In this document: positions 1-64,000 of the stretch, piece by piece
How the letters are laid out: each line of letters opens with the position of its first letter
Position numbering within the stretch: position 1 is the stretch's first letter
NCBI RefSeq assembly: GCF_014066305.1
Contig: NW_023501069.1
Span: forward strand, 91,001-155,000
Origin: Letharia columbiana
Taxonomy: Eukaryota; Ascomycota; Lecanoromycetes; Lecanorales; Parmeliaceae
Length of the DNA: 64,000 nucleotides
Direction: 5' to 3'
Translations under genes and position numbers: made by a program
Notes under the pieces: model-generated
What the model was told of the DNA's origin: nothing
The model's input: only the letters and a program-made list of their open reading frames with translations
The model's database searches: none

Positions 1-3000
1 CGAAGAACATCGCGGTTCAGAGGAGCAATCTCAGCTTCAACGGTCAACGTTGGGAAGTTGTCCAGGAGCTTCGAGATTGTATTTCCCATTCGGTTGTTAT
101 GAACCACGTGGCCGATCTCTGCAGACTCCATGTCGCGTAATGACTCAATGGAAGAGACATTCGACTTCTCGTCAAGATTTCTCAATATAGGCTGAGGAAG
201 GTCGAATTGGTGAAACGGATGCTGAAAGGGCCATATTTGCTTCTCAATCGACTTGCATAGAGAGAGTATGACGAGACACTGATGACCCCATCTTCTGTTA
301 AGAGCTATCATGAACAGTGCCCTGCATATTCTTGCAGCGTTCTGTGCTACGTATGCGCAATCAGAGACAAGAGCGAAGTCATCGATACGAGCCCGAGAGA
401 TGTAGGATTGGAGCAGAATGTTTGTCTTTGCTGATGCGATGTCGTTGCCCCCCACCACCTCGTAATGAGTTGATTCCTCTCTGAGCCTTGTAAGTTCCTT
501 TGACTCGTTGTCGCGGGATTGAATATTGTCGAACTCGCCGCTCATGCTGATCATTTTGAGAACATCTGTTTCAGTGGCTCTCGCTCCCATCATGGTATTG
601 AAGATCTCAATGCTTGTTTGCAAGACATAATACTGGCTTGCAATCCTACCAACGTCCTTGGCCCGAAGCTCCTCGGTCGTTTCGTTGAAGATAATCATCT
701 GGCTCTGCTGCAGCACACGCGCTGCATCAACCGCCAACTTTCGCCTTCTTTGGACAAGATGGGGATCATCACGAATCTCGGCCCAGTCGATGCCGTATGT
801 CAGTGGATTGCGCTGCATTCGCACGAAGAGGTAGGAGTAACCGAGCCATTGAACAGCTTCGGGGATAGAAGTCACAGTCCCCAAAGCAATTTCTGCGTTC
901 AGATTGTCCACCAGTTTTCGAGAGAGCTTTGACTCGATTGGCTGCTGTTGAGTCACCGCAGAAAGATAGTGGTCTAGCTTGTCATGAGTGGTACAGATGA
1001 AGCCAATGCCAGTAGCTTGGAATTGCGGTCGACCAGCACGCCCAAATATTTGCAACACATCCAAGATGCCAAGATCGACGAATCTGCCCTCTTGGGAGCT
1101 ATACATTTGGGTCCCTTTGATGATGACCGCAGCAGCTGGTAGATTGACACCCCATGCGAGTGTCGCTGTACAGCAGAGCACGTTGATGTGCCCTTGCGCG
1201 AAAAGCTGTTCGACTCGATTTCGATCAGATCTTGGCATCCCAGCATGGTGAGTACCGAAGCCCTTGGGGACGATTTCTCTGAGCTCCCTTCCCTTGGTGT
1301 TCTTCAGATCTTTCATTGCTGTTGCAAATCCCTCCACCGCTTGACAATCAAATAGGTCTAGACATTGCTGATCTTGAGCCATCTGCATGAATGTCCTCGC
1401 GGAGTTGACGGTGTCTTTCCTAGAATGTACGAAGACCATGATCTGATGTCCACACTCCAGCATGTCTTTGACTTTATCGAAAGCTGTCTGGTCAATGTTG
1501 TCACGGGATGATTTGGTTCCTGTTTTTCCTTTTACACCAATGAAATGTTGCTCGAGAGGCACTGGCCGGAACGAGGCATCAAAGTAGAATAGTCCTGCCA
1601 TGCGATTTACCTTGAGGAAATCTGCAACATCAACGTAATTTGGCAACGTTGCAGAAAGGCCAACAACCCTAATGAGAGATTGAGTGCTTTCGACCTGCCT
1701 CTCTGTTCGAGCAACGAGAGACTCAATTACGGCGCCCCGTTCGTCATGAAGCATGTGCACTTCATCTATGATGAGCAGTCGGACTTTCTGTACAAGCTCG
1801 GTATCGCCAGTACTCTTGCGGGTGATAACGTCCCATTTCTCGGGCGTAGTCACGATGATCTGAGTCTGGACGATTTCTTTCTTTGTCAAATGCATGTCTC
1901 CAGTAAACTCACGCACCTGAATGCCCAGCCACGCAAGACGTCTCCCAAGCTTTTCGGTGATCTCAGCCGCCAATGCTTTCATTGGGGCCACGTAAATGAC
2001 TTTGAAATCTTCAGAATTGACTAGAAATTCCGAGGCATCGGGCGCATCCACGGGACTGGGGGTGAGGTTGTGGCCGATTGCATTCAGAATCGCAAGCATA
2101 GCAGCATCTGTTTTGCCAGCACCGGTGGGAGCACATATTAACATGTTCTCATTTGTCTTATACGCGACTGGATACACCAGGCTTTGCATGCGATTTAAGG
2201 CTTTGTAGCCCTTGAAAGTTCTTCTGCACAACCCGTCCATCTCGGAAATCTCAACGAGCTTTCTACCGACACCCAACGTACCCACCTTAGCTGCGGGAAT
2301 CAAGTATTCTTCATACTTTTCATGTTCTGTTCTCTTGCTACCGACAGGTAACCCATACTTGCGGCCTCCTGCAGCCAAAGTGTTCGCCGCGCTGTGGACT
2401 TTGTACACGTGCGGATACCGAGGGCCGTTATGATTCTGCGCTGGGTCAAGGCTTGCTGCTTTGTGTTCATGATCCTGATGTTGTAGGGCTTGCTCCCTTT
2501 GCCTTTTGCTTTGGAGATGACCAAGTACACCGTTTGCCGAGCTCGGATCATGAAACTCGCTTGACAGTATTTGACTGCGATGAGCTATTAGCTGTATGAC
2601 AAAGTCGAGGTCATCAAAGCCCAATATGTCAGCAAGAGACATCTGAAGGTCGTCATCTGTAGGATTAGTCAGTCTCTGGCAACAACAGAGACCTACTACT
2701 ATGCAGACCTCTCATATCTGACGCCAACATAGCGGACAACTGTTGCTGTAGCTCTTCTGCGTCCATGCCTGATTTGCTGCTCGCAAAAGCGAGGCATTTG
2801 CTCCTGAGCCACTCCTGACCGTATGAATAGGCTGACTTGGGTTTGCCGCTCGGGGACTCTGTAACACCACCTGACATGTCGCTGCTGTACTCTCGATCCT
2901 GTTCATCATCACTGAACACGTTCCACAAGTCATCCGAGCCACTGCTGCCTGTGAGATCCTCATCGTCAAGCATGATGTCGTGTCCATATCCTCTGCTTTC

Positions 3001-3099
3001 ACCATTCGGCTGCTCTATTCTCAATTCATTTAACGTTTGTCGCAGCGCTGCATACTGGGCTACCCATTCCGACTCAGCATTTTCGAGTGAGGATGACAT
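1..3099 (-). CDS. SLH1: Slh1/ASCC3-like Ski2-family RNA helicase (N-terminal part, cut by window start)
   Basis: Exons 3099-2709 and 2656 to beyond base 1; the 52-nt intron 2657-2708 has GT-AG ends and a CTAAT-like branch site. About 1,015 residues are in the window; the C-terminal half lies outside. Seen: an acidic N-terminal stretch (DIMLDDEDLTGSSGSDD), Walker A APTGAGKTDAAM near residue 306, DEVH near 428, and motif VI QIFGRAGRP near 666, followed by winged-helix and Sec63-type sequence. This order fits the first cassette of the double-cassette Ski2-like helicases. The N-terminus matches the fungal Slh1 (human ASCC3) branch better than Brr2. Known for the family: Slh1 is the helicase of the RQT complex, which splits collided ribosomes. 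The start is the first ATG with an acidic Slh1-like leader. Shares a 363-bp divergent promoter with YKT6. Confidence 0.88.
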
Positions 3100-3462
3100 G
3101 ATGAGGTCTTGGTGAGGTTTGGAGGTGAAGGTTGAGATTCAGCACGAGTATCTGCCCGGGCAAGTACTGCCCACCTACACGCACTCAAAGCTGGTGGTAT
3201 TGCTGCCGATGACTAAAGTTATAGATGTCAAACCATGTTGGTGTAAATGATGATGCTAACAGTATTATATACCCTGGCGAGTGGCTGATAGTCGCGGCAC
3301 TTCCCGAAAAGCTTGTTTTCTCGACAGTAACGAAAATGGTCGAAGTTGTGGCTCAGAACCCCTACTGCTACCGTATGCACATACCACCGTCAGCCTCCAC
3401 CTAGTTTCTCCTGTAACCTACAGACCACAAAATCTTTGGCTTCGTACTAACTCTCATACAAA
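3100..3462. promoter_or_regulatory. divergent intergenic region between SLH1 and YKT6
   Basis: 363 bp separating two divergently transcribed genes, so it should hold both promoters and 5' leaders. I see no clear TATA box or repeated operator. A TATA-like ATTATATACC lies at about 3264-3273. Confidence 0.5.
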
Positions 3463-4313
3463 ATGAAAATCTTCTACATTGGCGTGAGTAGCGCCTGCTA
3501 CCTGGGCCGTAGAACAGCACTGATGCTGATGCCTGCATACCAGATTCTCAAGAATGAGAACAAACCAGCACACGAGCTATGCGTTGAGAAAGATCTCAGT
3601 AGCTACTCAAGGTTCACAAGGGACAAGTATGATACCCAATTATACTCTGGGATATCATTCCGCGCTGATCGCTCGTTTGCGTCTCAGCTATGGCCAATTC
3701 ATGTCTCTGTTCAGCAAGACTGTCGCAGAACGAACAAAGCCTGGTCAGAGGCAAGATGTTGAAGAGAAATGTACTCTCCCCACCACCGCTCCCGTAATCA
3801 TCTCCCCGCCAATCTGAATTTCAGCTGACATGCCATTCCATCCTACACATTCCATGCCTATGGTCGCACAGAAGGCGTCGCCGGAATCATAATCAGCGAT
3901 CCCGACTATCCTGCCCTTGTCGCACATCAATTGCTTTCCAAAGTTGTCGACGAGTTCCTCGCCCGCTATCCTCGCTCCACCTTCGCCAATTCCAACCCCA
4001 ACCTACCCTTTCCACAGCTCAAAGAATACCTCGAGAAATACCAGGATCCGCAACAAGCGGACAGCATAATGAAGATCCAGAAAGAACTGGACGAGACGAA
4101 GATCGTGCTGCATAAGACGATTGAGAGCGTGTTGGAGAGAGGCGAAAAGATTGATAGCTTGGTTGAGAAGAGTGACGGACTCAGTGCTCAGTCAAAGATG
4201 TTTTATAGTGAGCATTTCATCTATTTGACTAGGTGCGATGATGCAACACTGTACTGACATCGCTTCTTGTAGAACAGGCAAAACAGCAAAATTCTTGTTG
4301 TGTAATCATGTAA
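3463..4313 (+). CDS. YKT6: YKT6, prenylated/palmitoylated R-SNARE (intron 3 acceptor abnormal)
   Basis: Exons 3463-3483, 3544-3626, 3688-3770, about 3845-4207 and 4273-4313; about 196 aa against about 200 in yeast. N-terminal longin domain starting MKIFYIG and ILKNENKPAHELC; TFHAYGRTEG block; then a SNARE motif (KYQDPQQADSIMKIQKELDE, central Arg in VLERGEKID); C-terminus NSCCVIM with a CAAX box preceded by a second Cys. In the family these two Cys are palmitoylated and farnesylated, anchoring this R-SNARE for ER-Golgi, vacuolar and autophagosomal fusion. Introns 1, 2 and 4 are normal GT-AG. Intron 3 starts at 3771 (GTACTC), but no AG joins in frame to TFHAYGRTEG. The only nearby AG (3824) is followed by an in-frame TGA, and the frame-consistent join at 3844/3845 ends in CT. 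Sequence error, rare splicing or a lesion are all possible. Confidence 0.85.
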
Positions 4314-5071
4314 TACTCTATACAGCTCACAGCATTGTGGACAAGGCATCCCTCCAGTCAGTATGCTATCGGAGTATTGCTGCATTTTCGTTGGGTAGTG
4401 AAAAGAGATGCCGTCTAAATGCAGCCCGCCCCGTTCATGGCTCTGCATGATGACGAGGCGCCTTTCTTCATGTGTAATATTGTAGCATAAATACATTGTG
4501 TATTGGGCGCTTGGTCTCATCATTTCCTGCAATACGACATCCATTTCATCTTAAACGAAGTATGAAACCCTTGTCCCACGTCAGCTTCAGCGTGTCATTG
4601 GTATTATTCACCTCTATATACTACAAATCCCTTCAATCCGCCAAAACGAATACAACTTCTCAGCATGTAGGTTCCCAATGCCACACCACACCCCGGGCCC
4701 CGTCAAAGCGCAATGCGACCCACCATGTCACTCTTTGACACTCATGCCCCTTCAGCGCACATCGGAAGTCCGGGCCTGATTGATCTTCTAAAGTTGTTTG
4801 AATAGCTCTTTCTGTGACCTAGAGACTTTGGGAGCGGGTCGTGAACACATCTGGCTTCGCGAACCTTATGTGGCGTCTTTTTGCGGCTCATTGACTCGGA
4901 CATGTCAAATGCTGTCCAGTGTAGTCTTGGCAAAAGCAAGTATCAGATTGTGGCATGATCGGTAGCGCCGAAAAGCGCAGAATCGTATGTTATTAGTGAT
5001 GTCTCGTCCTATTCGAGATATGAGACGCTTAACTGCGCGTGGCAACCAACACTGAGCCTGTCCTTCAAACA
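4314..5071. other. convergent intergenic region, no gene seen
   Basis: 758 bp between the stops of YKT6 (+) and the cysteine-rich gene (-). The short reading frames here have no start context, splice structure or recognisable protein sequence. Probably the two 3' UTRs and terminators. Confidence 0.5.
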
Positions 5072-6789
5072 CTATATCTTTCCTCCCTCGATGCTGATGA
5101 TATTGATATCAAAATCCTCGTCAATTGCCGCTTGCCTTCCCACAAGGCAATTCATTCGGTACAGCACCTCTCCAGTGGGAAAATGTTCCCTGTGCTCTAC
5201 CAGATGGTTCATGAAAGTCTGGATTCCACCGAACATTGGCGTGCCCCTACCCTCAGCGCAGCAGAAAATGCATCCAAAGGTGGCTTTTGTGGGGTCTGAG
5301 CAGGCCTCCTTGACCTGGATATGACTCTTGAACATAAACTCCCAGCGAAATTGTATTCCTTGCACAAGCTTGAAGACTCGCATATCAAATCCACTTTTTT
5401 TCTTGTCAATTGGTATCAAGCGGCCTTCAAACTTGCATTGTTTGCATTGGTAGTATTTGGCTGCGTTATACATGCCTCCAGGTCGCACTCTCTCTTCCAA
5501 GGCTCTTTTTCTGTCGCCGATTTGCTGTCTCCAAGCGCCTTTGCAAAAGCCGGCGTACTTGTTCATTTCGCTTGGCAGCGGATCTTTCGGGTTGATTGAA
5601 CAGATCGACTTATTAGATGAGAGTGTTTCAACAGTGGCCGCGGAAGCACGACGCTGGGAATCGAAAGATTTGATGGAGCCAGAAAATCTGTGCGATGGAG
5701 CATGACGCACTGTGTCGAAGGATAGGATAGAGTCGGTAGGCTTTTGTGAAAGAGCTGGGCTTGTAGCCTGATAGTCTTGCCATGAATTGAAGGCTGGGTG
5801 GTCAGGCTCGTATATTGAGCTTACTGCTGTGCTTATGGAATTGGTTCTAGACCTGATCGAAGCGTTGCTAGACAGTCCATTATTTGCATCTTCTATTGCC
5901 ACAGCCAGGTATTCGTCAACGAGAGGGTTTTCTGGAGGACTGACTACAGGCTCGACTTTCGTCCTCTTGCCGATGCCGAACAATCCTGTTGTGGTGACCG
6001 TAGTAGCCATTGGCTTGTATTGAGCAGCATCCCTTCTGTCGGTGCTCGTCCGTTCTCTGGACCCTCGCGCTGAATCTGAGCGTGGGGAGTATTGAGAGGT
6101 ATTGGGTGTGCTTGGAGGCGTGATCGGTCTAATGGAAGGTGATAAGGACATCTTTCGAACATGGAGAATATTGCCGTTAGCGCTAGAGGTGTTCGGAGAG
6201 GAAGAGACGGTGATGGAACTGGTGTTCTGCCGCGACGGCTGGGCCGCGTTTTGTGGAGGAGAAGAGAGCCGACCAATTTTACTGAGGGGATTCAAAGGTA
6301 AGGTCTCAATTGGACCCAAGGAGATGGTACGCTGTTGAAGCTGCATAAGGACTAGAATGGCTCGATCTTGGCTCGAGTCGCATATGTCCTGGAGGGCGAT
6401 GAAGTCGACGAATGTGTCTTGCTCCAATTGCGCTTTTAGATTTGCAAAGACCTGTCCCTGGTGGTGAGTGATGATGTCTTGCAGGGCATCCCGGGCTAAC
6501 TCTGCATGACATTCAGCGATTGTCCTTAATGTTTGTGATATATGAACGTACGATCGCCTTGTGCGAAGGCGTCACCACAACGTTTATAGGTGCGTTCATA
6601 CTGATTCCTCACGGTGCTTTCCCCACGGTTCAGCGATGATTCCAGCTCTTGGGCTGTTACGTCGATCGATGCATCTTGAAATGTATTGCGAGATCTTCTT
6701 TTAGCTATGATTTGTTGAACGAGCTCGGCGCCATTATGGTAGACGGAAGAGAGAGAAGCAACACATGCAGAGACAGAGTCTTGCGACAT
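5072..6789 (-). CDS. fungal protein of unknown function with C-terminal Cys/His-rich putative zinc domain
   Basis: Exons 6789-6552 and 6501-5072; 555 aa; intron 6502-6551 is 50 nt, GT-AG. The start chosen is the ATG opening MSQDSVSACVASL; in-frame sequence upstream has no ATG-led extension. Residues 1-130 look helical and could form a coiled coil (SSVYHNGAELVQQIIAKRRS). Residues 130-400 are Ser/Pro/Thr-rich and probably disordered. The last 130 residues are well conserved in character: CKQCKFEG near 432, a basic/aromatic stretch (FRWEFMFKSHIQVK), CIFCCAEG near 490 and HLVEHREH near 512. The CxxC, CxxC and HxxxH spacing suggests metal binding. I recognise the pattern as a conserved filamentous-fungal protein but cannot name a function. 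Its stop faces the YKT6 stop. Confidence 0.8.
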
Positions 6790-7340
6790 AGCAAGGAGAT
6801 TATTGGTCGGCGCAAATGCAGATCGTCCCGCGCGCGATTGAGGAAGGGATTGGCGAAATAAAACCAGGCACGCGACCGTAAATGAGCAGACAGCTCTCAA
6901 CGCAGGGACAGGATCACAAGAGGAGGATCGATCTTCATTGTTCACAGAGGAGGGGCAGGTCCCGCTGATGAAAGTCGAAAGATCGAGCTAAGGGTCTGGA
7001 CTGAATCCCCAAGTGAAAGGACTCTCGGTCCAACTACCGAAGTAATTGTATATGGAGAGGATATCCATCTCTCTATACTTGCGAAACGGCAATTCTATAT
7101 CCTGACGCCTACATCTCTATTACGCTTTGCAAAAGGCAAGTGGCCAGTGTTTCAGATGAGGAAGTGTCACCAATTATCAATGACTTGGGACTGTGCTATA
7201 GCTAAAACCTTCGTCTCTGTGAAGCTAACTAATCTGCCCACTCTGCCGCCTGGAGAACTGAGGCTGATCGTAGCAGAATACTTCGTTGCGGGGTCCTTAT
7301 AACTGACTCTAATCACTCAACGCAAGCCTATAAGATACTC

Positions 7341-7670
7341 GTATATACCCGGTAGTGCCCGCTACCTGGTAATGCACGGTCTTAAATCCGACAAATCCGG
7401 GTGTGAGTTTTGGGGGGATACCATCCCGAAAACTCACCCCCACCCCGGGCTTACCCACGCCCCGTTACGCGGCGTAGGGCTCACAGAAGTCAAGTAGATT
7501 TTATACAACTGCGATTTACAAGATTCTTGAAGCTCTAGAAACCTTGTTTTACATTCTATCATTTGATTTTTCAAGTTTTTTATATTACTGTTGTGAAAGG
7601 ATGAATTAATATTACTGAAGTGGATTTTAGATCGTGCATTACCAGGTACCGGGCACTTCCGGGTATATAC
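7341..7670. mobile_element. MITE-like element with about 47-bp terminal inverted repeats
   Basis: The left end 7341-7387 (starting GTATATACCCGG, containing CTACCTGGTAATGCACG) and the right end 7624-7670 are near-perfect reverse complements with a few mismatches. The roughly 235-bp interior has no long reading frame and contains its own small hairpin: GTGAGTTTT near 7401 pairs with AAAACTCAC near 7429. A non-autonomous DNA transposon fits best. I could not define a clear target-site duplication. Confidence 0.7.
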
Positions 7671-7976
7671 TCGTACGAGTACATTTGACAATTCATCCGC
7701 AGAAGTGTGTGGCCATTGCCGCCAAATTGGAATTTCTTGGTCGTTGGTAATGGACTGCTAGAGCAAATCTCCACAAGTGCAATGGCTGTTTGACCTTTCA
7801 CAGCTTGGCCGGGCTCGCGTGGATAAGTGCTAGGTCTCTTCGCTCTCAGTTCAGCTTTTTACAAAGACTTTGATATAGCATTGGTAACGACCACGTCACA
7901 TCAGACGCTAATATGTGCTGGGGCGCGGGCTTCCCAGTAGTGAAAAGCTTGCCGAGTACTGGTTTGTGACTATTTG

Positions 7977-8203
7977 ATTCTCAGGGAGATCCCCTAAAAC
8001 CCCTCGGACCCTTCGGGGGCTCTTTAAGGGCTCTCCGAGAGCTTCTGTCGAGGGGCTGTCAAAGCAAGCTCGAAATTTGATTATTTTAGTGATATTTGAT
8101 TGATTTCAAGCTTGCTTTGACAGCCCCTCGACAGAAGCTCTCGGAGAGCGCTTAAAGAGCTCCGAAGGGTTTAAGGGATTTTAAGGGATCTAACCCTGAG
8201 AAT
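7977..8203. mobile_element. 227-bp fold-back (hairpin) element
   Basis: It runs from ATTCTCAGGG to CCCTGAGAAT. Left arm 7977 to about 8075 and right arm about 8105-8203 are reverse complements over about 95 bp, perfect over long runs such as GAGAGCTTCTGTCGAGGGGC, leaving a loop of about 30 AT-rich bases. An almost fully palindromic, non-coding unit like this is typical of fold-back MITEs. The GC-rich arms also repeat the word GGGCTCT. Confidence 0.75.
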
Positions 8204-8232
8204 AGAGAGAGACGTTGTAATTTATTTGACAT

Positions 8233-8326
8233 ACTCAGGGGGCCCCTGAAACCCCCTAACCCTCCGGGGGCTCTCCGAGGGCTCTCCGAGGGCTCCTGCC
8301 GGAGGGGCTCTTCTCGCGAGCTCGAT
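8233..8326. repeat. diverged half copy of the fold-back element's left arm
   Basis: Starting CTCAGGGGGCCCC and running through GGGGGCTCTCCGAGGGCTC to GCGAGCTCGATAAATC, this stretch matches the left arm of the element at 7977-8075 in the same orientation. It has no matching right arm. It lies 30 bp downstream of the complete hairpin. Confidence 0.6.
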
Positions 8327-8733
8327 AAATCTTAGTTTTTAGTATATCTTTACGAATACTTTATCAAATTTCGTCTTCTCTACATTATTTGAAAGCGTAT
8401 AGTTAACTCTATAACTCTATAAATTTACTTTATTATCATTTATTACGTAACGTGAAAGGAATTAAATAGAATAAATTAATAAAATTGATGTTCGAGGTTC
8501 AGCCTTATGGTGCTTCCTCTTTTGGACGTACCCGTGTTTAGATCGAAAATGAAAGAAATAAGGTGTGTTTTAGACTAGAAATCGTGAAATCCGATAATTT
8601 GATTGGTCACTAGCATCTTAGCGTAGCACCCATTCTCGTTTTCAAGTCTTGAGTATTGAGAAAGCAAGCTTTCCAATCAAGAGAATCTACCCATCCAAGT
8701 TGGTAGAAACGTGCCTACAGGCAATGACTATGT

Positions 8734-9913
8734 TCAACAGCACTTTCCTTTCCTGTTTATGGCAAGACTTTGAGCGCCGTCATTTGCCTCTTCGCCAGTT
8801 GCGATGCCCAGCCAACTTTGGCGCTTGTTGCTCAGTTTGAAGCTACCTTGGACATCCGAAAGGCCTTCAAAATAGCCACCTTGACCCCTTTTCTGACCCG
8901 GCGTGTTGTTGCGTTCGTCTCGCAACTGTTCCTGCTCCTTCTTGTTCTTCTGTTCCACAAGCTTTCTCGTGATAACACGGAACACCTCTTCAATACCTTC
9001 ACCATTTGATGCACTGATCTCATGGCAACAGTCCCAGCCTTTCACGTTGTCGGAGTCAGTATTTCTTCTTTGAGATGGAGAGGGAGTCACAAGACAGGGT
9101 CGTGAGTACTCTCGGAGCATGTCCCGGAAATCAAACCGGGGTACGAATTAGAGGGATGTTGCTCCGAAGTGACGTACCAATTTCTTGGCCCCAGAAACCG
9201 CTGCTGCGAGCGCTTCCAGGGAAGGTAGGGGTTGAGACCTTTTGCGGATAGAGGTTCTCTGCAACATATGCTATACATCTTTCGAATGGAATCTGTCTTA
9301 GACTGGGCTCTTGCGCGACCACATCGCTTTTCGTTCCTACGACGTGTATGACGATATCATTCCCAAGATTCTCCCTCATCTCCGTCAACCAGCGTCCCAT
9401 CTCTTCGAAGCTGCTTTCATCTATGATACTGTAGACAAGGAGTACTGCACTTGCTCCTCTGTAGTACAGTTTTGTGATGGATCTGAATCTCTCTTGACCT
9501 GCTGTGTCCCATAGCTCTACGCAGATTCAGGAGTCAGCATTGTTTATTCGAGATCGGAAATGGAGTTGCAAGACAGGTCCCGGGAGTAGAAAGGCCTTCT
9601 TGCTCCCGAAACATGTCCTGCGACTCAACTTCAATACCAAATAGGAAGGATCAGCTCCGAAATGTACGTACGGAGGCGTACCGTAGTTCCGGTGTCAACA
9701 TCAACCACCCTCTTAGTGAGGAAAGACGCCCCGATAGTTGATGTGACGCTGGATGGGCTAAAGGATCCTTTGATATATCGGTCTAATAAGCTTGACTTAC
9801 CGACACCTACGCGCGATCAGCTAGCTACCTGAGCAGAAAATGCCATGTTTGTTGTGTGGTAACGAACCTTGCGCACCTAGGACGCAAATTTTAGCCTCGA
9901 GGCTATTGGACAT
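8734..9913 (-). CDS. Rab/Ypt-like small GTPase with two introner-like introns
   Basis: Exons 9913-9868, 9806-9672, 9516-9178 and 9038-8734; 274 aa. G1 GAQGVGKS residues 13-20, switch I region TSTIGASF, G3 WDTAGQE from 63, FRSITKLYYRGASA, G4 as GTKSD (Thr in place of the usual Asn), G5 SASNGEG. The C-terminus ends Lys-Cys-Cys, a Rab-type geranylgeranylation signal. About 274 aa is longer than a usual Rab (200-220) because of an insertion after the AYVAENL region and an extended tail. The Rab subfamily is not assigned; it resembles divergent fungal endosomal Rabs. Intron 1 (9807-9867) is ordinary, while introns 2 (9517-9671) and 3 (9039-9177) belong to the introner-like family. The start is the only ATG in frame before LEAKICVLG. 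Divergent from the b5/FMN dehydrogenase. Confidence 0.88.
9039..9177 (-). mobile_element. introner-like element: intron 3 of the Rab-like gene
   Basis: 139-nt spliceosomal intron, phase 1. Read on the minus strand it begins GTACGTCACTTCGGAG and ends near CTGACTCCGAC...AAAG. TTCGGAG at the 5' end pairs with CTCCGA at the 3' end. The inner arms (TTTCCGGGACATG and a later CTTGTGACTCC) fit the same nested design as the other family members, but more degraded. Confidence 0.75.
9517..9671 (-). mobile_element. introner-like element: intron 2 of the Rab-like gene
   Basis: 155-nt intron, phase 1, the best-preserved family member. On the minus strand it starts GTACGTACATTTCGGAGC and ends GCTGACTCCTGAATCTGC then GTAG. 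The interior contains GAGTCGCAGGACATGTTTC and, further on, its near reverse complement GGGACCTGTCTTGCAACTCC, so an inner stem lies within an outer stem. Splicing at these ends restores the Rab frame exactly (VRLQ|LWDTAGQE). Confidence 0.88.
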
Positions 9914-10801
9914 TATTTATCATCCATGATGAATTTTGCGTTGGCTCTATGGCTGTTTTAGTCGACAAAAGAATCTATCTTGTCGACGTCTTCTGATGGC
10001 GGTGATTGGAAACTCGCGCCCACTCCTTCCGGATTTAACGATCTCCCGTCAGCCCTAGCCGCAATTCTCATCTGGCAGACTGGCACCAGGGGCACGCGGG
10101 GTCAAAAAAGCCTGCACACGCCAAGAAATCCCCTTATTTTACTCTTTGAAATAATTCTATTTATATTGTCTTTACAAAATATGTTTTGCGGCGAGACTTA
10201 TTATTTCTGATGTGATCTTTAACATATGAAGCGGAAGCCTTTTGTTATGACCACTCGTTGACAAGTTGTGGTAGATTTGCAGATTTTGGGGTGTGCAGGC
10301 TTTATTGGTGACTGGCTGCCTTTTCCCCTGCCCATCTTCTCCAAGCGAACATGATTCAGCTTTGTGAGAATTCAAAGGAGTATCTAATCACGCAACGAAA
10401 GTCTGACTTGTTCGCATCCACTATTGCAAGAGGTCAGATAGAGTAAGATTAGAGTCTCTCAATCCAATCCCTCACTTCCTTCACCAACCCCACCTTGTTT
10501 ATCTCCGGCGCTTAGTCCCCGCAAAACGATCGACAATGCTCTACCCCAGGCCTGCTCAGCGCCGCCCATTGCCCGAAGCTTCATCGCCCATCCGGCAAAT
10601 AATTGGCAATGTTCGTTTCGGAGTTGCAAGCATCCCAGCAAGCGCTGCATCATTGTTAACTACTGTTCTCCCCCTTTCGTTTCTCAAAAGCGGTCTACCG
10701 CCAGGGTTTTACTTTACAAGCTCTTTTTGCCATCATTGTTTCTGTCTCTTGGTTTGTCTCTCTAGCATTAAGCATCTCTCGAAATCAAGACCTCGCTCAA
10801 T
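9914..10801. promoter_or_regulatory. divergent intergenic region with a MITE-like insert
   Basis: 888 bp between the divergent starts of the Rab-like gene and the b5/FMN dehydrogenase. The middle holds an inverted-repeat element (about 10,073-10,321). CT-rich sequence precedes the dehydrogenase start (10,655-10,770), as is common in fungal core promoters. Confidence 0.5.
10073..10321. mobile_element. MITE-like inverted-repeat element, about 250 bp
   Basis: The left end contains GGCAGACTGGCACCA and AAAAGCCTGCACACGCCAAG (10,075-10,125). The right end contains the reverse complements, GGGGTGTGCAGGCTTT and TTGGTGACTGGCTGCC (10,288-10,320). The interior is AT-rich and non-coding. The arms match imperfectly (roughly 80 percent by eye). 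Confidence 0.55.
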
Positions 10802-13030
10802 ATGAACCACGAGTCGAATGATCAGCAGCCAAAGGAGCAAAAGCTGCGTGGCGAAGAAGTGGCCAAACATAATAATGACAAAGACTGCTGGTTGGTTTCC
10901 CCCAACCTCCCCGCTGCCGTTATTCTGTTCCACTGAACCATCGATTCGGCAGGGTCATTATCCACGGTAGAGTCTACGATGTCACCGAGTTCAAAGAAGA
11001 GCACCCAGGAGGTAAATCCAGTGAGTCCACTACGCCAAGGAGAAACAGACTCGTACACTGAAGCATTGGATACAGTCATTCTTAAGTGGGCTGGCAAAGA
11101 TGCCACCGAGACGTACAATCCTATACACCCCCCGGACACCCTTGATAAGTTAGAAACCATTTCAGACTTCTAGGACTGAAGGTGAGTAAAGAGCTGAAAA
11201 CGACCAGGTTTCTTGATAAATCGAAGCACTTGGGAGAAGTGAACATGGATACAGTGGAACAAGAAAAAGAATTCGACCCCGATGAAGAAGAACGGCAAGA
11301 GAGAATCAAACGCATGCCGATTTTGGAACAATGCTACAACCTAATGGACTTTGAGGCTGTGGCGCGACGGGTAATGAAGAAGACCGCATGGGCTTACTAC
11401 TCCAGCGGATCAGATGATGAGATTGTGAGCCAATGATGTACCATTCTTGCAAAATACTGACAGTGTACGAGACGATGCGAGAAAACCATTCAGCCTTCCA
11501 TAAGATATGGTTTCGACCAAGAATCCTTCACGATGTTGAAAATATAGATCTCTCCACCCAAATGCTTGGAACTAAAGTAGACATTCCATTCTATGTCACT
11601 GCGACAGCACTGGGTCAGTAGCGCTATCCTGGCACTTCCATCGGAGAACCTGCATTTCTAATGTGATTGTAGGTAAACTTGGCAATTCCGAAGGCGAAGT
11701 AATACTCACACGTGGTGCGAAGAAACATAATGTCATCCAGATGATTCCCACACTCGCTAGCTGTTCTTTTGACGAGATTGTCGATGCCAGGCAGGGTGAC
11801 CAGGCACAATGGCTCCAGCTCTACGTAAACAAAGACCGCGCAATTACGGAACGTATAATCAAACATGCCGAGAATCGTGGGTGTAGAGGTCTCTTCATTA
11901 CTGTCGATGCACCTCAGGTTCGTACGTTTCGGAGTAATCACTTCCTTCTTTATGCCGAATTCTGGGTTGCAAGACATAGTTCTGGGGCAGAAGACTCTTT
12001 CTACAACGCTGACTCCGAAATGTGCGTAGCTCGGCCGCCGGGAGAAGGATATGCGCAGCAAATTTTCTGATGTGGGATCGAATGTGCAAAACACCGGCGG
12101 CGACAACGTGGATAGATCCCAAGGCGCTGCACGTGCTATCTCTTCCTTCATCGACCCATCACTTAGCTGGAAAGATATTCCCTGGTTCCTCGGCGTGACG
12201 AGTATGCCAATCCTTCTTAAGGGTGTACAAAGGGTTGAAGATGTCATCCGAGCTATCGAGGTTGGCGTCCAAGGTGTTGTACTTTCCAACCATGGTGGCC
12301 GCCAGCTCGACTTTGCAAGGTCAGGAATCGAAGTTCTTGCTGAAGTTATGCCCGTCTTGCGTGAACGTAATTGGCAGGATAGGATCGAGATATATATTGA
12401 TGGCGGTATTCGACGTTCTACTGACATAATCAAGGCGTTGTGCTTGGGCGCAAGAGGGGTGGGCATTGGCAGACCGTTTCTATATGCTATGAGTGCTTAC
12501 GGACTGCCTGGCGTGGACCGAGCCATGTATGTACATTTCGGAGCCTATTCTTCCTGTTCAGTACCACATTCCGAGTCACAAGACATGTTTCGCGAAGAAA
12601 GGGTCTTTTACTCCCCTGAAGCTGTCTGATTGGAGACTTGCCTCGAAGAAGAGATGCTGACCCCGAAACCTCTATAGGCAATTGCTGAAAGATGAAATGG
12701 AGATGAACATGAGACTCAGTAAGGCACTTTTCGGAGTTGTCTCTTCCTGTTCGAGATTGCTTTTTGAGTCCTGAGACATGCTGGAGGAACAAGTTACCCA
12801 ATCCACCCTTTCTATTCCTCAACGATATCCTGTTTCTCAAATCTTCATCAACGAATGAGAGTGCTGATTCAGGAATTGTGCTAGTTGGCTGCTCCAAGGT
12901 TGATCAACTCAACCCCACGCTCCTGGACACTAGAGGCCTGAGCATGCATTCGACTTCAGTGCCAGCAGATACCTTGGGTATGACCATCTATGATCCGCTC
13001 GTAAACCCACAGGAGAAGGCGAAGCTATGA
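10802..13030 (+). CDS. cytochrome b5 / FMN-dependent 2-hydroxyacid dehydrogenase (flavocytochrome b2-like)
   Basis: Nine exons: 10802-10890, 10953-11020, 11076-11148, 11208-11424, 11472-11613, 11673-11917, 12030-12526, 12678-12718, 12885-13030; 505 aa, all phases consistent. N-terminal cytochrome b5 domain with heme ligand His in HPGG and a second His in YNPIHPP. The C-terminal TIM-barrel FMN domain has PFYVTATALGKLG, LFITVDAPQ, the catalytic His/Arg segment SNHGGRQLD and the FMN-phosphate region DGGIRRSTDIIKALCLGARG. Flavocytochrome b2 oxidises L-lactate to pyruvate and passes electrons to cytochrome c in the mitochondrial intermembrane space. This protein starts directly before the b5 domain and shows no bipartite mitochondrial presequence, so another location or another 2-hydroxyacid substrate is possible. 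Introns 1-5 are 47-62 nt; introns 6-8 are 112, 151 and 166 nt and belong to the introner-like family. Confidence 0.92.
11918..12029 (+). mobile_element. introner-like element: intron 6 of the b5/FMN dehydrogenase
   Basis: 112-nt intron, phase 0. It starts GTTCGTACGTTTCGGAG, contains GGGTTGCAAGACATAG and ends CGCTGACTCCGAAATGTG then CGTAG. The terminal TTTCGGAG and CTCCGAAA are perfect reverse complements. The distal half of the inner stem is missing, so this looks like an internally deleted copy. Confidence 0.9.
12527..12677 (+). mobile_element. introner-like element: intron 7 of the b5/FMN dehydrogenase
   Basis: 151-nt intron, phase 2. It starts GTATGTACATTTCGGAGCC, contains GAGTCACAAGACATGTTTC and ends TGCTGACCCCGAAACCTC then TATAG. 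The terminal stem TTTCGG pairs with CCGAAA. Confidence 0.85.
12719..12884 (+). mobile_element. decayed introner-like element: intron 8 of the b5/FMN dehydrogenase
   Basis: 166-nt intron, phase 1. It starts GTAAGGCACTTTTCGGAG, followed by TCTCTTCC as in its relatives, and ends GTGCTGATTCAGGAATTG then TGCTAG. The inner core is recognisable only as GAGTCCTGAGACATGCTGGA. The reduced similarity suggests an older insertion than introns 6 and 7. Confidence 0.7.
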
Positions 13031-13154
13031 GCATGTCAGTCTCTAATATCTTGCGGTGTTTTGCAGTGAAACTTCTTTTACGCATGCCCATATATATGCT
13101 TATGTAAATAGAATACGAAAGAAGTCGCGAAAAATACTTAGGCTTACACTGTTC

Positions 13155-14123
13155 TTATATATTTACAGTCTGCGCAGGATTCCCAAGTCGTCCTGTACTT
13201 CTATACATCAATGCCGCGTTAATCATTACCGTCCCCCTTCCATCTCCACCCCAGACTCTATACCATAGTATACTCAGAATGCCGTACATTGCCAACTTCA
13301 TCATATCCAGCCAGGCTAGGATGGCCACCATATCCCTAACCACGCCCTTGACTTCCCTCGAACACAACTTTTCATACAGTATCTGTGTATCATCCCAGAA
13401 CACCTGTACACGACCGTGGCTTGCGTGTATATGCCCAAAGATGTGTACCTTGGGTCTCACTCTCCAGACCTCCTTTGACAAGTAATCGCATCCTAATCCG
13501 GCAGGCAGATCCAGATGATGCCTTGGTGGCGTATGGGTGATTAAGACATCGACATCTGGTGGAATGGTGTACGACCACGCATCGTCGCTTCGATGATACT
13601 GGAAGGCAAAATCCTCCCCACCGCATTGGGGGACTTGTGGTGCGCCATAAAAGCGCAACTGGCGGTGCGCTTGACTGGGAAAGGTGAGCTGAACGCTGGA
13701 GTGCTGGAGATAGTGCACATCACCCCACCGTGGCGCTTTGCCAGCATCGGTTTTCCGCCTTGCTCGTGGATCAAACCAACTGTCGTGATTACCAGCAATG
13801 ACGACCTTGTGCTCATAAGGTAGAGAAGATATCCAATCAATCTGATCTTGAATCTCGGCAACTGTGCCGTCACTGGTAAGGTCACCCGCATGCACTAGGA
13901 CGTCTCCCTGAGGTAGGAAAGTAGGTTTGTGTGTATGGGTGTCGGAAATGCAGACAATACGGATTTGACTTGAAGATGGAGGCTTGGAGGTAGACGGGCC
14001 CCGCAGAAATAGAATAAGGTTGTAGAGCGTCTGAGTCAAGAATCTCAGCGGTGAGCTAAGCAGGCGATATGGGATAGAAGGCGGCTCGAAGGGGGAGGGT
14101 GGAGGTATGAGTAGAGAGGCCAT
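13155..14123 (-). CDS. calcineurin-like metallophosphoesterase (MPPED-like)
   Basis: Intronless, 322 aa. The five metallophosphoesterase metal-binding motifs appear in order: SDTHTH near residue 59, GDLT near 80, GNHD near 110, THTPP near 195 and GHIHASHG near 226. These coordinate a two-metal centre that hydrolyses phosphoesters. The spacing resembles the MPPED1/2 and Ser/Thr-phosphatase-superfamily proteins common in fungi, whose substrates are mostly unknown. An N-terminal hydrophobic stretch (FLTQTLYNLILFL) and a C-terminal one (MVAILAWLDMMKLAMYGIL) suggest membrane association. Converges with the b5/FMN dehydrogenase, 124 bp stop to stop, and diverges from IST2. Confidence 0.9.
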   Translation of the reverse strand: MASLLIPPPSPFEPPSIPYRLLSSPLRFLTQTLYNLILFLRGPSTSKPPSSSQIRIVCISDTHTHKPTFLPQGDVLVHAGDLTSDGTVAEIQDQIDWISSLPYEHKVVIAGNHDSWFDPRARRKTDAGKAPRWGDVHYLQHSSVQLTFPSQAHRQLRFYGAPQVPQCGGEDFAFQYHRSDDAWSYTIPPDVDVLITHTPPRHHLDLPAGLGCDYLSKEVWRVRPKVHIFGHIHASHGRVQVFWDDTQILYEKLCSREVKGVVRDMVAILAWLDMMKLAMYGILSILWYRVWGGDGRGTVMINAALMYRSTGRLGNPAQTVNI

Positions 14124-14490
14124 GGGAAAGAGGCTGTAGGATCGATCGACTGTAGCCTCTTGTGGAAAATGAACCGCAGTCCTAACAGAAAATCATTCCT
14201 CGAACTTCGGGGAACAATGACTAATAATACCCAGACGCAGTGGTTCTGCAGGAGGAATTTCGGCCCGGAGAAAAGGGTTTTCCGATCACGACCAAGAAGG
14301 TACCAACGTGCCAACCCCTTCCGAGTAGACTACTTTACCCTTGTTTGTCGCGAAGCGCGATGACGTCTAGCCTCCTCCAACTTTCCAAGCTCCGCTGTCT
14401 GAGTCTCCAAGTTTGGAGGAAGTCAAGTCAGAGGAAGTCAAGTCAGACCTCGAGACTTTTGAATCTAGAAGACTGACTCTGAGCGCAAAC
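14124..14490. promoter_or_regulatory. divergent promoter region, metallophosphoesterase / IST2
   Basis: 367 bp between two divergent ATGs. A short direct tandem repeat, GAGGAAGTCAAGTCA twice, lies at about 14,416-14,445 just upstream of the IST2 start. No other repeated site is evident. Confidence 0.45.
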
Positions 14491-16829
14491 ATGCCTCCAC
14501 ACCATAATATACCGCATGACAACTTGAAAGTTGACTATGTCATTATTTACAGATTCGCGGATTCCAGTAAGTCGCGTAATCCCTCCCGTGGAAAGCATCT
14601 GTCTGACAAGACCAACTCTTACAGCTAAGACGGAGGCTTCAAGAAGCTTTCAGGACCTTGTGCAGGCACTGGCTAGGGTAGGCCTCGCGATTGAGGTTCG
14701 GAACGGAGGGAATTGCTCCCTTCTGATCTTCGTCAAAGTGGCTTCCGATGAGCGTCTCAACAACGCCATCTATCGCTCCAGGTGCGCACCAAAATCATAA
14801 ATGTTATAAGTCATCTAACAGAAGCTGTAGAGTAAAGGACTGGCTTTACGGCATAAGGCCCGCCCAGCCGGATCGGGAAACGCAGAACTCGTTGACAAGC
14901 CAGCCGCTGACAGAAGCTGAACGGTATCGTATAGTCCACCAGCTGATCACAGGTCCAAAGGAAGAAGGAAATGCTGGGATCGTTCCCACTCATGGTCAAT
15001 GGAAGAACGTAGAGTCTATCTTCCCACTCCACGATCATACCTTCAACAAGGAATGGATCAAGAAATGGGCGACCGTGACGTTTCTCAAAGTGGAGGACTT
15101 GGACGAGATCAGAAATCGATTCGGCGAGAAAGTCGCATACTACTTCGCCTTCACACAATCCTACTTTGCCTTTTTAATTTTCCCTGCGGCCTTCGGTTTC
15201 TCGTCGTGGGTCTTGTTAGGCCATTTCTCGTCCATCTACGCAGTTGTCAACTGTCTGTGGAGCGTGGTTTTTATCGAATACTGGAAACGGCAAGAGGTAG
15301 ATCTCGGTATCCGCTGGGGCGTGAAAGGTGTTTCAGCCATTCAGGAGAAGCGAAGAGAGTTTCAGCACGAAAAGGAAATCCAAGATCCGATCACTGGTGA
15401 GGCTGTACAGGTCTTCCCAGCAACGAAGAGGTTGTATAGACAGCTTCTCCAGCTACCGTTTGCTGTCCTGGCATCTTTGGCACTTGGACTAATTATAGCC
15501 ACCTGTTTTGGCATTGAGATCTTCCTATCCGAGGTCTACAATGGACCATTCAAGAGTATTCTGGTAAAGCCAGTGGTCCTCAGCGATGTTTTCAAGACAC
15601 TGATTCCCATGTAGGTATTCCTCCCTACGCTACTTCTCACAGCTTTGGTCCCTACAATCACAACGATACTGACCGAGATTGCGACGCGACTTAACAACTA
15701 CGAAAACTGGGAAACCACCGACGCTTATGATTCTGCCATGACCCAGAAAATCTTCATTCTCAACTTCATCACTTCATACCTTCCAGTCTTCCTAACAGCG
15801 TTCGTCTACGTGCCGTTTGGCAGCTTAATCGTGCCTTATCTGGATATCTTCCAGCTGACTGCGCGTCCCTTTGCGGAAAATGAGAAGCAGCTTGCGACTC
15901 CAAAAGCGGGGTTTGCCATCAATCCAGCAAGGCTCCGGAAGCAGGTTATCTACTTCGCTGTCACAGCGCAAATAGTCAACTTCGCGATGGAGACCATCGT
16001 CCCTTACGTCAAGCGCAGAGGTTTTCACAAGTATCAAGAGCTTAAGACCGAGAGAGCCGCCAGGAAGGGAGGTGCTGCTCCAAACGCAGCTGCGAACGAT
16101 CTGCCTGAAGAAGCCGAGTTTCTTGCAAGAGTCCGCGGCGAGGCCGAGCTCGATGTCTACGATGTGTCTACGGATCTGAGAGAGATGGTTGTCCAATTTG
16201 GCTATCTGACCCTTTTTTCGGTGGTATGGCCGGTGACGGCTGTGTCATTCCTCATCAACAACTGGGTGGAACTTCGCTCGGACGCTGTCAAGATCTGCGT
16301 TGAGATGCAACGCCCAACTCCGCACCGAGTCGACAGCATTGGACCATGGCTGGATAGCTTGGGATTTCTTACATGGTTAGGCAGCATTTCTACTGCCGCC
16401 CTCGTATATCTCTTCAGCAATGATGGCTTAGGCCCAGACGGCACGCCAGCAGACATCAAAGGATGGGCTTTTCTCCTGACCGTCTTCTTCTCCGAGCATA
16501 TATATCTCTTGGTTCGCCTTGCAGTACGTTTAGCGATCTCCAAAATGGACTCGCCAGGAATGCAAAAGGAGCATGCAGAACGGTTCATGGTTCGTAAACG
16601 CTATTTCGAAGAATCCTTCGGGGAAGATGCAATGGAGCTGCCGCCACCAATGGACAGAGAAAAGATCACGCGGTCATCGCTGGAGGAAGAAGCTCGACAA
16701 GGCAGTATGAGGAGCTCTACTCCCCAGGATCAGTTCTGGTTGAGGCAGCGAAGCTGGGAAGAATCATCTTCGATCGGCATGGGTCTCATTGAGAAGATGG
16801 CACCAGCAGAGAGTAGGAAGCAACAATGA
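14491..16829 (+). CDS. IST2: Ist2-like anoctamin (TMEM16 family) membrane protein
   Basis: Exons 14491-14566, 14625-14781, 14831-15563 and 15615-16829; 726 aa with consistent phases. The N-terminal alpha-beta domain (VDYVIIYRFADS, SRSFQDLVQALARVGLAIEVRNGG) and YRSRVKDWLYG precede the anoctamin core. Seen there: multiple hydrophobic helices (FAFLIFPAAFGFSSWVLLG, LLLTALVPTITTIL, FLTAFVYVPFGSLIVPYL), the family-typical RWGVKG and NNYENWETTDAYDSA, and the TDLREMVVQFGYLTLF region. Yeast Ist2 tethers cortical ER to the plasma membrane and helps lipid transfer; many TMEM16 relatives are Ca2+-activated scramblases. The C-terminal tail is charged (KITRSSLEEEARQG) but short. At the start of exon 3 two in-frame AGs exist (14,821 and 14,830); the second gives the conserved SRVKDW join. 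Confidence 0.93.
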
Positions 16830-17138
16830 AAGCAACGGGTTTTCATGGATGCCTGAAGCGTTGACTAGCGTTCATAATGCCGTCCTGCCTTATCATTTGT
16901 ATTCATAATCGTTCCTTGGGCATTTCTTGCATACGCCCATACTCACCCTGAGGCGTCCTGCCCAAATCGCATATTTCATAATGCCACTGTAGTTCCTATA
17001 TTGAGCTACGATTTGGGTCGTGTGCATGCATTTGACCAACAGCCTTGGCAGCGAAACCCATATGATGTTCCCCCACTCACGCCTCGCCACTATGCATATT
17101 GTCCATATGCAAGCAAGCCCATTGCGAAACCAGCATTC
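16830..17138. other. convergent intergenic region, no gene seen
   Basis: 309 bp between the stops of IST2 (+) and CWC26 (-). I see no coding or repeat signal; probably 3' UTRs and terminators. Confidence 0.5.
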
Positions 17139-18164
17139 TCATTCATCCATTTGCCAAGCGTAATCAAGATTCTTCAAATTTGCCGTGCGATTCCTAGCGG
17201 CAAAATACTCTTTTTCAAATCCTGTTCCTCTATCAACCCCGTCCCATCTGTGACCCGGCCTAATCCCATATCGATTCGGCGTTGCAGGTCCCTTGTACAA
17301 CGGTTTCCCGCTGACACTTTTGCCCTCCTTTTTCCTCTCAAGGAACCCGGCTGCTGGATCGTTCCATCTTTCCCTCTCCATCAAATCCTCGTTCAGCTCC
17401 ACATCATCCGCGTACCTCGCTACAGGCATAAACTTCGCCTCACTCAGCTGCTCTCTGCGCTTCTCCTTCTCGGCTCGCTGGAAGTCTCCCTTTTGACCTT
17501 CGAGTTCCGCCGCTGCTTTGGCCGCTTCTTCTTCGGCTTTTTTACGGGCTTCCGCCCGCTTCATCTGCACATTGATGATGCGGCCACTGGCATCTCTATA
17601 TATGGTTTCCTTCCCTTTGCCGCTATGGTCGTCTCCGTCTTCCAGGAACCTTCGCCGTTCTTCGGCTTCCTTACGCTTCAGCTGTGCAGTGACTTGATCC
17701 GCCGTCTGTAGCCCCGCATGGGCGCCCGATTCCATTTTCATGGCCGAATCTTCCATAGTAGGGGCATCATCATCCGCGAGAGCACGAGCCCGAGATTCAG
17801 CAGCTGAAAATGTAAGAATAGCGTCGGCTGCGGCTTGTTCATTGGAGGAAGGTGTTGGAGTGCCGATGGTCTGCCATGTTGTTTTTTTTGCTTTGCGAAA
17901 TTCGGCGCTGTTTGCGTTCACTGATAACTTAGGGTCAAAGAGTGGGACAATCGGTTGAAGGCAGGAGGACAAATATTTCTCACCTTCCAGCGGTGCATCG
18001 TCGTCAGCGTTGCCCGTGCTGTCACGGTCCCAGCCTAAGGCATCATCGTCTGCTATTATGAGACCCGAGGCTGCACCGTCCTTCCGCTTGCGCTTCTTTG
18101 ACTTTTTCTGCTGCTTCGAGTCCGCTGTCAGGTAGTTTTTCGCAAGGTAGTCCGCGAGGGACAT
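17139..18164 (-). CDS. CWC26: Pre-mRNA-splicing factor CWC26/BUD13 (RES complex)
   Basis: Starts at MSLADYLAKNYL, the family's conserved N-terminus; an upstream in-frame Met would add 12 residues and is less likely. A lysine-rich stretch follows (KKSKKRKRKDG), then an acidic linker, an Arg/Glu coiled region (RDASGRIINVQMKRAEARKK) and the conserved Bud13 tail YKGPATPNRYGIRPGHRWDG ending LDYAWQMDE. Bud13 with Pml1 and Snu17 forms the RES complex, which binds the activated spliceosome and aids splicing and nuclear pre-mRNA retention. A GT-AG stretch 17921-17983 is 63 nt, stop-free and in frame. Splicing it gives 320 aa and joins the acidic linker to NSAEFRKAKKTTW as in relatives; retaining it gives 341 aa. 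Shares a 185-bp promoter with the alkyltransferase-like gene. Confidence 0.92.
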   Translation of the reverse strand: MSLADYLAKNYLTADSKQQKKSKKRKRKDGAASGLIIADDDALGWDRDSTGNADDDAPLEGEKYLSSCLQPIVPLFDPKLSVNANSAEFRKAKKTTWQTIGTPTPSSNEQAAADAILTFSAAESRARALADDDAPTMEDSAMKMESGAHAGLQTADQVTAQLKRKEAEERRRFLEDGDDHSGKGKETIYRDASGRIINVQMKRAEARKKAEEEAAKAAAELEGQKGDFQRAEKEKRREQLSEAKFMPVARYADDVELNEDLMERERWNDPAAGFLERKKEGKSVSGKPLYKGPATPNRYGIRPGHRWDGVDRGTGFEKEYFAARNRTANLKNLDYAWQMDE

Positions 18165-18349
18165 ACTTGATAATCTGGAGCTTGATTGAATTTTGAGCAA
18201 GATCTCGAATTCTGGGGAAAAGCTTGGCAGCCGCGGCTATCTTTTATTTTATTATAATTTAGGCAAACGCGAAGCGCGTTTCAGTATCAATCAAGACTTG
18301 CTCCTCTACCACCTTTATACATCAAATCAAACTTAGCTGGGCAAAGAAA
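18165..18349. promoter_or_regulatory. short bidirectional promoter, CWC26 / alkyltransferase-like gene
   Basis: 185 bp between divergent ATGs. It contains an AT-rich patch (about 18,240-18,265) and the near-palindrome ACGCGAAGCGCGT at 18,268-18,280, a possible MluI-box-like site. Confidence 0.45.
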
Positions 18350-19107
18350 ATGGCCCGTAGTGATGAAGCGGAGTGGTGGTTCAATGCCGTTTACGCAGCA
18401 GTCCAGCAAGTCCCTAGGGGACGTGTTACAAGCTACGGTCATATTGCTCGTTTGCTAGGAAGGTGTAAGTAAGATTCCGTTCCGGCCACTACTTTATTCA
18501 TCTGCTGTGAAACACGCCTGATGTGCCATTTTGATTTAGCCGAACGTCCTCGGTCAGCAGTCTCCGGAAAGCACGTCGACGGATTGAGAGCTTATCGAAC
18601 TGTAGACAGGTCGGCGTCTGTCTAAAGCATCTACCGTCTTCCTCAGCAAACACAAATCATCATTTCCACGATGCTAACGTTCCATGGCAACGAGTCATCA
18701 ACGCCAAAGGTATCATATCACCAAGGTCGGCAGTCAGAACTCAATGGAGCTAAATTGTCAATTTTGATAAGAGTCACAGAGGTCCAGGCGGTGCTACGAG
18801 ACAAGCGGCGTTCCTAGGGCGAGGTTCGTACATTTCGGAGTACCTAATTCCCTCCTTTTCGGTGCCGAGTGCTGAGTTGCAAGACATATTTCCGGAGCAG
18901 AAGACCCTTTCCAATCCCAAGACATGTCTTGTGAGGCCTTTGAAAAGCAACGCTGACTCTGAAGTGTGCGCAGAAGGAGTCACTGTTGGAACTGGCGATC
19001 TAGGAGAACTAACGGTAGATCTGAGCGCATATGGGTGGTTTCCTCAGTTCCTAACGAGCGACGGGGCTGAGGCTAGTGAGTCAGAAGAAGAAGAGGGCAG
19101 TGGCTGA
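18350..19107 (+). CDS. ATL1: Alkyltransferase-like protein (ATL) for O6-alkylguanine recognition
   Basis: Exons 18350-18464, 18540-18552 (13 nt), 18606-18725, 18780-18823 and 18974-19107; 141 aa, all phases fitting. It carries the DNA-binding MGMT fold: VPRGRVTSYGHIARLLGR, RQVGVCLKHLP, VPWQRVINAKGIISPR and GPGGATRQAAFL. The alkyl-acceptor Cys of MGMT (PCHRV) is replaced by Trp at residue 70 (PWQRV), the hallmark of ATLs, which flip out O6-alkylguanine and hand it to nucleotide-excision repair instead of removing the alkyl group. About 110-140 aa is typical. A short acidic tail (SESEEEEGSG) ends the protein. Introns 1-3 are 53-75 nt; intron 4 (150 nt) is introner-like. Confidence 0.9.
18824..18973 (+). 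mobile_element. introner-like element: intron 4 of the ATL gene
   Basis: 150-nt intron, phase 1. It starts GTTCGTACATTTCGGAGTAC, contains GAGTTGCAAGACATATTTCC and then GACATGTCTTGTGAGGCC (inner stem), and ends CGCTGACTCTGAAGTGTG then CGCAG. The order of conserved words is the same as in the introns of the Rab-like and b5/FMN genes. Confidence 0.87.
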
Positions 19108-20164
19108 TTTACGAAAATCGAAACTCCAGTTATTCATTTCATCGTTCGTGAGCTCCAGAAAAGATCATTCCAAGTTGTCTTTGGTCAGAGGAATGGGGGA
19201 TACACTGAGACGGAAGCTACCACAACGTTGAGGTTCATTATGCGTGGTGTGTTATTCTTATAGCAGATACGTGAGCCCTTTTAATCATCGTGATTGAGGA
19301 ATGGGGGTTATTTCGGAAGCCGAGTACTCATTATGGAAAGAGAAAACAGGGTTTCCTTTGACGCTGTTTCAAACTCATTGATCACATGATAGCCGAAGTC
19401 ATTTTGGAGGAGTACGAGGTCATGTCATAAAGTAGGTATTCGGAATATAGGATAGCCCTGTTCGACCACCGTAGTACCGAATTTACTTGAACGCTTTTCT
19501 CGTTGGGGTCCAATAATAGAACATGCGCACATATGAGAAGCCCCAAACCCACAATGAAACAAATAGATGCATCGGGTAGTACGATAATTCCTCCATTCCT
19601 GCCAGAGTTGGTTGAATCGGTAGTGGCTGAGCAAGCTGACGGGCCAGTGATGGAGCTGGAGTGAACATGTGCGCGTCCGCCTTATCGCCCCCCGCCTTCC
19701 GTATCGTCACGATGGCCAGGCTTGGTACCCCGAGCTCCTAAACCTGTTGGGGCCTTTGAGAAGCTGCCTTCAAAGCTTGAATCTGTCTATCTGTCTATCT
19801 GTCTATCTGTCTATCTGCTTTCATCGAGTCACCCGTCCTTCTTCCCTCACAAGTCAAAGTCTCTCTTCTGCTTTGTTCCCTTGCACCTGCCTTTGTTTGC
19901 CGGTGACTCAGACGCGTCTGCAAGTAGTCACCCCTACTGACAATACTCATATATCATTCATCCGCCTCACCTGTCTATCCTCTTCATACCCCCCTCATAT
20001 CACGCCATCCATCCGTTTCACCACCCTCCCCTACATCTTTTCCTTCTGCCTCATTGTGAACATCCAATAAACTTCCAGCGGCACAGTTGGAGTCTATATT
20101 CAATCCGCCTCTCATTGAACGAATCTCTTTACGCTCTACACTCAGCCCCGGGTATCAAGCACTT
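19108..20164. other. 1.06-kb intergenic region with a microsatellite
   Basis: Between the ATL stop and the next gene's start. A TCTG/TCTA tetranucleotide tract runs about 19,781-19,817. From 19,840 to 20,080 the plus strand is CT-rich, as in a fungal promoter and 5' leader. No coding exon recognised. Confidence 0.5.
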
Positions 20165-20747
20165 ATGTCTAACATCGGTCTCAACGATCTGGCCAAGGAG
20201 CACAAGCTCGAGCAAGATCACAAACGCGAATTGGACCAGAAGCATAAGTGGGCCCTCGGAGAAGGGCTCCCAACCCGGGGACACCCTAGCAGACGCCCTG
20301 CAAAGCCATACCCCACGAGGTAAGCAAACATCCATGCCCGGAGACGTGATGGCTCTAAAAATGTTGCTGCTTAGCTACAGCAGGGCGGTCCGACGCGAGG
20401 TTGAATTCCAGCAGAACAAAGCTGCCCAAGTCGCTAAGATCTCTCGCAAACACGAATCTCGCTTTGACCACGATACCTGCACCTCCGACTCTTCGACCGA
20501 GGAAGATGTCAAAGAAGCATCAGCTGCGCCAGAGCTTGACGCTGGCTATACCTACTCTTACGATGCACCGCGAGGCCCTGGTAAAGGCAGCCAAATTCTT
20601 GGTATTGCCCTAGCAAAGGCGGTGGAGAAGTTCGAGACCAAGGCAATGGAGAAGCTGGTCAAAGAGGAGTACGAGGTTGTTGGCAATGAGAAGGAGGATA
20701 CGCATGCGGGATATGCCGCTGACGATGATGACTTTGAGCTTGTGTAA
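20165..20747 (+). CDS. small charged fungal protein of unknown function
   Basis: Exons 20165-20319 and 20375-20747; intron 20320-20374 (55 nt) has a clean GTAAGC donor and TTAG acceptor. 175 aa. Strongly charged: the N-terminus (LAKEHKLEQDHKRELDQKHK) looks coiled-coil. The middle carries SYSRAVRREVEFQQNKAAQV, an acidic Ser/Asp stretch and AKAVEKFETKAMEKLVKEEY, and the chain ends ADDDDFELV. No catalytic motif, signal peptide or membrane segment. I do not recognise the family. Preceded by a CT-rich leader; the start is the ATG whose frame runs cleanly into the spliced second exon. Confidence 0.72.
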
Positions 20748-21182
20748 GGGCTGAGTTCCGCAGTCGCGTCCCTTTCACATTCCTTAAGCAATTGCATGTG
20801 GATTCTCATGGTGTTGCGGTCTTCCAGACCCTGGAGTCCTCAGAAGGTTATGGTGTTGGAAAGAATGAGCCAGCAACGGAAGGTTGTGACCTGTGTCACG
20901 ATATGTGCTCTCGTTTTCTATTCTTGCTTAGTCGAAATTGGATTACCAGTATGATAAGCTTTTGTCCATAAAGTCAATAGACAATCAAGGTCATAAAATC
21001 CAAATCAACGCTTTGTTCTCGGTGCACCATGGTAAGATAAGAGTAACCGTACAACGATTGTAATAATTCACGTAACCTACCCGGCGCTCACAACAACGCT
21101 AGTTGAATAGTTTTGTTTACCTTGCTTCCCTCGCAGATTTTGAGTTGCCACAGTCTTCACCATCAGTCCGCTTACGAATAAA
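20748..21182. other. intergenic region, no gene seen
   Basis: 435 bp between two plus-strand genes; probably the 3' UTR of the upstream gene and the promoter of BRL1. No repeat or coding signal noticed. Confidence 0.45.
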
Positions 21183-22640
21183 ATGGCCCGCCTGAACACA
21201 GATGTGCGATCGCATGAAAGTCCTATGGACTGGCAATGGCAAGAAGGTCATGGCCCAACAGATACAGATTCACCATTTCTAAAGGGCGCCGCAGATAGCA
21301 GTCAGAACAGAGGAGGCTTTGCGGGTCAAAAGCGTAAGTGTATAACATCCTAGGTGCAGCAAAGTGAAAATAAGTTGACGCGCAGTACATTCAGGTTCAG
21401 CGAGTTTCCTCGATTCCCCCTCGAAGACTTCTGTACCGTCCATTGGCCCATCCGGGTCACAGATCTTCCTTCCTCCATCAACGCCCTCGACGAAGCCTCC
21501 CTTCTCTTTTCGCAACTTTCCCTTCACCACCCCGCAGAAATCAATAGAGACAGACTTTTCCTCCGGCGCTGAAATGTCGTCTCCTGTGAATGTGGATACC
21601 GACGATACCCCAGAACCATCAGCTCGAAGGGTGTTGTCCATGACTAAGGGCGCCATGATGCAATTCGAGGGCAAGGAATCCAAAAAGAAACCGTCATCAC
21701 CAGGTCTTTTGAGCAAGTTCTCGAGTCTGGGGCGTGGCGAGGTGGGTCGTAGATCCCATCTTGCTGTGACTCGCAGCAAGTGCAAAGTTCAAAAGCGTCG
21801 CAGACGAGATGGTGGCCCAGACGTCCGCTCAGCGTCACGACGCTCAAACAACGATTCAGACTTCGAAGAGCCACCAGGCAGTGGTGAAGGAACCCAACAA
21901 AATCTTAAGACCGCACGGCAAATGGGATTCATACCCTCGGTTCTTACCTTCATTGATGCACACCCGGGCCTACCCAATACGCTCTCCTACTACGTCCAAT
22001 TCCTGCTAAACTTCTTCCTCGCGTTCTGCGTCATGTACGTGCTCTACGGAATCTTCTCAACAATAAGCAACGATATTACTGAAAGGGCCATGATGGAATC
22101 GTCAGAAATACTTGCAGAGATGGCCGTTTGTGCACGAGAATTTCAGGAAAACAAATGTGAAAGGGACAGTAGGGTGCCAGCCATGGAGACGGTGTGTAAT
22201 AGTTGGGAGAAGTGTATGCAACGGGATCCGTACAAAGTGGGAAGATCAAGGCTCAGTGCTGGCATGTTCGCGGAGATTGTCAACAGCTTCATTGAGCCAA
22301 TATCACTGAAGGCAATAGTACGTTCCTTCTCTTCAACTCTCCCCTTTGCAGTCTTGACATGTCTAACCACTTCATGTAGATCGTTAGCGTCTCCGTCATA
22401 GTAGGCTGCTTCACAGTCAATAACCTGACGTTCGGGCTGTGGAGGGCTAAAACCCATCATCCTCCGCCGCCTCAGCATCCAGCTTACATGCATCATTCAC
22501 CCCAACAGCAGATCGGCTTTCCGCCCGGGAACGAACATTTTTACATACCTTACCAAAATCACATAGGCATGCAGGGCACGGACAAGGGAGGGTATGGGCT
22601 GGAAGGGCAATCGCCTACGAAGAGGCTCGGATACAGGTGA
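21183..22640 (+). CDS. BRL1: Brl1/Brr6-like nuclear envelope protein for nuclear pore assembly
   Basis: Exons 21183-21333, 21386-22317 and 22380-22640; 447 aa. The Ser/Pro-rich N-terminal half is probably disordered, with a basic patch (KRRRRDGG). The conserved Brr6-like domain follows: the first transmembrane helix YVQFLLNFFLAFCVMYVLYG, then a lumenal segment with four spaced Cys (VCAREFQENKC, VCNSWEKCM) expected to form two disulfides, then the second helix around IVSVSVIVGCFTVNNLTFGLW. Brl1 and Brr6 act at the inner nuclear membrane during fusion of the two envelope membranes in pore-complex biogenesis and in lipid homeostasis. The tail is His/Pro/Gln-rich. A weak GT-AG pair inside exon 2 (about 21,742-21,780, 39 nt, in frame) could be an additional tiny intron but was not used. 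Confidence 0.9.
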
Positions 22641-23017
22641 AGGATAGATTTTTCTGACGCTTCTATGAGGTTGATCAAGTCTTTGTATCTTGTTTAAAGG
22701 ATAAAGGGCATGATGATAGAATTCTCTCACGCCGTCAGACGCTTACTTTTTGCTCTATCGTAAGATCAATGCTAGGAAACGAATCTGGCCATGCAACCGC
22801 CAAACGACTGCAGGTCTTAGTCTCAACACCGCTATGCAAGAGAGAGATGGTATGAGGTTTGGCGCTTTTAGGACATGTTTAGACACAAAGTGAGTGCACT
22901 CTAGATGTCGATACGCCAAGACCGAAACGACTTAAACTAGGTCAAGACTCCTCTCCCTTTTCTATAGGTATCATGCCTTTCAACTCCTTGAAACGAAGAA
23001 ATCTGTGCCTCTGATGG
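22641..23017. other. convergent intergenic region, no gene seen
   Basis: 377 bp between the stops of BRL1 (+) and RCC1 (-); probably 3' UTRs. No coding or repeat signal. Confidence 0.5.
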
Positions 23018-24608
23018 TCACGCAGCAGCTGAAGTTAAAATCGAATACTGCCCCCCACAGTCTGAAAAGTTCAGCATCTTCCCCCGGATTGCAGTATTGT
23101 CGATGCGTGTAGGATGCTGGACATCGTCCGTAGTACCAAGCCCAGTCTGATATGTAGCACTTAGACCCCAAGCGTATGCATGGCCCAAGTCATTCAGGAG
23201 AATCGTATGATCCGTGCCAGCTGAGGCATAGGTGGCCTTGCCGACATTAGGAATAGCTGTAGGCACGATTACGATCCGTGGCCTGCCGTTGCTGTCCTGA
23301 ATGGTGGACGTGAGTGGGACAGTTGCCATGTCGAGACCGGTCTGATATCCGTCAATGCGACCCCAAATCAGTGCCTTGCCTTTCTGTGTGATTGCGATTG
23401 AATGGTGTTGGCCGCCCTCCATATGGGTTATGGTGTCATCGTCTAGGTCCAGAGTCTCCACCATGGTTGGATTATAGACCACTGCATTGTCATCACCAGC
23501 GCCCTTGCGAATACCAGTGCCACCAAAGCTGTTTACGCCCCAAGACCAGACATGATCGTCCTTATCAATGGCAAACGAGTGGTCTGAGCCGGTGTAGATA
23601 GCCTTGTATTTTTTGATTCTCGTGCGAAGAGGCTGAGGCTTGAGGGTAGTTTTGACACCTTTAGTACCAGTACGCTCGATGATATGGTATCCAAGCTGAT
23701 TTTGCTCGCCAGAACCCCAAATAAAGACCGCACCTTTGCTGTCAATAGCCATTGCATGGTTGGCACCGCTGCTGATGTCGACAATGTTCTTGAGGTCGGG
23801 GTAGAGAATCGGTGTGTGTTGAATTTCAACATCCGTGTTAGGGAGGAAACCGAGGACGCCGTCATTTTTCTGTTATATGTGATCGTTAGTCCTACTATAA
23901 AGATACGTCGAGGTGTTGGAGGAAAGTGCTTACCCTGAAGGTTCCCCATCCATAGACATGACCATCATCGGTGAGAGCAAGTGTGTGGCTGTCACCAGCA
24001 GCCAGCTTGACAAATTGCGTGTCTCCTGGAAAGCTCGAGGCTGGAACGGCGGTCGGGCTACTCTCAGCTGGGTTCAACCCGCTGTCACTCTTGTCACTAT
24101 CGTCGCTATCATTGTCATCCATGTCCTTCAAACCACCCTCCCACGTAGTATCACGTCCCAGCGCTCCCTGGTCGTTGACCCCCCATGTCAAAATCTTGTT
24201 GTCATGAGTCAGGGCTGCCACATGCATCCCTCCGCAAGCTACATGGACAATACCAACTTGATTGGCCGAAAGTAAAGGGTTGAGGCGAGGCCGTTTGACA
24301 TCTATAGCAGTTTTGGCAGTTCCCAGTCCCAGCTCAGACGACGAGCCCTCGCCAAAGACGTAAACGTCTAGATGTTGACTGGGGCGTTGATTGATCGCAA
24401 CTTTTGACTTTGGCTTTGTAGCAGGTTGCTTTACAACCCGAACCTTTTTCACAGGTGGCGGAGGTGTTTTTTCATTCTCATCGTTCTTGCGCTTCCTCGG
24501 ATTAGAGGGAGCTTTGACGGGAGCTTTGACGGGAGCTTTCGTGGGCACTGAACCCCTGGACTTGGTAGTCTTGGCGGGCTCTTGTTTCGTATCTGGAGCT
24601 TTCTTCAT
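23018..24608 (-). CDS. RCC1-family Ran guanine-nucleotide exchange factor (Pim1/Prp20-like)
   Basis: Exons 24608-23934 and 23869-23018; 508 aa; 64-nt intron with GTAAGC donor. The N-terminus is a lysine/proline-rich tail with a threefold KAPVKAP repeat and nuclear-localisation-like PRKRKNDE and PVKKVRVVK. RCC1 repeats begin at VYVFGEGSSSELGLG and continue through LTWGVNDQGALGRD, HVYGWGTF, VFIWGSGEQNQLGY, VWSWGVNSFGGTG, LIWGRIDGYQTG and AYAWGLSATYQTG, consistent with the seven-bladed propeller. SGLNPAESSPTAVPAS is a long acidic loop insertion. RCC1 loads GTP on Ran at chromatin to drive nuclear transport and spindle/envelope functions. The basic N-terminal tail fits DNA/nucleosome binding. Ends ILTSAAA. 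Confidence 0.92.
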
Positions 24609-26146
24609 TGCTGTGGTAGTATGGAAAGGGGGAATTGTGGTAGATTGAGTGTTTGAAGATGTTGTAGATGTCAGAAAGATTTATAAAAGTTCGCGTATCC
24701 CTGCAAGCGGCGGCTTCATGCACTAGACGGTGGAGATTCTGAGGCAGCATCCCTGCAAATTCCGAGAATTCAAGTAGGGTAGACTCGGTCATTCAGGCGT
24801 ACAGAGGTGAGAGGCTGGGCAAGCTGCCAGATAGAATGTTAATCTGAGACGCGGAAAGCTTCCTTTCCTCATTTCACCTCAACTTGGGCATCGACCTGGA
24901 AGATAATATGTTTCTGAAACAGCACACTCTTTGGAGGAGTTCTGGTCGATATTTAAGGAATCTGCACCGCTTCGACTGTCACCTCGTCCTAGCACCGTGC
25001 TCAAGGCCGTTGCTAAAGCCTAAAGGACAGAGCTCAAGTTTGGAGACATCCTGCTGCTTCGGACTGCATTCATCGCCGCTTTCAACAAGATATCAAAAGA
25101 ACAAGCACGAATTTACGTGTGCTCCCAACCCTATCAGGTGTGGACCAGAGCGAGGGAGTGCTGGAGCAAGTTTGCATTTTGGTACCAATCTTACTCAAAG
25201 ATTACTACTGGTGAATCAAGAGATGTCTCGCGAGCAAAAGGCTCGGTCTGCCCCACGAAGTTTCCCATACTTATGTATTAAAGAAGTTAGGCTATGTTAC
25301 TCCGCTGTAGGTTTTTACTCGTGTAATTTCGAGCCAGGTTGAGTTGCAAGACCTACTCAGACTTGTCTTGAGATTGAAACGATGTTCGTGCCCTAATATT
25401 AATACTAATTTCGAACCTTGTTTGGCTGGAAATCAGCAGACGCAGTGACCCAAAGAGAGTAGCACCTCCATAAGTTTCTATTTTCTGGCTGGAGATTTCA
25501 ATAGTAGATCTCTTCGATCTTGAGACACCTTCCGAGCACTGCAAATGGCCAAAACGATCGTCGTGCTTCGTGTCAAACGAAGTCTGCAATGTGCCTAGTT
25601 GAGTTGCAAGGCAGACATCTTTTAGCCGTTTTTCCAGACGTCGCTGATGGAGTAGTCGACCGAAGATACCGGCTATTATTTGAGAGTGTATGAGCGCGGT
25701 GTCTTCGGGCCGCAAGAAGTCAGCCGAACACTAATACCATTGTTTGGACATTTGTGGTATACTGCCATTCGGTTTGTGATTCGAAGTGCTTCTCACACAA
25801 TCACTCTTGAACCTCTGATCTCGAAACTGTTTGCGGTCTCAGAGAGCCGATCGCGACAACTGCGCGTTTCGTGTAGAATAGATCCATCACTTCAATACCC
25901 AAAATAACTCATCTTTTGGGCTCGATGTCAATATTCGAAACCCATTCAATATTCATGTGCCCTTGGCATTTGGCATTTCCCCTTCTATGAGCATTTCGGA
26001 TTCATTTGTCGAGCTTGATGTGCCCCCAGTCGTGTTGCGCTAGATGCTTGCGTCCTCAAAACTTCCCGGCTAATAAATCTCAGGGCGATCGACGTGCCAA
26101 AGTGTAACATTGGGTATCTGAATGCACTGTCGCTACGTGTGATATG
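24609..26146. other. 1.5-kb intergenic region, no supported gene
   Basis: Between the RCC1 start and the ARL1 stop. A 144-codon ATG-led frame (24,908-25,342) has no recognisable protein sequence or splice structure. Two places (about 25,340-25,378 and 25,598-25,622) carry GAGTTGCAAGAC or GAGTTGCAAGGC, the core word of the introner-like family, outside any gene. Confidence 0.45.
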
Positions 26147-26917
26147 TTATGATTCTGAATTGACGGTTTGCTAACAATCAGAATTAGCAAACTACTGCTC
26201 TTCAATGTTTGGTGGAGTGGAGTGCTTACCACCATCCAATCCATGCCTTCCGCAATTCCGCTTCCATCAATCGCTGAACACGCCACTATGCTCCAATTTC
26301 TATCGCGCAGCTCACCTAATCGCAAAGCTTCTGAAATCTCTCCGGCCCCTTTTGCTCCAGGCTGATCTTGTTTATTTGCAAATACGAGTAGTCCGGCATC
26401 GCGTAGCTCGTCTTCATTAAGCATTGCTGCGAGCTCTTCCGCCGCGGTATTCAATCTTTCAATGTCTGTGGAATCGATCACGAAGACAACAGCCGCGGTG
26501 TTTGCGTAGTAACAGCGCCAGTACGGTCGTATTGATGTTTGGCCACCCAAATCCTAATGGGCTGATTCAGCATGTAGCCAAACACTGGTGTGCAGAAGTG
26601 TGGCGAGTTTACCCAGACGTTAAAGTTGAGATTTTTATAGACTACTGACTCCACGTTGAAGCCAATGGTAGGTATGGTCGTAACAACTTCGCCGATCTGG
26701 GAGGACGGATTACGGTTGGTCCCATTTACAGCTCCCAAGGCGGAAACACTGCACCTTTAATCTATACAGAAGCGTTGTCTTCCCAGCATTGTCCTGTGAG
26801 ACGTAAGTCAGACAGCGCGGGAATAGAGATCGTGGGCCATACAAGTCCCAAGATCAAAATCCTAATCTCTTTTTTTGACCATAGTAGTGAGAGAATCCGT
26901 GACACAGAACCTCCCAT
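26147..26917 (-). CDS. ARL1: ARL1, ARF-like Golgi GTPase
   Basis: Exons 26917-26843, 26793-26755, 26697-26614, 26553-26230 and 26170-26147; 181 aa (yeast Arl1 183). It begins [12 protein letters not shown], with Gly2 available for myristoylation on an amphipathic helix. G1 is GLDNAGKT, switch [15 protein letters not shown]3 [18 protein letters not shown]4 ANKQDQPGA and G5 CSAIDG. The [14 protein letters not shown] word is typical of ARL1 rather than ARF1. Arl1 recruits GRIP-domain golgins and other effectors to the trans-Golgi. Introns are 49-60 nt and ordinary. It is the last intact gene before the AT-rich tract, 320 bp away. Confidence 0.94.
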
Positions 26918-27240
26918 CTTGAGCCGCTGTTTGTTGTCTCCACACTAGGCGTGGGGCCCCTTGCTCACACCAGAAGGACGAAAAAGAGACCAGCTTGGAC
27001 GACACCACTGATGATAAAATTCCCGAGGGTCGGTCGGTTTCTTCAACTTGGGTTCCGTTGTTGATTAAGAGTGTGTAAGACTTGGATTTCTGTTAGGTGT
27101 TATGTCACAAGCATAGGCACAATGTTTTGGTGGTAAAGTTTATTGATTATTCTTCTAAGGAAATCTACAGCTCAGGTATCGCGTGCCAAGCCTTAACACC
27201 TCCGGCGGCAGGTACAGCCATGCCATAACATTAGGCATCT
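26918..27240. promoter_or_regulatory. ARL1 upstream region up to the AT-rich boundary
   Basis: About 320 bp of normal base composition between the ARL1 start and the abrupt change at about 27,240. It should contain the ARL1 promoter. No other gene seen. Confidence 0.45.
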
Positions 27241-28467
27241 ACTCGTATTCACTAGGATTTGCAATCTACTAGGATTTATAATCTTTAAAATCTAATTCTT
27301 ATAATTTACTACTTTATAATAATATAATTTAAAACTATAAAATAAAGTTAAAAGAATATAAAATATAATTATTATAATTATTTTTAATTTTTTATAATTA
27401 AGCTTAAATTAATAAAGTTATATTAGTATATATAACGAGTACTTAAGTCGAGTTTTAATATTAGATTACTTAATCTATTTAATTAATAACGAGATTTATT
27501 TATATATAATATCGACTATAAATTCTCTAATAAAGATTTCTATATCTTTAAGAGTTTATTCTATATTTATTTAATAGCTACTACGCGTTAATTAGATTCT
27601 AACTTATTAGCTATAATAAATATAAACTTACGATTTAGTATATTAGAGAAGCTAAGAGATCTTAAGAGAGTATATATTTATATATAAATATATAATCGAA
27701 TTCTTCGATTACGATTACGATTAATTATATATAAGCGAAAATTAAATAATAAGATATATTAAATCGAGGATTAACGTATTCTTTTTAAAGAATTTAATAT
27801 TATCGATATAACGATAAGTTTTATCTCTCTCGATTAAATAATATCTCTCTCTCTCGCTAATTAATAACTCTTCTCTAAATATTATAAGTACTCGACTTCG
27901 ACTATAGACGAGTCGACTCGTTTATAAAAATTATATAAAGATTTTCTATAGAAAAGAGATTAGATAAGAGAGCTAAATCTAATATACTTAGAAAATATCT
28001 TCTTAATAATAAAGTTAGTAAATAATAAGTAATAGTCGTATATCTTTTAGCTAGCTATCGATATACGAATAGATCTTAATTAGATCTCATATCTCTATAA
28101 GAATTAAAGCGAGCTCTTAACTTCGATTTAATAAATATTACTATTCTCTCTCTTATATAACGATATATAATAGAATATTAAATATCAGTAAGTATATATA
28201 GAATAAAGAGACTAGAGCTCGACTCTAAGAAATATTAAAAAAAGACTTCGAGATATATTATAGAATATAATAATATCTAATTATAATAAGAGCTTTAAAA
28301 TTTCTTAATATAATATATATAGTCGTAATTCTACGAGATTACGATTATCTATTATATTTTAAATAGAGTATAAATATCGAATATAACTATAAGATCGAGT
28401 AGATAAAAACGATTATACTCTAGACTACGTCTTTTAATAAAAAGAAATATAAATAGAGATACGACTC
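27240..28467. repeat. unassigned RIP-degraded sequence
   Basis: About 1.2 kb of AT-rich sequence left of the first Copia LTR. One plus-strand frame around 27,850-28,400 reads fairly protein-like if TAA/TAG are treated as mutated codons, but I could not assign a family. No LTR or inverted repeat recognised. Confidence 0.4.
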
Positions 28468-28619
28468 TTTTAAAATATAAAGATAGAATACTTAGTTATA
28501 TTAACTATAGAGTTTTATAAAAGAAAAGAGCGACTTAATACGAGCGCGCTAAGACGTATTACGTAACGTAGTTACGTAATAGTTAAGACGCTAAAAATTA
28601 CGTAATTCGAATTTTAATA
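28468..28619 (-). repeat. LTR of Copia copy 1
   Basis: 152 bp matching the two LTRs of Copia copy 2 (52,328-52,479 and 59,263-59,414), with differences mostly of the C-to-T/G-to-A kind. Shared words include ATATTAACTATAGAGTT and AAAGAAAAGAGCGACTTAAT. Confidence 0.85.
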
Positions 28620-29320
28620 CTTCTCTTCGCACGTATTCTTTTATAAGTGAAACTTAGTAAATACGAAGTTTAATGCTAACGGCGTTAAAATTAAATAGAT
28701 AAGATAAATAACTTACGCCGAGTAGTAAGCGTAAAAAAATATACTCTCTTATACCTCCTATATCTCTATCCTCTCATACGAACGAAATTAAAAAATACGA
28801 TATTTAAAGTTCGCGACGTTTAAAATAGAATAGATAAAGTAAAAAGTCGAAATTTGAAAACGACTATATTAAACTATAACTTACACTTAAATATAATTCA
28901 AATTTTACTTTTTATTAAAAGGCGATTTTTCGAAAATTTTATTTTTAGATTATCTAATTATTTAATATATATTAAAAATCGATTAATTCGAGATTAGAGA
29001 ATATATATAAGAGTAGCTAAATAAAATAATTAAAAGAAATTCTTCTAGCTATATATCGCCGACTATAAGATCTTCGCGAGAGTTATTCTAGATATCTAGT
29101 TCTTAATAATAGTAGCTAGCGATAGCAATTTAAAGATATAATACTCGAGACGTTAATAACGAATAGATATAGATCTTTTAAAAGAGTCTTAAAAGATTAA
29201 TAACGATAGCGGTAATAGCGCTAAAGAAATAGCTATTTCGATGTAAAATAGCGAGTTCGCAGAGTACTCTAATATGGCGGCTCGACGGGCGGCTTAAGTC
29301 GATTATCCGTAGTATAAAAA

Positions 29321-29550
29321 TGTTAGAAAAGGGGCTTGAGGGTTCTAAGTAAGAGGACCCTGAATTGCTTAGCTCACGTACGCCTGACGTACGCTTAGCG
29401 GAGTTTTGGCGAATAAGCTTAAGTAAGCGATCTTCCTCGAGTTTTCTTTACTTTTTAAAGAATTAGTTTTACTATTAGATCGATATATAAATATATCTAT
29501 TTTTCTAATTTTATATTACTATATAACTTTAAGACTCTTTAAGTCTAATA
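29321..29550 (+). repeat. 5' LTR of Gypsy A
   Basis: 230 bp starting TGTTAGAAAAGGGGCTTGAG. It is the less mutated of the two LTRs, retaining GCTCACGTACGCCTGACGTA where the other has TA-rich versions. Confidence 0.9.
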
Positions 29551-32500
29551 ATTCTAATTCTTTAATTCTTTTAAGAGATAGCGATTTAGAATTAGTATAA
29601 TAATTACTATTAGAGTATAGTCTTAACGTTTATAAAATAAATTATCGTCGATTAATATAATATCGAATTAAAATATTATTATAATATAATTAAATATATT
29701 AGAGTATATTATAGACTTTAATAAAAAGATTTTTTCGCTAGTCGTAAATAATAATTTAATAAAGAAATCGAGTAGTAATAATGATAATAATATTACTATT
29801 AATAGTTAAGAAAGTATTTCTAATAATAAGCGAGATATTAATAAATAGATTAATGAATTTATTTATACTCTAAATAATAGAGTAGAGTACGCTATTTATC
29901 GTTAAGACGCGTTTATATAAGAATATTATCTTTAATCTCTAAAAGCGAAGATTATTTCGCTTAAATAAGATAAAATATCTATAGATTATAGTCGTAATAG
30001 CGGCGATAATAAATCGAGGTTATTAGTAATTTTAGAAATAAAGAGAATTATAAATAATATTAATCTCGAATATAATAATATTATTTAGCGATCTCGAAAA
30101 ATAATTTAATTAGAGAAATTATTAATCTATTATAAAAAGAGTATTTAAGAGTATTAAGTTCTAGTATAAAAGATAAATAAAGCATTTCATCTAATCTCGA
30201 AAAACTTTTTTATCCCAAAAAATAAGATTCTTTAGACTCGTTAATTTCTTAATAATAATTAGAAAGAATTATAGATTAATAAGAAGAATAGATTTTCGAA
30301 TTATAACTATATATAGTAGAAGTTTATTAACTTTCTATTAAATTAAATTAAAGATCTAATAAATCGCGAGTTTAACGTCGTCTAAGTATATATAAATATT
30401 AATTAAAGATAAAATTAAACTATATATTAATTTAATAACTATCTTCGATTATTAAAAGTCTAAATAAATTCTTATACTAAAGATTAATAAGTATATTACT
30501 TATTTATAAAGTTTTATTTAAATCTTTATTATTAGCTAGCTAATATTTAAATTATATTAATTAAATAAGACGAGCTTCTAATACTTATAATATATTTAGA
30601 AAATAATAATAAAAAATAAGAATCTTCTAGAGAATATAAAGTAAATAGTATTTCTAACTTATAAGGGGGCTAATAGCGAGAAAATTAAAATTTTTAATCT
30701 AAGAAATCGTAGTTATCGCGAAGATAAAACGACTTTAATTTAAGAGATAAACGAATTCGAGATTATAAGTCTAAGAATAAATTTAAAAATAATAAGTCTT
30801 ATCTAGATAGTATAAAATATTATAATTATAAAGAAAAAGAATATTACGCTACTATCTATATTAAATTAAAAAAATAAAAAATAAAAAATCTTAATAGTAT
30901 ATTAATGAGTTTAATTAATAATTATAAGCTATATATAGTCGACTCGATAGAAAAAGAGAAACTCTTATCGAAGACTTTATAACGACGAAGATAAAAATAG
31001 AAGTAATATTTATTTTATCGTTAATCTATAAAGATAGAGTATTTCTAAATAATTAAGGCGAGTTATAGACTCTTATTAAAATTTATTTTAATAATAGTAT
31101 AGAGGTAAATATAATAAGCTAGCGTTTTACGATTAAGTAGAATCTAATTAAAATTAATAATTTCTTATTAAAATCTATATAAATAAATAGAAAATTAACT
31201 TATTACTATAGTATCTACTCGATAATCTATTATCTATAAGATAGTTAAAAGCGTATTAAGCGCTATAAACATATTTTCTATATTATTAATAAAAAAGATT
31301 TCTTAATAATTTTAAATCTTCTAATTTTAATCGATAAGCGAATTAAGATAAATATAAAAAATTTAATTTAGCGTTTCGGCGTTAAAAAGTAATCGCTCGA
31401 GATTCTAGCGCTATAATAATTCGCGAATATCTTAAAAGAGTATAAAATTATCTATATATTAGTTATAGCTAAAATAATAATTATAAATAAGAAATATAAA
31501 ATTAACGCGATTGGAATATAGGGTATTTATATAGATAGCGCGAAGATTATTCTTAAACTTTCTAATAAATTAAAAAAATATAAAGATATATTCTTATCGA
31601 AAGAAGTAAGTCGATTATTATTATATAAGAATCGCGATTATACTATTAAAACTATAGCGAAATTACTATTTAGCTCGCTATATAACTTATTTAACGTAAA
31701 ATTAATAATACTAAAAATCTATCTCGACGAAGCCTTAGCGAAAAATTAGATAAGATACTTTACGAGTTTAATAAAAGCTCTAATTCTCTTTATTTCAAAA
31801 AAGAATAAAGGTTTATATTTATATATCGACTATCGTAGACTAAATAAGATAATTATTAAAAATCGATATTTATTACTCTTAATTAGCGAGACGCTTAATT
31901 ACGTAAATAATTCTAAGCAATATATTAAATTTAATTTAAAGAATACTTATTATTATATATAAATTCGTAAAGACGATAAGTGGAAAATAGCGTTTCGTAT
32001 ATATTACGGGTATTTTAAGTATCTAATAATATTATTTAACTTAACTAACGTCTTAATAACCTTTTAAACTTATATTAATAAAACTTTAATTAAATTAATT
32101 AACTAGTTTTACGTAATATATTTAAATAATATTTTTATATACTTTAAAACGAAGAAGAAATATCTAGATTATATAAAGTAAATACTTAATTAATTTAAAC
32201 GATATAGCCTTTATATAAGTCTAAAGAAATACGAATTTTTTATTATAAAAGTAAAATTTCTCGACTTTATAGTATTTATTACTAATATTATTATAGATAA
32301 ATATAAAGTAATTATAATTTAAGAGTAGTTAAAATTAAAAGACTATTATAATATATAAGTCTTTTTAAAGTTTATAAATTTCTATCGAAGATTTATTTAC
32401 TATTATTTTCAAATTATAAACTCTTTAATAAAACTTTTTAAAAAAAATAAAAAAAATATTAAATTAGGATTATTTCTATAGCTCGATACTATAGAGTATA

Positions 32501-35500
32501 TATTTAAGAAACTAAAGAACGCCTTTATAATCGCGCCTCTTCTTAAATATTTTAACTTTTAACTTTTAATTTAAATCGAAATCGATATCTTATTATTCGC
32601 TATAACGAATATACTAATTTAGCTATATATAAATAGATAATAATATTTAATCGCTTTTTATTTAAGAAAGATAATTAATATAGAGTATAACTATAAAATA
32701 TATAATTAAGAACTTCTTATAATTATTATAATATTTAAGCACTAACGCTATTATCTAAAGAGAAGTTTTTACTTTATTAAGATTCTTACTAATTATAATA
32801 ATTTAAAATATTTTATAAAGTAATTAATATTAAATAGTAAATAAGCTCGCTAAATAATAAAACTCTCTCTATATAATTTTTTAATTTCGTATAAACTAGA
32901 TAAGATAAATTCTATTAATACGTTTTTAAGACGCTTTAATTATAAAGATAAAAACGAATTAATTAATAAGCTTCTTTCTACGTTATAATAGAAACTAGCT
33001 AAAATTAAAAGCCTTTTAAATTCTATTCTAGCTATTATTAAAGTAGCTTATAAAGATAGCGTAGATTATATATATAAGAAATATAATCTTAATAGTAAAT
33101 ACTCTATTATATTAAATAGTTTAAGTATAAATAAGAGTCTCTTAAATACTAGTTCTCGAAAAAAAGTATTTATAAAAAAGATAATACTTAAAATTAATAA
33201 TTATTATAATATAAAAAATTCACTTAAATATAATATATTCTTCGAGATTTAAGAAATATTAATCTTTAATAAAAGAGAGCTTAAGTAAGATACTTATTTA
33301 ATATATTTATAACGCAATTAATAAGCGGCTTAACTCTATTATTAAAACTATTAATTATAAATAACTTATTTTATATCTAATTATCGAAGTATTAATAATT
33401 AATAAAACAATATATAATATAAATAGTAAATCTATTTATAAACTTATAAAGATACTTTAATAAGAGAATACTCTTATTAAATAGTATAAAGCTAATAAGA
33501 TATCGAGTAAGCGAATATAAAGTATTAGTAATTAAACTTAAGATAGCTAAAAACTATTAAGATATAATAATAAATTATATATTCTTAAGAAAGACTTAAT
33601 TTAAGAAGAGCTATTAAAATATTATTATAACGACTCTATAGCTAGATATTTCGATATTAATAAGATATTTAAGCTAATAAGTAAAAAATATTACTAAGAT
33701 AATATTCGCGTAGATATTAAGAAGTATATTAATATATATAATATCTATTAACGTATAAAGATAAAATATTACTATTTCTATAGTAAACTAGATATACTCT
33801 CTTTATTAATAAGACTATAGAAGAAAATTATAATAGACTTTATTATAAACCTTTCTTTTAATAAATATAAAGATTATATTTATAACTCGATTCTTATAAT
33901 AGTTAATCGATATATTAAAATATTAAAATATATATTTATTAATAAGATAATCAACGCTATATAACTAAAAGAGTTATTTATAAAAGCAATTATTTTTTAA
34001 TATAAAGTATTAGAAGATATTATTATAGATCGAGAATTTATTTTTATAAATACGTTTTAATTAGAAGTTTATTATTAGTTATATACAAAACGTAAACTAA
34101 GTATTATCTTTTATTTATAAATTAATAAATAAATAAAGTAATAAAATTAAACTCTAAAATATTATTTAAGAGTATACTATTTAGAGCGATAAGATAATTA
34201 GATAAAGCTTCTACTAATCGCGAAATTTATATATTATTAAAGCGAGTATAAAATAATTAACTATAGTCTATTCTTCGCTATATATAAATATTAATTAAAA
34301 TTTAAGTTAATTACTAAGAATAATATTATTAAAAGAGAAATATTTATAATGAAAGAATATATTAAAGAAATTAATATAATTCGATAAGAGCTTATAAGAT
34401 GTTAATAAAGCGTATAGAAAACGTAATTAAAGTCTTATAATAAGAATTATAAATCGTAAAGATTTAATCGCGATAATTTTATTATATTTTCTATAAAAAA
34501 TCTAAAGTAAAAGAAATTAAATAAAAAGCTTTCTAATAAACTAATTAATTCATTTTATATTTAGAAATATATTAGAATATAAGCGTATCGACTATAACTA
34601 TTACTCATCTATCAAATTTACTCTATTTTTTATATATTATTACTAAAACTATATAAACGAAGATTAAAAGATCTAGATATTTCTAAATATTCTATTTCTA
34701 AACTAATAAAAGATAATGAAAAATATTCGATAGAATTTATATATAAGAAGTATATAAGAAAGAATAAGATAAAATATCTTATTTAAGAGAAAGATTATTT
34801 TAAGAAATATAATAAATAGCTTAATAAAGAAGCTATAGAAAATATATAAGATTTAATTAACGAGTTTAGTAAGTATAGCTTATAAATATAAAAAGCGTAG
34901 AATATAAATATCGAAAAAGGGCTTAAAGGCTAACGATTTTAAAAAAAAATTTAAAGGTAAAGAACTCAGCTATAGAGAGTTAAATCTTAGATATTATAAT
35001 AAAAAATAATATTAAAAGAGTTAATAAAAAGTATTAATATCTAAAGATAATAAAGAAAAGACTATATTACTAGAAGTAATAGATATTATAATATAAGATA
35101 TATATAGATAAAATAGCGGGCTAGTTAAACCCCTTAAAGATCTTATTAAAATTATTATTATTAACGTTATTACTATTAAGATTACCTCTTAAACCGCCCT
35201 CGTAAATAAACCTCACCTTATTATTTATCTTATTATTCTTATTATCTTCCTCCTCTTCTTTTTTCTCTTTATCCTTCTCTTCTTCTTTATCTTTACTACT
35301 ATTCATCTTACTTTTATTATTATTACTCTTAAAATCTAAGTCTAACTTAAGAATTATAAAAGATATATTTATTAATAAAAGATTAATTTAAAGTATAATT
35401 AGTATAAATATAAAGAATAAGAAATAAATATAAGAAGTATAAGTATATATAGTAAAGTATATTACGTCGTAGATATTCGTTAGAATATCTAGAATCTTTT

Positions 35501-36489
35501 AAAGAATCTTCGCTTTATTAAGCGAAGCCGCTTCGCTATCTAACTTCTTCTTTATTTTTAATTAATTTTTAATATATTAGATTACTATTAAGGTTATATT
35601 AAAATATTTATAAATAATCTCGAGTTATATAGTAGATATAAAATCGAAGATATTAAGAATAAGAAGATAATAAATAATATAAGTACGTTATAAGTGGATA
35701 CGAATTATAGCATTTGCGTCGATAATAATATATTTATTCTCTAGAATCTTTTAAGTAAATTAGTAGGCGCTATAGATACGTCTATTATATATTATCTATA
35801 CGAAAATTTATCGTAATATAATTATCTTAAAGACGAGCGTAATAATAATACTTAGTAATTATATTACTATTATTATTAAATACGATATTATATAAGCGAG
35901 AAGTATACTTAAAGACTTATCGCGTATAGCGATAATAGATATTCTTATTTAATATTAAAAGGAGTCTAGCGCTATATAGAGCGAGAGTAATAAATTATAG
36001 CTATTAACGCGTAAGAAACATATATATAACTATAAAGTCTTTTAAGAACTTACTATAGTAGCTATAACGTCTATATAATATATTAATCGAAGTATATATT
36101 TATTATATATTTATTATAGAAAGTATAAATTATTAAGAGTAGTAAAGAAGTATTAATAAAATAGAAAACTTTTTTAAAAAAAAAGTAAATATTATTATAG
36201 TCGTACTCTAATTATACATATTATATACTTAAATTATAATATTAATAGCTACTCTATATATCGTTATAACTATATCTAATTTATAAGAGTATATCTAATA
36301 TTATCTATCGACGTTATATACTTTTATTATATATTTATAATATATTATATTTACACTATATCTATTATAAGAAACTCTTTCTCTTCTTTTTTTATAAGAT
36401 TTAAAGAATTTTAATAAGTCTTTTAATAATAAGAAAATATTCTTTCTATACTTAGATTCGAGAATAAATCTTTAAAGAAAGAAGATAAT

Positions 36490-36722
36490 TATTAGAAAAG
36501 GGGCTTAAGGGATTCTAAGTAAGAGAATTTTAAATTACTTAGCTTATGTACGTTTAATATACGCTTAATACGAAGTCTTAGCGAATAAGCTTAAGTAAGC
36601 GATCTCCTTCGAGTTTTCTTTATTTTCTAAAGAATTAGTTTTACTATTAGATCGATATATAAATATATCTATCTTTCTAATTTTATATTACTATATAACT
36701 CTAAGACTCTTCGAGTCTAATA
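36490..36722 (+). repeat. 3' LTR of Gypsy A
   Basis: 233 bp starting TATTAGAAAAGGGGCTTAAG and ending GAGTCTAATA. It matches the 5' LTR, with nearly all visible differences being C-to-T or G-to-A in this copy. Confidence 0.9.
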
Positions 36723-37008
36723 AAAAACAAAAAAAAAAACTTCTCTAAAAAAAACGTTTTTTTTTTTTAAAAATTTTAAAATAAAAAAAAAATATAATAA
36801 TTTTTTTTTTAAAAAAAAAAAAAAAAAAAAAATAAAAATTTTTTTAAAAAAGTTTTTAAAAAAAAAATTAATTTTTTATTAAAAAAAAAAAAAAATAAAA
36901 AAAAAAATTTTTTTTTTAAAAAAAAATTTTTATATAAAAAAAAATAAAAATAATATTTTTTATAAAAAAAAAAAAAAAAAAAATAATTATTAATAATAAA
37001 AAAAAAAA

Positions 37009-37039
<31 letters not shown>

Positions 37040-37120
37040 TTTTTTTTTTATAAAAATTAAATTAAAAAAAAAAAAAAAAAAAAAAAATTATTATAAATTT
37101 ATTTTTAATTTAATTATTTT

Positions 37121-37160
<40 letters not shown>

Positions 37161-37275
37161 AAAATTTATAAAAAAAAAAAAAAAAAAAAATTAATAATAA
37201 AAAAAAAAAAAAAAAATAAAAAAAAAAAAATTTTTTAATTAAAAAAAAAAAAAAAAATTTAAAAATTTTAAAATA

Positions 37276-37339
<64 letters not shown>

Positions 37340-37376
37340 TTTAAATAAAATTAAAAAATAAAAAAAAAAATTAATA
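36723..37376. repeat. A/T homopolymer-run block, probable consensus artefact
   Basis: About 650 bp made almost wholly of A and T runs, with a handful of other bases at the left end (AACTTCTCT near 36,740). It starts directly after the Gypsy A target duplication and ends where Copia homology resumes. The matching interval in Copia copy 2 (about 53,197-53,850) is ordinary complex sequence of almost the same length. Confidence 0.75.
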
Positions 37377-40300
37377 GAATATTATCGAGATCGCAAATAT
37401 AATATCTAGTCTTATATTAAGTATTACGTATATTAATAATTTTATTATTAATTAATATTTAATATAAGAGACTTCGAAGATTTAAAAGTTTTTTTTAAAT
37501 ATCTATTATCTTTTAATATCTATAGAAGTAAGTATATTTTTAAATTTTTATATATTATACTTAGTAAGAAACTTTTTAATATACTCTATTTAATTAAGTT
37601 AAATAATATAATTAATATAATTCTTAGTAATAATTATATTTAGATAATAGATATATAATTCTAAATTAGTTATTTCGAAGTAACTATTAAGCTTATCTTT
37701 AATACTCTAAATTTCTACTTTATCGAAGTTAATTAAGAGAATATTATTTATATAAATTATAATAATTATAATATCGTTAATAAAGATTAAGAAATTAATT
37801 ATAATAGATTTAAAGCTTAATTCTTTTAGATATATAGAGAGAATATTATATTAGATTCTCGAAGATTACTTTAAATCGTATAGCGCCTTCTTTAATTTAT
37901 ATATCTTATATTTATTATTTATCTTAAAGTCTATAAACTACGTTATATAGATAATTTTCTTTATATTACTATAGAGAAAAGCGATTTTAATATTTATTTA
38001 CTTTAATTCTTAATTAAGAGTTATTATTAAAGTAAAAATCGCTTTATAGTTTATAGACTTAACTACGAAGATAAAAGTCTTATTAAAATTTATATCTTTA
38101 CGCTATTTAAAATTATAAATTATTTATCGAGCTTTATATTATATAATCTCTTTTATAAGATCTCGCTTAAGTTTATAGATCTATTTACTATCTAGAATAT
38201 ATATATTTAAAAATAGATTTATTAAGATTTAAGTATCGTTAGTTATAAAAAAGTTAACTTCTTTCTATATAATAAGTTCTTATTTTATTTTTCGATATTT
38301 ATTCGCTATTATCTCTTAATAGATTTAAAATTTAAATAATTTAAGAATATTAGCTTTAATTAAAAGAGCGAGTAAATTTAACGAAAGATTACGATAAGCT
38401 TTAAGAACTTTATATCGCTTAAATTACTTTAAGAGAGACTATTAATTAGTTATAAATCTAATTATAAACCTTATTAAAACTTATAGAGTTATCGAGATAA
38501 ATCTTATAAGCGTATTTTCGCTTAGAGTTTTAGGTAATTTCGACTTTATTTCTCTAGATATATCTACGAAGATATTTATAGCGATATCTACGGCGATATC
38601 TATAACGAAGATATTTATAAAGATACTTTTTTAATAGAAATCTATATAATAGTAATAAATTCTCTTTTAACGGCTTTAGTTAATGTAATTATCGCTTCGA
38701 TAGATATTTTCTATCTTATTCTTTTTAAGACTTTCTCTCTTAAAATTAATATTAAAGGGGCGATTAATAGTTTATATATAGCCTTTTCTAGCGTATTTAT
38801 ATAGCGCTTATTCTTATTTTTAAATAGATTTTAATTATTAATCTCTCTTTTTTAGTAAGATTAAGCTTAAATAAGATAGACTTAAAAGAGATATTATTAA
38901 TCTAAATTATATTTAAATAGATCTAAATCTTACTATTTAATATTAATATATAGTAAAATTAATTAGCTTTATAATCGATTAAGCGTTTCTTATAAATATA
39001 ATTTTTATATTTAATTTAGTCGATATTTAATAGATATATTTAATAGAAACTAGTCTATTTAATAATTTAAAGATATAAAATATTAGATAAATAGTTTATA
39101 GAGGTCTTATAAGAGGTAATATTTCTTTTTAATATCGATTATAGATTATATAGATAATTAGAAGCTCGCGTAAATTTCGATTAATACTTTTATAATAGTC
39201 TACTCTCTTTAAGTATAGCGTTAATCTTACTTTATATCGTTTAATCGAGATATTTAAATTTATTATTTATTTAAAAATTATTAGATATAATACCTTCTTA
39301 AATAATCTCTTTAATAAGTCGAAAGATATATATATTATAGTTATTATATTCGAAATTATAGTCGCTATAAAATCTAATATAAACGTAGTTTTTATATTCG
39401 ACTTAATTTAGAAAAGACTTAAATACTACGAGAATTATAAGATTATTCTTATTAGAAAGTAAGAATATAGCGAAATAAAGTATTTTATCATTTAGAAAGA
39501 TTACTATCTATTTATAATTATTATAAAAAATAAAAAAAGATTTTTAGAGATTATTATAAATTAAGTTATTCTTCTAGCGATCTAATATTATATAACGCTT
39601 ATATAATTTAATTTTTATATTAATAATACTATATAATTTATATATATTTCTAGAGAGTAAAATAAATAAGTTTATTTCGATATATATTTTAATTAATTTC
39701 TTAAGATTCTAAAATTTTAAGTAACTATAATAAGCGTACTATATATATAAGATTTTCTTATTAATTTAAGAATCTAGAGTATTAGCGAATAAGAATAAGA
39801 ATAAGAATTTAAATATAGATATAGATATAATAGACTTATTATAGATAAAGATATCTTTATTAATAATTACTAAGTATATAAGAGTCTTTATCTATATATT
39901 TAGCGTATAAAAACGATTATACTAATATCTAAAAATAATACTATACTCTTTTACTTTAATACTCTTAAGTATAAATTAAAGAGAATAATTTTAATCTTCG
40001 AGTTACTCTTAAGAAATTAGATTAAAATTACTATTAAAAATATATTAGATATCTTTTATATATAGAGTTTATTTATTTTTAAGACTTTTATATTTAAGCT
40101 TAATATGCTTAAAGTCGATAGCTATAGCTAAGTTATTAACTTTATTAATTAAATAATATAATTTAAATAAAATAAAGATTTAAAAGATTAAGAAGTTATA
40201 AGTAATATACTAAGTATAGATATTATTAATAAATTATAGATATAATAATATGCTAACTATAGATATCGAAGAAGTTTAAATTATAGTCTTTAAGCTCTTT

Positions 40301-40750
40301 TTAATAAAGAAATAATAGATTTAATTTTATAAGAATTAAGAATTAATAATAAGATATATAGTATTCTCTAAATTAGAGTTAATATATATTATAAAACTAT
40401 ATATTATTACTAATTAAGTATACGCTATAATAATCTTAATATTACTAAGCTAGCGATTAATAATAAATTTATTAATTTAAATATTTTTATTTTTATCTTT
40501 ATTATTTAAGCTAGAGAAATTATTATTATTATTTCTCTTATCGCTATCTTTATCGCTATAATTATCGCGATCTCCGCGATTACTATAATCTTCTCTACTA
40601 TTATTACTATTTTATTTTTTAAATTTAAGATATAAAGTAATATATTTAATATTATTATATTAGTTTTTTTTATAATAATTATAATACTTATAAGTTTAAG
40701 TATAAATATAAAAGTTATTAATATAGATCTTTTATTAAATTCTATATTTA

Positions 40751-41025
40751 TATTAGAGCGTAGTTTACTAGCAATTAGCTAGCGAATATAGACTATAAAA
40801 GATATAGTATCGTTATAAGATTTAATAATATATTTAATAGTAGAATTAATCTCTAAGAAATATTAAAACTTCGAGGTATATAAAGTAAATCTATATTCGC
40901 TAAGCTTCTAGATATACGAGATATATTATTAAAACTAGACTTTAAAAGAAACTCTAATATAGTATATATAATATCGACGCCTTAGTATAAGTAACGCTAA
41001 GGTCTATAACGTATTAGATCTAATA
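40751..41025 (-). repeat. LTR of Gypsy B (left)
   Basis: 275 bp beginning TATTAGAGCGTAGTTTACTA. Same length and order of words as the right LTR, including AACTCTAATATAGTATATATA and the GCGCCTTAG-like word near its end. Confidence 0.88.
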
Positions 41026-44000
41026 ATTATCTTCTCTTCTAGATCTTAATCCTTAGACGTCTAAGTAAAAATAAAATATTTATTAAAAAATCTTTAAACT
41101 CTAATAAGAAAATAAAAAAAAGAGTTAATCTATTAAGATTATAATATTATTTTAATAACGTAATAAAATTAATTCTTACGCGCCGTAGGCGCGTTACTAA
41201 TATATTATATAATAATATTAATACTATCTTCGAGAATAATATTACTTTTATAATATTAATTAATAATAATCTATAGTAAGTCGATACGCTTAATATTAAT
41301 ATTTTTATAGCGCTAGTTAATAGCTTCTATAGCGAATAATATTAGATTTAAAAATTTATAATAAAATCTTAAAAATTTAATAGATAAAAGAAGAGAGAAG
41401 AGTTTTTCTATAAGTAACGTCGTTTTTATAGCGTATTACGTTTATAGCGAAATAATATAATAATAACCTTTATTATAGAGATTCGAAGGAAGTAATTAAT
41501 AGAGCGATACGTTCGCGATAATATTCTCGATTATTAATTAATAATAGTAGAAATAATAATAATAGCTAGGCGACGCGGTTTAGTAGATAGTAGTAAAACG
41601 TTATCGCGTTATTACTATCTATATTATTAAATACTACTTACTAGTAATAGCGCTACGATAGAGAATATAAAAATCTCTTTCGAATTATTTATTTTTATTC
41701 TTTATAACTTCTAATATCTCTCTTATAAGTACTTACTTTAGCGCTATAATATTAATATTAATACTAATATAAATATAATATATCTTATTATACTAGTAAT
41801 TTACTTCTCTTTATTATAAGTATCTTATTATTATTAATTACGTTAATATATAGACTAATAATTTTATAATATTCTTTTTTAATAATAATAATAACTTTAA
41901 TAGTAAATATATAGTCGTTTTATAGACGCGACTACTAACTCTTAACTATTTCTATTATTATCGCTTTATATATATATCTACTAATAAATTCTAATATCTA
42001 ATTTATTATATAGAACTTACTTTTATTAAAATAATAATTTATATATTTAAAATAAATCTTCTCTCTACGATAATTATAAGGTTAAAAAGCGCGATATTAA
42101 TTACTATATTAAAATTTCTTTATATCTTTAAATATAGATAAGAAAATTAATATAATACTATCGCTATATTAAATAATCTTAAAAGCTATTTTATCGATAA
42201 GCTAAGCTTAATAAAAAGATTATCTAATAATATAAATTATAAAAATATATAATAATAATAACTTCGATTATCTCTATTATAATTATAGATTTCTAAGGCT
42301 AGCTTATAGCGATATATAAGCGTATAGAGAAATTAAAGAAAATAAACGAGTTATTAAAGAAAAAGCTCGAGAGCTTTTATTAATATACGACGAATATCGA
42401 TAAATATTAATATAAAGATTATACTTTAATTATCTTCTTATTAGAAAACTAAGTCGATAAATTTAACTTAAAATCTAACGCTAAGATAATAGAGAATATT
42501 TAAATAATGATCTTTTTTTAGTAATAGCGCTAATATAGAATCTTTAGATAATTCTTTAATAGCTATCTTAAGTAAAAATATATTTATATTAATAGTATAT
42601 ACTTTAATATAATAAACTCTTTTTATAGTAGAGTTTAATAGATAATTAAATAATATAATTATTTTATTAACTTATATTTTAATAATAGTAAGTATAGAGA
42701 AGTATACGCGTAATATAAATATTATCTAGAAATATATCTAATCTAATCGATAGTTATATCTAATTTTATCGTCTTTACTTATTCGCTATTAATCTATATA
42801 ATTAATCGAGCTCTTTAGTAATAAGAGACTTATTATTTATTACTTAATATTTTTATTTATTACTCGCTTATTTATAGACTTAAATTAGCTCACTAATATT
42901 AATAAATTTATTATTTAATAATTATTAGTTATACTCTTCGCCTTAATTAATTTATTTAACTTTATATTAGATATCTTTCTTATATTTAATCTTATTAATA
43001 ATTTCTTTAATCTCTTAAAGCTTATCGTTATTAATAAGATCGAAGATTTATATAAAAACTTTCGCTATATTATTATAATCGCGAAGATAATAAGACTTAA
43101 ATAATAATATATAAAAGATATTATAGATTTTATATATTAAGAATAGAAGTAGATAATATATTTACGCCTCTATTTTATCTATAATTTAAAATAATCTTAT
43201 AAATTTATAAAATAACTTTTTATTTAGACATTTTTACTTTAAATTCTTAATTATTAATATTATTAAATTATCTATTTTATAGCTTTAAAATTAATATATT
43301 TTATTATAATATTTAGATTAAGTCGTAATCGCGCTATAAAAGCGCTTTATTATCTTATCTCTTAATACTTATAACTTCTTTATCTTATTATTTATAGTAG
43401 ATATCTTCTTCTTAATAAAGTTATTCTTAATCTTCTAATAAATTTTAGAATAATATTTATATATTAGAAAGAATAGTATTATTTTAATAGAGGAATATTA
43501 ATTATTTATATAAGCGAACTCTACTATTAATAGTTATTTCATTTAAATATTTTATTTATTATTAATAAATACGCGTAAAAAATATTTTAGTATCTAATTT
43601 TATCGCTTAGTCTATCTATCGATTTATAAGTAAAAGATAATACTTAGATATCGCTTAATTTTAAAATAAAAGTAAATAGCGAATTAGAAGCTATTAATAA
43701 ATATAAAGTCTCTATTACTAATAATATCATTTAGTATACTATAGCGATATACTATTTCGAAATAAAATACTTTCGCTAGCTAAACGATATCGATTATAAT
43801 AAATATAAAAATATATCTTATTATTTTTATAAATTAATCTATTATAACTAGAATAGTATTATAGATAATATTCTTATACTTATTCGCTAATAAGCTAATA
43901 ATAAAATTTATAAAAATTTTCTTCTATAGCTTAATAGCGATAGAAAGCGAGCTTAACTCGCTATATAAATAATATTACAAAGCTTTAATTCGCTAGTAAA

Positions 44001-47000
44001 TATTATATATCTTAATATAATCAATAACTTATTTTAGACTTTTATTCTAATAATATTTATAAGTAAGTAACTTATACGTCTTTATAGCGTTAAAGTATTC
44101 TAATAATAAATTATTATAGTATTTACTAATAAGCTCTTTCTTTAAAATCTTATCTCTAGAAATATAAAGATAATTATTATATCTTAATAATTTCTTAAAA
44201 TCTAAGATCTATATTTAACTATATACGCGACGCTTAATTACTAACTTATTAATATTAATTTAAAAAAAGCTTATCTAATTATTATAAGTTTATAAATCTC
44301 GAATTAATATTTTTATTAGTCTTTAAAGTATATTATAAGTAATCTCTTATATAATCTTAGATTTTCTTTTAGAAATAATTATTTAGATATTAATAATACG
44401 AAATATAAACGCTATCGCTACTATAATCTTTTTATTTCTTTATAACTACTTACTACTAATTTAAAGTATAAATTTATTTTATAATATTAATAAAAGTTTA
44501 ATATTTAATAACGAAGTTCTTTTATAGTTAGAGTATCGCGATAGTAAGTTAATAGAGTTTAATTTATTTATTTAATAAAAAATTTTAAAGTTATAAGTAG
44601 CTAACTTTAATATTTAACGAGCTTATCTAAAATTTAATTTCTTCTACTTTATAAAGTTTTTAAAATTATTATAATTCGTTAGAATCTTAATATAAAATAT
44701 ATTATCTTCTAGATAATAATACTATTATTTTATAAACGCTATAATAGCGAATAACTCTTAATTATAGATCTTATAATTTTACTTTATAAAAATTATTTTT
44801 CTAAATTAAAATACTATTAATTATTAATAGCTATTCTTATTTAATTATAAAAGTATAATCTCTATATTAAAGTTAAAAGCGTCGATCTTAAAATATAGCT
44901 TTAAATTTAAATCGTAGTAACGTAGAAACGACGTAATTACGAAAGTACTTCGGAGCTATTAAAATACTAGCTTCGCGTTATCTATCCACTCTAGCAATCT
45001 AAGTTTTTTACTATTCTTACTTTCTTTAAGTAAATTAATAAATAATATTACTATACTAAAATAGCTATAAATAAATTATCGATAGAAATTAATAAAATCT
45101 AAAAAGACTTATATATTTTAATAATTTTTTAATTTTAACTACTTCTTAATAATAATAATATATTTCTAATTTATTATAACACCTTCGATAAATATAATAA
45201 ACTCTAGAAACTTAACTTATTCGATATAGAATTAATACTTTTTAGATTAGCGTATAGTTGAAACTAATATAAACGCTTAAGCACTTACTTAATATATTAT
45301 TAATACTTCGCTAAATTAGTATTATAAATTAAAATATTATTTAAATATATTATATATATTATATTTATTAAGCCTATAAGAACTCTATTAATATATATTT
45401 AAAAAGTTATTAATATATTAATAAGCTTAAAAGATATAATTAAATATTCGAAGTGGCCGTAGCAATTACAAAACGCTATTTTCTATTTATTACCTTCTTT
45501 AATTCAAATTCGATAATAGATACTCTTAAGATTTAGCTTTATAAAGACTTTAATCTTATATAAATAGTTTAGAGTCTTAATAATTAGAGGTAACGAATAT
45601 CGATTTTTAATAGTTATCGCGTTTAGGCCTCGATAATCAACGTAAAGATAAAGCCTTTTATTCTTTTTAGAAATAAAAAGAATTAATACTTCAACTAAGA
45701 AAATCGAATAATAAATCTAATTTTTTTAAAGAAAGTTCTTTAAATAGCGCCGTAGCTTCGCTAACTTTATTTAAGATAAATTATATAAGAAATTATATAG
45801 CGGCTTTTTATTACTTTTAATCTTAATAATATAATCTTTCTACTTAAGCGTAAATAAGATTCTTACTTTTTTATTAAAAAAAATATTATTAAATTTTAAT
45901 AACTTCTAAGAAAGCTTTAGACTATATCTATTTTTCGATTCGCTTTATATTATTATAATATATATAATTATAAATATATTTAGTTTTTATTTAATAATTT
46001 AAATAAATTTAACTAATTTTTTAATTTATAATTTATTAGCGTTAACTTTAAATCGCTATTACTTCGTCGTTAAATCTAATAATACTTATAATTAACTTAG
46101 CTTAAATATATTTAATATAATATTAAAGCCTTTTTAATTAATAATATAGAAGAATATATTATATTTTTTATTTTAATTTTAATTATTTACTAATTAGTAA
46201 TTTAGCTAATATACGCTATAATAATATATACTTTAATTACTTAGCGCTTTTAATTATAATAAAATAATATCGTAAGATTTTAAATTTTATTAAATTACGA
46301 ACTTTTATAAAATTAAATTAATATACGCTTTAATATCGAGTAAAGTAACGAGTTACCTCTATTTACTCTAAAGCTTTATTTACCCCTTTATAAGAATAAA
46401 AGAAATTATCTCTATTAATCGTTATTTTTATCTCACTTCTAAGATGATTATAAAATTAAATCTTTTTTTATTAATACTACGCCGATATAAGCTATAAGCG
46501 ATTTATCGAGATTTAAATATTTAGATATCTAATAATCTTATTTACTATAATAGAAATAACTATTCTTTTTATAATTAAAATTAAAGAATTTAGTTTTATA
46601 CTTTATATTATTATCTTAAGTACGCGCTATATAAGCGCCGTTATTTAAAATTAATTTAAACTTCGAAATTCGATTCTCTAAGAACTTATTCTTAGCGAAC
46701 CCTCTTAAAAACTTTAAATAAAAATTATTATCGAAGTATATATATTTTAAAATCTTTTTCTATATAATAATCTAGATAAGAATTTTTTTTTATTATTTCG
46801 ATATACTACTAGTACTTAAGATCTTATTCTTAAACTTTAATTTAAACTTAGTTAAAAAGAAATTAATTTAATATTTCTTAGAAAATAAGATTATATAGAT
46901 CTCTAACTTCTTTAGATAAATCTTAAAAATAAATATCTTCTAATTAAAGCGTTATTTAGCTTTTTTCTACTTTTCGTAGATAAGAAAATAGTAATTTATT

Positions 47001-47595
47001 AGATTTACTATTAAATTAAATAGAAACTACTTAAAGAATTCGAAAATTATATTCTTTAAATTATAAATTTAATAGTATTTATATTATTAAATATTAAAGT
47101 TATCTTCTAAGAATTATATATAATAAATAATTCTTAATTAATTAATAATAAAATATTTAGAACTTATAAGAAACTTAATTTCGATTTCGCGAAATTAGCG
47201 TAGATACTCTCTCTTACTAATATTCTTATAAGAATATATTCTTTTAAAGCGAAGTATTTTTATCTTAATTAATATATTTATTAGAGACGCGATAGTAATT
47301 AATATAGATAGATCTTCGCTAATTATAAACGATAAATTAGTATTATAAAGTTTATGATTATAAATCTTTAATATAGCTAATTCTTATTCTTATTTTAAGT
47401 AATAATTTTCGACTTTAATAACTATAAGACGTTCTTTTATAGTAAAATCTTTTATTAATAAGAAATTCTTAAACTCATTATCGACGCTATAGCGACTTTT
47501 AATATTATCTTTATTTTCTATTATACGATCTAGAGATAAATTTAATATCGTAATAATAATAGATCTTTTTCTTTAAAAGATAGAGAGATTAGAAT

Positions 47596-47870
47596 TATAA
47601 GAGTGTAGTTTATTAATAATTAACTAGCGAATATAAATTATAAAAGATATAATATTATTATAGAGTTTAATAATATATTTAATAGTAGAACTAATCTCTA
47701 AAAAATATTAAAACTTCGAGATATACAAAGTAGATCTATATTCGCTAAGTTTCTAGATATATAAGATATATTATTAAAACTAAACTCTAAAAGAAACTCT
47801 AATATAATATATATAATATCGGCGCCTTAGCGTAAGTAGCGTTAAGATTTATAATATATTAAGTCTAATA
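47596..47870 (-). repeat. LTR of Gypsy B (right)
   Basis: 275 bp beginning TATAAGAGTGTAGTTTATTA and ending AAGTCTAATA, matching the left LTR along its full length. Confidence 0.88.
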
Positions 47871-48610
47871 ATTTAATAGTTTTATTAATAATAATTAATA
47901 TAATAACGCTTTATAAGTTATATATAAAGAATATATTAACTAGCGTAATTAATATATAAACTTTAATATTAATCGAGTTAATAGAATTAATTATAATATT
48001 AATAAATTAAGTAATTACGTAATTTAAATTAAACTTTATAATATTATTATTTTTAAAGATATTATAATTTTAATTATATTATTTATAATATAAATTATAT
48101 AGAGAATCTAAGCCTAAGTAAAAGCGATAAATCTTTTAATTTTTATCGAATTTTAGCTTCGAGAATAAGTTATTAAACTCGTTTAGAATCTTTATAAATC
48201 TATTAATATAGAATTAAGAATTATTATTATACTTCGTAAGAGTAACGTTATTTATCTTTTTAAATATAAAATTAAGAATATCTAAGTCTCGAGATTTAAA
48301 CTTATTTAGAGTCTCTTAAACTTCTTTAATATTAATATTATTTTTAATTTTAGAATACGAGTTTTTTTTATAGCGTAATTTTAGTATAATATAGATTTAA
48401 TCTTATATCTATAATTAGCTATTAATTTAAACTTCGATAATAATAATATTAATAATTAGTTTTATATAATCTTTTTTAATATAGCGCTATAGTCGAAGTA
48501 GCTTTAATTTATTCTTAATTTATTACTTTTAGATTTAATAGTTAAAGATATTTTTAAGCTTATTAATATTATCGAGATAATTTAAGAAAATTAAGATTTT
48601 AGATTTCTTA

Positions 48611-48904
48611 TTAGAGATACTATATAAGAAGTATACTATTACGAGCGTACTCTTAATATATTACTTAGTTCTATAACCTAGCGAGCCTTAGCGAAGATAT
48701 CTTCTATTATATTATACCTTCTTTCTATATATATAATTCGATAGTCTTATTATTCTAGTTCTATCTTATCTATACTAATATCGTATCTATACTAGTTCTA
48801 ATATATATATATACTTCTAAAAAGAAGTTTCACGAAGAAGAGAAAGGTATTTCTTAATTTTAATTATAATTAATTAATTAATTAAGCTAAAGCTATAAAC
48901 GTTC
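48611..48904. repeat. unassigned AT-rich sequence right of Copia copy 1
   Basis: About 290 bp where homology to Copia copy 2 has stopped. It contains many TCTAT/ATATAT words and could be an LTR of a related element, but I found no partner. Confidence 0.35.
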
Positions 48905-49045
48905 TTAAAAAAAGAAAAGAAAGCGATATATTAAGTTACGCTAGTAAGGTTTCTCGAAATAACTCGAAGAAAGGAAAGAAAGCGATATGCCAAGTCACGC
49001 TAGTAAGGTTTCTCGAAGTAAGAAAAGAAAGCGATATGCTAAGTT
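48905..49045. repeat. tandem repeat, three units of about 49-59 bp
   Basis: The word AAAGAAAGCGATATGCCAAG (or close variant) followed by CACGCTAGTAAGGTTTCTCG occurs with GCGATAT at about 48,923, 48,982 and 49,031. The third unit is cut short. The second and third units keep CA and TG dinucleotides, unlike the flanks. Confidence 0.8.
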
Positions 49046-49046
49046 C

Positions 49047-49580
49047 TCACGCTATGTCGGGAACGTAACAGTTGCCCTTCCTCGTGAAAAGCCTTATCGT
49101 CCTCGGGCTTTTCCTTATCTCGTAAAGATTTAGATATAAAAGTGTAGGAAAAAGGTGTGCGGGTTCTAAAGGAAGGTATGTGCTTTCCTTCGTGAGAGTA
49201 TCGCGGTAAGGCCTGCTGGATCTAAGGCAGAGAAAGGAAAGTATATCGGATCTGAGATACCTCAGTCGTAGCATCAGGAACGGAAAATCCTTTCTTCCAC
49301 TCTTCGAACTCTGCGGAAGGCTTTCCGTCGTCGTCGTGAACGAGTACGAAGGGTGCTAGATCTGAGGCAGAGAAAGGAAGATATATGCTTTCCTTGATAG
49401 ACGTGAAAGTATCCCGATAAGGCCTGATAAAGGTGTAGGAAAAAAGGTGTGCGGCGGATCCGAGGCAGAGAAATATACTATACCCCAGTCGTAGCATCAG
49501 GAATGAAAAATCCTTTCTTTCACTCTTCGAACTCTGCGGAAGGATTCCCGTCGTTGTCGTGAATGAATATGAAGACTATT
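49047..49580 (-). repeat. less-mutated island with 223-bp direct duplication of coding-like sequence
   Basis: Base composition is near normal here. A segment starting CAGTCGTAGCATCAGGAA and running through CTTCGAACTCTGCGGAAGG recurs at 49,263 and 49,486, an offset of 223 bp. On the minus strand both copies read as the same short peptide (HDDDGKPSAEFEEWKKGF; the second copy has a stop at the Trp). It seems to be a fragment of a real coding sequence, of unknown family, duplicated in tandem. No complete gene. Confidence 0.65.
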
Positions 49581-51559
49581 AGATCTAGGTATTTTTTAGC
49601 GAAGGCTTTTTATATAGTATTTAAGGTATTAAAAATCTCATCTAATAATAGCTTATTAATACTTTAATATTTCTTAATACTCTCGATATTAGTTTTCTTA
49701 TCTTTAACTTACTTATAATTTTAATTTAAGAAAGATAAAAGTTTTATAGCGTCTTTAATAAGTTTTATTACGCTTTTATACTATACTAGAAATAAAGTAA
49801 TTATCTTATAAATTCTTTTTATCGTCGTTAAAAGTGCTATTAGCTTTTCTTATATTCTTAAAAAAGTATTTTTTAATAAGTTAATCTTCTTCTTTATATG
49901 AGCGTAATTATTATAAATATCTACTTTCTTAACTTCTAAATCTAAATTTAAATTCTCGAAGACGAATGGCTAGTAAATCGATTTTTTCTTAATTATCACC
50001 TTATTACTTAAGTTCTTAAATTTCGATTTTTTAGAGTTTAATTTTTCGATAATCTTTTTTAAAAAGTTAGCTTCGATTATAGTATTCTCTATTATAGACC
50101 TAGTCTTATAAATAATCTTATCTTTTTTAAATTATTTCATATTAGCGATTAACGATAATATTATTTATTTCTTAATCTTTAATAAAGTATTCTTAAATTT
50201 TTTTAAGAAATCTATCTTCTTTATAGCGACTTTCTTTATCTTTTTAAAGTTATATTTAAAGTTCTAAATAAAATAGAGATATTCTTAGTAGAGATTATAG
50301 TTATTATACTTTATAATATTAATATAATCGCTAATATCTCGAGAATAATTTTTTTTTCTTTATTTCTATATAACTATTAGATCTCGAATATAACCTTATA
50401 ATATTACTTAATTTTATTATTATCTTTTATATTTATTTTTATTAATTAATCTTTTATAATTATTTTTATTAATTAATCTTTTATAATATAATTCTAATAT
50501 AGATATTTACTCGCGAAGATTTAAGATTAATATTAATATCGCTAAGATTTAATAAAGTTTCGCGTTTTTACTATTTTAGTAATTTAAGTATCTAAAAAAT
50601 TTATATAGCGAAAAAAAGTATTAATATCTTTAATTACTTTTTTAATAAAAATAGTCTTATTTTAATAATAGTCTTTATTTTTAAATAGATCTTTTATCTA
50701 ATATAAGATTAGCTTAAATTTTAAAATAAGAGATATTCTTAAGTAATAAATTACGAAATTAAGAAAGTTATTTAAATTTTCGTAGTAAAGATTTAATAGA
50801 TATATAAAAAAGCCTCGCTATAAATAGAGATAATAAGAATCCTAATCGTAAAGTGTATTTATTTAAGAATTCTTAAGTTTATAAAAGTAATTTAGATAAA
50901 TTTAAGAAGGATAATTGAGAATATATTAAAGTAGACTTTTATAATTTTATTATTTCGAGAGTAAATCTTCTTTTACTTTAAATCGAATATAATTAATTAT
51001 TTTATCGAGATCTATAATACTCGATTAAAAGAATTTAAATTATTTAAATATATATTCGATTTAGTTTTAGAAGATTAGTTTTAAAATCTTAAAATTCGCT
51101 ATTTCTATTTCTTTAAATCTCGGATAAAATTATTAGAGCTTTATTTTCTTAGCGATAACTTTTAAATCGTTAAAATTATAAGAAGTCTTCTCTCGAGAAG
51201 TAGAATTACGTTCGATTATAAAGTATTAAAAGAAAAATATAATAAAATAAAGAAAAGAAATAAGGGGCTAGTTAAGTTACTTTACTTCGCGATTATAAGT
51301 TATAAAGTCTTTTAAAATTCTTTAAAATTTTGAGATTCTTAAAATTTTCGAATTTGAGCTTCTATATAATAATATATTAGAAAATACGAGTTAATAAAGT
51401 AAATTATATTTATAATCTAGCGATTTAATAAAGTTTAAGAATTATACTTTATTTAATATCTAGCTTAATAATATATTAATAGTATAAAAAATAATTTTTA
51501 TACTATAAACTTACGTAGAATTCTAAGATTTCCTCTTTCGATATTCCCTTTATAAGCGT
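49581..51559. repeat. unassigned RIP-degraded sequence
   Basis: About 2 kb, AT-rich, with no recognised LTR. Parts read protein-like once stops are ignored (plus strand about 50,960-51,300), but I cannot assign a family. The lower-coordinate end of Gypsy C should lie somewhere in here. Confidence 0.4.
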
Positions 51560-52327
51560 TTCTCATATTTTAAATTATAGTTATATATTAAATTTTTTAT
51601 ATTCTCTAAATCTTCTATCTTATATTATATATTATAAGTCTTTCTCTAATCTTTTTATTTTATTAAATACTTTATAATATCTTTTTTATCTTTATTTTCT
51701 TAATTTAAATATCGATTAATATATTAATTTATTAATTTCTAAATCTTTTAGTAATTCTTAATTATTAACTTCTTCTAATCGAATATAAAAATTTATTCTT
51801 TCTTATAAGATTAGTAATAAAAATCTTTATTTTTAAGTATAGACTTAAGTATTATAATTAAGATAATAAAGTAAATCTTTTAAATAGTTAAGAGATTAAG
51901 TTTATAGATTAAATTTTTAACTTACTTAAAAATAGTAAAAGATTTAACCCTTTAATTTAAAAGTTTTATATTCTTAAATTTAAGAAGATAATATTCTCTA
52001 TAGAGCTTAATAAAAGCTTTATCCTCTTTCTCTATAATTAAAACTTTATACTTTAAATTATATTTAAATTTTATATTAATTATTATAAAAGTTAAAGTAT
52101 CTAAAGCTTTTTATTAATATCGAATATAATTATTTATAATATCTATCTAATTTTTTACTAAGATATTTATTATATTAAATCTATCGTTATATTTTATACT
52201 ATAAATAATCTTATTAAAAGTCTTTTCTATCGATATATTTATAGAGTTATTAAAACTATCTCTAAGATATATAAAGAATTTATCTTAGAAATTATTAAGA
52301 ATATAAGAAATATAAAATCTTAAAGTA
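51560..52327 (-). mobile_element. Ty3/Gypsy element C, 3' part: end of integrase
   Basis: Read on the minus strand from 52,327 downward it continues the integrase interrupted at 59,420: DKFFIYLRDSFNNSI, then KAFIKLYREYYLLKFKN and LN*RVKSFTIFK, the conserved C-terminal integrase/GPF-Y-like region of Gypsy elements, then KLNLL-type sequence. Stops are RIP-type. The lower boundary is not defined. Confidence 0.8.
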
Positions 52328-52479
52328 TATTAAAATATGAAGGTAGGATATTTAGTTATATTAACTATAGAGTTCTATAAAAGAAAAGAGCGACTTAATA
52401 CGGGCGCGCTAAGGCGTATCACGTGACGTAATTATATAATCGCTAAGACGCCAAGCGTTACGTAATTCAAATTTTAATA
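52328..52479 (-). repeat. LTR of Copia copy 2 (left)
   Basis: 152 bp starting TATTAAAATATGAAGGTAGG, the least mutated of the three Copia LTRs; it still has ATCACGTGACGTAATT. It ends at ATTTTAATA, where similarity to the right LTR stops. Confidence 0.9.
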
Positions 52480-55400
52480 CTCTTCTTCGCACGTATTCTT
52501 TTATAAGCGAAACTTAATAGATATGAAGTTTAATACTAACGATGTTAAAATCGAGTAAATAAGATAAGACTAGCGTCGAATAGTAAGAGTAAATCAGTAT
52601 CGAATAGTTAAGATGAGTTAGTGCCGGGTATTTAGCGTGAAAAATACACCTCTCATACCCCTACCCCCCATACGAACGAAATTAAAAAATACGAGATTTA
52701 AAGTTTACGACGTCTAGAATAGGATAGATAAAGTGAAAAGTCGAAATTTAAAAACGACTATATTAAACTATAGCCCGTACTTAAATTCCACTTTTTGTCA
52801 AAAAGCGGTTTTTTGAAAATTTTATTTCCAGGCCATCTAGTGCACACCAAAAATCGATTGATTCGAGGCCGAAGGATATTTATGGGGGTGACTGAAATAA
52901 TTAGAAGAAATCCTTCTAGCTATATATCGCCGGCTGTAAGGCTTCTATGAGAGTTATTTCAGGTAATTAATTCTTAATAATAGTGACTACGATAGCGGCA
53001 ATTTAAAGATATAATATCTAAGACATTAATAACGAATAGATATAAGTTCTCTAAAAGAGTTCTAGAAGTTTTAATAACGATAGTGGTAATAGCGCTAAAG
53101 AAATAGCTGTTTTAATATAAAATAGCGAGTTCGTAGAGTGCTAAGCTTAATATAGCGACTTAATAGATGACTTAGATCGATTACTTATAATGCGAGAATT
53201 AATAAAATAACTTCTCTAAAGTAGGCGGCTTTCTTATATTAAGACTATTAAACTATAATTATAGACGATATTTTAGTCTAATAAGTTAATAAAAACTCTT
53301 AAACTTATTTTTATAGAGGGTCTTAGTAAGATTATTAACTACCTATTAATCGATAAAGACGTATTCTAGAGCGACGTTCTTAGTAATAACTTATTTTTAT
53401 ATATAGTAATATTAAATATTAATATATTTAATATAAGTATAGAATTAAGAGTTTTTAGCTAATATCATAGCGTCTTAATTATTATAAAAGATAATTATTA
53501 TTTACGCTTATTTATTACTAAGATTAAACTAATCTAGAAAATCGCGTAGTTAAACTACTTTCTTAATAATCTATATTTAATCAATATATTTAACCTTATA
53601 GATCGAGAGCGTTATAATGAATTATCGCTTCGATAATTAATTAATAACCCCGCTATTAATATTAAATATATATCTAGATATAAAGCGATAAGTATCTTAA
53701 TTACCAACTTAATTGACGTCGATATAGCCGCTTAGAAATTTTAGATCTTCTCTAAAAATAAGTTAATAATTAACGGTTTATCTAAAATAGCGAAAGATTC
53801 GCTTAATCGCTTTTTAATAGGCTTCGTTAGAGTTCGAGCTATATCGGAATATTATTAAGACCATAAATATAATATCTAGTCTTATATTAAGCATTACGTA
53901 TATTAATAATTTTATCACTAATTAATACTCGATGCGAGAGGCTTTAAAGGCTTAAAAGTCCTCTTTAAATATCTAATATCTTTCGATATTTATAAAAGTA
54001 AGTATATCTTTAAATTCTTATATATTATACTTAGTGAGAAACTTTTTAATATATTCTATTTAATCGAGTCGAATAATATGATTAGCACGATCTCTAATAA
54101 TAGTTATATCTAGATAATAGATATATAGCTCTAAATTAGTTATTTCGAAGTAATTATTAAGCTTATCTTTAATACTCTAAATTTCTACTTTATCGAAGCT
54201 AATTAAGAGAATATTATTTATATAGATTATAATAATTATAATATCGTTAATAAAGATTAAGAAATTAGTCGTAATAAACTTAAAGTCTAATTCTTTTAGA
54301 TATATAGAGAGGGTATTATATTAGACTCTCGAGGATTACTTTAAATCGTATAGCGCCTTCTTTAGCTTATATATCTTATATTTATTATTTATTTTAAAAT
54401 CTATAAACTATATTATATAGATAATTTTCTTTATATTATTATAGAGAAAAGTGATTTTAATATTTATTTACTTTAATTCTTAATCGAGGGCTATTACTAA
54501 AGTAAAAATCGCTTTATAACTTATAAACTTAATTACGAAGGCGAAAGTCTTATTAAAATCTACGCCTTCGCGCTATTTAAAACTATAAATTATTTATCGA
54601 ACTTTATACCGCATAATCTCCTCTATAAGACCTCGCTTAAGTTTATAAATCTATTTATCATTTAAGATATACGTATTTAAGAGTAGATTTACTAAGGTTT
54701 AAGTATTATTAATTATAAGAAAGTTAACTTCTTTCTATATAGCAAGTTTCTATTTTATTTTTCGATATTTATTCATTATTATCTCTCGATAGATTTAAGA
54801 TTTAAATAGCTTAAGAGTATTAGCTTTAATTAAAAGAGCGAGTAAATCTAGCGAAAAATCGCGATAAGTTCTAAGAATTTTATATCGCTTAGATTACTCT
54901 AAGAGAGGCTATCGATTAATTATAGACTTAATTATAGATCTTACTAAGACTTATAGAGCTATCGAAGTAAATCCCGCGAGCGTATTTTCGCTTAGAGTTT
55001 CGAATAATTCCGACTCTATCCTCTCTAGATATATCTACAAAGATATTTATAGCGATATCTCTCTAACGAAGATTCGTATGATAGTAACGAATTCTCTTCT
55101 AACGACTTTAGTTAAAGTAATTACCACTTTAATAAATATTTCCTATCTTATTCTTTTCGAGGCTCTCTCCTCTAAAATTAATATTAAAGAGGCGATTAAT
55201 AGCTCGTATATAGCCTTTTCTAGCGTATCTATATAGCGCTTATTTCTATTCTTAAGTAGGTTTTAATTATTAATTTTTCTTTCTTTAGCGGAATTAAGCT
55301 TAAATAGAATAAATTTAAAAGAGATATTATTAATTTAAGTTATATTTAAATAGATCTAAATTTTATTATTTAATATTAGTATATAATAAAATCGATTAAC

Positions 55401-58400
55401 TTTATAATTAATTAAGCGCTTCTTATAGATATAATTCTTATATTTAATCTAATCGATATTTAGTAGATATATTTAATAGAAACTAGTTTATCTAATAATT
55501 CGAAGATGCGAAACATTAAATAAATAGTTTATAAAGGTCTTATAAGGAGTAACGTTTCTTCTTAATATTAATTATAGATTATATAGATAATTAGAAGTTT
55601 ACGCGAATTTCGACTAGTACTTTTATAGTAGCTCACTCTCTTTAAGTATAGCGCTAGCCTTACTTTATATTATTTAATCGAGATATTCAAATTTATCGTT
55701 TATTTAGAGGTTATTAGATATAATATCTTCTTAGATAATTTCTTTAATAAACCGAAAGGTATATATATTATAGTTGTCGTACTCGAAATTATAGTCGCTA
55801 CGAAACCTGGTATAAACGTAGTTTCTATACTCGACTTAATTTAGAAAAGACTTAAACGCCGTAAGAACTATGGGATTATTCTTATTAGAAAGTAAGAATA
55901 TAGCGAAACAAAGCGTTTTATCGTCTAGAAAGGTTACTATTTATTTATAATTATTATAAGAAATAGAGAAAGACTTTTAGAGATTACTATGAATTAGATT
56001 ATTCTCTTAGCGATCTAGCGTTATATAACGCTTATATAATTCGACTTTTATATTAGTAATACTACATAATTCGCACGCGTTTCTAGAGAGTAAAATAAAT
56101 AAATTTATTTCGATATATATTTTAACTAATTTCTTAAGGTTTTAAAATCTTAAGTAATTGTAATAAGCGTGTTATATACGTAAAGTTTCTTTATTAATTT
56201 AAGAATCTAGAGTATTAGCGAATAAGAATAAGGATTTAGATTTAGATATAGATATAGATATAGTAAACTTATTATAGATAGAAATATCTTTATTAATAAC
56301 TACTAAGTATATAAGAATCTCTATTTATATATTTAGCGTATAAAGACGGTTACACTAGCGTCTAAAAATAATATTATACTCCTTTATTTTAATATTCTCG
56401 GATATAAGCTAAAGAGAATAATTTTAATTTTCGAGTTACTCTTAAGAAATTAGATTAAAACTACTATTAGAGATATATTAAATATCTTTTATATATAGAG
56501 TTCATTTACTTTTAAGACTCTTATATTTAAGCTTAATATATCTAAAGTCGATAGCTATAGCTAAGCTATTAACTCTATTAATTAAGCGATATAATTTAAA
56601 TAAAGTAAAGATTTAAAAGATTAAGAAGTTACGAGTAATATACTAAGTGTAGATATTATTAATAAATTATAGATATAATAGTATAATGGCTATAAATATT
56701 AAAGAAGTTTAAGCTATAGTCTTTAGACCCTTTTTGATAAAGAAATAGTAGACTTAATTCTATAAGAATTAAGAATTAGCGATAAGATATATAGTATCCT
56801 CTAGATTGAAGTTAATATATATTATAAAACTATATACTATCGCTAATTAAGTATATACTATAATAATCTTAGTATTGCTAAACTAGCGATTAGTAGTAGA
56901 CTTATTAATTTAAATATTTTTATCTTTATCTTTATCACTTAAGCTAGAGAAATTATTATTATTATTACCTTTATCGTTACCTTTATTACTACGACTATCG
57001 CGATCTTCGCGATTATCGCGATCTCCTCTACTATTATTACTATTTTATTTCTTAAATTTAAGATATAGAATAGTATATTTAACGTTATTATATTAGTTCT
57101 TTTTATAGTAATTATAGTATTTATAAGTCTAAGTATAAGTATAAAAGTTATTAATATAAATCTTTTATTAAATTCTATACTTAATAGTTTCGTCGACGAT
57201 AATTAACATAATAATACTCTATAAGTTATATATAAAGAAGTTATTAATTAATATAGCTAGTATATAGACTTTAATACTAATTAAATTAGTGGAATTAATT
57301 ATAATATTAATAAATCGAGTAATCGCGTAGTTTAGATTAAACTTTACGATATCGTTATTCTTAAAAACATTATAATTTTAATTATATTATTTATAATACG
57401 AATTATATAAGAAATTTAAGCCTAAGTAAAAGCGATAGATCTTTTAATTTTTATTAAACTTTAGCTTCGAGAATAAGTTATCGAACTCGTTTAGAATCTT
57501 TACAAATCTATCGACGTAGAATTAAGAATTATTATCACACTCTATAAGAATAACGTTATTTATTTTTCTAAATATGAAATTAAGAATATTCGAGTCTCGA
57601 GATTTAAACTCATTTAGAGTCTCTTAGACTTCTTTAACATTAATCTTATTCTTAATCTTAGAATACAGGTTCTTTTTATAGCGCGATTTTAGTATAATAT
57701 AGATTTAATCTTATATTTATAGTTAATTATCGATCTAGACTTTGATAATAATAGTATTAATAATTAACTTTATATAGTTTTTTTCGATATAGCGCTATAG
57801 TCGAAGTAGCTTTAATTTATTCTTAAATTATTACTTTTAGATTTAATAGTTAGAGATACTTTTAAGCTTATTAATATTATCGAGGCAATTTAGAGAGATT
57901 AAGATTTTAAGTTTCTTAGAAGATATAATGCTTAGAGGCTTAATAAGCTCTCTTCGTTAGAGAATAAGTTAAATAAGCTAGATAAGCTCGCTCTATTAAA
58001 GCCTAAGCTTAAGAATAAAGCTTATATATTAATAAGATTTAAAGAAATAATTAAAGTAGACGATATTAACAAAATCGAATACGCTCGAAAATTAAAGAGA
58101 TCTTTATTAGAGATTAGCTCTGATAGAGACTTAGAAATTAATTATCTTAATATCGAATTAAAATTAATAAGAGAGCTTAATATATACTTACTCTCGCTAT
58201 TAAAATATCTCTCGCAATATATTAGAGATTTAAGCGTATAAGAGAAGTCTTATTAAGCTTTAAGATTAGCTCGATATAACTTAGATCTTTATTTACAAAG
58301 ATTTATTATTTATTAATACTCGAAATAGCGAATAATATTCTATTAAAAAGTTAAATAGTTAACGAATTTTAAAGATATTAAGATAATCTAAGAACGTTAT

Positions 58401-59262
58401 AACGATATAGACTTATCTCTTATACGCAAATATAATACTATATTATTAAGATTATATTAATTATCTTAGTAGTTAAAAGCTTTAATTATCTCCTTTAGAA
58501 TTAACTTAACTAGAGTTCGAAATTAAGACCGAGATTAATCGTAAGGTTATTTACTTACTATTGAAGTATTTTGCCCTTAAAGCGAGTACTCGCGTCGAGG
58601 CTTCTTTGCGACAGTAAGGGTTTCTTTCCCCTTTCGCTTTCGAGATTAAGATTCTTATTCTTTCGATTAATGTGCCTCTATTAGCGATAATTAAAAATTA
58701 CGCAATTAGCGCTAAAGCTAAAATTATTTTCTCTTAAATTATATTTCTCTTAGCGGTAGCTAAGATAGCTAGTTTTTAGTCTTTATTGCGAATATTTCGT
58801 AATTAAATAAATACGAAGTCTGAATACTCGTTATCTAATTCTTTAATATTTACGATATATAAATAAGGGCGTATTATCTCTTTATTTAACGTGTCCTATA
58901 TAGGGAAACTAATAATATTTTAGAAATCTTAGCGGTAATATAATTTGATTAATTATATAGCGACTTCGATAGTCTCAACTAGATATAATATATCTCGACT
59001 CGCTTTACGTTATCTTAGTTAAGAAGCAAAAGCGTCTAAGCGATAGCCTTTAGCCCTCAAATTATAGACGAATCATAGTTATTTAAATTTAGAATAATTA
59101 TTTTAAAATAGAAATTTTCTATATTAAGAAGGTTAATAAAGTCTTCTATAGTTATAATTATCTTTATTATAATAGATATAAATATCTAAAGATAACCGCA
59201 GCCATAGCGATAGGTTATATTATTACTAAAATAGTTATCGAGTATAGCCTGAGCTTATAATC

Positions 59263-59414
59263 TATTAAAATATAAAAATAAAATATTTAGTTATATTAAC
59301 TATAGAGTTCTATAAAAGAAAAGAGCGACTTAATATAAGCGCGCTAAGGCGTATTACGTGACGCAGTCACGTGATCGTTAAGACGCTAAGCGTTATATGA
59401 TTCGAATTTTAATA
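59263..59414 (-). repeat. LTR of Copia copy 2 (right)
   Basis: 152 bp starting TATTAAAATATAAAAATAAA, aligned to the left LTR without gaps. It contains the palindrome GTGACGCAGTCAC. Confidence 0.9.
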
Positions 59415-59419
59415 AAGTA

Positions 59420-62400
59420 ATCTCTATCGTTTAATTAGTCTACTTAGATTAATTATTTATTTATAAATAATAAATAGTAAATATAAGAAGCTTCGTTTTT
59501 AAGATTCTAAAGATAGCTTTCTAAAGATTTAAAAGAAACTTTAAATTTCTATCTAAAATAATAGCTTTAGAGATTTTCTAATTAGCGAGAGTAAGAAGTA
59601 AGACTTCTACTTATTTAATAGCATTTTATATATCTTTTCTCGATATATATATATTTCTTTTAAAAAACTTATTAGTAATAGTTATTATTATATTAAATTT
59701 ATTTTCTAGAAATAATAGTATTAGAATAAAATCGATAATAATTATATAGAAAATTAAAGAAAGAGTTATAATAGATTTAAAATTTTTATATAGAGTATAT
59801 CTTATAATCTAATTTAGCTAATACTTCGAGTAATAAATAATATAGCGCTTTAAATATTAAGTTAAATATCTTATATAGTAAATCTTTATAATTCTTTTAT
59901 ATAATTTATAGAAATTAATATAGTTATAATTATTATAAATAAACTTAAAAATCTTCTACTTCGCCTTTTTTAAAATATAAACTTATTTTTATTTATTAAA
60001 TTTATCTTAATAGTAGATAATTTTATCTTAAAGTAGAAATTATATATTTAAAAGTTTAATATATTCTATAGATTCTTATTTCTCGAGAAGCTATATCTTT
60101 TAAACGACGAGAGTATCGAGAATCTTTAATTATTTTTTATTCTCTTAATAGCTAAATATAAGTTTAATATAGAATTTCTTAGATATTTCTACGAGTGTTA
60201 AGTTATATATAAGAATTTTATTAAGAATTTCTAGATCTTAGACGTCGAATTTCTCTTTTTATTTATAAAGTAATTTAAATAAAGCGTTAAAAATTATATT
60301 TTATTTATTAGATCTTTATCGAATATCTAGATTAAATTAAGAGATATATTATAAAATATATATAAGTTATAAATTTATTCGATTAGAGAATAAAGAAGAA
60401 AGTATAATCTAATAAGTAATATCGATAGTAGTAGAGTAATTAGTAAAAATGATAATCTTCTTTTTTATTTTTTAATTAAATATATAAGAAATCTTTTTTA
60501 AGATCTAAATTAAGATAGTTATTTCTAATTTTATTAATTAATAATATAACTCTATAGCGTTTAAGAGTTTAAATAAAAATATAATAAATTAAATATTTAT
60601 TTTAGAAAAGAATTTTCTTAAGAATTATCTATTACGTAATATATTATAACTTCGAAATTATATTTTTTAAATTTATCGAGATTAATATAAAATTAGTAAT
60701 TAGCGTTATAATAGTATAAATAAATTTTCATAATTAATATTTATTATAAAATACGAAAAGCCTTTATTTTTTTCTTCGATAGGGGTTACTTTTATAGTCT
60801 TTAAGAAATTTCTATAAAGACAACCGCTTAAGATTAAAGATCGCTTTAAAAATTTTATCTTTAAGTATTATAATAATTTAGAAATCTAAATAAAGTATTT
60901 AATATTTCTTTATAGCTAATTCGCTATTTTTATATAGGTTTCAAGTATTTTTAAAATAGTAAGAAACTATATTTCCTTAATCGCTATAATTCTTTTCTCG
61001 ATAATAATAAGATTAAATTTATTTATCTTCTATTCTAGAAGCGTAATTAATAAATATCTAAAATAGAATTTTTTAGACTTAAGAGTGATTTTAAGTTTCG
61101 CGAAAAGATAAAAGATTATTTTTAAATGCTCGAAATAATCTTCTACGCTTTAAGAAAAAATAATAATATTATTTATATAGTATTTAATAAAGTAATAATA
61201 TAAATAAAGAAAGTTATCTATTTTCCTCTAAATATAAAATACTAAATTCTTAAAACCTATTATTATTATATTAAAATACTCTAATTCTTAATAAGATATT
61301 ATAGTAAATTATTATTAATAATCTTTTTTTATTAAAAAAAGATAAAATTATCTACTATAATTAATTATATTAATAAAAATATATTCTTAAATAATTATAA
61401 TTATATTATTCTATAGAGAAAGAGAATAATTATTAGAAATCGTAATCTTATTAAAACCTCTAATATTAATAATAACTTTTTTTATTTATTTAGATATTTT
61501 CTTAGACTTAATATAGACTATCTTATAGACTATAAAAATAAAAAAAGCGAAAAAAATTGATTTCTTAGATTAGCTTATCTTATCTTATATATATATCTTA
61601 TTAAACTTTTTATTAATAAGCTTATAACCTTTTAAAATTAGAAAATAAATCTTATTCTCTAACTTTATTAAGAAAGATTATTAATTTATAATAATTAGTA
61701 TCTATAATTACTTCGCTTTAAAAAGATTAATAATATTACTAAACTCTTTCTAGATATAAAAATTTTCTTCTAAAATACTTTATATTATATCGATATATTT
61801 TTATTTTTTATAAATAGTAATTCTATTAAGTAATCGCGTTTCTAAAATAAGATTTATAGTTATCTTCTCGATAACTAACTTTAATATAATAAAATTAATA
61901 AATTTCTTAAGTATAAATCTCTTATCTTTAAATATCTTAATTATTAAAAAATAATTCTTTATTTAAATCGAGTAATCTTCTTTAACTTTATATTTAATTA
62001 CGAAGTTAATTCTATAATAATAAGATATTATAAGCGAAGTAAAGCTATTATTTCGAATAGAAATAAAATTAAAATTTACGTCTATAAGATATATATAAAT
62101 TTTATTTATTTTCGATTTAAAAAGGAAGTCTTAATTAGAAAGTAAATTTTTATCTCGTAAAGATATAGTAATAAATTTAATAGATTTTAAAGAAATAACT
62201 TAATATCGTTTTAATCTTATAATTTATTAAATTCTTATATTATTTCTAGTAGTAGCTTATATTAATATAGCGATATTCTTATATTTAATAAGAATTATTT
62301 TCTTCTATAAAAGATCGATTACTACTTCTTCTAGATCGAGTATATTTATCTCTATTAAAAGATTTATTTTAAGATTATCTACGATATATATATCTCGAGT

Positions 62401-64000
62401 AAACTTAATTATAATAGACTTTTTTTTTAAAGTTTTATCTTTTATAAAGAAAGAAAGAATAATTTATTTATTAGTAAAATATCGATTTAAGTTAATTTTA
62501 TATAAGGTAATTAAAGTTATATACTTTTTAATAGAGAAAGAGAATATTAATCTCTTTAAGAAAACTCGATTCTCTATACTTATTAGATATTCGATATCTA
62601 AATATCTTAATTCTAATAAAGCTTTTAAAAAAAAACTAAATAGTCTAATAAGATAATATTATAATCGGAAGATAATTTTATTATTCGAATTCGCGGGTGC
62701 TACGAATTCGATTAACTCGAGTTTTTTAGAAATAAACGTCTTTTCTAGTAGTATTTTCTTAGAAATCTATATTAATTTCTCTAATAATAAATTAAATATA
62801 GAATTCTTCTCTCTAAGAATCTTCTTAGTATTCTTTAAAGAAACTATTTAACGATAAGATTTCTTTTTAAAATAAGTATATAACTAATTATTAGATAAAA
62901 ACTTCTTTTAATATTTTTAATAAATTAGTAATTTTTTTATTTTACTCGTAATAATATAATAAGTAATTAAGATAAATTTAATATCAACTTTCTTATCCTT
63001 ATAATTAGATTTCTTATCTTCTAAAATCTTATTTTTATATATATTATAAAAATAATTATTATTATCTATATAATATATTAAAGAATTCTATAAATATATA
63101 AAATTATAATCTTTATAATAGCTCTTAGAAATAAAGCTCTTATTTTTAAGATCGTGAAAATATACTTTCTATAGAGGTTAAGATATAAGTATTTTTATAA
63201 ATCTCTAATTACTATATCTCTGATTATCGCTATATTATCTAATTAAATAAAATAAATATTTATTATAATTTTAATAATTCGTTTAATTTAAATACTATAA
63301 CTAATTTAGCTAGGCGTTTCTAATTATAATTATAAATAATTACTTAAAAGTCGATAAGATATTTCTTAAAGCTTAATTCTTCGAAGCTATAGTCGAAGTT
63401 TAAACTTAAATCTAAATCTAAGACGAAGTCTATAAAAATTGCTATTTAAATAACTATATATAAGAAAATACTTAATTATCTTAATTTTATTAATAAAATA
63501 TATAAGCTTAAAAAGTATAAGAGGAATATATAAAGAAATTTAATTATTATTAATATTTATAATTTAAATATAATAATTTTAACTAATAAGAATAAGTATT
63601 ATAAATTTATAAACCTATTATAAAAGGGCGAGAAAAAAGAAATAATCGCTTTTAAGCTTTTTAAAATCTATCTTATTATTCTCTAGATAAAGATCTATCT
63701 TTATTAAATCGTTATTTATAATCTTAATCTCTCTCTCTCTCTCGATTTCGATCTTAAACTTTCTTTTATATATTTTTATACTATAATTTTTTTTACTAAT
63801 TAAGATAATATTATAGCTTCTTTCTATTATTAAGGTTTTTTATAAATTTATAAAGTATAATTTAAAAAGTTAAAGAAGGTATAGTAGTTTATAACTCGAC
63901 TTTTAAGTAATTTCATATCTAAATAATTTAAATATACTTTTCGAAGATTTCTATTTATATAATATACTTGAAGATACTCTATATATAGCTTATAAGATTA
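59420..64000 (-). mobile_element. Ty3/Gypsy element C, 5' part up to the window end (RIP-inactivated)
   Basis: On the minus strand, just above the Copia insertion, the integrase core is readable: KAIILDRNLKFLLNL and TKLLIFTIYYL, then the region around TN*TIEI at 59,420-59,450, where the frame is cut by the Copia. Further up (about 60,950-61,300) is a reverse transcriptase with INNIIIFS*SVEDYFEHLKI and KITLKSKKFYF. Protease/gag should lie above 61.5 kb. TAA/TAG codons abound. The 5' LTR is not identified; the element runs off the window. Confidence 0.82.

What the first reader, a model, noticed from the sequence alone, without database searches (positions are those of the whole stretch)
9039..18973. 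A family of six introner-like introns in three unrelated genes
Six introns (Rab-like gene introns 2 and 3; b5/FMN dehydrogenase introns 6, 7 and 8; ATL intron 4) share the same sequence words in the same order: a GTACRTTTCGGAG-type donor end, TTCC about 10 bases on, GAGTTGCAAGACATG in the middle, and TGCTGACTCCGAA..TGTGCGTAG at the acceptor, with the branch point inside CTGAC. They are 112-166 nt long, while ordinary introns in the same genes are 47-75 nt. All six splice out in frame. Host genes are unrelated, so common descent of the introns implies recent multiplication, as described for introner-like elements of Dothideomycetes.
Basis: partly seen in the sequence, partly recalled or inferred. 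Interest (0 to 1): 0.9.

Follow-up and report, generated by a model that had tools for sequence, protein, structure and literature searches.

The report
Copying introns in a lichen fungus
A lichen-forming fungus carries a family of near-alike introns that has spread through its genes, and each branch of the family tends to sit between its own pair of coding bases, a clue to how new introns arise.

Summary
The six window introns belong to a large family: a 3' end pattern has 175 matches genome-wide (reversed control 0), a 5' end pattern 199 (control 25). I read 83 full-length copies. Nearly all lie in unrelated coding genes, in sense; 75 have GT..AG at the family's own ends. Host proteins align without gaps across five window junctions. 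Lineage consensi fold end to end as one hairpin.

The host is not a Dothideomycete: its proteins are closest to Parmeliaceae lichen fungi, for which the library searched holds no introner report.

What looks new: related copies tend to share the exon base just before and just after the intron (C|A, G|G, G|A, G|C, T|G by lineage), but not bases further out. Codon phase 1 is in excess, 40 of 69 against 24.0 expected. Published Xylariales families are called seamless and random. The same donor end serves C|A and G|N copies, so donor strength does not explain it. I favour seamless insertion from an intron copy (RNA route inferred), with target choice partly set by the element. Sister species could not be tested.

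The parts
9039..9177 (-). ILE copy, Rab-like gene intron 3 (139 nt, flanks G|G), degenerate
9517..9671 (-). ILE copy, lineage B, Rab-like gene intron 2 (155 nt, flanks C|A, splits a Gln codon), full-length hairpin (z -5.55)
11918..12029 (+). ILE copy, lineage-A-like by eye, middle missing (profile 1-86 then 130-155), b5/FMN dehydrogenase intron 6 (112 nt, flanks G|C)
12527..12677 (+). ILE copy, group C, dehydrogenase intron 7 (151 nt, flanks T|G)
12719..12884 (+). ILE copy, degenerate, dehydrogenase intron 8 (166 nt, flanks A|T)
18824..18973 (+). ILE copy, lineage A, ATL-like gene (150 nt, flanks G|A)
10802..13030 (+). host gene: cytochrome b5 / FMN-dependent dehydrogenase (flavocytochrome b2 type), 505 aa after removal of 8 introns
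   Evidence: end computed from 505 codons, a stop and 711 intron bases, and read

Best explanation
A family of mobile spliceosomal introns (introner-like elements, ILEs) in a Parmeliaceae-like lichen fungus. Shown on the copies read: both splice sites and a CTGAC branch-site-like motif belong to the element; nearly all copies lie in coding sequence in sense; five window copies are removed without changing the protein; lineage consensi are end-to-end imperfect palindromes; there is no duplication common to all lineages; related copies tend to keep the same pair of bases at the two exon positions that touch the intron. Inferred: an excised intron RNA (or a DNA copy made from it) is joined seamlessly into transcribed genes by a reverse-splicing-like or break-repair step, and the element itself biases which two bases it is joined between. 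The hairpin does not seem to be needed for splicing. The confidence is for the whole; the RNA step taken alone I put near one half, and some rivals below concern only that step.
For: Copy number: 175 and 199 end matches. Sense and genic: with the ILE cut out, the ILE strand had the better coding score in 73 of 75 clean-border copies and the junction fell inside a predicted exon in 69 of 75; 43 of 44 further profile matches in the same loci point the same way (a few of the 44 are pieces of one long copy). Pfam domains span the junction in 8 of 10 spliced hosts (one of the eight, L061, by two residues only) and 4 of 4. Seamless: no gap at three dehydrogenase junctions in 12 proteins and at two Rab junctions in 12, with the Gln at the C|A junction invariant. 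Symmetry: six consensi score 116-166 against their own reverse complement, letter shuffles mean 35-40 (sd 11-13); folding energy -50 to -67, letter shuffles mean -33 to -38. Lineage memory: on a maximum-likelihood tree of 73 copies 16 changes at -1 and 17 at +1; 500 shuffles have means 27.6 and 31.0, minima 20 and 25; -2, +2 and -4 are at the shuffled level.
Against: The RNA step is not shown. In symmetric pairs G.U and A.C mismatches are about equal (555 and 515 over 83 copies, 35 and 31 over six consensi), while upkeep as an RNA helix should favour G.U; a second count is mixed (shared changes G.U 43, A.C 28 in B; 20 and 29 in A; 10 and 15 in D). In lineage A, 9 of 13 copies have exon GT after the intron (one of them next to another ILE), so a GGT duplication cannot be excluded there. 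Flank memory is a tendency: 12 of 58 nearest neighbours differ at -1 and 18 of 58 at +1. Up to 4 of 83 copies lack better coding support on their own strand (L007, L038, L098, L121) and might be non-genic. Copies were found through conserved ends and only part of the matches was read. No RNA reads and no sister genome were available.
Confidence: 0.72

Rival explanations
1. Non-autonomous DNA transposon (MITE-like introner): the near-terminal inverted repeats are transposase sites, insertion makes no or a very short duplication, and only sense copies in exons survive.
For: Near-terminal inverted repeat ACATTTCGGAGT/ACTCCGAAATGT in lineage A; about equal G.U and A.C mismatch fits DNA-level symmetry; GGT repeats in 9 of 13 lineage-A copies; precise target bases are common for transposases (general knowledge).
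Against: No duplication in the C|A copies; both splice sites are carried; few if any intergenic copies among the 83 read (at most 4); I noticed no long element with these ends in the loci read, about 1.5 kb to each side, but did not search for one systematically; one transposase would not be expected to give each lineage its own target.
Confidence: 0.25
2. Templated break repair: a break in a gene is filled by copying an ILE from another gene, the switch in and out using one matching base on each side, so the -1 and +1 bases are inherited from the donor.
For: The bases at -1 and +1 show inheritance, those at -2 and +2 do not; at the Rab site and at L022 the C|A pair appears to predate the intron, since the Gln it encodes is conserved.
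Against: Homology-driven copying should fade gradually outward, not stop after exactly one base at the splice borders; it does not explain the phase-1 excess or the palindrome.
Confidence: 0.2
3. The flank pairs and the phase bias are survivorship: insertion is random and selection keeps sites where that lineage splices well.
For: Flanks influence splicing in general; phase 2 is rarest (7 of 69), and the B1, B2 and B3 consensi read in phase 2 have no stop codon.
Against: Many C|A and G|N copies share the identical 17-nt donor end; C at -1 is not a strong donor context (general knowledge); short introns predicted in the same loci without ILE kinship show C|A in 11 of 207 and no phase bias (these predictions are noisy).
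Confidence: 0.15
4. Old introns related by gene duplication or segmental copying.
For: None beyond sequence similarity.
Against: Hosts belong to unrelated families; exon bases beyond -1 and +1 are not shared by related copies.
Confidence: 0.01

Closest known systems
Fungal introner-like elements of Dothideomycetes (van der Burgt 2012 and Torriani 2011 seen only as cited in other papers; Collemare 2015, PMC4457414: abstract and introduction read, rest searched by term)
   Same: Many similar spliceosomal introns in unrelated genes, several families per genome, inverted-repeat or stable secondary structure, seamless insertion.
   Different: Different class (Lecanoromycetes); sequence not compared with published families; lineage-linked flanking bases and phase-1 excess found here.
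Sister stwintrons and cropped sister introns of Hypoxylaceae/Xylariaceae (PMC8469720: abstract, passages, section 3.6; PMC12403724: passages and two sections)
   Same: Terminal symmetry; a near-terminal inverted repeat of about 10 nt between branch site and acceptor; seamless insertion; no duplication.
   Different: Here single introns, not [D1,2] twin introns; the repeat sequence differs; those papers report integration sites as random, without flank bias and (2021) without phase bias.
Introners as DNA transposons (Huff 2016, seen only as cited; Gozashti 2022, PMC9860276: first part of the results and passages)
   Same: Intron-sized mobile units in exons, with inverted repeats near both ends.
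   Different: No duplication common to all lineages and no clear splice-site co-option; Gozashti 2022 states that ascomycete families have no TIRs or TSDs.

Membership tests
Fungal introner-like elements | Many similar introns in unrelated genes | tested here: met
Fungal introner-like elements | Similarity reaches both splice borders | tested here: met
   75 of 83 copies have GT..AG at the profile ends, allowing one extra base at the acceptor
Fungal introner-like elements | Stable secondary structure / inverted repeats | tested here: met
   Six consensi and window copies 9517 (z -5.55), 18824 (z -2.89) and 11918 (z -2.53); not in 12527 and 12719 (z +0.45, +0.34), weak in 9039 (z -1.35)
Fungal introner-like elements | Seamless insertion, no gain or loss of coding sequence | tested here: met
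   for five window copies
Fungal introner-like elements | Absent at the same sites in close relatives | not testable with these tools
   No DNA of related fungi held
Fungal introner-like elements | Sequence kinship with a published ILE family | not tested
   No published ILE sequence set was read
DNA-transposon introners | Target-site duplication | tested here: inconclusive
   None visible in the C|A copies; GGT at both ends in 9 of 13 lineage-A copies
DNA-transposon introners | Terminal inverted repeats | tested here: met
   Near-terminal helix in all six consensi
DNA-transposon introners | One splice site taken from the target | tested here: not met
   Both splice sites are part of the conserved element; for lineage A the GT could in principle come from the target
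[D1,2] sister stwintrons | Internal intron splitting the donor between bases 1 and 2 | tested here: not met
   Copies read are single introns; L004 and L005 are head-to-tail pairs with 0 nt between, L042 with 1 nt by eye, 2 by the profile

The most novel reading that the evidence does not exclude
The intron takes part in choosing its own target: a short stretch of the element (the columns with most information on the flanks include several in the apical stem-loop, 73-78) or a guide made from it selects the two exon bases to be joined, so that lineages evolve new target pairs, much as group II introns do with exon-binding sites, but in a spliceosomal intron.
Probability: 0.25. Interest if true: 0.9.

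Novelty: new variant of a known kind. Interest (0 to 1): 0.7.

Why it matters
How new spliceosomal introns arise is an old open question. For the symmetrical introns of Xylariales the insertion sites have been called random, which leaves little to test. A family with several lineages, each leaning to one exon base pair and to codon phase 1, gives a measurable signature that any mechanism must reproduce: reverse splicing, transposition and break repair predict different flanks. It also extends this kind of intron spread to a lichen fungus.

Tried and rejected
Rejected: a Dothideomycete host. Rejected: that the element brings the two flanking bases as an addition to the mRNA (it would shift the frame; proteins are gapless), or as a replacement of target bases (Gln at two C|A sites is conserved; replacement would favour phases 0 and 2, the reverse). 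Not supported: a hairpin kept by RNA wobble pairing (mixed). Weak: covariation between consensi, 24 double changes against 10.4 (sd 5.0), p 0.013. Null: divergence against folding energy within lineages, rho 0.06, p 0.73, n 42; divergence against symmetry rho -0.29, p 0.066. Over all 83 copies profile score against symmetry has rho 0.73, but that score itself rewards likeness to the consensus, so decay of the hairpin with age is suggested only. No simple complement or identity rule between one element column and the flanks was found. RNAalifold on the first mixed alignment gave no pair, so model R1 was sequence-only and in the end unused. A 120-nt codon score was too weak to call strand: 49 of 69 sense. 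Lineage memory of codon phase itself: none (24 changes, shuffles 25.2). Solved-structure search on the permease: no match; on the P450: one weak match, of no use at the junction. Rfam: nothing in 8500-19500. In one search, 250 predicted introns over 90 nt without ILE kinship were left out of the comparison set of 207.
Full report
What is there. The window is contig 34, 91001-155000, of a 52.2-Mb genome in 161 contigs. Six introns in three genes share one sequence plan. I fixed their borders by removing them and reading the proteins. The b5/FMN dehydrogenase then gives a 505-aa protein that aligns without a gap at all three ILE junctions (VDAPQ|LGRRE, RAMQLL, MRLIGC) with 11 homologues of 83-93% identity. 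The Rab-like protein has VRL[Q]LWDTAGQ, with Gln invariant in 12 sequences, at the 9517-9671 junction, and GWDCCHE intact at 9039-9177. The ATL junction was read in the sequence only.

Whose genome. Imshaugia is placed in Parmeliaceae, Lecanoromycetes. I conclude a Parmeliaceae-like lichen fungus; the species is not known.

How many. The 3' end pattern (22 places, up to 3 mismatches) has 88 plus 87 matches, control 0 plus 0; the 5' pattern (17 places, up to 2 mismatches) 99 plus 100, control 13 plus 12. So about 175 copies at the least. By my reading of the six window 3' ends, three lie within the pattern's mismatch limit, so several hundred in all is my estimate, not a count. Only the first 100 places per search were listed, and I could read only part of those (see Tried and rejected). 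A profile from good copies, run on the loci held, gave 370 rows and 263 distinct matched stretches at E up to 0.01, opposite-strand self-matches included; 83 full-length copies were kept.

Lineages and age. Clustering gives B (47 copies), A (15), D (4, or 5 with one neighbour), group C and single ones. The closest pair is 96.1% identical, the median nearest neighbour 86%.

Structure. Six groups set by hand (A, B1 = B copies with C|A, B2, B3, C, D) give consensi that are close to their own reverse complement along their length and fold as one hairpin. In the window 9517-9671 has z -5.55, 18824-18973 z -2.89, 11918-12029 z -2.53, 9039-9177 z -1.35, 12527-12677 z +0.45, 12719-12884 z +0.34. Two ordinary introns of the dehydrogenase gene: z +0.60 and +0.37. 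As the unstructured copies still restore the protein, splicing does not seem to need the hairpin. In symmetric pairs the individual copies show 555 G.U and 515 A.C, the six consensi 35 and 31; selection on an RNA helix should give a clear excess of G.U. A count on RNAalifold pairs is mixed: shared changes G.U 43 and A.C 28 in B, 20 and 29 in A, 10 and 15 in D.

In genes and in sense. A small ab initio gene finder written for this purpose scored the ILE strand higher in 79 of 83 copies (not in L007, L038, L098; L121 had no coding score on either strand) and chose exactly the ILE borders in 43 of 83. With the ILE removed beforehand, for the 75 clean-border copies, 73 are sense and 69 junctions lie inside a predicted exon; the two exceptions in strand are L033 and L122. 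A few of the predicted peptides contain a stop near the junction (L041, L015). Of 44 further profile matches (E up to 1e-6) in 29 loci, 43 have the orientation of the strongest copy in their locus; the exception is in L038, and a few of the 44 are pieces of one long copy. Pfam domains cross the junction in carbon-nitrogen hydrolase, pyridine nucleotide-disulphide oxidoreductase, molybdate transporter, two MFS proteins, ABC2 membrane (by two residues), alpha-galactosidase and sugar transporter hosts; there is no match for L035, and in L069 the match ends before the junction. P450, flavin monooxygenase, amino acid permease and protein kinase hosts likewise have a domain across the junction.

The new signal. 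Seventy-five of 83 copies have clean borders. The exon bases touching the intron are: A, G|G 12 and G|A 1 of 13; B, C|A 19, G|A 11, G|C 8, G|G 4, G|T 1, A|A 1 of 44; D, T|G 3, C|G 1, G|G 1 of 5; the rest, T|G 4, G|G 3, G|C 2 and four single others of 13. Leaving out copies flanked by another ILE, 73 remain; for the 58 whose nearest neighbour differs by under 22%, neighbours agree at -1 in 46 (shuffled 24.2) and at +1 in 40 (21.7), 0 of 2000 shuffles reaching either. Of the other 14 positions tested, 13 are at the null level; -8 is reached by 20 of 2000 shuffles, not unusual for 16 tests. On a maximum-likelihood tree (quick search) -1 needs 16 changes, +1 needs 17, positions -5 to -2 and +2 to +5 need 36-40; 500 shuffles have means 27.6 and 31.0 with minima 20 and 25. 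These tests do not use the hand-set groups. The rule has exceptions: L026 is close to the C|A copies in sequence but sits at G|G. Many C|A and G|N copies of B share the identical 17-nt 5' end, so donor strength does not dictate the flank.

Target chosen, not brought. At two C|A sites the split codon encodes a Gln conserved in distant homologues: the Rab-like protein and L022, aligned to a bacterial steroid monooxygenase. So the pair was there before the intron at these two. Other C|A sites were not tested this way with a usable result.

Phase. Of 69 copies with a called phase, 40 are phase 1; 24.0 are expected if each base pair were hit in proportion to its place in long reading frames (0 of 20000 simulations reach 40). 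C|A: 16 of 20, expected 5.6; T|G: 6 of 7, expected 1.0; G|G 9 of 18, expected 6.7; G|A 7 of 12, expected 5.9; G|C 1 of 9, expected 3.7. Predicted introns up to 90 nt without ILE kinship in the same loci: phases 66, 70, 71 and C|A in 11 of 207. The gene finder is crude, and its near-even phases and flanks for ordinary introns suggest that part of those 207 are false; random errors would dilute the ILE excess rather than make it.

Literature. Fekete 2021 (PMC8469720, section 3.6 read) found no flank pattern and no phase bias among 48 Hypoxylon elements. The 2025 paper (PMC12403724, passages and two sections read) stwintron sites seamless and random and describes a 10-nt near-terminal inverted repeat between branch site and acceptor, an architecture like the one here. 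Gozashti 2022 (PMC9860276, passages and part of the results read) says ascomycete families lack TIRs and TSDs and are outliers. A search for introner with lichen in the held library gave two papers, neither on this by title and abstract; two further searches on lichen introns listed none either. The library lacks most subscription papers and all preprints.

Mechanism. Seamless entry, own splice sites, sense genic position and no common duplication fit insertion from an excised intron better than a cut-and-paste transposon; the G.U/A.C balance and the GGT repeats of lineage A are the best arguments for DNA. The inherited flank pair fits neither a blind spliceosome nor a single transposase. It asks for target choice that depends on the element, or for copying with one matching base on each side. 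Columns richest in information about the flanks include several in the apical stem-loop (75 for -1; 77, 78, 73 for +1), but lineages differ at many columns, so this is a lead only.

Noticed in passing
window 25175-25259 (+): A partial, weak profile match (E 7e-4) that may be a seventh, very old copy in the window.
   Followed up: no
L004:1455-1754, L005:1233-1604, L042:1339-1707: Head-to-tail pairs of copies with 0 nt (L004, L005) or 1 nt by eye (L042) between them: one copy sits right at the border of another.
   Followed up: partly
L005:1233-1455, L034:1303-1522, L042:1501-1707: A longer form of about 220 nt in which the middle of the element matches the profile twice, as if partly duplicated inside.
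   Followed up: no
L038:1500-1790: Two copies overlap or nest, with a third in opposite orientation about 1 kb away; coding score is better on the other strand (6.5 against 20.6). Possibly non-genic.
   Followed up: no
lineage A copies: Nine of 13 lineage-A copies have exon GT directly after the intron, giving GGT at both ends.
   Followed up: partly
window, Rab-like gene and dehydrogenase gene (about 8700-13030): The two genes are neighbours here and have adjacent locus numbers in another lichen fungus (MMC07_009950/009951).
   Followed up: no
P0122 (Alectoria sarmentosa): The public protein model has 18 extra residues exactly at Rab intron 1, probably an intron read as exon.
   Followed up: no
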